Source: Bacillota bacterium (lineage in GTDB: Bacteria; Bacillota; Desulfitobacteriia; Desulfitobacteriales; JAJXUE01). Taken from it: a DNA stretch of 34,022 nucleotides. The DNA lies in the NCBI GenBank assembly GCA_021811155.1, contig JAJZPO010000028.1, positions 1-34,022 on the forward strand, read 5' to 3'. A model generated the notes under the pieces. That model saw nothing but the letters and a program-made list of their open reading frames with translations. It was not told the origin of the DNA and searched no databases. Below are positions 1 through 34,022 of this stretch, piece after piece (the stretch's first letter is position 1; every line of letters begins with the position of its first letter). The position numbers were made by a program, and so were the translations under genes.

Positions 1-25
1 GGCGCGTGGGCAAGACCCACGCGCC
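1..25. other. perfect 10-bp inverted repeat at the window edge
   Basis: GGCGCGTGGG pairs with CCCACGCGCC around a 5-nt loop (CAAGA). It lies about 20 bp beyond the comEC terminator. Neither strand shows a T-tract after it within the window, so I cannot call it a terminator. It may belong to whatever lies to the left. Confidence 0.4.
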
Positions 26-38
26 TGCTTAATGGCAT

Positions 39-67
39 AAAAGGGCCTCCCTGATATACAGGGAGGC
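39..67 (-). terminator. Rho-independent terminator of comEA-comEC
   Basis: A perfect 9-bp stem (45-53 with 59-67, loop ATATA) is followed on the minus strand by CCTTTTA. It lies about 130 nt after the comEC stop, in the right orientation to end the comEA-comEC transcript. Confidence 0.65.
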
Positions 68-199
68 AAGAAAAGAGGAGGAGAAAAGAGATGTTCCTCT
101 CTATATTTTCCCAAACCCCGCAGTTCTAAACATATTACAAAAAAATATTTATCTCCCCCCAGGTGGTTCAGAAACGGTTTCCTCATTCTGACTCCTGTT

Positions 200-2584
200 T
201 CAGGGCGCTTTGAGAACCAGCCGGCTCTCCCGGCCCGCGTAAACTGAGAGATTTTTGCCGTCCGTCCGCACGGCAATGAGGCCCTCCCGGTCCGTGCGCA
301 AGAGCGGGGTATTCCGTTCCCGCCAGTAAGCGCTCACCTCCGGCGCAGGCTGGCCGAAGTTGTTTTTTCCGACAGAGATAACCGCCGCAGCCGGGCTCAG
401 CCCGTCCAGAAAGTCGCGCTCCATTCCGTACTTGCTGCCGTGGTGGGGGATTTTCAAAACCGTAAAGTTTCCCGGCGGATCTGCAGCCAATGCAGCGAGG
501 GCCTCCATTTCCACGTCAGCGGTCAGAAGGACCGACCTGGTGCCATAATATACTCCCATGGCCAGGGAATTGTTATTTATGTCTGAATGTGTCCCGGCAA
601 ACAACTCGCCCGGTGAAAATACCCGCAGCTTCAGGCCCGGTTCCAAATCGAGAGCCTGCCCGGCGCTTAATTCGCTCACCGGCACCCGCCGCTGGGAGAG
701 TTCCCGTTTAAGCTGTTCCCATAACCCAAGCGGTTCCCCGCCTTCAGCCAGAGGCGGGAGGTAAAACCGGCTCACCGGCAGAGTCTTCACAACGTCAATC
801 AGTCCCCCGCTGTGGTCATCGTGCGGGTGAGTCAGGAAAACCCCGTCCAGGCGGTTGATGCCGCGGTTGAGCAGGTAGGGGACCACTACTGACTTGCCCG
901 CATCAAATTCAGGGCTGCGCGGACCTCCGTCAATCAGGTAATGCCTGCCGCCCGGGGAGGAAATCAGGATGCTGTCGCCCTGGCCCACATCCAGGAACTC
1001 CACCTGCAGTTCGTGCCGCAAGGACAGTCCTGACATAGCCAGGGGTATGAATAGAGAAGCAAGAAGAAGCGCCATGCCCAGGACCTTTTTCCCTGCCGCA
1101 AACTCTTTTGCGAGTCTCCGCCATACACCGGCCGCCCCATCCCGTACGCTATCCCGGCGCAGCCAAAGCAGCAAGCCGGCATAATATGCCACAATCAGGC
1201 CAACCGGCGGGCGTGTAACCCAAAATGCCGCGCCAGGTATCCGGGCCATGCCCTGCAAAATGCCCAAGGTAAGCTGGATCAGCCATCCCAGCGGCAGCAG
1301 CAGGAGCTTGCCCACGGCAGGGAAAACCAGGCCCAGGCTTATCCCCGCCAGGCCTATTTCCAGGATTAAAGCCAAAAACCAGGTTACCAGAATGTTCGCC
1401 AGGATGCCAACTAGAGAAACCTGATAAAAATAATAGGCCAAGAGGGGCAGGGTGGCAACCTGGGCTGCCAGCGGGAAAAGAACCAGTTCCTTGAGGCGGG
1501 AAGGAAAGCGCCCCAGCCTGGAGGAAAACTCAGGCACCAACTCAATCAGCCCCCAGGTAGCGGCAAAGGAGAGCTGAAAACCCGCATCCGTTAGGTAACG
1601 CGGGTTGTATGCCAGCATCAACAGCGCCGCCAGAGCGAGGGAGTTTAACCCCTCCCCCCGGCGGCCCAAGCCATATCCCCCCAGGACGAGGAGCGCCATC
1701 AAAGCCGCTCGCACCACCGGTCCCTCAGCGCCGGTCAGTACAGTGTAGAATATCACCACTGCCGCTGTCAGGGCCAGCCGTGGGATTCTGGGCAAAAAGC
1801 CCGTCAGCATCATACCAAAGAAAAGCACAAAGGCTACATTGGAGCCTGATACGGCAAAGGCGTGCAGCACGCCTGTGGTTGAAAATACCTCTCTGTCAGC
1901 CGGGGTCATGTTATCCGTATCCCCGAACAGAATACCCTGGAAAACGGAATTTTCCCGTTCACCCATGACCTCGCCGGTCAAAGTCCTGGCCCTGGCCCGA
2001 AAGCCCTCGACAGCCCCTCTCCAGTAACTGCCGCCTTGGCTCAGAATTACCGGCTTGGCGTACGTTTTTATCTGGGTAAAAATCCCGCGCCGTTCCAGAT
2101 AGTCGCGGTAGCTGAAACTGCCCGGGTTGCCGCTCTCCCGGATAAGTTCCGGCCTTCCCGCCACCCGGAGGATCTGACCGCTGGTAAACTCCCTTGTTTC
2201 ACCCTGCGGCAGGTTAAGCAGGAATTCCTCCGCACCCTTTTGCCCTATCCCCTCAACTTCGAGCAGCTTTAGTGTCAAACTCTGACGGGTATCCTTTACC
2301 CTTACTTGTACAACTTCTCCCTTAAGAGTCACATCCCGGCCCGTCATCCCGGCCAGCAGAGACTCCGGCGCCCCCGCCAAAAGGTACCAGACTGTACCCA
2401 GGGCAAAAAACCAAACCCAGAGCACATACTGGAAACGGGAATCGCCCGCTCCCCATTTCAAGCCGAACCAGGCGGAAGCGGAAATCAAGACAGCCGCCAG
2501 GAGGAAACCGGCCTGGCCCATGAGCAAACCCAGGGCCATACCCATCGCTGCAGCAGCTGAGATTCCAACCAACGGCCGGTTCAT
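200..2584 (-). CDS. comEC: ComEC/Rec2 DNA internalization channel
   Basis: Polytopic membrane protein that carries single-stranded transforming DNA across the cytoplasmic membrane. The N-terminal half has the DUF4131-type soluble insert followed by the hydrophobic 'Competence' domain with many membrane segments. The C-terminal third is a metallo-beta-lactamase-like domain with HPHDDH near residue 586 and PHHGS near 713, plus the typical FLDVGQGD strand that opens it. I chose the ATG at 2584 (794 residues): it starts one base after the comEA stop (TAA-G-ATG) with a GGTGG ribosome site about 8 nt upstream. A longer frame to 2647 would overlap comEA by about 60 nt. The comEA-comEC order is the usual late-competence operon. 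The stop codon TGA is also the first triplet of a short 7-bp-type repeat (184-201). Confidence 0.95.
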   Translation of the reverse strand: MNRPLVGISAAAAMGMALGLLMGQAGFLLAAVLISASAWFGLKWGAGDSRFQYVLWVWFFALGTVWYLLAGAPESLLAGMTGRDVTLKGEVVQVRVKDTRQSLTLKLLEVEGIGQKGAEEFLLNLPQGETREFTSGQILRVAGRPELIRESGNPGSFSYRDYLERRGIFTQIKTYAKPVILSQGGSYWRGAVEGFRARARTLTGEVMGERENSVFQGILFGDTDNMTPADREVFSTTGVLHAFAVSGSNVAFVLFFGMMLTGFLPRIPRLALTAAVVIFYTVLTGAEGPVVRAALMALLVLGGYGLGRRGEGLNSLALAALLMLAYNPRYLTDAGFQLSFAATWGLIELVPEFSSRLGRFPSRLKELVLFPLAAQVATLPLLAYYFYQVSLVGILANILVTWFLALILEIGLAGISLGLVFPAVGKLLLLPLGWLIQLTLGILQGMARIPGAAFWVTRPPVGLIVAYYAGLLLWLRRDSVRDGAAGVWRRLAKEFAAGKKVLGMALLLASLFIPLAMSGLSLRHELQVEFLDVGQGDSILISSPGGRHYLIDGGPRSPEFDAGKSVVVPYLLNRGINRLDGVFLTHPHDDHSGGLIDVVKTLPVSRFYLPPLAEGGEPLGLWEQLKRELSQRRVPVSELSAGQALDLEPGLKLRVFSPGELFAGTHSDINNNSLAMGVYYGTRSVLLTADVEMEALAALAADPPGNFTVLKIPHHGSKYGMERDFLDGLSPAAAVISVGKNNFGQPAPEVSAYWRERNTPLLRTDREGLIAVRTDGKNLSVYAGRESRLVLKAP

Positions 2585-2585
2585 C

Positions 2586-3182
2586 TTAATCCACCGTAAT
2601 GAGATCAGCCAGGTCGGCGTATTTCTTATCCCCGATGCCGGAGACATCCTTCAGGTCCTCCGGCCTTTTAAAGGGACCCTTTTCGGTCCGGTAAGCGATG
2701 ATCCGCTCCGCCATGGCTGGACCTATACCGGGAAGAGTGTCCAGCTCCTTGGCGTCGGCCGTGTTGATATTGACCTTCCCGGCTGATCTGCTGCCGGTGC
2801 TGCTGCCAGGAGTTGGAGCCGATGTCCCGGCGCTGCTCTTTGCCGCCGGCTGTTCCCCCAGCCGTGGTACCACTATCTTCTGCGCGTCCTTCAGTTTTTC
2901 CGCCAGATTCAGGTTGTTAAGGTCCGACTCCGGTGTCTGGCCCGCGGCCAAGAGGGCATCGGCCAGCCGGGACCCGGCTGGGAGCTTAACCAGACCGGGC
3001 TTGGATACAGCCCCCGTCACATAGACCACTATCTCCGGGTTTTGCGCCGCTGCCGGTTCCTGGACTGCAGGCGCCGCAGCGGGCGGCGCTTTGAACCCCA
3101 CAAAAGCCCTGATTCCCACTCCTGCGGTCAAGGCTATCACCAGGGTCAGCAGAAATATCTTGACTCTCCTGTCCTCAAGCAC
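2586..3182 (-). CDS. comEA: ComEA competence DNA receptor
   Basis: Membrane-anchored DNA-binding receptor that passes DNA to ComEC. It has one N-terminal membrane anchor (VKIFLLTLVIALTAGVGI), then an alanine/proline-rich linker, an SLBB domain at roughly residues 50-106, a Gly/Ser linker, and a tandem helix-hairpin-helix domain at residues 137-198 (VNINTADAKELDTLPGIG, then SGIGDKKY). The start is a choice. The GTG at 3182 has GAGGTGG five bases upstream; a TTG at 3206 in the same frame would add eight residues but has no comparable ribosome site. It is directly followed by comEC. Length (about 198 residues) is normal for Gram-positive ComEA. Confidence 0.93.
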   Translation of the reverse strand: MLEDRRVKIFLLTLVIALTAGVGIRAFVGFKAPPAAAPAVQEPAAAQNPEIVVYVTGAVSKPGLVKLPAGSRLADALLAAGQTPESDLNNLNLAEKLKDAQKIVVPRLGEQPAAKSSAGTSAPTPGSSTGSRSAGKVNINTADAKELDTLPGIGPAMAERIIAYRTEKGPFKRPEDLKDVSGIGDKKYADLADLITVD

Positions 3183-3339
3183 AAAAACCACCTCTTCTAA
3201 GCCCAACTATTCTATACCGGCAGTCCCTGGCCCTAGCAGAAGATTGACTAGCTTTGTCACAATGGGAAGATAGCCGCGAGAAAAAACTCCTTCCTAAAGA
3301 CAAGTAGAATGGGTAATTTGTGATTATCCTCGGTTTGTC

Positions 3340-3368
3340 TAGCCAACCCCATTTGAGTGCGCTACAAT
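3340..3368 (+). promoter_or_regulatory. probable sigma-A promoter of the membrane methyltransferase gene
   Basis: TAGCCA (3340-3345), a 17-bp spacer, then TACAAT (3363-3368) lie about 50 nt before the TTG start at 3420. The -35 is only a 4/6 match, so this is moderate evidence. Confidence 0.4.
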
Positions 3369-3419
3369 GAAGAATAATATGACATCGTGCTATCAAGGCA
3401 CAATTATGGGGGATTTGCA

Positions 3420-4022
3420 TTGAAATACATTGTATTAGCCTTGATGTGGGTTGGATTCGGGGTTTTGCATAGTTTTCTTATCAGTTTGCGGTTTACCAAC
3501 TGGGTGAATCGGATTACAAGTCAGTACTTTGCCTTCTATCGACTTGCCTACAACGTTTTTTCGTTAGTTTTACTTGCTCTCATAATGTTTTACACCAAGA
3601 CCCTTGACTCCGTATTGGTGCTAAAATTTCTGCCGCCCTGGACTATATTGCAGGAAGTACTGCTCGCAGCATGTGGAGTCACGATGCTTTGGGCTTTCCT
3701 CAGTTATGACCCTTTGGAGTTCATTGGCATCCGTCAGGTCCTTGACCTTAGGAACAGAAAGGAATTTGCCGAGCATAAGGCAATTACCAAGAAGGGGCTT
3801 TTGGGCGCCGTTCGCCATCCAATGTATCTGGCAACTATAGTGGCAATGTGGAGTTTGAACTCAACCAGGGCAGACATCCTGGTACATGTCATTCTGACAG
3901 TGTACATTTTGGTCGGAATCAGACTTGAGGAACGGAAACTTGTCAAGCAATTTGGTTCAGAATACACCGCGTATCAGCAGGAGGTGCCGGCTCTGGTCCC
4001 CTTCACCAAAAAGGCAAGCTAG
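3420..4022 (+). CDS. isoprenylcysteine carboxylmethyltransferase/NnrU-type membrane protein
   Basis: Integral membrane protein of about 200 residues with four to five hydrophobic segments. It carries the C-terminal signature of the ICMT/phospholipid methyltransferase superfamily: RHPMYLATI, then a conserved acidic/basic run (RLEERKLVKQFGSEY) and a final YQQEVPALVPF. In that superfamily these motifs bind S-adenosylmethionine at the membrane face. The substrate cannot be told; relatives methylate isoprenylcysteines, phospholipids or small thiols. I prefer the TTG at 3420 because GGGGGA lies about 7 nt upstream; a GTG at 3387 would add 11 residues. The gene has its own likely promoter and converges on the minus-strand oxidoreductase, with only 2 nt between the stop codons. 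It interrupts the otherwise minus-strand run. Confidence 0.75.
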   Translation: MKYIVLALMWVGFGVLHSFLISLRFTNWVNRITSQYFAFYRLAYNVFSLVLLALIMFYTKTLDSVLVLKFLPPWTILQEVLLAACGVTMLWAFLSYDPLEFIGIRQVLDLRNRKEFAEHKAITKKGLLGAVRHPMYLATIVAMWSLNSTRADILVHVILTVYILVGIRLEERKLVKQFGSEYTAYQQEVPALVPFTKKAS

Positions 4023-4024
4023 CC

Positions 4025-5515
4025 TCATATTTGGGTCTTGAATTTCCTCCCCTCTTTTTTGCACAGGCGGCAGATGACAAACTTGCCTGGCATGACTGCG
4101 CCCGGCAGACCCCCGGGCGGGGAGGTCCACTGGCCGGCCATATAGAAATTCTCCAGGCCGGGCAGGTCGCCCTTGGCGGCAAAGCTCATTTTGGTCCCCG
4201 GTGTAATCATAAAGGACATCCAGGCACCTTTCCAGGCGTTGCAGTAGCGCACATAGGTCATAGGCGTAGCCACGTCGGTTTTCTCAATCTTCCCCTCCAC
4301 CTCGGGGTAAATTTCTTGCAGCAGCGCTTGAACCCTTTGCAGGAGCAGTTCCTTTTCCCGGCGGTATTCTGCCGGGTTTTTCTTTTTCCTTTTCCAGTAT
4401 TCAAAATCGGCATTCAGTAGGCAGGTTACGCTGGACTTGCCCTTTGGTGCTATGGCTGGATCATAGCAGAAGTGCCGGAAACCCACCGTGTCATTCAGCA
4501 GTCCGCCGCCGTCCAGGGGCTGCTCGGGCTTAACGGAGTAGGCATGGGGCCGGTTGGACAGGTCGCAGTCAATCCCAAAGCTGACTTGGCAGGTAGTATA
4601 AAGGGGATACTTGGTATTGTTCGAGTACATTTCCTTCAGCTCTTCGGTCAGGTGTTTGCCGTCAAGCATCTCGAACAAGGTAAAGTGCCCATCGGCAGCC
4701 GATATCACATAATCGCCAAAGTGCTCACTACCGTCCTTCAGGCGTATGCCCACAGCCCTGCCGTCTTTGATTATTGCCTTTTCAACCCTCTTGCCGTAAT
4801 TTACTTTGCCGCCAAGTTTCAGGTATCTTTGTTCCATGCGCTTTGCAACCCGCAGGGAGCCCCCCATTGGCCAGCCAGAATCGTCATCGTTCAGACTTGC
4901 CAGGGTCATCACCAGGGAGGTGGCGGAGTAGGGAGAGGGCATGATGCTGCTCAATGCAAGGCGGATGAGGGGATCTTTAAACCTGTTGGCCAAATCAATC
5001 ACCGAGATTTTTGCATATTTACCCAACGACACCATCTTTAACCCCATAGGAAGGATCTTTAGGATATCGAGGACGTTCATCATGTCCGCAGGCTTATCCA
5101 CAGGTATATCCAACCCCGACAGCTTCCTGACAGCTTTGCAGAGCGCCCGGATTTCCTGTTCGTCCTGAGGAGAAAGCTCAAGCATGTGTTTTTCCAATTT
5201 ATCTACATCCCTGTAGATTTTAAACTCCCTGCCGTCAAGGGCATAGCGAACAAATTCCTTATTGTTAAGAATTCCTACCGAGTCATCCAGGGCTCCCACT
5301 TCATACCATAACTTGTTCAGTCCAACGCCCTGTTTGGTGCCCATCATCCAGTGGATGCACCCGTCGAAATGATACTCTCCCCTGTCCCAGCCCGTGCATT
5401 CCCCTCCCGGCTGGGTATGAAGCTCGAAAATCTCGGTGTGAAAGCCATTGAGCCTGCCATAGATGCCTGCCGTAAGCCCGGCAATTCCCGCCCCGACAAT
5501 TATAATTTTCTTCAT
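4025..5515 (-). CDS. phytoene-desaturase/retinol-saturase-like FAD oxidoreductase
   Basis: 496-residue flavoprotein of the CrtI/amine-oxidase superfamily. The N-terminus is a Rossmann FAD-binding motif (GAGIAGLTAGIYGRLNG, residues 8-24) followed by an acidic residue at the strand end. GGECTGWDRGEYHFDGC comes next, as in CrtI-like enzymes. The C-terminus has the second FAD contact region (NFYMAGQWTSPPGGLPG). Family members saturate, desaturate or isomerise polyenes, including bacterial homologues of all-trans-retinol 13,14-reductase. No other carotenoid genes lie nearby, so the substrate is unknown. The ATG start is clear. Gene length is normal and I see no damage to key motifs. Confidence 0.8.
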   Translation of the reverse strand: MKKIIIVGAGIAGLTAGIYGRLNGFHTEIFELHTQPGGECTGWDRGEYHFDGCIHWMMGTKQGVGLNKLWYEVGALDDSVGILNNKEFVRYALDGREFKIYRDVDKLEKHMLELSPQDEQEIRALCKAVRKLSGLDIPVDKPADMMNVLDILKILPMGLKMVSLGKYAKISVIDLANRFKDPLIRLALSSIMPSPYSATSLVMTLASLNDDDSGWPMGGSLRVAKRMEQRYLKLGGKVNYGKRVEKAIIKDGRAVGIRLKDGSEHFGDYVISAADGHFTLFEMLDGKHLTEELKEMYSNNTKYPLYTTCQVSFGIDCDLSNRPHAYSVKPEQPLDGGGLLNDTVGFRHFCYDPAIAPKGKSSVTCLLNADFEYWKRKKKNPAEYRREKELLLQRVQALLQEIYPEVEGKIEKTDVATPMTYVRYCNAWKGAWMSFMITPGTKMSFAAKGDLPGLENFYMAGQWTSPPGGLPGAVMPGKFVICRLCKKEGRKFKTQI

Positions 5516-5670
5516 CCCCGACTCTTCCCTTCACATTAACTATCTTCACTAGGTATCAAGGCTCTATTCAATACAGTTTTATAAGTTCAATACTTTTAAC
5601 TCCTTGTAAATTTTAACATGAAAGGTAGCTTTTGTAACCATTATGTATTCTGTTCATGGCAAGCGCGCCA

Positions 5671-5709
5671 AAAAAGACCGCACTGCAGTTTTGTCAGCAC
5701 GGTCTTTTT
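5671..5709 (-). terminator. terminator downstream of azlD
   Basis: AAAAAGACCG pairs with CGGTCTTTTT, with a 2x2 internal loop and three more pairs inside. Both strands leave the stem on a T-run, so it could work in both directions. It lies about 60 nt after the azlD stop. The remaining gap (5516-5670) shows no gene; it is AT-rich and probably holds the promoter of the oxidoreductase gene. Confidence 0.6.
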
Positions 5710-5770
5710 GTGTAGAGTTTGCTCAAGACCAATTTAACTTATTTCGCCGCCGGCGCCCAGTCACTCAGAT

Positions 5771-6100
5771 TTAGAAAAGTACGGGTTTGAACTGGTTTAG
5801 GAGCACCACGCTCACGAGACCTACAGCTATGGTCCACATCAGGCTCTTGGTCCTAAAGGCCACCAGGAAACAGGGGATGGCCGCCAGGAAGTAGATGTTG
5901 CGCCAACTGAAAGTGACCCCGCTCTGGCGCAGAAAGATGGTCTGGGCTGTGAGAGCCCCCAGGACCGCCGCCGGAATCAGGCGCAGCCAGTTCAACACCA
6001 CAGGGTGCAGGTCAATCTTGTTCAGCACCACTAACGGCAGCATGCGGGGCAGATAGGTAACCAGGGCCATGCCCAGGATAATCAGGTAGATTTTTTCCAT
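5771..6100 (-). CDS. azlD: AzlD, small subunit of branched-chain amino acid exporter
   Basis: 109-residue protein with four hydrophobic segments, typical of the AzlD family (MALVTYLPRMLPLVVL near the N-terminus). AzlD works with AzlC as a two-component exporter of branched-chain amino acids and some analogues. Its start overlaps the end of azlC by 19 nt, indicating translational coupling. Length matches the family. Function is from the family and the azlC partner. Confidence 0.88.
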   Translation of the reverse strand: MEKIYLIILGMALVTYLPRMLPLVVLNKIDLHPVVLNWLRLIPAAVLGALTAQTIFLRQSGVTFSWRNIYFLAAIPCFLVAFRTKSLMWTIAVGLVSVVLLNQFKPVLF

Positions 6101-6768
6101 TGTTCCACCCCCACACCCAGCGTTGCCGCCACCACTGTGGCGAGAATAATGTTCCAGCGCCCCGGCAGCCAGACATAGATTGCCAGGGCTAAAACTCCGC
6201 CCGTGAGCGCTGCCAGATAAGTAATTCTATCCTGCAATTGGAACACCAGGAGGCAAATGAACATGGCGGTCAGGGCATAGTCCAGTCCAAAAGCCTCGGG
6301 ATGAGGAATCAGGTTTCCGGCCCATGCCCCCAAAACCGTGCTCAGGGTCCAACCCAATTGGCAGGAAGGGAACAGCCCCCAGAGGAACTTTTCCTCCGCT
6401 TCATGTTGGGTGAAATGCCCCAGGGCCACAGCAAAACTCTCATCAGTTATCTGGTAAGCCAGAACTGCCAGCCTCCCCACCCGCACCCGCTTCAAAAAGG
6501 GCGCCAGGGAAGCGCTGAACAGCAGGTGCCTCAGGTTAACCAGGAAGGTGGTAACCACAATAGTCAAAAAGCCTGCCCCGGATTGGAGCAAGGCAATAGC
6601 AATGAACTGGGCCGAACCGGCATAGACCAGCAGGGACATGGCAAAAATCTCAGGTATGCTGAGACCTGCGCTGTGGGCCAGTACCCCGAAAGCAAAGCCC
6701 AAAGGCAGGTACCCCAGCACGACCGGCACAGCCGAGGAGATACCCTGCCTAACCAAATGTCTTGTCAC
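6082..6768 (-). CDS. azlC: AzlC, large subunit of branched-chain amino acid exporter
   Basis: 228-residue polytopic membrane protein with the AzlC hallmarks: GYLPLGFAFGVLA near the N-terminus, YAGSAQFIAIALL, and NLRHLLFSASLAPFL. It forms the channel part of the AzlCD exporter. The start is GTG at 6768 with GGGAG a few bases upstream. It lies 46 nt after ogt on the same strand and overlaps azlD, so ogt-azlC-azlD may be one transcript ending at 5671. No T-box or other leucine-responsive leader is visible before it. Confidence 0.9.
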   Translation of the reverse strand: MTRHLVRQGISSAVPVVLGYLPLGFAFGVLAHSAGLSIPEIFAMSLLVYAGSAQFIAIALLQSGAGFLTIVVTTFLVNLRHLLFSASLAPFLKRVRVGRLAVLAYQITDESFAVALGHFTQHEAEEKFLWGLFPSCQLGWTLSTVLGAWAGNLIPHPEAFGLDYALTAMFICLLVFQLQDRITYLAALTGGVLALAIYVWLPGRWNIILATVVAATLGVGVEQWKKST

Positions 6769-6814
6769 TTTCTCCCACTCCTGTTACCCCATTGCTAAAG
6801 TCTCACGGAAGATG

Positions 6815-7318
6815 TCATCTATCAGGCTTCTCCAGAATGCCCTCCATCTGCAGCAAAGCAATCTTGTCAGCCAGGCCGTTGCGGGAAGTGAAGCCGCCCA
6901 ACAGTTTGCCTGCAGACAAGACTCTGTGGCAGGGAACCACCAGGGGGACCTGGTTGCGGGCCAAAGCTCCGCCTACGGCCCTGGCCCCCTTAGGCTTGCC
7001 CAGCTTGGCCGCCACAGAGCCGTAAGTTTCCTTCTGCCCATAGGGAATCTGCCGCACCAGTTCAAGCACCTGGCGCTGAAAAGGGGTAGCCCAGGACCAA
7101 TCCACCGGGAAGTCCAGCGCTTCCCGTTCCCCGGCAGCATAGCGCCGGCAAGCCTCCTGGTATTCGCACTCCGCCCTTTCAACCCAGTCAGCTTCCGGTT
7201 TCAGGTCCTCCAGCACCTGAGCAGGCTCGCTGCAGGGCAATATAACCCGGCGTATTCCCTTTTCGCTATAAGCAATCCCCATCCAGCCTTTAACGGTCTG
7301 GAAAACCGAGTACTCCAT
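6815..7318 (-). CDS. ogt: methylated-DNA--[protein]-cysteine S-methyltransferase
   Basis: Suicide repair protein that takes the alkyl group from O6-alkylguanine (and O4-alkylthymine) in DNA onto its own cysteine. The active-site motif VPCHRV is present with the acceptor Cys at residue 130, preceded by a conserved Asn (ARNQVP). The DNA-binding winged helix (QIPYGQKETYGSVA) and the GGF(T)SRNGLADKIALLQ ending are intact. 167 residues with a short N-terminal ribonuclease-like domain is the usual Ogt form; there is no Ada regulatory domain. ATG start with GGGGAGG upstream. Confidence 0.92.
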   Translation of the reverse strand: MEYSVFQTVKGWMGIAYSEKGIRRVILPCSEPAQVLEDLKPEADWVERAECEYQEACRRYAAGEREALDFPVDWSWATPFQRQVLELVRQIPYGQKETYGSVAAKLGKPKGARAVGGALARNQVPLVVPCHRVLSAGKLLGGFTSRNGLADKIALLQMEGILEKPDR

Positions 7319-7617
7319 CTCTTTTTTCCTCCCCGAGTGAACTAACTCAACGGAAATTGTGCCAAACCAATTGGCTCAAATTCTACCCCTGAAACTCCTA
7401 CGAGGTAGAGGTCCGGGAAGCACAAGAACCGTCCCTTTGCTTCCCTTTGCTTCCCTTCCTTTGCTTCACCTTTGCTTCAGAGAAGAACCGTCCCCAACTG
7501 ACTCAGAAAGGAACTAGGACGCCGAGAACCGTCCCCGATGTCCTAGTCCTGACTCGTGCCAACACGATTCTGACTCCTGAATCCTGACTTCTGACCCCGA
7601 AGTCAGCTCCGAAGTTA
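7319..7617. repeat. gene-free gap filled with three repeat types
   Basis: About 300 bp with no gene. It holds three GAACCGTCCC(C) cores (7426-7435, 7484-7494, 7526-7536). The third is framed by CTAGGAC (7514-7520) and GTCCTAG (7540-7546). It also holds a tandem run of CCCTTTGCTT-type units (7433-7480) and a 7-bp-period block (about 7567-7605, GACTCCT/GACTTCT units). I see no ordinary T-tract terminator for leuS here. Confidence 0.7.
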
Positions 7618-10083
7618 CTACTTCACCACGATATTGACCAGTTTTCCAGGGACTCCGATCACTTTCACGACCTGTTTGCCGGCAATGAGCTGTTGAATTT
7701 TGGGTTCCTCGAGGGCCAGGGTCTCCATTTCCTTTTGCTCCAACCCTGCTGGGACTGCCAGGCGTTCCCTCACCTTGCCGTTAATCTGCACCACGATAGT
7801 AATCTCGTCCTGCACCAGGGCTTCCGGGTCTACCTCCGGCCAGCTTTCCAGGTGCACGCTCCGCCCATTGCCAATGGATTGCCAGAGTTCCTCAGCGATG
7901 TGAGGAGCAAAGGGCGCCAGGAGAACAATCAGGGCCGTTATAGCCTCCCGTACCACCGCCGGGTTTTGTTCCGGATGCTCCCTGTAGGCATAACAGGCGT
8001 TTACCAGCTCCATGATGGCGCTGATGGCGGTGTTGAAGTTAAAGCGGGCGGAAACGTCGTCGGTTACCCGCTTGATCGTCACATGGGTCATCCGCCGCAG
8101 GCTGCGGGCTGCATCGTCCATCTCCCCGGCGCCGTCCGTCTTAAACATCTCGCGATAGTGGTAGACCAGGCGCCACACCCGGTGCAGGAAGCGGTATGAG
8201 CCTTCAACTCCCTGCTCGCTCCATTCCAGATCCTTTTCCGGCGGTGAAGCGAACAGAATGAACAATCTGGCCGTATCGGCGCCGTATTTGGCGATAATCT
8301 CCTCCGGGCTCACCACATTTCCCTTGGATTTGGACATTTTTGAGCCGTACATGCAGACCATGCCCTGGGTCAGGAGGTTCTGAAACGGCTCGTCAAATTT
8401 CAGGTAGCCAAAGTCCCGCAATGCCTTGGTGAAAAAGCGCGAGTACAACAGGTGCAAAATAGCGTGCTCTACCCCGCCCACATACTGGTCCACAGGCATC
8501 CAGTAATTCACATCTTTCTCCTCGAAAGCCTTGTCACGGGAGTTAGGGCTGCAGAACCGCAGATAATACCAGGAAGAGCAGACAAAGGTGTCCATGGTAT
8601 CGGTTTCCCTCCTGGCCTTGCCGCCGCAGGCAGGGCAGGTGGCCTCCAGGAAACTGGGCGAAGTGGTAAGGGGGGATTCCCCGCTGGGCCTGAACTCCAC
8701 GTCCGTGGGCAGGAGCACCGGCAGGTCTTTCTCCGGCACCGGCTGGGTGCCGCACTTTTCACAGTAGAGCATGGGAATGGGCGCACCCCAGTAGCGCTGG
8801 CGGGAAATCAGCCAGTCCCTGAGGCGGAAGTTTATTTTCCTCACCCCGTAGCCCTGGTCTTCGACGTAGTCCGCAATCTTCTCCATGGCAGCTTTATTCT
8901 CCATGCCGTTAAAAGAAGCGGAATTGACCATAATGCCGGGATCATGGTAGGCATCGGTCATGGTATCCGGGTCAAGTTCCCGGTCCCTGGGGCTTATTAC
9001 CACCCGGATGGGCAGGTTGTACTTGCGGGCGAAAGCGAAGTCGCGCTCATCGTGGGCTGGCACACCCATGACCGCGCCGGTGCCGTATTCCATCAGCACG
9101 TAGTTAGCAATCCAGATTGGTACCTTTTCCCCGTTAAGCGGGTTGATGCAATAGCTGCCTATAAAGAGGCCCTCTTTTTCCGTCTCCGTTGAAGTGCGGG
9201 CAATCTCATTTAAACCTTGCGTCTTTTCCACAAAAGCCTGAACTGGTGCTTCGTAAGCAGTGCCCCGGGTCAATTTATCTACCAACGGATGCTCCGGGGC
9301 CAGTACCAGGTAGCTTACCCCGTAGATGGTATCATGCCGGGTGGTATAAACAGTGATATCTTCTGCCGAACCCTCCAGCTGGAAACGCAGTTCCACCCCT
9401 TCACTGCGCCCGATCCAGTTCCGCTGCATGCTCTTCACTTTCTCGGGCCAGCCCGGCAGTTTCTCCAAGTCATCTAAGAGAGTCTGGGCGTAATCGGTAA
9501 TCTTGAAGAACCACTGGGTCAAGTCCTTTTTGGTTACCGGAGTGTCGCAGCGCTCACACGCTCCATCCACCACCTGCTCGTTGGCCAGCACCGTGGCGCA
9601 GGAAGGACACCAGTTGACAGCCGCCTTCTTGCGGTAAACCAGGCCGTGCCGGTAGAACTCCAGGAACAGCCACTGGGTCCACTTATAATAGTCAGGGTGA
9701 CAGGAAGCCACTTCCCTGTCCCAGTCATAGGAAATACCCATCTCATTCAGCTGACGCTTCATGTTGGCGATGTTGTCCCAGGTCCAATCCGAAGGATGAA
9801 TCTGGTGTTTGATGGCGGCATTTTCCGCCGGCAGGCCGAAAGAGTCCCAACCCATGGGGTGAATCACGTTAAACCCCTTCATCCGCTTGAACCGGGCTAT
9901 AACGTCTACAATCGAGTAGTTGCGCACATGCCCAATATGCAAGTTCCCCGATGGATAGGGGAACATTGCCAGAGCGTAATACTTGGGCTTGCCTGCATCC
10001 GCAACCGAAGCGTAAAGGTTAGCTTCCCGCCAATTTTGCTGCCACTTGGCTTCCAACTGTTTAAAGTTGTAGCGCTCGTCCAT
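7618..10083 (-). CDS. leuS: leucyl-tRNA synthetase
   Basis: Class I synthetase that charges tRNA-Leu. 821 residues, normal for bacterial LeuRS. The HIGH signature ([16 protein letters not shown] at 49-52) and KMSKS (582-586) are both intact. A zinc-ribbon-like cluster (CPSC...CERC) lies near residues 160-180. The CP1 editing insert is present with a T-rich TRHDTIYG stretch. The C-terminal anticodon-binding and tail domains reach the stop. ATG start with GGGGGAG about 7 nt upstream. Expression is controlled by the T-box leader just upstream. Confidence 0.98.
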
Positions 10084-10100
10084 AACAACTCCCCCAGAGT

Positions 10101-10136
10101 AAAAAAATAAATCCCCCGCCCCATCGGGGCGAGAGA
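10101..10136 (-). terminator. leuS T-box attenuator terminator
   Basis: On the minus strand, CGCCCC-GAT-GGGGCG forms the core stem. It can extend four more pairs with G-U wobbles, and is followed by ATTTATTTTTTT. It lies just after the T-box sequence and about 20-35 nt before the leuS start. Confidence 0.85.
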
Positions 10137-10335
10137 CTTTCCCGCGGTACCACCCAATTTGGCAGGACTTGGCCCTGCCCTCTTGCGGCTCTTAACGGCG
10201 CCATCCGTCCCCGGCTACGTGTCACCGGGAAAGCTCCAAGGCGAGTTCGCCGCCAAAGGTTACCGGTTCACACCACCCACCGGCTCTCTTAAACCAAAGG
10301 TTATGGCTACTACTCCCTGTCATTGCCTGCTTTTA
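10101..10335 (-). promoter_or_regulatory. T-box leader (leucine) of leuS
   Basis: On the minus strand the leader shows the hallmark T-box bulge sequence GGGTGGTACCGCGGG (10141-10155). Upstream there is a stem I apical region (AGAGAGCCGG...GTGAACCGG) and GAACTCGCC, where CTC (10243-10245) is the predicted specifier codon for leucine. The antiterminator competes with the terminator at 10117-10131. Uncharged tRNA-Leu should pair with both specifier and T-box and allow read-through into leuS. The 5' boundary is approximate. Confidence 0.92.
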
Positions 10336-10353
10336 GGTGTGCTTTTTTGGTCC

Positions 10354-10500
10354 GAATTCAGAAGTCAGAAGTCAGAATTCAGAATGGTTTGAGCCTACGT
10401 GCAAGCGTCAAAGCTCAGGTGGATTCGCTTGGACAGAAAATACCGTTCGCGGTCCTATTCTGACTCCTGACTCCTGACTCCTAGCTCCTGACCCCTGATT
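10354..10500. repeat. inverted pair of 7-bp-period repeats upstream of the leuS leader
   Basis: AGAAGTC-type units (10354-10385) face GACTCCT-type units (10457-10500) across a 70-bp core, so the two blocks can fold together. The core shows no gene. On the minus strand a TTGACA (10534-10539) lies beyond the block with only a poor -10 (TTAAGC, 10511-10516). If used, the repeats would be transcribed as part of the leuS leader. Confidence 0.7.
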
Positions 10501-10544
10501 CTACCTCATAGCTTAACAAACCATGGGTTTTCATGTCAAGTCTT

Positions 10545-11273
10545 CTAAACCTTGGTCGACACAAACAGCCAACGCTCCGATTCAATGCCGGCCGGCCTGC
10601 CGCTGTAGCCGTCGTAAACCCCGCTCAAGTTCCAGCCTGTCAGCCCTAAAAGCTCCTCTACCCTGGCCAGCTTGAAGGCCTTTTCCAAGTGGACCTCATC
10701 AAATCTGGCATAGGCCGGTCCGCCAGGGGACTTGACAAAGAAAGTGAGCCGCATTTCACACAGGTCCCGGCCCGGGTCAAAGCCGTTCTCCCAGATGTAG
10801 GCCAAGTCCTCTTCCACATGGCTGAAGCTGTTGTCCCCCAACACCTGGCCCAGGTAATAGGGGGTGTTGAGATCGAATATTAACAACTTGGGGTTTAGCT
10901 TATGCAAACCCTGAAAGACCTCCGCCAACTCTGCCTGGCTGGCCAGGTAGTTCATGCTGTCACTGAGACAAATCACAGCGTCAAAATCTCCCAAGGGAGG
11001 AAGCCGGCGCATATCCGCTTTGAAGAGCGGCACCGCAAACTTCCGCAGCTTCCCTTCCGCCACAGCCAGCATCTCTTCCGACAGATCCGCCCCTACCATT
11101 TGATAACCCCTTGAGGCCAGTTCGTATGACATGCTGCCCGTGCCGCAGGCCAAATCCAGCACCCTGGCCTTTGGGGACACCTGGGTTCTGAGAATTTTTT
11201 CCACCACATCAGCCCAATGGCCGGTATCTATGTCCGTTAACCGGTCGTAAACTGCAGCCAAATCCCGGTACAT
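10545..11273 (-). CDS. class I SAM-dependent methyltransferase
   Basis: 242-residue protein with a complete Rossmann-type SAM-binding region: motif I VLDLACGTGSMSYEL (residues 38-52), an acidic end of strand 2 (VGADLSEEML), and motif II-like DFDAVICLSDSMNYL. No additional domain reveals the substrate. The ATG follows directly after the rsfS stop (TAA-ATG), so it is translated from the same message. A methyltransferase in this position between rsfS and leuS is common in related Clostridia, but its target is unknown to me. Confidence 0.85.
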   Translation of the reverse strand: MYRDLAAVYDRLTDIDTGHWADVVEKILRTQVSPKARVLDLACGTGSMSYELASRGYQMVGADLSEEMLAVAEGKLRKFAVPLFKADMRRLPPLGDFDAVICLSDSMNYLASQAELAEVFQGLHKLNPKLLIFDLNTPYYLGQVLGDNSFSHVEEDLAYIWENGFDPGRDLCEMRLTFFVKSPGGPAYARFDEVHLEKAFKLARVEELLGLTGWNLSGVYDGYSGRPAGIESERWLFVSTKV

Positions 11274-11612
11274 TTAAAGATGCACCACCTGGGCATCGCC
11301 CCAAAGGCGTTCCAGATTATAAAAACGGCGCGCCTCTTCCTGCATCACGTGAATTACCAGATCCCCACAGTCTAAAAGCGCCCAGCGGGCCTCAGACAAG
11401 CCCTCAACCCTCAATACTGGCACCCCTGTCCCGGGCAATTTCTCGATCAAATTCTCTGTGATGGCCTTTACTTGGGTCGTCGAATTGCCGGTAACAATCA
11501 GAAAATAATCTGTAACTACCGATATGCCGCGTAAATCCAACAAGATGCTGTCCCGGCCTTTTTTCTCCCCAACGGCTTCCAGCGCTGTTTTCAACTGCTC
11601 GGAATTAATCAA
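11274..11612 (-). CDS. rsfS: ribosome silencing factor RsfS
   Basis: 112-residue protein of the RsfS/Iojap family, which binds L14 on the large ribosomal subunit and blocks subunit joining when nutrients are low. The typical stretch LLDLRGISVVTDYFLIVTGNS is complete, and RWALLDCGDLVIHVMQEEARRFYNLERLWGDA-like C-terminal residues are present. The start is TTG at 11612 with GGAGGGG upstream. It starts 3 nt after the yqeK stop and abuts the methyltransferase, so yqeK-rsfS-methyltransferase is one translational group. Confidence 0.93.
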   Translation of the reverse strand: MINSEQLKTALEAVGEKKGRDSILLDLRGISVVTDYFLIVTGNSTTQVKAITENLIEKLPGTGVPVLRVEGLSEARWALLDCGDLVIHVMQEEARRFYNLERLWGDAQVVHL

Positions 11613-11615
11613 AAA

Positions 11616-12173
11616 TTATTCCCCTCCCATTAGCAAATAATTACGCGCTTCGATTGTCCGGATATGAATCGGTTTCCCTGCCTCCAAGAGGAATCTCAGG
11701 GTATGGTCCAGGGCGCCCAGGATTCCGCTTTGCAAGCCTGACTGGGCCAGCTCGCGCAGACGCTCTGCTCCGGGGTACCTTCTTCCGGGTTCAATCATAT
11801 CCGCCAGATATATAATTTGCTCCAGCTTGCCCATTTTCCTTCTGCCCAAAGTATGGGAGGTTACTGCCAGGAGAATTTCGGGATCTTCAATTCCTAACTC
11901 TGACTCGATGAGATGGGCCCCGACCGGCCCGTGCAGCAGTTCCGGGCAGGCCAGTGAAATATCATCCTCTACTCCCAGTTTACGGGCCAGGGCCACGAGC
12001 TGTTCCGTCGGGAGCTCCCTGGCATAGTCGTGCACCAGACCCGCAATCCTGGCTTTTTGCCGGTCTGTCCCGCTGGACTCCGCCAGTTCCGCCGCTGTTT
12101 GGGCCACGCCCAGGGAATGATTATAGCGCTTGGGACTTAATCTTCGGGCCATCAGAGATTCCAGGCTGTCCAC
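11616..12173 (-). CDS. yqeK: YqeK-type HD phosphohydrolase (Ap4A hydrolase)
   Basis: HD-domain metal-dependent hydrolase. Characterised YqeK proteins cleave diadenosine tetraphosphate symmetrically to ADP. The metal ligands are visible: His in RYNHSLG (19), HD in GLVHDYA (48-49), His in LLHGPVG (81), His in VTSHTLG (107) and Asp in IIYLADMIEPGRR (125). I chose the GTG at 12173 (185 residues, like B. subtilis YqeK) because GGAGGG lies five bases upstream. An in-frame TTG at 12218 overlaps its own apparent ribosome site. It is followed within 3 nt by rsfS, the standard order. Confidence 0.92.
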   Translation of the reverse strand: MDSLESLMARRLSPKRYNHSLGVAQTAAELAESSGTDRQKARIAGLVHDYARELPTEQLVALARKLGVEDDISLACPELLHGPVGAHLIESELGIEDPEILLAVTSHTLGRRKMGKLEQIIYLADMIEPGRRYPGAERLRELAQSGLQSGILGALDHTLRFLLEAGKPIHIRTIEARNYLLMGGE

Positions 12174-12252
12174 GCTGTCCCTCCAAACGAGAAAGTTGAC
12201 AGCGTCCGTGGCTGCCAACTCCTTAATTAAGGTACTAACATAACCTTATGGT

Positions 12253-12281
12253 AAAACCCCTGATTTGTAAAGGAGGGTTTT
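12253..12281 (-). terminator. weak hairpin after the RRM gene
   Basis: AAAACCC (12253-12259) pairs with GGGTTTT (12275-12281) around a 15-nt loop. The T-run on the minus strand lies inside the stem, so termination before yqeK is doubtful. Confidence 0.3.
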
Positions 12282-12286
12282 TAATT

Positions 12287-12538
12287 TTACATCTGTTTCG
12301 GTTTTGCTTCATTCACAGTTATGGGCCTGCCGCCAAATTCTGCCCCATTTAAGCTTTCCACCATTTTTTCAGCGTCTGCGTCACCGACCTCGACAAAACC
12401 AAAGCCGCGGGAACGTCCCGTCTCCCGGTCGGTAATAATCCGGCTGCTGACTACCTCGCCATGGCTGGCGAAAAACTCAGCTAAATCCTCGGGTTTTGTG
12501 GTCCATGGAAGATTTCCTACGTACAGAGTCCGTACCAT
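12287..12538 (-). CDS. small RRM RNA-binding protein
   Basis: 83-residue single RNA-recognition-motif protein. RNP2 is LYVGNL (residues 5-10) and RNP1 is RGFGFVEV (44-51), both with the aromatic residues that stack on RNA. It resembles the cold-inducible Rbp proteins of cyanobacteria and Clostridia that act on single-stranded RNA. The ATG at 12538 has GAGGTGA 8 nt upstream. The reading frame stays open upstream to about 12901 but that part lies within nadD in another frame and is not coding. It sits between nadD and yqeK, which are adjacent in many Firmicutes. Confidence 0.9.
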   Translation of the reverse strand: MVRTLYVGNLPWTTKPEDLAEFFASHGEVVSSRIITDRETGRSRGFGFVEVGDADAEKMVESLNGAEFGGRPITVNEAKPKQM

Positions 12539-12645
12539 GTTGTGTTTCACCTCTTTTAGCCCTTGATTACTGTACCGCATTTGTAGTATGTACATTAAAC
12601 AGGCTAATATACTTTGCTCTTCCAGGCACAAATTAGAGGATTTTT

Positions 12646-13245
12646 TTAGTTTTGATATAGTCCATGCTGAAAAATATAGCTCGCCACATTTTCCGGCACC
12701 AATTCCCTGATGCTTTGTCCGCTTTGCACCCTGCTCCGCACCTGGGTCGAAGAAATGTGCAGGCCCGGTACTTCCAGCGCCTTTACCCGGCTGTGGACGT
12801 ACTGTGGCAGAGCTAGTATTTTCTGCCTGAGCCCGGCATAGCCCGGACGGGCCACAGCGATAAACCGGCAGTACTGCATCAGCCTGGGTACGTCCCGCCA
12901 TGTCAGGATTTCCAGGATGGCGTCGGAGCCGGTGATAAAAAAGAGCTCAGCATCTTCCCCCAGCTGGCGGTGAAAATAGGTGACGGTATCGATGGTATAG
13001 GATTTTCCCGGCTTGCGGATTTCAAAATCCGAAACCTCGAAATATTCCTTTTGGGCAACAGCCCCCTGCACCATCTCCAGCCTGGCCTGGCCCGGTGTGG
13101 AGACACCTGTCTTGTGCGGCGGGTCTCCCGCCGGTACAAAAATAACCTTTTCCAGGCCGAAACCTGCCCGGGCCGCCTCGGCCGCCGCCAAGTGGCCAAG
13201 GTGAATCGGGTCAAAAGTGCCGCCCATCAGACCAATCCGGCGCAT
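12646..13245 (-). CDS. nadD: nicotinate-nucleotide adenylyltransferase
   Basis: Makes deamido-NAD from nicotinate mononucleotide and ATP in NAD synthesis. 199 residues, usual length. The nucleotidyltransferase motif GGTFDPIHLGHL (residues 8-19) with its HxGH is intact, and the C-terminal ISSTQVRSR signature is present. ATG start with GGGGGAGG six bases upstream. Its upstream gap holds a repeat and a long structured region instead of yhbY lying directly adjacent. Confidence 0.96.
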   Translation of the reverse strand: MRRIGLMGGTFDPIHLGHLAAAEAARAGFGLEKVIFVPAGDPPHKTGVSTPGQARLEMVQGAVAQKEYFEVSDFEIRKPGKSYTIDTVTYFHRQLGEDAELFFITGSDAILEILTWRDVPRLMQYCRFIAVARPGYAGLRQKILALPQYVHSRVKALEVPGLHISSTQVRSRVQSGQSIRELVPENVASYIFQHGLYQN

Positions 13246-13267
13246 TCTGCCTCCCCCTAATCAGGAA

Positions 13268-13298
13268 TAGGACAAAGGGGACGGTTCCTTCCGTCCTA
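13268..13298. repeat. GGGGACGGTTC repeat, TAGGAC/GTCCTA flank type
   Basis: GGGGACGGTTC (13277-13287) is framed by TAGGAC (13268-13273) and GTCCTA (13293-13298). The same framed core, in the opposite orientation, occurs at 7514-7546 and a diverged one at 19418-19447. Confidence 0.65.
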
Positions 13299-13317
13299 GC
13301 GAATTTAGTAATTATTT

Positions 13318-13503
13318 GGAACCGGGGTACTTCAGTACACGTAATAAGGCAAGGTTCATTCCATAACTCCTGGCCTCGCTATCTCACGTAGCTGAAAGTA
13401 CCCCCGGAACCTACGATTCGCAATTGCCGTTTACACGAAGGCCTAACAAGTTAAACAAGCCTTCTTTATAACCGCTAGGGAAACAACGGCACTTTGGAAT
13501 CGT
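13318..13503. other. two consecutive long stem-loops, possible structured RNA or mobile palindrome
   Basis: Domain 1: GGAACCGGGGTACTTCAG (from 13318) pairs imperfectly with CTGAAAGTACCCCCGGAACC (to 13411), with partial pairing continuing inward at CACGTA. Domain 2: ACGATTC-N6-GCCGTT (13413-13431) pairs with AACGGC-N6-GAATCGT (13485-13503), and inside it GAAGGC (13438-13443) pairs with GCCTTC (13459-13464). No ORF or SD fits. It lies between yhbY and nadD. I do not recognise a known RNA family in it. Confidence 0.45.
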
Positions 13504-13507
13504 TCTA

Positions 13508-13798
13508 CTAGGGCAGCTCGATTTCCGGTTTTTCCTGCGACCGCCGGTAGAGCAGAAAGTTGCGGCCAATGACCTGGACCAGCTCGGCCTCTGCTGCGGA
13601 TGCCAGCTCCGCTGCGATGTCGCTGGGAGCTTCCAGGCAATTCTGCAGCACTCGGCCCTTGATCAGTTCCCTGGCTTCCAGAACATCCACAGTCTGCGTC
13701 ACCAGGTTAGGGGAGATACCCCCCTTGCCCATTTGGATTACCGGTGTCAGTTCATGGCCCAGGCTTCGTAAATATCTCTTTTGTTTACCTGTTAACAT
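13508..13798 (-). CDS. yhbY: YhbY/CRM-domain ribosome-assembly RNA-binding protein
   Basis: 96-residue single-domain CRS1-YhbY protein. It opens with the canonical LTGKQKRYLRSLGHEL and has the GKGGIS-type GxxG loop (MGKGGISPNL) that contacts RNA. Family members associate with pre-50S ribosomal particles. It lies in the conserved obgE-yhbY-nadD neighbourhood, though here a five-gene-length accessory stretch separates it from obgE. Initiation is unusual: the SD is separated from the ATG by a small hairpin (see 13807-13829). An in-frame TGA upstream rules out an earlier start. Confidence 0.93.
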   Translation of the reverse strand: MLTGKQKRYLRSLGHELTPVIQMGKGGISPNLVTQTVDVLEARELIKGRVLQNCLEAPSDIAAELASAAEAELVQVIGRNFLLYRRSQEKPEIELP

Positions 13799-13806
13799 TT
13801 CAATAG

Positions 13807-13829
13807 CGGCCCGAAGGCCGTTTCACCCC
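13807..13829 (-). promoter_or_regulatory. yhbY ribosome site with hairpin spacer
   Basis: On the minus strand the SD-like GGGGTGA (13823-13829) is 24 nt from the ATG, too far for normal use. Between them lies CGGCC-TTCG-GGCCG (13807-13820), a 5-bp stem with a stable UUCG loop. Folding it would reduce the effective spacing to about 10 nt. Confidence 0.5.
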
Positions 13830-13850
13830 TTTTATTGCATTCTGCGTGTG

Positions 13851-13859
13851 ATTATACCA
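13851..13859 (-). promoter_or_regulatory. extended -10 promoter of yhbY
   Basis: The minus strand reads TGGTATAAT, a perfect -10 with a TGn extension, about 50 nt before the yhbY ATG. No good -35 is visible, which is common for extended -10 promoters. Confidence 0.6.
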
Positions 13860-13913
13860 TAAGAATTCCCAAATAGCATACAGTCCCTATGTTTAAAGTG
13901 TTTAGGCCACGGC

Positions 13914-15113
13914 CTATTCATAACGTAAGGCTTCAATTGGGTCCAGGCGGGCCGCCTTATTGGCAGGGTAGATGCCGAAGAAAACTCCTACAGCGACGGA
14001 AAAGAGCACGGCAATTAAAATGGCGGTCCAGGAAATCAGGGGCGGCCAGTTCAGCAGGTAGGAAGCGAGAATGGCTCCCCCGATGCCAACCACGATGCCG
14101 CAGGCGCCGCCGATCAGGCTGAGCACCACGGCCTCAAGCAAAAACTGCAGCAGAATATCCTTATGCCGGGCGCCCAGGGCCTTGCGGATGCCGATTTCCC
14201 TGGTGCGTTCCGTGACCGAAACCAGCATGATATTCATAATCCCGATCCCGCCAACGAACAGGGATATACCGGCCACCGCCCCAATAATATAGGTGAGGAT
14301 ATCCGCCACCTTTTTCGCGGCGCTCACCAGCTGCTCCACATTAAAAGCCTCATACCGGTCCTGGGTCCCGTGCCGCCTGTTGAGGATTGCCTTCGTGGCA
14401 GAGATGGCGCTGTCCACCAAATCCCTGCTGGCGGCTGTCCCCTCCAGCTGGTCCACCCGGTTGGTCCCGAACATCACTGACCAGGTGGACCAGGGCACAT
14501 ACATATAAGCACGGTCCGGCCCCATATCAAACTGGGCAAAGGCTGACTTTTCCTTTTCAATTACCCCTACCACCATCAAAGGCGTGTTGCGCACAATCAC
14601 CTGTTTGCCGATGGGGTCCACCCCCCGGAACAGTTTGTCGGCGAGGTTCTCATCGATTACAGTCACCCTGCGCTGGGCTGACAGGTCCTCTGTGGAAAAG
14701 AACCTGCCCGGGTTTACGGTGCGGTTGCGCACGACGGCGAAAGACGGAGTTGTCCCCACCACCACCGCCTGAGCCTCGCGTTCTTCTGCCGCTGCTGTGG
14801 CATATTCCACGCTGGCCGGCACTATGTCCTTTACCGAAGTAAGGGCATCCTTGACTGCCTGGGCATCCCGCAGGGTAAGCCTCTCATTGGGCGGAATCGT
14901 ATCTGTATCCACGCTGCGTACATAGACCACAAACAGGTTGACCCCGCTTCGCTCCATTTCCCGTGTTATGGCCGCCCTGCCCCCCTGTCCGATGGCCACC
15001 ACGGCAATAACCGCGGCAATCCCAATGACTATACCCAGCATGGTCAAAAAGGCCCGCAGCTTGTTGGCCCAGATTCCTTCCGCCGCCACCCGTACGCTTT
15101 CCAGCCAATTCAC
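13914..15113 (-). CDS. MacB/FtsX-type ABC transporter permease
   Basis: 399-residue permease: one N-terminal membrane helix (AFLTMLGIVIGIAAVIAVVA), a periplasmic-type MacB_PCD domain of about 200 residues, then three C-terminal helices and the signature ending PANKAARLDPIEALRYE. MacB-type systems use mechanotransmission to push substrates out with an adaptor, and need an ATPase subunit. Here the permease has no fused nucleotide-binding domain, and no ATPase gene is adjacent. The start is GTG directly after the adaptor stop (TAG-GTG), so the two are translationally coupled. The substrate is unknown. Confidence 0.9.
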   Translation of the reverse strand: MNWLESVRVAAEGIWANKLRAFLTMLGIVIGIAAVIAVVAIGQGGRAAITREMERSGVNLFVVYVRSVDTDTIPPNERLTLRDAQAVKDALTSVKDIVPASVEYATAAAEEREAQAVVVGTTPSFAVVRNRTVNPGRFFSTEDLSAQRRVTVIDENLADKLFRGVDPIGKQVIVRNTPLMVVGVIEKEKSAFAQFDMGPDRAYMYVPWSTWSVMFGTNRVDQLEGTAASRDLVDSAISATKAILNRRHGTQDRYEAFNVEQLVSAAKKVADILTYIIGAVAGISLFVGGIGIMNIMLVSVTERTREIGIRKALGARHKDILLQFLLEAVVLSLIGGACGIVVGIGGAILASYLLNWPPLISWTAILIAVLFSVAVGVFFGIYPANKAARLDPIEALRYE

Positions 15114-16235
15114 CTACTCCACCTTAACCTTCATTCCCTCGCTGAGGTCGTTGGACGGGTTGAGCACCACCAAATCTCCTTCCTCCAGACCCGAGGTTAC
15201 TTCCATGTTGATATCCCCTACAATCCCCGTTGCCACCTTGGCCTTGCGCAGGATTCCGTCTTTCACCACGTAAACATATTTGTCACTATCCGCCGTAATC
15301 ACAGCTTCAAGTGGGACCTGGAGGATATTATCCTTTGCTGCCGTGACCACCGTCAGGTTGACAGAATAGCCGGGCTTCAGGGCGGGGTCGCTTTGATCAA
15401 CGCTGAATTTAACCTGCACCGTGGTCTGGCTGCCTTGGGCTGTGGCTTGAGTTTGGGCCATGGGCGCAACGGAGGTGACCTTGCCGCTGAATTGTTTGTC
15501 AGCCAGAGTGGCGCCGGTAATTTTTACGATCTGGCCCGGGGCCAGCTTGGCTGCATCCACCTGGTTGATATCCGCTTCTACTATCAAGCGACTCAGGTCA
15601 CCGACAATGACCAGAGGCGCCTGCGGGGCTGCCATCTGATTCGGGGCCACATTGACCTGAAGCGCCGTTCCATCTATGGCTGCCGTAACCTTAGCCTGAT
15701 CTTTTTGACTTTGTACCACAGCAAGGGAAGCCTGGGCTTGTTTCAGCGCTGCCTGGGCCTGAAGCAGGGCGTTTTTGGCGTCATCGATTGAGCCTGTCAA
15801 CATACCCGGGCCCGCTGTTGGCTGACCCGGCAATCCCCCTGCATTAGCCGTTGGCGCCTGGCCGGCCTGCTGCAATTCAGTTACCCGGGCATTTGCCGCC
15901 GTTACATTGGCCCTTGCCACATCGACCGCTGCCTGGGCCTGTTTTATCTGCAAGTCAATGTCTGTAGTGTCCAGTTGAAGTAAAACCGCTCCCTTTTTTA
16001 CCGGAGTACCTACGCTAACCGCCACACTCTTCACCAAGCTGGGTTTATACAAGGTAACTTCCTGTTTACTGGCCATGTCTATAGTGCCGGTGGCGTAAAC
16101 TTTTGTCTCGATGCGGGCCCGTTTTACCCCAACAGCCTTAACCTGCGGCAGGTCAGCCTGGCTGTGGCGGTAAAAGAAATATCCCCCAGTCCCCAAAACT
16201 ACTAGAGCAGCCAAGAACAGCGCCAGCTTTTTCAA
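15114..16235 (-). CDS. MacA/HlyD-family efflux adaptor
   Basis: 373-residue periplasmic-adaptor-like protein. The N-terminal membrane anchor (LALFLAALVVLGTGGYFFY) is followed by a barrel-sandwich/lipoyl half (VKSVAVSVGTPVKKGAVLLQLD), an alanine/glutamine-rich helical hairpin (about residues 95-190) interrupted by a Gly/Pro-rich turn, the second lipoyl half, and a beta-barrel domain. The TTG start at 16235 has GGGGGTGA upstream. The minus strand has a TGCTAAGAT extended -10-like sequence at 16267-16275. It is co-transcribed with the permease. In a Gram-positive cell it would act on the outer face of the single membrane. Confidence 0.9.
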   Translation of the reverse strand: MKKLALFLAALVVLGTGGYFFYRHSQADLPQVKAVGVKRARIETKVYATGTIDMASKQEVTLYKPSLVKSVAVSVGTPVKKGAVLLQLDTTDIDLQIKQAQAAVDVARANVTAANARVTELQQAGQAPTANAGGLPGQPTAGPGMLTGSIDDAKNALLQAQAALKQAQASLAVVQSQKDQAKVTAAIDGTALQVNVAPNQMAAPQAPLVIVGDLSRLIVEADINQVDAAKLAPGQIVKITGATLADKQFSGKVTSVAPMAQTQATAQGSQTTVQVKFSVDQSDPALKPGYSVNLTVVTAAKDNILQVPLEAVITADSDKYVYVVKDGILRKAKVATGIVGDINMEVTSGLEEGDLVVLNPSNDLSEGMKVKVE

Positions 16236-16391
16236 GCCTTCACCCCCGGAGATTCACTATTACAATATCTTAGCACATTTTGGGACAAAACCGAAATCAG
16301 GCCTTTTTCCCCCAGCCGGGACCCTTCTGCCGCTTTTGGAATAAATTGCTAGTAAGTAAGCGCCAGCCGGTTTTGTACAGGGGGAATAATC

Positions 16392-17990
16392 TTGCAGCAG
16401 CTCCTTGACCGCTCTCTCAGATACGCCCGCAGCTTTGTCCATCAGGGAATAACCTCTATTGCCGGAGAAAAACCCGTCCCATCCGCCTACCTGATATCTG
16501 CGGCGCCTGTGCCCACTGCTTTGGCCATGCTTGCCCTTGCTGCAGGCGGGGCCGGCCACATTCAGAATATCCGGCTCGGGGCGGATTACCTGAAAAATAC
16601 ACGCTTGTCCCAGGGTTGGGGCAATACACCCGCCGGCCCGGCAAACAATCTGGCTGCCGCTATCTGTTCCAAAGGCTTGACGGCGCTCGATCCACCTGGG
16701 ATCACTCCCCAGCTAATCCACGACGCTGCGTGCCTGGTAGCAAAAACCTGGACCCAGGATTTCGACCGTTTGGCGCCGGGCTGGCTGCCAAAGCAAAACT
16801 CTCCTCTCATCAAACTGCTGGAGGCAATCAGCGGCAAAACTCTGATCCCCACCCTGGAGACCATAACCCTGCGGGACTTTAAGAGCCTTTCCCACTTCAT
16901 GCCCCCCTATGGCCGTCCCACCATGCTGGCCGTGACCCTGATCAAAGAATGGAACCGCCACGGCAAGGATGAAGAGACCATAGCAGCAGCAAAAGAACTG
17001 GCCGGCTGGGTTTCAGCCGACGGGTCATGGTGCGAAGACGTTGTGGTAACCTCCATGGCGGTCCTGGCCCTGTCCCTTGCCGGTTTAACGGAGCCTCTGA
17101 ACAAAGCGTATGACTGGTTGAGCGAAACCCAGTATGATCACGGCGGCTGGCCTGCTTTCAACCAGTTGACCAACTGGGCCGCCGGCTGGGCCGCTCAGAT
17201 CGTGGGCAGTCCGCAGATTTATCAGCTCACCACACCTTACCTGCTCCGTGCCATCAATCAGGATGGCAGCCTTGGCACTACCCCCCCCAATTCCTATCCT
17301 GATCTGGATGACACTGCTATCGGCCTGCTGGGGCTCCTCAGTGACCCAAATGTACCGCTGGCCCCGCTGCATAAGCCGCGGGATCTGCTGCTTAGACTGC
17401 AGAACAGTGACGGCAGTTGGGGAACCTTCCCTTCTTTCACCGGTTTGCCGCCCGGTTGCAGCTGTGACTTCCCGGTTTACATCAAGAGCGCAGACGTAAC
17501 CTTGCATGTCCTGCAGGCCCTGCTCAAACTGGGTTTCCCCGAGACCTCCTTACCCGTAACCAGGGCTTTGGGCTGGTTAACCAGGTGCCAGCATGCCGAC
17601 GGCACCTGGGATTCGACCTGGTTCCTGGGCCAGACCTATGCCACAGCCCAGATTATCGACCTGCTGCTGGACCTAAAGCCCGATGCGGAAACCACCACCC
17701 GGGGAATCAACTACCTGCTGGGAGCACAAAAGAACGGCCATTGGGACAGGGGTTCAGCGGGTGAAACCGGTCTCGCTCTGTACACCTTGTTGAAGGCAGG
17801 CACATACCCCCACTCCACAACGATAACCAAAGGCCTGGATTACCTTATCTCCCTGCAAACCTCGGATGGTTCCTTCCTCCCCTTTTACAGCGGTTTTTAC
17901 GCCAGCGGGCTCTACTATGAAGAACCCCTGTCCGAAGCCATGGCCGCCCTCCGGGCCCTGGAACTGTTCCTAAAGCTTACACAAAAATGA
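16392..17990 (+). CDS. class II terpene cyclase-like protein (squalene-hopene cyclase/prenyltransferase repeats)
   Basis: 532-residue alpha-toroid protein with squalene-cyclase/prenyltransferase repeats. QW-type motifs are QNSDGSW (337-343), QHADGTW (400-406), QKNGHW (446-451) and the diverged QTSDGSF (489-495); weaker ones are ADGSW (209-213) and QDGSL (290-294). PDLDDTA (303-309) matches the DxDDTA acid motif that protonates the substrate in class II cyclases, which argues against a dead scaffold. It is about 100 residues shorter than usual squalene-hopene cyclases and close to bacterial class II diterpene cyclases, so the substrate could be squalene-like or a prenyl diphosphate. TTG start with GGGGGA six bases upstream. 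It is divergent from the efflux pair; no prenyl-diphosphate synthase is nearby. The stop TGA opens a repeat. Confidence 0.82.
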   Translation: MQQLLDRSLRYARSFVHQGITSIAGEKPVPSAYLISAAPVPTALAMLALAAGGAGHIQNIRLGADYLKNTRLSQGWGNTPAGPANNLAAAICSKGLTALDPPGITPQLIHDAACLVAKTWTQDFDRLAPGWLPKQNSPLIKLLEAISGKTLIPTLETITLRDFKSLSHFMPPYGRPTMLAVTLIKEWNRHGKDEETIAAAKELAGWVSADGSWCEDVVVTSMAVLALSLAGLTEPLNKAYDWLSETQYDHGGWPAFNQLTNWAAGWAAQIVGSPQIYQLTTPYLLRAINQDGSLGTTPPNSYPDLDDTAIGLLGLLSDPNVPLAPLHKPRDLLLRLQNSDGSWGTFPSFTGLPPGCSCDFPVYIKSADVTLHVLQALLKLGFPETSLPVTRALGWLTRCQHADGTWDSTWFLGQTYATAQIIDLLLDLKPDAETTTRGINYLLGAQKNGHWDRGSAGETGLALYTLLKAGTYPHSTTITKGLDYLISLQTSDGSFLPFYSGFYASGLYYEEPLSEAMAALRALELFLKLTQK

Positions 17991-18058
17991 GTCAGTCGGG
18001 GACGGTTCTCTGCTGACTCAAAAAATGAGACCACAAAGAATCATCCCTAACTGACTCA
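17988..18058. repeat. GGGGACGGTTC repeat, TGAGTCAG/CTGACTCA flank type
   Basis: GGGGACGGTTC (17998-18008) is framed by TGAGTCAG (17988-17995) and CTGACTCA (18013-18020). A degraded second unit ending CTGACTCA follows to about 18058. The first three bases (TGA) are the stop codon of the cyclase-like gene. The same flank type occurs at 20176-20209. Confidence 0.7.
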
Positions 18059-18075
18059 CAGGACCGGCGACAAAG

Positions 18076-18106
18076 CTAGGCGAAGTTTTTCAACGGCCGT
18101 CTAGTC
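18076..18106 (-). repeat. GTTGAAAAACTTC hairpin element at the obgE stop
   Basis: On the minus strand: TAGACGGCC, then GTTGAAAAACTTC, then GCCTAG. CTAGACG/CGCCTAG can pair around the conserved centre. The TAG is the obgE stop codon. A near-identical centre with a different stem lies at the minE stop (31873-31898). No T-run follows, so it does not look like a terminator. Confidence 0.6.
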
Positions 18107-19375
18107 TACGAAGTCGAATTCCAGGTCCGCGATCCTCACCTTGCTGCCATGGGTCGCTCCGGCCTGGCGCAAGGCCTCTTCCACTCCCATCGCCTTCAGG
18201 ATGTTCTGAAACCTGCGGACGCCGCCTTCGGTTTCAAAATTGGTCATGGCTACGTGCCTGTCCAGTTCCCGGCCGCTGACCACCAGGACATCCCCATCCC
18301 GCTCGATGCTGAATCGCTCCACCGGTCTTGCCTGAACCAACCTGGGCTCGGCCGCCGCCACAGGCTCAGGAACGCTCGCCTTTAAGTCCGCCAGGAGTTG
18401 GCCAACCCGCAGCATCAAAGACCTGACCCCTTCCCCCGTAGCAGCAGAAAGCGGGTAAATCTCAAACTCGCCGGCCAACAGTTCCTTGAGCCGGGCCAGG
18501 TTCGCCTCTGCAGCGGGAATGTCCATCTTGTTGGCCGCAATTACCTGAAGCTTTCTGGCCAGTTCCGGATTGTGCAGTTCCAGTTCCCGCTGGATCACCC
18601 TGTAATCCTCCAGAGGGTCCCGGTCTTCGCTGCCCGAAATATCAAGCACATGAATCAACAGGCGGGTGCGCTCAGTATGGCGCAAAAACTCATGACCCAA
18701 ACCCGCTCCCGTATGTGCTCCTTCGATGATGCCGGGAATATCGGCGATGACAAAACTGAATCCATCCTCCAACTCTACAACCCCCAAGTTCGGGGTGAGG
18801 GTGGTAAAGTGGTAATCGGCAATTTTCGGTCTGGCAGCAGACACCCGGGAAATCAGGGTGGATTTGCCCACATTGGGGAATCCCACCAAGCCCACGTCAG
18901 CCAGCACCTTCAGCTCCAGGGTGAGCCATCTCTCCTCACCCGGTTCACCCTTTTCCGAGGTAGTCGGCGCTTTGTTGGCATTGGTCATAAACCGGGCGTT
19001 GCCCCGGCCACCGCGCCCACCCCGGGCCACAACCGCCTCCTGGCCGTGGCGCACTATATCAGCCAAGATTTCTCCCGTTTCAACATCTTTAATTACAGTG
19101 CCCACAGGTACCCTGACCCGCATGTCTGCCGCGCCCTTGCCATGCATGTTTTTGCCCTGACCGTGTTCCCCCCGGTCCGCTTTGTAATGGCGCTGGTAAC
19201 GGAAGTCAGCCAGGGTCCACAGGCCTTCGTCCCCGCACAAAACCACGTCGCCGCCCCGTCCGCCGTCTCCGCCGCTGGGACCGCCCTCAGGGACATACTT
19301 TTCGCGCCGGAAAGCCACAGCGCCGGAGCCGCCATCCCCGCCCTTGACATAAATCTTAGCCTGGTCGTAAAACAC
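18101..19375 (-). CDS. obgE: GTPase ObgE/CgtA
   Basis: Essential GTPase acting in 50S ribosome assembly and stress responses. 424 residues in three parts: the glycine-rich Obg fold (about 1-157, GGDGGSGAVAFRREKYVPEGG), the G domain with P-loop GFPNVGKST (165-173), DIPGI and a NKMD-type specificity motif (AANKMDIP), and a C-terminal OCT domain (about 340-424). I start at the GTG at 19375, giving MFYDQAKIYVKGGDGG, which matches the family N-terminus and has AAAGGTGA 7 nt upstream. A GTG two codons earlier is too close to that site. The stop lies inside a repeated hairpin. Confidence 0.96.
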   Translation of the reverse strand: MFYDQAKIYVKGGDGGSGAVAFRREKYVPEGGPSGGDGGRGGDVVLCGDEGLWTLADFRYQRHYKADRGEHGQGKNMHGKGAADMRVRVPVGTVIKDVETGEILADIVRHGQEAVVARGGRGGRGNARFMTNANKAPTTSEKGEPGEERWLTLELKVLADVGLVGFPNVGKSTLISRVSAARPKIADYHFTTLTPNLGVVELEDGFSFVIADIPGIIEGAHTGAGLGHEFLRHTERTRLLIHVLDISGSEDRDPLEDYRVIQRELELHNPELARKLQVIAANKMDIPAAEANLARLKELLAGEFEIYPLSAATGEGVRSLMLRVGQLLADLKASVPEPVAAAEPRLVQARPVERFSIERDGDVLVVSGRELDRHVAMTNFETEGGVRRFQNILKAMGVEEALRQAGATHGSKVRIADLEFDFVD

Positions 19376-19417
19376 CGTCACATCACCTTTAATTCATTCT
19401 GGTAAACGCCGATAGCC

Positions 19418-19447
19418 GGGACGCATGAACCGTCCCCATTATCCTAG
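19418..19447. repeat. GGGGACGGTTC repeat at the spo0B-like stop
   Basis: GAACCGTCCCC (19427-19437) with flanks GGGAC (19418-19422) and ATCCTAG (19441-19447), a diverged copy of the CTAGGAC/GTCCTAG type. The CTA at 19444-19446 is the TAG stop of the minus-strand spo0B-like gene. Confidence 0.6.
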
Positions 19448-19986
19448 CATGGAAATTCGAATTTGATACTGCCTGCGGGGGTATCCTCAAGTATTGCTGC
19501 CTTAAACTTTACTGCAGCTTCTGCCAAATCCCGCTGCCGTGATCGGTTTAAGCCCGAAAGGCCTATCTCCAATTTTACACAGTCTGGAACGCCGGTCAGG
19601 TTTAAGTCCAGCCGGGCAGACCCCGCAATGTTTTCCGCGACTAATGCAACAAACTTGCTGCAGTCCTTGGTCCAGTTTAGTTCGGGCAGTTCACTGTCCG
19701 CTTTGAGGCCGAATGCCACATCATGCTTAAAACAGTTCGCAGACAAAAGCATCAGCTCCACCGCCGCCCGGGCCGGTTTAAGCCGGGAAAGAGGAGCGGC
19801 AGCAATGATGTCCGCCGCGGCCTGCCGCAGGTAATCCAGCGCTGCCTGATTTTTGTTCAGCTGCAGGTAACCCATGACCACCTGAAAATGGTTTAGCACA
19901 TCATGCCGCTGCAGGCGGTAAAGCGCCAGCAGTTCCGCCAACAGGTCAACTTCCTGTATAGTTTCCACAACTCTTTCCCCTTTCAT
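19444..19986 (-). CDS. Spo0B-like sporulation phosphotransferase
   Basis: 180-residue protein with an N-terminal SpoOB-type alpha-hairpin. YRLQRHDVLNHFQVVMGYLQL carries the RHDxxNHxQ motif, and His28 is the likely phosphorylated residue. The C-terminal half resembles a degenerate ATPase-like domain without nucleotide motifs. In B. subtilis, Spo0B relays phosphate from Spo0F to Spo0A. Location supports the call: it lies between rpmA and obgE, exactly as spo0B does in B. subtilis. Start choice: ATG 19986 (AGGA 8 nt upstream) or GTG 19968 (GGGGA 7 nt upstream); they differ by six residues. The SpoOB-type helix also occurs in other two-component sensors, but no catalytic domain is present here. 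Confidence 0.75.
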   Translation of the reverse strand: MKGERVVETIQEVDLLAELLALYRLQRHDVLNHFQVVMGYLQLNKNQAALDYLRQAAADIIAAAPLSRLKPARAAVELMLLSANCFKHDVAFGLKADSELPELNWTKDCSKFVALVAENIAGSARLDLNLTGVPDCVKLEIGLSGLNRSRQRDLAEAAVKFKAAILEDTPAGSIKFEFPC

Positions 19987-20040
19987 GCTTTTTGTCCTGT
20001 TTAGCCCTCGAGTCCACTGCCGCACCCGGTTCAGTTCAAG

Positions 20041-20209
20041 GTGTCACGGGGACAGTCCCCGTGACAGCAAGTGGTGTCACGGGGGCAGGTACAGTGTCCA
20101 AGGGTGTCAATGGGATACCATGACAGTGGCTTAGTCTAGCCGGGTGTCAAGGGGACTGTCCCCCTGACATAAAAATGAGTCAGTGGAGAACCGTCCCCAA
20201 GCGACTCAA
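20041..20209. repeat. cluster of GGGGACAGTCCCC palindromes and one GGGGACGGTTC unit
   Basis: Near-perfect palindromes start at 20041 (TGTCACGGGGA, loop CAG, TCCCCGTGACA) and 20145 (TGTCAAGGGGA, loop CTG, TCCCCCTGACA). A partial copy starts at 20074. A TGAGTCAG...GAACCGTCCCC...CGACTCA unit lies at 20176-20209. All of them sit between the rpmA terminator and the spo0B-like gene. Confidence 0.75.
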
Positions 20210-20238
20210 AAAACCTCCGGGATTCCCGGAGGTTTTTT
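20208..20238 (-). terminator. strong terminator of rplU-prp-rpmA
   Basis: AAAAAACCTCCGGG pairs with CCCGGAGGTTTTTT around ATT. Both strands end in T-runs. It lies 13 nt after the rpmA stop and separates the ribosomal operon from the spo0B-like gene. Confidence 0.9.
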
Positions 20239-20250
20239 TGCTTTGCTTGC

Positions 20251-20550
20251 TTACTTTGCGGTTATTGTCACACGCTCGGGATAAATGCTGACTTGTTTGC
20301 GGTCTCTGCCTTTGCGCTCAAACTTTACATAACCGTCAATCGTGGCGAAAAGTGTATCATCGCCGCCTCTGCCGCAATTGTTACCGGGATGGAACTTTGT
20401 GCCCCGCTGGCGCACAATAATGCAGCCGGCACTAACAAACTGGCCGTCGCCGCGCTTCACACCCAGCCGCTGAGCTTGGCTGTCACGGCCGTTGCGGGAA
20501 CTTCCCACCCCTTTTTTATGGGCAAAAAGCTGCAGGTTCATTTTCAGCAT
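20251..20550 (-). CDS. rpmA: 50S ribosomal protein L27 (with cleavable N-terminal extension)
   Basis: 99-residue L27. It begins [14 protein letters not shown]: the [10 protein letters not shown] site is the sequence cut by the protease Prp in Firmicutes to expose the mature L27 N-terminus that reaches the peptidyl-transferase centre. The rest ([21 protein letters not shown] and [17 protein letters not shown]) is typical. The ATG at 20550 has GGAGGTGG 6 nt upstream; a GTG three codons earlier lies inside that ribosome site. It overlaps the end of prp, so the protease and its substrate are translationally coupled. Confidence 0.97.
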
Positions 20551-20912
20551 GGAGTCCACCTCCTCTGTTCAAACATAACAAACCGTGATGCGTGACTCTC
20601 CCGGATTCCTTCCAATCCCTGCAGCATGGCGCCGAGGATAGCCCTCGCCATGAGCCTGTCCTGGTCGGTGGTGAGCCGCTTTAAAGTACATTCCAGAAAT
20701 CCGTCCTCCGCCCGGTAAACAGGCGGCACGGAAAGGTATTTTTCCAGGCCGTTGACAGCGCTGACAGTCAAAGCGGATACACCCGCGCAGACTATATCCT
20801 GCCCCGCTTGGGCAAAACCGGCGTGCCCCTCAACCCGGAAAAAGCGGATATCACCCAATTCGTCTACCTCATACAGGACCCTTATGCCCTTAGGCTTCGA
20901 TGCTTTCGACAA
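20544..20912 (-). CDS. prp: ribosomal-processing cysteine protease Prp
   Basis: Cysteine protease that removes the N-terminal extension of L27. The catalytic pair is visible: His in VEGHAGFA and Cys in [12 protein letters not shown]. It lies between rplU and rpmA as in other Firmicutes. The start is uncertain. Homology begins near [16 protein letters not shown]; a TTG at 20912 (used here) overlaps rplU by 23 nt. A TTG at 20858 has a good GAGGT site but would cut off the first strand. An ATA sits four bases after the rplU stop, just before that strand. The upstream part of the frame to 20984 is rplU in another frame. Confidence 0.88.
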
Positions 20913-21201
20913 CGACCTTGCTGAAGGGCTGACGGTGGCCTTGCTTGCGGCGGTAGTTTTTCTTGGGTTTGTATTTGAAAACAATGATTTTGTCTCCTTT
21001 GCCGTGTTCCACGACCTTGACCACTGCTTTCGCTCCGGCTACCACAGGGGTACCTACCTGGACGCTGCCGTCTTTTTCAACCAGCAGCACCTTTTCAATG
21101 GTCACACTGTCGCCTACATTGGCATCCAGTTTCTCCACCTTGAGCACGTCACCCTGAGCAACCCGGTATTGTTTTCCACCGGTTTCAATAACTGCGAACA
21201 T
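20890..21201 (-). CDS. rplU: 50S ribosomal protein L21
   Basis: 103-residue L21: [18 protein letters not shown] at the N-terminus, and the basic C-terminal [16 protein letters not shown] loop that binds 23S rRNA. ATG start with GGGAGGTG upstream. First gene of rplU-prp-rpmA, transcribed from the promoter at 21312-21340. Confidence 0.98.
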
Positions 21202-21217
21202 TCTATTGCACCTCCCT

Positions 21218-21305
21218 ACATCCCAGACTCGCCTAAAGCCAGGTAAGTTTTAAAAAACTTTTTAAAAACCTGCTTCGCGCGGTTGTGGCAAGAGACTGCC
21301 TACAT
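21218..21305 (-). promoter_or_regulatory. structured rplU leader, possible L21 autoregulatory leader
   Basis: About 100 nt of transcribed leader. GGCA/TGCC (21287-21300) makes a small hairpin. CAGGT/ACCTG (21240-21272) closes a larger one with a near-palindromic A/T-rich centre (AAGTTTT...AAAACTT). L21 leaders are known in Firmicutes; I could not match this one to the family consensus by eye. Confidence 0.4.
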
Positions 21306-21311
21306 TAAACG

Positions 21312-21340
21312 ATTGTAGCACAAAGCTTGAAAGACTGCAA
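21312..21340 (-). promoter_or_regulatory. sigma-A promoter of rplU-prp-rpmA
   Basis: On the minus strand: TTGCAG (21335-21340), exactly 17 bp, then TACAAT (21312-21317), preceded by TGC as an extended -10. About 110 nt upstream of rplU. Confidence 0.8.
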
Positions 21341-21370
21341 ATCTTTAATTTTAGGCGCTGCTTAAGAGAA

Positions 21371-21438
21371 GGAATTCAGGAGTCAGAATCAGAACAGCTT
21401 ATGCTTAAACCATTCTGACTCCTGACTCCTGAATTCTC
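21371..21438. repeat. inverted 7-bp-period repeat hairpin between rng and rplU
   Basis: GGAATTCAGGAGTCAGAAT (21371-21389) faces ATTCTGACTCCT...GAATTCTCC (21412-21438). They pair fully except for one extra 7-bp unit on the right arm; the loop is 22 nt. It lies 8 nt after the rng stop and before the rplU promoter. No long T-run follows, but its position would let it insulate the two genes. Confidence 0.75.
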
Positions 21439-21445
21439 CTCAGCC

Positions 21446-23134
21446 TCACTGCTTTATTCTTGCCTTGGCCGAGGTGCGCTGCACCTTGGTTATCTCCACG
21501 GTGACCTTCTGTCCCACATAAGCTCCGCCGTCGTCTATGTTCACCACCAACCCGTTTACCCTGGCGATTCCGGCCTGGGGGTAAATCAGGTGTGGTTCTT
21601 CTACGAACAGTTCCAGTACCTGGCCCACCACCAGGGTGGCAGAGGCAGACTTGATCTGCTCCTGGGATTCCAAGAGCTTAAGCTCATAACGCTCCAGGTG
21701 CATGCTGTCTACCCCGCGCACCAAAATCTGTTTGCCCGTGCGCTTTTCCAGCTCCTGCAGGACATGGCCCCCGCTCCCTATCAGCTGGGACGCAACCAGA
21801 GGGTGGGCTTCCAGCAATATCCCCGGGGCCAGGCTCCGTGCCGCTGACTGGATAATATCCTCTTTTACCTTCAGAGCTACGGTCTCTTCCGAAAACACCC
21901 TCCCTGCGCCCTCACAATAAGGACAGAGCCTGGTCATGACGCTCTCCAGGCTTTGGCGCACCTTCTTCCTGGTCATTTCCACCAGGCCCAGCTGGGTAAG
22001 CCCCAGGATGTTGGTCTTGGTCTTATCTTTCCGGCAGCTGGTTTCCAATACCTCCAACACCTCGCTGCGGTGCTCCGGCGAAACCATGTCGATAAAGTCA
22101 ATAATAATGATGCCGCCGATGTTGCGCAGCCGCAGCTGGCGGGCAATCTCCTGCGCCGCCTCCAGATTGGTATTTAAGACCGTATCCTCTAAATTGGTAG
22201 TGCCCACATACTTGCCCGTGTTGACATCGATTACGGTCAGAGCCTCCGTCTGCTCGATCACCAGGTACCCGCCGCATTTCAGCCAAACCTTCTTTTTCAA
22301 AGCCCGCTGTATTTCCTGTTCGATCGGATAGGCCCCAAACAAGTCCCCTGTTTCGCCAAGACTGATTTTATGCTTGAAACCAGGAGCAAGGAAATCCATT
22401 GCTTCCAGCAATTTTTCGTAGACAAAGCGGTTGTCAACGGTCATCCGCCCCAGGTCTTCCGTGAACAAATCCCGCACGATCCGCTGTACCAATTCCAGGT
22501 CCCTGTGAATCAAAGCCGGGGCGCCATGGTTAAAAGCCCTGGACTGCACTTTTTTCCACAGGCTTACTAGCCCCCGCACATCCTGTTCCAGTTCTTCCTT
22601 CTGCAGCCCTTCCGCCACTGTCCGGACAATCAACCCCATGCCAGGCTGTTTCAATCCCACTGCCAGGCTTTTCAGCCTCTCCCGCTCGCCTTCCAGTTCT
22701 ATGCGGCGGGAAACACCCACATAATCAACCGTGGGCATCAAGACCAGGTACCTGCCGGGCAGAGTAATATTTGTGGTTATCCTGGCTCCCTTGGAACCGG
22801 TAGGTTCCTTCATGATCTGAACCAGCAATTCCTGGCCTTCTTTGAGCACATCCTGGATGTTCAGCTGAGAGTCAAGGGTCTGAGGCTCGCCGTCATCCCC
22901 CATGGTCTTAGGCGGTACAGCGTCCCCCACGTACAGAAAAGCGTTTTTCTCCAGCCCGATGTTGACAAATGCGGCCTGCATTCCGGGCAGGACGTTCTCT
23001 ACCCGTCCTTTGTAAATGTTGCCTACCAACCGCTGGTGCATTGAGCGTTCAATATAAATTTCAGCCAGCTGGCCGTCTTCCATCAGAGCGACTCTGGTCT
23101 GCTCACCGTCTGACTCCACCAGAATTTCTTTCAT
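21446..23134 (-). CDS. rng: ribonuclease E/G family endoribonuclease
   Basis: 562-residue single-strand-specific endoribonuclease involved in rRNA processing and mRNA decay. The N-terminal S1 RNA-binding domain (about 35-125; GNIYKGRVENVLPGMQAAFVNIG) is followed by the 5'-sensor/RNase-H-like region and the catalytic region with metal-binding aspartates (VIDVNTGKYVG and IIIIDFIDM). The zinc-link is CPYC (404-407). After about residue 495 there is a TRAM-like domain (VVGQVLELFVEE...AYVGQKVTVEITK), an extension absent from E. coli RNase G. ATG start with GGGGG upstream. Same strand and close to TIGR03936. Confidence 0.94.
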   Translation of the reverse strand: MKEILVESDGEQTRVALMEDGQLAEIYIERSMHQRLVGNIYKGRVENVLPGMQAAFVNIGLEKNAFLYVGDAVPPKTMGDDGEPQTLDSQLNIQDVLKEGQELLVQIMKEPTGSKGARITTNITLPGRYLVLMPTVDYVGVSRRIELEGERERLKSLAVGLKQPGMGLIVRTVAEGLQKEELEQDVRGLVSLWKKVQSRAFNHGAPALIHRDLELVQRIVRDLFTEDLGRMTVDNRFVYEKLLEAMDFLAPGFKHKISLGETGDLFGAYPIEQEIQRALKKKVWLKCGGYLVIEQTEALTVIDVNTGKYVGTTNLEDTVLNTNLEAAQEIARQLRLRNIGGIIIIDFIDMVSPEHRSEVLEVLETSCRKDKTKTNILGLTQLGLVEMTRKKVRQSLESVMTRLCPYCEGAGRVFSEETVALKVKEDIIQSAARSLAPGILLEAHPLVASQLIGSGGHVLQELEKRTGKQILVRGVDSMHLERYELKLLESQEQIKSASATLVVGQVLELFVEEPHLIYPQAGIARVNGLVVNIDDGGAYVGQKVTVEITKVQRTSAKARIKQ

Positions 23135-23211
23135 CCGGCAACCCCCACTGCAGATTATCCCGGCAAAATCCTAATGGCCCGCGTGGGCCAGAAGATTTTG
23201 CGGTAGCCCTA

Positions 23212-23907
23212 TCAAACTTGATCCAGGGGGGACTTGACTCCCTCTTCGCCCCGGATATAAATACCGGTTCTATGTACCCGGATGCCGTCCACATCCAGGG
23301 GCAGCTCGCCGAATTCCCGCAGTACTCCCACCAGTTCCAGGGGTTTGATACTCCCCTGTTCCGTAATGTCTATCTCCATCTCCAGCTCCAGATACTCACT
23401 GGAAACTCTGCCCCTCAGACTGCGGATAAACGGGCGCAGGTTCTTTTCCTGCCGCCCTTTTTTGGAATAGCGGACATAGCCGATCGATTCCTGCTCCAGA
23501 AAGCGTTCCAGCACACTCTCCAGCTTCTCCTGGGCCAGGGGCAAAAGGAGCGGTACCCTCACCCTGTAGCCCGCGCAGTTAAGCACAGCCATCAAAGCCT
23601 TGGTATGGGCGGGCAGTTCCTTTGCCTCCAGCAGGGTGAGCCCCCGGGGCAGCTGGCCCTGCAGCCTGTGCATAAATTCCGACGGGAGCATCTCCCCGGC
23701 AAGCTCTATATCCACGTATTCCCGCAGGCTGGTAGCGCCTAAAGCCAATGCTGAACCAAAGGCAAGCTTGGGGTGAGGATTGAACCCCTCGGAAAAGGCC
23801 ATGGGAATCCCGGCCCGGCGCATGGCCCGCTCGAAGACCCGGGTCAAGTCCAAATGCCCAATAAATTTTGCCTCGTCTTCCTTGGCAAAGGCGACTCTAA
23901 TTTTCAC
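23212..23907 (-). CDS. TIGR03936/DUF2344 radical-SAM-linked protein
   Basis: 231-residue protein of the DUF2344 family, which nearly always occurs beside or fused to the TIGR03960 radical SAM protein. Typical features are the N-terminal FAKEDEAKFIGHLDLTRVFERAMRRAGIP and SEGFNPHPKLAFGSALALG. Biochemical role not established as far as I know; a link to tRNA or RNA modification is often supposed from its ribosomal context. GTG start overlapping the end of the radical SAM gene by 11 nt, so the two are coupled. Confidence 0.9.
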   Translation of the reverse strand: MKIRVAFAKEDEAKFIGHLDLTRVFERAMRRAGIPMAFSEGFNPHPKLAFGSALALGATSLREYVDIELAGEMLPSEFMHRLQGQLPRGLTLLEAKELPAHTKALMAVLNCAGYRVRVPLLLPLAQEKLESVLERFLEQESIGYVRYSKKGRQEKNLRPFIRSLRGRVSSEYLELEMEIDITEQGSIKPLELVGVLREFGELPLDVDGIRVHRTGIYIRGEEGVKSPLDQV

Positions 23908-25777
23908 CCACTACACCACCCTTTAGTTCCACACTGACATCAAGTTCCGGGCAAACACCACAGGCGTAACACCCCAGGTGGCGGCAGTCTATGGTAGTGA
24001 TGCCCCGCATCGCCCGCTGGTGCTCCCCGGCCAGATGCTGTTTGCTTACCCCGCTGTCGATATGGTCCCACGGCAGGAGTTCATCATACTCCAGCGCCCT
24101 GTTGGCATAAAAATGGGGATCGAGGCCCGCCTCCTTGAGCGCTTCCAGCCAGCGGGAAAACTTAAAGTGCTCAGACCAGCCGTCAAACCTGCACCCCTTG
24201 GACCAGGCCAACTCCAGCACTTTGCCCAGTCTGCGGTCTCCCTTGGCAAAGACTCCTTCCAGGAAGCTGGTCTCCGCGTCGTGCCAGTTGTAGCGCAAGC
24301 GGCGGTCCCGCAGCTTTTCCCTGAGGTACTCCTGTTTGGCTCTCAAGGAGGTGATTGGCTCCTGAGGCTCCCATTGGAAAGGTGTGTGCGCTTTGGGCAC
24401 AAAAGATGACGTGCTCACCGTGATAGTAACGTTCCTCCGCCCTGCCCCGAGCCCCTGGTCAGCCACCTTCTTGGCCAAAGCCGCAATTCCGTCCAGGTCG
24501 GCTTGTTCCTCAGTTGGCAGGCCAATCATAAAATAGAGTTTGATGCTGGACCAGCCCTTGCTGAAGGCCGCCTGAGCCGTGCGCAGCAGGTCTTCCTCCG
24601 TAACATTCTTGTTGATAACGTCCCTCAGGCGCTGGGTGCCTGCTTCCGGCGCAAAGGTAAGCCCCGTTTTCCGCACCTTTTGCACCTCTTCCGCCAGCCC
24701 TACGTCAAAGGAATCGATGCGCAGGGAGGGCAGGGAAACCCCCACACCCTTGTCCCGGTATTCTTCCACCAGGGATTTTACTACAGGCTGGACGCAGGTG
24801 TAATCACCGGTGGACAGGCTCGTAAGGGAAATCTCGTTATAGCCGGTAGAAGAAATCAACTCCCTGGCCTGTTTAAGCAGGGTTTCCGGCCTGCGCTCCC
24901 GCACCGGGCGGTAGAGCATCCCGGCCTGGCAGAAGCGGCAGCCCCTGGAACAGCCTCTGAGGACCTCGAGCATGACCCGGTCATGCACAATTTCCATGTT
25001 CGGCACGATGGCCCGGTCCGGGAAAAAGGAGCGGTCCAAATCTTTGACCACCCGCTTGGTTATTACTGCGGGAATCCCGGCCAGAGCCGGCTGAAAAGAC
25101 TTTAACCTGCCGTCTTCCCTGTACTCCACAGTATATAAGGAAGGGACATATGCCCCCCCGATCCCTGCAGCCCTTGTCAGGACCTCGCGCCGGGGAAGCC
25201 CCTGTTCCTTCGCCTGCCGCACCAGTTCCAGGAACTCAGGCAGCTGCTCCTCGCTCTCCCCGATCAAGAATACGTCGATAAAGTCAGCGAGGGGCTCAGG
25301 GTTATATGCGCAGGGACCGCCGGCAATAACCAGGGGGTCTTCTTCATCCCGCTCCGCGCTGCGCAGAGGTATGCCGCTCAAATCCAGCATGTTCAGGATG
25401 TTGCTGAAGCTCATTTCATACTGCAGGGTAAAACCCACCAGATCGAACTCCCGCACCGGCCTGTATGACTCCAAACTGAAAAGCGGCACCTCATGCTTGC
25501 GCATTCCCTCTTCCATGTCAACCCACGGCGCAAAGACCCGCTCCAGCAGATACCGGTCATAGCTGTTCACCAGATGGTAAAGGATGCGGGTACCCAGATG
25601 GGACATTCCCACTTCATACACATCCGGGAAGGCAAACGCCATTCTCACCCCGGCCCTGCTCCAGTCCTTATGCACGGAATTCCACTCATTCCCCAGATAG
25701 CGCCCCGGTTTCAGGACCTTGGGCAAAATCCTTGTCTCCACCACATCCCTGATCTGCTCAGGCGTCAACTCACGCAT
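23897..25777 (-). CDS. TIGR03960 B12-binding-like radical SAM protein
   Basis: 626-residue radical SAM enzyme. The N-terminal region (about 40-230) has a cobalamin-binding-like Rossmann fold; the radical SAM core has GCSRGCRFC with cysteines 276, 280 and 283 for the 4Fe-4S cluster. The C-terminus has an extra Cys-rich motif (CRHLGCYACGVC) that may hold a second cluster. Substrate unknown. The ATG has GGGAGGA upstream. It is coupled to the TIGR03936 gene and precedes rng, the standard arrangement in Peptococcaceae and relatives. Confidence 0.92.
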   Translation of the reverse strand: MRELTPEQIRDVVETRILPKVLKPGRYLGNEWNSVHKDWSRAGVRMAFAFPDVYEVGMSHLGTRILYHLVNSYDRYLLERVFAPWVDMEEGMRKHEVPLFSLESYRPVREFDLVGFTLQYEMSFSNILNMLDLSGIPLRSAERDEEDPLVIAGGPCAYNPEPLADFIDVFLIGESEEQLPEFLELVRQAKEQGLPRREVLTRAAGIGGAYVPSLYTVEYREDGRLKSFQPALAGIPAVITKRVVKDLDRSFFPDRAIVPNMEIVHDRVMLEVLRGCSRGCRFCQAGMLYRPVRERRPETLLKQARELISSTGYNEISLTSLSTGDYTCVQPVVKSLVEEYRDKGVGVSLPSLRIDSFDVGLAEEVQKVRKTGLTFAPEAGTQRLRDVINKNVTEEDLLRTAQAAFSKGWSSIKLYFMIGLPTEEQADLDGIAALAKKVADQGLGAGRRNVTITVSTSSFVPKAHTPFQWEPQEPITSLRAKQEYLREKLRDRRLRYNWHDAETSFLEGVFAKGDRRLGKVLELAWSKGCRFDGWSEHFKFSRWLEALKEAGLDPHFYANRALEYDELLPWDHIDSGVSKQHLAGEHQRAMRGITTIDCRHLGCYACGVCPELDVSVELKGGVVGEN

Positions 25778-25990
25778 TTCGTTCCTCCCAGGTTACTTTT
25801 CAGGTATTAAGAGTTCAGAATACTTGTAGATGATACACCGTTCTCTCATTCTGACTCCTGACTCCTGACTTCTGACTACTGAACACCTTTACCATCCCAG
25901 GTAAGTATCCCAGCTACCCATATTATTGCAGAGTGTACGGAACTAATATTCCAACCAATAGAAGGTTCTACAGGCGGAAAGGAACTCCTG
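25778..25990. repeat. gap with an inverted 7-bp-period repeat
   Basis: GTTCAGAAT (from 25813) faces a longer block ATTCTGACTCCTGACTCC...ACTGAAC (25848-25883). The remainder to 25990 shows no gene, promoter or clear terminator for the spoIVFB-like gene. Confidence 0.6.
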
Positions 25991-26869
25991 CTAAGGCAGA
26001 CGGTTCACCTGGCCCACAGGGTAGTCGATGCCCTGTTCAAACATGGCCCGGATTACCTGGGTCTCCGTAAACGTGCCGCAGATGCGGAACTGCTCATCGA
26101 TGACGTGAATAATGGTAAACCGCTGCGGCAGAACCTGCCTCACCACGTCTTTGACAGGGTAATCGGGTTTCACCGCCAGGCTGTGCGTACGAAGCAAACC
26201 CCGTGTGACCAGTTCCTCCTTGCGCCGCGTCAGGTAGCGCAGAAAAACAAACTGGGCCTCCTTGTCCTCCTTGCGGGCAGCCAAAAACACAAAGACGCCT
26301 GTCAATACCGGAGTAAAATCAGTATACTTCAGGGCCAGACAAATTATGCCAAGAACTGTGGTGAGGATCCCGGCAGCTTTTCCCGCCTGAGCGGCCTGCC
26401 TTGTAGCCTTGCGGTACCCGTTCCTGGTATTGAGCCATGCCCTGAGCACCCTGCCCCCATCCAGAGGCAAGGCCGGCAGAAGGTTGAACCCGGCCACGGC
26501 CAGATTGGCCTTGACAAAGTAATCAATTATTTCCTGTCCCAGCCACCCCGTCCTGCCCAGCACAACTCCGAGCACAGCCAGGACCAGGTTGCTGGCGGGA
26601 CCGGCCAGGGCTACCGCAACCTCCACCACAGGGTCGGTCTCAAACAGGCCCCTGAAGCGTGCCACCCCGCCAAAGGGCAAGAGCTCCACCGCCTCAATTT
26701 CTATGCCAAACCCCTTGGCAGCAAGAATGTGCACCCATTCATGCACCAGGACCAGCACAAACAGCGCCATAGCCTGGGGCCAAACCCCCAGGCCGGCATA
26801 CAAGGCCATGAGAGCCAGAAAGTACGGGCTTACTTGCAGCTTTATCCCGAAAACATTAAACAAGTGCAA
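25991..26869 (-). CDS. spoIVFB: SpoIVFB-like site-2 (M50) membrane metalloprotease
   Basis: Intramembrane zinc protease. SpoIVFB cleaves pro-sigma-K in the mother cell during sporulation. The zinc motif HEWVH (43-47) and the second motif NLLPALPLDGGR with the third ligand Asp137 are intact, and there are about six hydrophobic segments. The C-terminal region (about 215-292) is a pair of CBS-like segments, as in B. subtilis SpoIVFB. The TTG at 26869 has GGGAGCGG upstream. It follows the M23-like gene by 18 nt, and the pair lies in the same region as spoIVFA-spoIVFB of B. subtilis, between min and rplU. The name rests on this context; another M50 role is possible. Confidence 0.8.
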   Translation of the reverse strand: MHLFNVFGIKLQVSPYFLALMALYAGLGVWPQAMALFVLVLVHEWVHILAAKGFGIEIEAVELLPFGGVARFRGLFETDPVVEVAVALAGPASNLVLAVLGVVLGRTGWLGQEIIDYFVKANLAVAGFNLLPALPLDGGRVLRAWLNTRNGYRKATRQAAQAGKAAGILTTVLGIICLALKYTDFTPVLTGVFVFLAARKEDKEAQFVFLRYLTRRKEELVTRGLLRTHSLAVKPDYPVKDVVRQVLPQRFTIIHVIDEQFRICGTFTETQVIRAMFEQGIDYPVGQVNRLP

Positions 26870-26887
26870 ACCAACCCGCTCCCACCC

Positions 26888-27643
26888 TTAGATTTTAGCC
26901 GGTTGTCCAACCAGAGATTGGGGATTTACAGGCTGGTTGCTGCGCCGGACCTCCCAATGCAGCCAGGGCCGCTGTACCGCCGCTGTAAACCCCAGAGTGC
27001 CAAGACTATCACCTTTATTGACCTTCTGCTGGACCTTGACCTTGACTTCCCCCAGATTGGACAGGACTGAAGTCAGCCCGCTGCCATGGTCGATTTTTAC
27101 GTACCTTCCCAAAGTTGCCTCACTACCCACCGCGATCACCGTACCGGCCATGGGGGCCTGGACGGAACTGCCCAGGGGAGCGGCCACATCAATGCCCGCA
27201 TTATACCTGTTCTTCTGGTCCAGGGGTGAGACCTGCCAACCGAAGCCCGAGACCACCGTACCGTTCACAGGCATCTGCATCGGGCCGTTTTTGGAGGAGG
27301 CCGCCAGGTTGCTTCCCCCTGTGCCAAGCAGACTTTTTGCCGCCTCGTTCAGGGCCACGCTGTAATCGTTTTGGGGTGAAAGGGCGGCCTGAAACATAGC
27401 ATAGATAGAGCCTGACGCCGGGTCGCTGCCATATTTCGCTGCCAGCACAACGAAAAACAGCATTACCGCGGCAATGGTTTGCTTTTGTATCTTGCTGAGG
27501 AAGTCCAGCGAAAACCTGTGGTCCTGCAAGTTTTTCTTCCATGGGGTCAGCTTGTCCCTCTCGTCACCAGCCCAGAAAGACGTCCTGTTCCACCCCTTGT
27601 CCTCCTCAAGGTCCTTGTCCCACCTGTGGTCCGAAAAGCCCAT
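26888..27643 (-). CDS. spoIVFA: SpoIVFA-like degenerate M23 (LytM) protein
   Basis: 251-residue protein with a charged cytoplasmic N-terminus, one membrane helix (about 56-69) and a C-terminal LytM/M23 domain (about 125-245). The metallopeptidase ligands are mostly lost: the first His is Asn148 (YNAGID), the YxHL His is Asn196 (VLSNL), and HxH has become WLH (227-229); Asp152 and His229 remain. It is therefore probably not a hydrolase. B. subtilis SpoIVFA is a non-catalytic LytM protein that holds and inhibits SpoIVFB, which fits the next gene. ATG at 27643 with GGAGGGG 7 nt upstream; an earlier start six codons upstream lacks support. Confidence 0.75.
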   Translation of the reverse strand: MGFSDHRWDKDLEEDKGWNRTSFWAGDERDKLTPWKKNLQDHRFSLDFLSKIQKQTIAAVMLFFVVLAAKYGSDPASGSIYAMFQAALSPQNDYSVALNEAAKSLLGTGGSNLAASSKNGPMQMPVNGTVVSGFGWQVSPLDQKNRYNAGIDVAAPLGSSVQAPMAGTVIAVGSEATLGRYVKIDHGSGLTSVLSNLGEVKVKVQQKVNKGDSLGTLGFTAAVQRPWLHWEVRRSNQPVNPQSLVGQPAKI

Positions 27644-27813
27644 CCTTTTTCCCCTCCACACCGGTTTTCCTTAAAAATATATATGGGACAAGGTTGCTAA
27701 AAATTCCACAACTTGGCAAAAACAAAGCTCTCTGCCCCTGAGCCAGGTTATAAAAAGGTTTCCGGATTCATATAAATCGTAGCAACAACTCAATTTTGAG
27801 AGGAGTGAGCTTT

Positions 27814-28146
27814 GTGCCCGACAACCCCAATTTGCAGCCTGATCCTGCAGATGTAGAAAAAAACAAGGTATCAGCAATCCTGGCCTATATCATCTTTTTT
27901 ATTCCGCTTTTGGCAGCCAAAGACTCAAAATTTGCCATGTACCATTGCAACCAGGGACTAATCCTCTTTCTGGCAGCTGTAATTATCAATGTAGTAGGTT
28001 CCTTGGTGCCAATTATCGGCTGGTTTATCATCCTGCCCCTGGGGGACCTTGCTGTCCTGATACTGGCCATTCTGGGCATCGTCAAAGCGGCCAACGGTCA
28101 GATGGCGCCCCTCCCCCTGATTGGCGGCTTAAAAATCCTGAAGTAA
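27814..28146 (+). CDS. DUF4870/Tic20-like small membrane protein
   Basis: 110-residue protein with three hydrophobic segments. KVSAILAYIIFFIPLLAAKDSKFAMYHCNQG is typical of DUF4870-like proteins (ILAYI...PLL...D.F..YH..QG), and the protein ends in a long hydrophobic helix pair. No biochemical role is known for the family. GTG start with GAGGAGTG 7 nt upstream; the TTG at 27796 has no ribosome site. Monocistronic, with its own terminator, and divergent from the SpoIVFA-like gene. The Cys in YHCNQG is unusual only in that it is the single Cys. Confidence 0.75.
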   Translation: MPDNPNLQPDPADVEKNKVSAILAYIIFFIPLLAAKDSKFAMYHCNQGLILFLAAVIINVVGSLVPIIGWFIILPLGDLAVLILAILGIVKAANGQMAPLPLIGGLKILK

Positions 28147-28150
28147 CCGT

Positions 28151-28187
28151 AGAACCCCTGGCCAATTGCCAGGGGTTCTTTCTTTTT
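28151..28187 (+). terminator. terminator of the DUF4870-like gene
   Basis: AGAACCCCTGGC (28151-28162) and GCCAGGGGTTCT (28168-28179) form a perfect 12-bp stem followed by TTCTTTTT. It lies five bases after the stop codon. Confidence 0.93.
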
Positions 28188-28557
28188 GCGCTGCTCCATG
28201 GCGCACCACACATCCCATCTCTTGTGCCGGAATTCCCCAAAATGCTCAATTTCAGACAAATCAGCAGTATAATGAGGCTGGGGCAACTAACAGAAGGCAG
28301 AAGTCAGGAGACAGGAGTCAGAATAATTGAGCAAGTTATTGAGGCAACTGGGAACGGCTTTTCGGTAACTCCCGAGTGAGTCCTTTGATAACCATTCCCA
28401 GGTCTCATATCTTGAAGTATTCCACCCAGAAACAACTAGCGGCATGCAAGTCTGAATTCTGACTTCTGACTCCAGTATTCTGACTCGTTGCTTATCAGAA
28501 TTAGCCCTGAAACTCCGTCTATATAATCAGGAATGTGGAGAGGAGGTCTAACCGGCA
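28188..28557. repeat. 370-bp gap with an inverted pair of 7-bp-period repeats
   Basis: No convincing gene. AGAAGTCAGGAG-type units (28291-28324) face TCTGAATTCTGACTTCTGAC-type units (28451-28486) across about 125 bp. A TATAAT (28522-28527) lies about 30 nt before the sigma-factor start without a clear -35; TGAAAC at 28508-28513 resembles an ECF -35 but is too close. Nothing else stands out. Confidence 0.55.
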
Positions 28558-29067
28558 GTGCCAAATGATTCTTCTTTTGATGAAGTTTATGAACAGATTT
28601 TTTTGCCTGTCTTCCAGTTTGTCAGGCTGAGGGTCCCCGCCAGCGACGTCGATGACGTGACTGCGGAAGTAATTGCCAAGGTATGGCGGGCCTTGCCCCG
28701 TTTTGAGGCAAAAAGCTCGCTCAAGACCTGGGCCTTGCGCATCGCTTATCATCAGGTAGCTGATTACTACCGCTCGCAGAAACTAAAGCCAACGGTACAA
28801 CTTCAGGTGAACCTGGCTGAAAGCAATACGGCGGATGACCACAGCGAAAAAGTGGCAACCTTGCTTTCAGTCAGTCAAACCTTGGCGAAAATGCCCAGAC
28901 CGCAAGTGGCCGTGATCCAGCTCAGGCTGGTGGAAAACTTTAGCGCCGCAGAGACCGGTGAGATTCTCGGTCTGACCCAAAAAGCGGTTGACAGTCTCCT
29001 CTACAGGGCCAAGAAGAGCTTCCGCAAAATCTATGCCTTGGAGAGCGCAGGAGGTAAGAGTCGATGA
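28558..29067 (+). CDS. ECF-type RNA polymerase sigma factor
   Basis: 169-residue sigma-70 family protein of the ECF type, with only regions 2 and 4. Region 2: FVRLRVPASDVDDVTAEVIAKVWRALPRF...SSLKTWALRIAYHQVADYYRS (core binding and -10 recognition). Region 4: LPRP-like MPRPQVAVIQLRLVENFSAAETGEILGLTQKAVDSLLYRAKKSFRK (helix-turn-helix for -35). GTG start with GGAGG about 11 nt upstream. Its stop overlaps the start of the next gene (ATGA), a usual sign of a sigma/anti-sigma pair. Confidence 0.9.
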   Translation: MPNDSSFDEVYEQIFLPVFQFVRLRVPASDVDDVTAEVIAKVWRALPRFEAKSSLKTWALRIAYHQVADYYRSQKLKPTVQLQVNLAESNTADDHSEKVATLLSVSQTLAKMPRPQVAVIQLRLVENFSAAETGEILGLTQKAVDSLLYRAKKSFRKIYALESAGGKSR

Positions 29068-30344
29068 GAAAGCAAGTGGATCCTTTGCGGTTGTGGGAAC
29101 AGGATGGTGACCTGGAACTGATGAAGAAGTTTTTTAATAACCTGAGCGGCAAAGACGAAAAGGAACGCATCAAGCAGATGGTGCTGGCGAAACTGGCCCA
29201 GGACGGAACTCGTGATACTCAAATCGGGCAAGCATCTCGTGTTGAGCGGGATCCTTACAAGGAGCATGCAAGCCTGCCTGCCAGAATCAAAGGAGCTTGG
29301 CAGAATTCCTGGCGGCGTTGGGGCTGGAAAATGGCCCTGCCGGTAGCGGCTATGGTACTCGTGGCCGTCATTGGGCAGGCAGGTCTAGGCGGATTGGGGG
29401 ACAAGCAGCCCGCTTCTTCTCCAGCGTCTCAAAAGGCAACCGCGAATCTTAGTGTGGGCAACAGTCCGGCAAGCGAGAACGCTGCCGGCTCTGCTGACAG
29501 CGGCACAGGCCGTCGTAGCGCACATTCCTCAGCAGCGACTCCACCTACCGGATTTGGCAGCCAGGCTTCATCGCTTGGCGGAGGGCAGACCAAGGACAAG
29601 GCCCAAGTCATTGTTCCGCCTACCCCGCCGGCCGCCCCCCCTGCCGACCCCAGCCTGCCCAGAAAAATCACCCGCAACATGAGCGCCACCCTCCAAGTGG
29701 AAAAGGTTGAAACTGCGGCAGACAAGTTGAATAGCCTCGCCCAATCCCTGGGAGGCTATACAGTAGATTCCCAGCTGGATAATCAGCAGGATAGTTCTAA
29801 TGCCGTTGCCCACGTGACGTTCAAAATTCCGGCAGACAAGTTTGAAGGTGTGCGCAGCAGCCTGGCCGAGATCGGCAAAGTCCTCAACCAGCATATTTCT
29901 GCCGACGATATCACCAATCAGTATTATGATGCGGACACCAGGCTAAAAAACTGGCAGGCAGAAGAACAGCGCTATCTGGACATTCTGCGTCAGGCCAAAA
30001 GCGTCAATGACATCCTCAGCGTGGAAAATTCTTTAAGCAATATCCGCATGCAGATCGAACAGCTTAAAGGACAGCTCAAACTCTGGGACAACGAAGTTGC
30101 TTACTCAACCATCCAGGTACAGCTTCAGACAAAACCGAATCCGGTCAGAGTGAATGAGCCTTGGCAGCCAATCTCCTGGCACACAACCTGGCAGGCCGCC
30201 AAAAACGCCGTACTCAAGACCATCAGTGCGAGCTGGAATTTCTTAAACTATTTGGTTGTAGGTCTTGGTTATGCACTCCCCTTCCTGGTTTTGGCAGGCG
30301 CGGGATATCTGGGCTACCGCCAATGGCGCAGGAAAAAAGGCTGA
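29064..30344 (+). CDS. DUF4349 membrane protein, probable anti-sigma factor
   Basis: 426 residues. A cytoplasmic N-terminus (1-88, charged) is followed by one membrane helix (about 89-106), a Ser/Ala/Pro low-complexity linker (about 112-205), an extracytoplasmic DUF4349 domain (about 205-370) with a coiled-coil-prone middle (LKNWQAEEQRYLDILRQAKS), and a C-terminal membrane helix (about 393-418) ending in RRKKG. The ATGA overlap with the ECF gene suggests that the N-terminal part binds the sigma factor and the outer domain senses an envelope signal. That role is inferred; I see no clear zinc-binding anti-sigma (HxxxCxxC) motif. Confidence 0.78.
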   Translation: MRKQVDPLRLWEQDGDLELMKKFFNNLSGKDEKERIKQMVLAKLAQDGTRDTQIGQASRVERDPYKEHASLPARIKGAWQNSWRRWGWKMALPVAAMVLVAVIGQAGLGGLGDKQPASSPASQKATANLSVGNSPASENAAGSADSGTGRRSAHSSAATPPTGFGSQASSLGGGQTKDKAQVIVPPTPPAAPPADPSLPRKITRNMSATLQVEKVETAADKLNSLAQSLGGYTVDSQLDNQQDSSNAVAHVTFKIPADKFEGVRSSLAEIGKVLNQHISADDITNQYYDADTRLKNWQAEEQRYLDILRQAKSVNDILSVENSLSNIRMQIEQLKGQLKLWDNEVAYSTIQVQLQTKPNPVRVNEPWQPISWHTTWQAAKNAVLKTISASWNFLNYLVVGLGYALPFLVLAGAGYLGYRQWRRKKG

Positions 30345-30408
30345 CAAAAGTGTAAATGCCAATCCAAAGCAGTTGTGTTTAGAACCGCATGCTTTCCGCA
30401 GTACCGAA

Positions 30409-30443
30409 AAGGCCCTGTTACCCGGGTAGAGCAACAGGGCCTT
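30409..30443. terminator. bidirectional terminator between DUF4349 gene and rodA
   Basis: AAGGCCCTGTT pairs with AACAGGGCCTT around a 13-nt loop. The minus strand exits on TTTT, better than the plus strand, so it mainly ends the rodA transcript. It lies between two converging genes. Confidence 0.75.
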
Positions 30444-30461
30444 CGCTATTTACGCCTTCTG

Positions 30462-31607
30462 CTAAAACATCAGCTTCTGTTTGCGCAGATTTACGTTTAT
30501 CACGAGGCCTATGGCCAGGAGGTTGCTCCACATGGCGCTCCCTCCGTAGCTTATCAGAGGGAGCGGAATGCCGGTGACCGGCATAATTCCGGATGTCATC
30601 CCCACGTTGACAAGAATGTGAAAGGCCAGCATGGCTACCACACCGGTTACGATTAATGCCCCGAATTGGTCCTGGGCATTCATGGCTATTCCCACTCCGC
30701 GCAGAAGCAGGATAAAAAAGAGGAAAAGCAAGGTAACCGAACCGACAAAACCAAACTCCTCACCCACGATGGAAAAGACGAAATCCGTATGGTGCTCAGG
30801 CAAGAAGTTCAGCTGGCCCTGCGTACCCTCCCGGTACCCTTTGCCCCACATGCCGCCGGAACCGATAGCCACTATGGACTGCATCACCTGGTACGCATCC
30901 CCGCGCAAATCCGTGTTCCCGCCGGTGGCCGGCTGCAAAAATGTAGTCACCCGGTTGACCTGGTACTCTTTCAGAGGAATAGGCATCCCGAACTTGGTAT
31001 GGGCAAAAATTGCTCCCGCAAACAGCATTAAAGCAATCAGAAAAACAGCGCTGAACTTCCAGGGATTGGCCCCGCCCACAAGCATAATCCCAATCATGAT
31101 GGCCAAAAACACCAGACCGGTTCCCAAGTCAGGCTGCTTGATGACCAGCACACTCGGAATCCCTATGTAAATAAAGGCAGGGATAAAGTCCCGGAACCTT
31201 TTTAGTTTGCCCTTGCGTTTTGCCACGAAATCCGCGAAACAGATAATAATCAGGATTTTGGCAAATTCCGACGGCTGGATGCTGAAGGAGCCAAGAACCT
31301 GGATCCAGCGGGAAGCCCCTTTGGCCGAGTTGCCGAACAGGAGCACCGCTACGAGGATAGCCAGATTGAAGCCGTACAGCCACCAGGAAATCTTGCGGAA
31401 TACCTGGTAATCCACAGCGGTCACAGCTATCAAGATCAGGATGCCGCTGGCGATCCAGACCATCTGCTGTTTCAGGTAAAAATAGGGATGAGTGCTCACC
31501 AGGCTGATAGACGCCGTGCTCATTATCAACAAACTGCCGCCAAGGAGTAAAATCACCACGAAGATAAACAGGTAGTCCAAATTGCGGAACATTCTCTTAT
31601 CGACCAT
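30462..31607 (-). CDS. rodA: RodA/FtsW/SpoVE (SEDS) peptidoglycan glycosyltransferase
   Basis: 381-residue SEDS-family protein with about ten membrane segments, which polymerises lipid II with a partner class B PBP. Conserved features include SRWIQVLGSFSIQPSEFAK, QPDLGTGLVFL, the large outer loop, FLPEHHTDFVFSIVGEEFGFVG, and the C-terminal TGIPLPLISYGGSAMWSNLLAIGL. The EHHTDF and STHPYF features and proximity to min genes suggest RodA rather than FtsW or SpoVE. ATG with GGAGG 9 nt upstream. It has its own promoter and terminator. Confidence 0.93.
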   Translation of the reverse strand: MVDKRMFRNLDYLFIFVVILLLGGSLLIMSTASISLVSTHPYFYLKQQMVWIASGILILIAVTAVDYQVFRKISWWLYGFNLAILVAVLLFGNSAKGASRWIQVLGSFSIQPSEFAKILIIICFADFVAKRKGKLKRFRDFIPAFIYIGIPSVLVIKQPDLGTGLVFLAIMIGIMLVGGANPWKFSAVFLIALMLFAGAIFAHTKFGMPIPLKEYQVNRVTTFLQPATGGNTDLRGDAYQVMQSIVAIGSGGMWGKGYREGTQGQLNFLPEHHTDFVFSIVGEEFGFVGSVTLLFLFFILLLRGVGIAMNAQDQFGALIVTGVVAMLAFHILVNVGMTSGIMPVTGIPLPLISYGGSAMWSNLLAIGLVINVNLRKQKLMF

Positions 31608-31656
31608 TAACTCTTTCCTCCCAGAACCGGGATTTCGACAACTTTCTCATTAGATA

Positions 31657-31686
31657 ATTATAATCCCTTGGCAAAAGACCCGTAAA
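31657..31686 (-). promoter_or_regulatory. probable sigma-A promoter of rodA
   Basis: On the minus strand TTTACG (31681-31686), 18 bp, then TATAAT (31657-31662), about 50 nt upstream of the rodA ATG. The -10 is perfect and the -35 matches 4 of 6. Confidence 0.55.
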
Positions 31687-31689
31687 CAG

Positions 31690-31710
31690 GAAAAAAACGC
31701 CTCGCGGCGT
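31690..31710 (-). terminator. terminator of minC-minD-minE
   Basis: ACGCC-GCGA-GGCGT on the minus strand, followed by TTTTTTT. It lies about 185 nt after minE, separated from it by the hairpin region at 31750-31851. Confidence 0.85.
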
Positions 31711-31749
31711 AAATTCCAAACATCTTTAATAATTAAATCGTCTCCGAGA

Positions 31750-31851
31750 GCATCCCTTCGACATTCGGGGTCCCCACAAAATCATAGCTGGCAAGACCTA
31801 CCCCAGGATTTTGTGGGGGTAAGGTGCGTACTGGACGTACGTTGAGGATGC
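31750..31851. other. large nested palindrome downstream of minE
   Basis: A perfect 12-bp stem, CCCCACAAAATC (31772-31783) with GATTTTGTGGGG (31807-31818), has a 23-nt loop. Outer arms GCATCC (31750-31755) and GGATGC (31846-31851) can close the whole region. On the right side CGTAC-TGGAC-GTACG (31827-31841) makes its own hairpin. No ORF fits. It may be a MITE-like insertion or a 3' UTR structure of the min transcript. Confidence 0.6.
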
Positions 31852-31872
31852 CGGTAGGCACTGCGGCAAAGC

Positions 31873-31898
31873 CAGAGGAAGTTTTTCAACAGCCTCTA
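31873..31898 (-). repeat. GTTGAAAAACTTC hairpin element at the minE stop
   Basis: On the minus strand TAGAGGCTGTTGAAAAACTT continues into CCTCT; AGAGG pairs with CCTCT. The TAG is the minE stop codon. The centre is identical to the copy at the obgE stop (18076-18106), while the stem bases differ but still pair. Confidence 0.6.
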
Positions 31899-32186
31899 AG
31901 AGTGGCTGGCGGCGCCGGAGGCGTACCCCCGCTTCATCTTCAGTACCGGAATGTTAGCCACCAGGGCTACTGAGTTATCTTCCTGATTGAGGTTGACTTC
32001 CAGTGCAGTCTGGTCAATTTCCATATATTCCGAAATGACTTTGATCAAATCTTCCTTCAGGGCGTTCAACATGTGCGGAGACACATTGGCCCGGTCATGC
32101 ACCAGGACCAGCCGTAATCTCTCTGTGGCCACAGTCTTGGAGTTAGAGCTTTCTTTGCCAAACATGCGGTTAATGAAATCAAACAT
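31896..32186 (-). CDS. minE: cell division topological specificity factor MinE
   Basis: 96-residue MinE. The N-terminal membrane-binding/anti-MinCD helix (MFDFINRMFG) is followed by the characteristic ERLRLVLVHDRANVSPHMLNALKEDLIKVISEYMEID and the beta-rich topological domain. MinE drives MinD ATP hydrolysis and so makes MinCD oscillate; B. subtilis lacks it and uses DivIVA/MinJ. The ATG at 32186 has GGAGG 7 nt upstream, preferred to a frame start at 32207. Last gene of minC-minD-minE. The C-terminal tail (YASGAASHS) ends at a repeat that supplies the stop codon. Confidence 0.93.
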   Translation of the reverse strand: MFDFINRMFGKESSNSKTVATERLRLVLVHDRANVSPHMLNALKEDLIKVISEYMEIDQTALEVNLNQEDNSVALVANIPVLKMKRGYASGAASHS

Positions 32187-32219
32187 CAACCTTCCTCCTT
32201 TCTCCAATCGAACTCCCCG

Positions 32220-33014
32220 TTATCTGATGCCAATGAGCTTTTTCAGCTTGTCCACAAACCCATCGGATTCTTCCAGGTTCATCAAGGGCACATCTTCACC
32301 GCTTATGCGTTTAACTACGTTGCGGTAGGCCTGTCCGGCTTTGGAGGCCATATCCAGCACAGCCGGCTCGCCCCTGTTGGTGGAAACGACAATAGCCTCA
32401 TCCTCAGGCACAACCCCGATAATCTTGATGGCCAGGATATCCTCCACATCAAAAATGTTCATCATATCGCCCTTTTTGACCATGGCAGGCCGCAGGCGGT
32501 TAATAACCAGCATGGGGTCGTGGAGCTGCTCCGCTTCCAACAGACCGATAATCCGGTCTGCATCGCGGACTGCGCTTACTTCCGGATTGGTCACTACAAT
32601 TGCCCGTTCCGCCCCGGCAATAGCATTTTTGAAACCCTGTTCAATGCCAGCCGGGCAGTCGATAATAACATAGTCAAACTCCTGTTTCAGGTTGCCCACC
32701 AGTTCTTTCATCTGGGACGTGCTCACCGCGTTCTTGTCCTTGGTCTGGGCTGCCGGCAGCAGGAACAAGCTTTCAAACCTTTTGTCCTTGATCAAGGCCT
32801 GCTTCAACCGGCAGTTGCCGTTGGCTACATCCACAATGTCATACACAATCCGGTTTTCCAGGCCCATAACCACGTCGAGGTTGCGAAGTCCGATATCTGT
32901 GTCGACCATTACCACCTTATACCCCAAAGCAGCCAAACCGGTCCCGATATTGGCCGTGGTAGTGGTCTTGCCGACCCCGCCCTTGCCGGAAGTAATTACA
33001 ATAACTTCTCCCAT
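32220..33014 (-). CDS. minD: septum site-determining ATPase MinD
   Basis: 264-residue ATPase of the ParA/MinD family. Deviant Walker A GKGGVGKTTT with the signature lysine (residues 10-17) and the switch region DTDIGLRNLDVVMGLENR are intact. The C-terminal amphipathic membrane-targeting helix is visible (FVDKLKKLIGIR). It binds membrane with ATP and recruits MinC to block FtsZ rings away from midcell. ATG with GGAGG upstream. Flanked by minC and minE in the same operon. Confidence 0.97.
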   Translation of the reverse strand: MGEVIVITSGKGGVGKTTTTANIGTGLAALGYKVVMVDTDIGLRNLDVVMGLENRIVYDIVDVANGNCRLKQALIKDKRFESLFLLPAAQTKDKNAVSTSQMKELVGNLKQEFDYVIIDCPAGIEQGFKNAIAGAERAIVVTNPEVSAVRDADRIIGLLEAEQLHDPMLVINRLRPAMVKKGDMMNIFDVEDILAIKIIGVVPEDEAIVVSTNRGEPAVLDMASKAGQAYRNVVKRISGEDVPLMNLEESDGFVDKLKKLIGIR

Positions 33015-33042
33015 ACTTTCCGTTTCCTCCTTTTATCCTACC

Positions 33043-33732
33043 TTAACGAGCACGGGCCTGCCGCTCGCTGGGGACATATCTTTCAATCGTCACGATACCG
33101 TTCTTGATGCGGGCAATCTCCGGCACATCGGGCTCTTCCGTATCGTCATCGGGCGCCCTGGTTATCTGGTCGGCAATCCTTAATTGCGTCGGCTTGAGCC
33201 TCAGCGCGGTGACGATCGACCCCTGATTTCCGGTTGCGCCGGCATGGACCACTCCCCTCAGGGCGCCCATAACTATCACATTGCCGCTGGCTACGATTTC
33301 TGCGCCGGGGTTCACATCTCCTAGTATAACCACGTTACCGTCGTAACTTATGCTCTGGCCTGAACGCAGGGTCCGCTTGATCAGCAGGGTTTGTTCATCC
33401 GCGTAGGGATGGATTTGTCCCTGCGGGATTTCCATGAGTTTTGGGGACTTGGCTTTTTCGTCTCCTCTCCCGTTAGGCTCAGGCCTGCTTACATTGATCC
33501 GTTTCAACTGTAACTTATGCAGCTTGAACAGGTTTTCCAATTCCGTGATGTCCTCGGCCGAAATTTCCCGGGAGCCAAAATCGCAAATTACCTGGGCACC
33601 CGCCAAAAACTCTTTGGAAGAGGCAAGTTTGGCAGCAATCTTTTGCTTTAAAACCTGAAATTCGATTTTCGGATCCAGGTGGAGAAAGATCCCTTCCCTG
33701 CTGCCCTTAATCACTACGGAGTCGTTCGTCAT
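33043..33732 (-). CDS. minC: septum site-determining protein MinC
   Basis: 229-residue FtsZ-assembly inhibitor. The N-terminal domain (about 1-100) is the FtsZ-binding alpha/beta fold; the C-terminal beta-helix (about 115-215) carries LRSGQSISYDGNVVILGDVNPGAEIVASGNVIVMG, where RSGQ binds MinD. A Pro/Gly/charged linker joins them. ATG at 33732 with AAGGATC upstream. First gene of the min operon in this window; the expected mre genes or a penicillin-binding protein would lie further right. Confidence 0.95.
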   Translation of the reverse strand: MTNDSVVIKGSREGIFLHLDPKIEFQVLKQKIAAKLASSKEFLAGAQVICDFGSREISAEDITELENLFKLHKLQLKRINVSRPEPNGRGDEKAKSPKLMEIPQGQIHPYADEQTLLIKRTLRSGQSISYDGNVVILGDVNPGAEIVASGNVIVMGALRGVVHAGATGNQGSIVTALRLKPTQLRIADQITRAPDDDTEEPDVPEIARIKNGIVTIERYVPSERQARAR

Positions 33733-33822
33733 TTATGATCCTTGATCCCTTCAGCTCAGACTTTCTGCCTAAACGGTTATTAGATTCTACAGGGTGAGAA
33801 TAAATCCCTCCCGGGGATACAT

Positions 33823-33851
33823 AAAAAACGAGGCTTTTTTCCTCGTTTTTT
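33823..33851. terminator. bidirectional terminator upstream of minC
   Basis: AAAAAACGAGG (33823-33833) and CCTCGTTTTTT (33841-33851) form an 11-bp stem with a 7-nt loop and T-runs on both strands. On the minus strand it would end a transcript coming from the right edge. Confidence 0.85.
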
Positions 33852-33880
33852 ACAGGAAAATAATGTCGCACACTGCTAAA

Positions 33881-33911
33881 GGAATTCAGAACTCAGAACT
33901 CAGAATTCAGA
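33881..33911. repeat. 7-bp-period repeat at the right edge
   Basis: GGAATTCAGAACTCAGAACT-type units run through this interval. Its inverted partner is not visible, possibly beyond the terminator or absent. From 33912 to the window end I see no certain gene. The minus strand has an open frame from the edge that stops near 33907, and the plus strand has GGAGGAG before an ATG at 34015; either could be the edge of a gene. Confidence 0.55.
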
Positions 33912-34022
33912 CATGCATGCCGCTTGACGACATCACTGATGAATGAAACAGGCCGGTAAGCTCAAGGGTGAATTTTCTTTCTGCGCAGAGAAGCATTACG
34001 GAGGAGCCGTTAGCATGCTCGG

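Follow-up and report, generated by a model that had tools for sequence, protein, structure and literature searches.

Locus and gene content

The window, i.e. the whole stretch of 34,022 nucleotides that was analysed, is the entire contig C48 of genome G000. It carries a gene for a class II terpene cyclase, present as a single copy in its genome, and the features used in this analysis are as follows (SHC, squalene-hopene cyclase):

13914-15113, minus strand: MacB-type permease (MacB_PCD and FtsX), conserved in G231
15114-16235, minus strand: HlyD/RND-type membrane-fusion adaptor, divergent from the cyclase gene and 156 bp away from it, conserved in G231
16380-16384, plus strand: GGGGG, a Shine-Dalgarno-like stretch just 5' of the TTG start, by direct reading
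16392-17990, plus strand: class II terpene cyclase of 532 aa, read from a TTG start and belonging to a short, uncharacterised clade
17028-17051, plus strand: W213-x-E215-D216-xxx-T220, family signature with a putative role
17301-17318, plus strand: DLDDTA (residues 304-309), protonating DxDD motif
17493-17507, plus strand: D368-VTL-H372, aligned with the DVTaH of the Alicyclobacillus SHC
17763-17765, plus strand: E458, a Glu also in diterpene cyclases and a Gln in most SHCs

The protein has four QW-type motifs, at residues 247, 337, 400 and 489, and its D368-H372 stretch aligns with D447...H451 of the Alicyclobacillus enzyme. Concerning the family libraries, it matches the Pfam model SQHop_cyclase_C with 74.6 bits (cut-off 26.1) and SQHop_cyclase_N weakly, while the NCBIfam squalene/oxidosqualene cyclase models remain far under their cut-offs, with 73 vs. 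323 bits and, for the hopene cyclase model TIGR01507, 61 vs. 431 bits.

The original prediction had described a stand-alone, short class II cyclase of 532 residues, with a whole acid motif, several QW motifs and no prenyl synthase neighbour, divergent from an efflux adaptor/permease pair within a conserved housekeeping series. The open reading frame is indeed intact, the acid motif is complete and the predicted structure is confident. No prenyl synthase was found on the window contig, the four PF00348 matches of G000 being located on contigs C67, C32 and C27. Both transporter genes are kept in G231, as is the Obg / SpoB-like / RNase G / rSAM / RodA series. Elsewhere in the window, at 28558-30344 (plus strand), an ECF-like sigma-70-family sigma factor and a DUF4349 protein are encoded in tandem; this pair, on the opposite strand, separates an M23 peptidase gene from rodA, and these two flanks directly adjoin each other in G231.

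Distribution and conservation of the family

Relatives of the cyclase were found in 11 of the 398 phylum genomes (the window's genome included) and, within the order, in 42 of the 74 genomes, plus three genomes of the distant family f14. A single-protein search of the whole collection returned one weak and distant locus (L012). No clade member turned up in the plasmid collection, where the best match was a Halorussus plasmid cyclase (L114; 26%, E 2e-13).

Since all 33 relatives read are 518 to 546 aa long, the reduced length is a property of the family and not a sign of decay. A truncated or decayed SHC was excluded, the relatives read being alike in length with their motifs intact, and so was a chance reading frame or gene fragment, a protein of about 530 aa being conserved in 33 sequences. 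Six residues, D304, D306, D307 and T308 of the acid motif together with D368 and H372, are invariant in 33/33 sequences, as are R175, W213, E215, D216, Y248, W253, W262, W410 and Y503. Near-invariant Lys/Arg residues are few: R175, also found in SHC, K/R437 and R521.

No paper on terpene cyclases in these organisms was found in the open-licence literature. The clade consists of genuine class II cyclases, of which neither the accessible literature nor the family libraries contain a characterised member.

Two other loci were recorded. A 551-aa repeat protein (L085, G138:C36) lies outside the clade, yet carries DPDDT. At L066 (G357:C4:291776-292729), a Bacillota SHC-type gene has an in-frame TGA within the matched stretch, possibly because of a pseudogene or an assembly error.

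Predicted fold and sequence kinship

The AlphaFold2 model, run on a 32-row family alignment, reached a mean pLDDT of 89.5 and a pTM of 0.89, and is poor only at residues ~127-139. Its top Foldseek match is the Alicyclobacillus SHC (E 1.2e-15, TM 0.73 by query length), followed by drimenyl diphosphate synthase (TM 0.69/0.75 by query/target) and, further away, by Rv3377c (0.59/0.64) and PtmT2 (0.58/0.60). The predicted fold fits that of class II cyclases, given its matches to SHC, drimenyl diphosphate synthase (DMS) and copalyl-type (CPS) enzymes and the presence of DxDD and QW repeats; the structure prediction that had been proposed as a check gave a confident model which matches active cyclases.

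At the sequence level, the family profile scored 111 bits against the SHC in the PDB, 62 against drimenyl diphosphate synthase, 47.5 against Rv3377c and 41 against PtmT2. Profile-profile comparison with hhalign, for which the reference sets were small and of unequal depth, ranked the groups as SHC (265), haloarchaeal cyclase (186), drimenyl-type (174) and diterpene-type (123). By sequence profile the family is nearer to SHC than to diterpene cyclases, contrary to the original prediction, which had placed the protein closer to the latter than to hopene synthases.

The tree included ten SHC/SqhC, four diterpene-type, two drimenyl-type and one haloarchaeal reference. A gibberellin-type CPS was not found in two stretches of pNGR234a, and the CPS reference was taken from Sinorhizobium terangae. 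The family forms its own clade (100/100), as do SHC plus SqhC (100/100) and the diterpene cyclases (100/100), SqhC sitting within the SHC clade and apart from the family. At the deeper branches, the AU test did not decide between the groupings, with p values of 0.067 for family plus SHC, 0.27 for family plus diterpene cyclases and 0.10 for family plus the haloarchaeal cyclase. Phylogeny, which had also been proposed as a check, gave a distinct clade; the grouping with diterpene cyclases is absent from the best tree, although a joint clade is not rejected. The family also differs from most non-enzymatic repeat proteins in its intact acid motif.

Size, lost insert and distinctive residues

The Alicyclobacillus acidocaldarius SHC (1gsz/2sqc/3sqc), which heads the PDB matches in both the profile and the fold comparison, resembles the window protein in its DxDDTA and DVTxH motifs, its QW repeats and its two helical-barrel domains, but belongs to a separate clade and is ~100 residues longer. 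Half of this difference lies in one insert: the R175-W213 span has 39 residues in the window protein as against 89 in SHC, with two diterpene cyclases at 41-56, so the large insert typical of SHC, ~50 residues, is gone in the family. Smaller losses vs. SHC are found before DxDD and within 373-455. The large SHC segment takes in the membrane-contacting and channel part. SHC itself is a monotopic membrane enzyme (PMC9586974). The loss of the insert is common to the family and to enzymes acting on soluble diphosphates. As for the short size, from which kinship with diterpene cyclases had been deduced, a likeness to diphosphate cyclases stands for length, missing insert and E458; a nearer kinship by sequence is not supported.

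None of the SHC, diterpene or drimenyl references has the acidic pair E215-D216, which from the alignment would lie at the far end of the cavity. The D368/H372 stretch is common to the family and SHC, while the Y503 tail is common to the family and the diterpene cyclases. The position of H372 is occupied by Arg in SqhC, and where the diterpene set conserves a Lys/Arg before W410, the family has Ser/Thr/Val/Ile.

Among the other known systems, drimenyl diphosphate synthase (SsDMS, 7xq4) is similar in size and overall fold, the structurally aligned sequences being 17-18% identical. Two DMS-like references whose genes have a HAD phosphatase as neighbour lie outside the clade, and no such neighbour was noticed at the clade loci. 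The Halorussus caseinilyticus plasmid cyclase shares the acid motif in the form DWDDTA, but has 693 aa and is outside the clade. At its locus (L114, 5203-12371, plus strand), it stands beside an MMPL transporter, a polyprenyl synthase and UbiA, making it a parallel transporter-linked cyclase locus.

Substrate supply

Squalene synthase (PF00494) is absent from 11/11 genomes, i.e. G000 and ten relatives, while two Bacillus-type genomes and B. subtilis, used as controls, were positive. Squalene is very unlikely to be the substrate because these genomes lack its synthase, and the squalene/hopene route was ruled out on this basis. Of note, the window encodes a CrtI/carotenoid-isomerase-like FAD protein at 4025-5515 (minus strand), and its genome has neither phytoene synthase nor squalene synthase.

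The isoprenoid synthases of G000 are an FPP-type enzyme, a HepT-type enzyme and a second, HepT-like one whose gene is arranged tail-to-tail with that of YtpB/DUF2600 (412.7 bits) on contig C27 (L029, 182-2550). This HepT-like/YtpB pair recurs in most of the f2 genomes, with 41-61% identity at the synthase, and is missing in f3. The sporulene of Bacillus is made by HepS/HepT, YtpB and SqhC, the B. subtilis SqhC converting the product of YtpB (PMC11708026).

The cyclase and YtpB dissociate in both directions. Even though YtpB is present in 34 of the 35 cyclase-positive f2 genomes, their association within f2 is not significant (Fisher p 0.14). Several f2 genomes have YtpB without the cyclase, including G124, a complete genome in one contig. 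Conversely, nine genomes have the cyclase without YtpB, namely all five cyclase-positive f3 genomes (G346, G443, G445, G458 and G459), G231 and the three f14 genomes (G161, G211 and G236). Most of them are drafts; G346 is a single contig and 99% complete. As an obligate partner of the clade, YtpB is ruled out by these nine genomes. A substrate common to all members would thus be neither squalene nor the YtpB product, and since the clade occurs without either synthase, the general substrate is probably a polyprenyl diphosphate or some other polyprenyl lipid.

In the phylum as a whole, YtpB/DUF2600 was found in 144 of the 398 genomes, of which only about a dozen also have a DxDD class II cyclase; a YtpB-type synthase without a known cyclase is the rule in this set.

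Transporters next to the cyclase genes

An ABC-2 exporter lies 3' of the cyclase in nine loci, five in f3 and four in f2. In f3 (G346, G445, G443, G459 and G458), an ABC ATPase gene directly follows the cyclase, then an ABC-2 permease; the other four ATPases show 57-72% identity to that of G346, and the reading frames overlap in G459. In f2 (G003, G155, G417 and G409), the cyclase is followed by a UbiB-like kinase and then by the orthologous ABC ATPase and ABC-2 permease (50-53%), after which come a methyltransferase and a second permease. This methyltransferase has a ~45% identical counterpart immediately 5' of the G443 cyclase. Also in G443, a polyprenyl synthase gene is convergent with the exporter, ~1.4 kb from the cyclase.

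Other types of transporter were also observed. The MacA/B-like pair stands beside the cyclase in both cyclase-holding f1 genomes (the window's and G231), a MacB-like/adaptor pair is found one to a few genes from the cyclase in three g6 genomes, and an AcrB-type pump adjoins the cyclase in G161. The polyprenyl synthase near the G161 cyclase was discounted as support, since it belongs to a series of haem genes. In about two thirds of the examined loci, no ABC-2 exporter adjoins the cyclase. The association between ABC-2 exporter and cyclase is strong; the other transporter links are suggestive, transporter neighbours being common by chance. The suggestion made earlier that the product is secreted gains support from these exporter-linked relatives.

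Proposed function and alternatives

We propose that the window protein is a competent class II cyclase of a separate short clade, which acts on a polyprenyl chain other than squalene and yields an exported terpenoid, a reading to which we give a probability of about one half. The acid site would work as in SHC, and the enzyme is assigned neither to the SHCs nor to the diterpene cyclases. D306 would protonate the terminal alkene of a linear polyprenyl chain, which would then close into rings. E215-D216 may hold a polar head group or serve as the terminal base; a diphosphate site is putative, with few invariant Lys/Arg of the family's own. The product would probably be modified next, a methyltransferase being present in some loci, and could be exported by the adjacent transporter, of ABC-2 type in many relatives and possibly the MacA/MacB-like pair in the window. 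A broader version, more tentative, is that of an undescribed, soluble-type clade of anaerobic Bacillota which would cyclise a polyprenyl diphosphate or prenyl lipid without squalene or YtpB, within an exporter-linked pathway (cyclase, ABC-2 exporter, methyltransferase, UbiB-like kinase and polyprenyl synthase) making new exported cyclic terpenoid lipids.

For the window's own genome, a serious rival is the sesquarterpene route, in which the HepT-like synthase and YtpB would make a C35-type prenyl-curcumene and the cyclase would replace SqhC, giving a sporulene-like spore or membrane lipid. A spore or membrane terpenoid, as the original prediction had imagined, is possible because G000 has the YtpB module elsewhere, with its dedicated synthase tail-to-tail; the pair is also kept in the f2 genomes checked. 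SqhC, the sporulenol synthase/tetraprenyl-beta-curcumene cyclase, is likewise a class II cyclase of spore-formers. We nevertheless regard this route as somewhat doubtful: the clade is distinct from SqhC, which in the sequence read has 627 aa, belongs with the SHCs and carries Arg in place of H372, and the cyclase also occurs where YtpB is missing, just as the complete G124 has YtpB and no cyclase.

A strict diterpene cyclase, turning GGPP into a copalyl-type diphosphate for a secreted diterpenoid, is unlikely. Rv3377c (6vpt), PtmT2 (5bp8) and the rhizobial CPS do resemble the window protein in size (513-532 vs. 532 aa), in the missing insert and in DxDD, E458 and the Y503 tail, and the AU test leaves room for a joint clade, but their profile similarity is the weakest among the groups tested, the Lys/Arg before W410 is replaced in the family, and no operon with a GGPP synthase, class I synthase or P450 was seen, unlike at the Streptomyces and Micromonospora loci. 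A shortened SHC is highly improbable: SHC is the closest solved relative in sequence and fold, yet the score under the hopene cyclase model, the separate clade and the lack of PF00494 all speak against it. Equally improbable is a non-enzymatic prenyltransferase-repeat protein. The family has alpha/alpha repeats in common with such proteins, and the SCO2321 and pectate lyase models give weak matches, but most short PF13243-matched repeat proteins lack DxDD, while here the acid and the Asp-His residues are invariant across distant relatives.

Cyclic terpenoids of bacteria are either sterol-like membrane lipids or secreted compounds, and they are long-lived as fossils. Returning to the exported terpenoid proposed above, a conserved cyclase without squalene synthase points to a product that, judging from the accessible literature, has apparently never been sought. 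The conserved exporter provides a direct genetic handle on it, and because cyclase and YtpB dissociate both ways, the question of the substrate can be tested.
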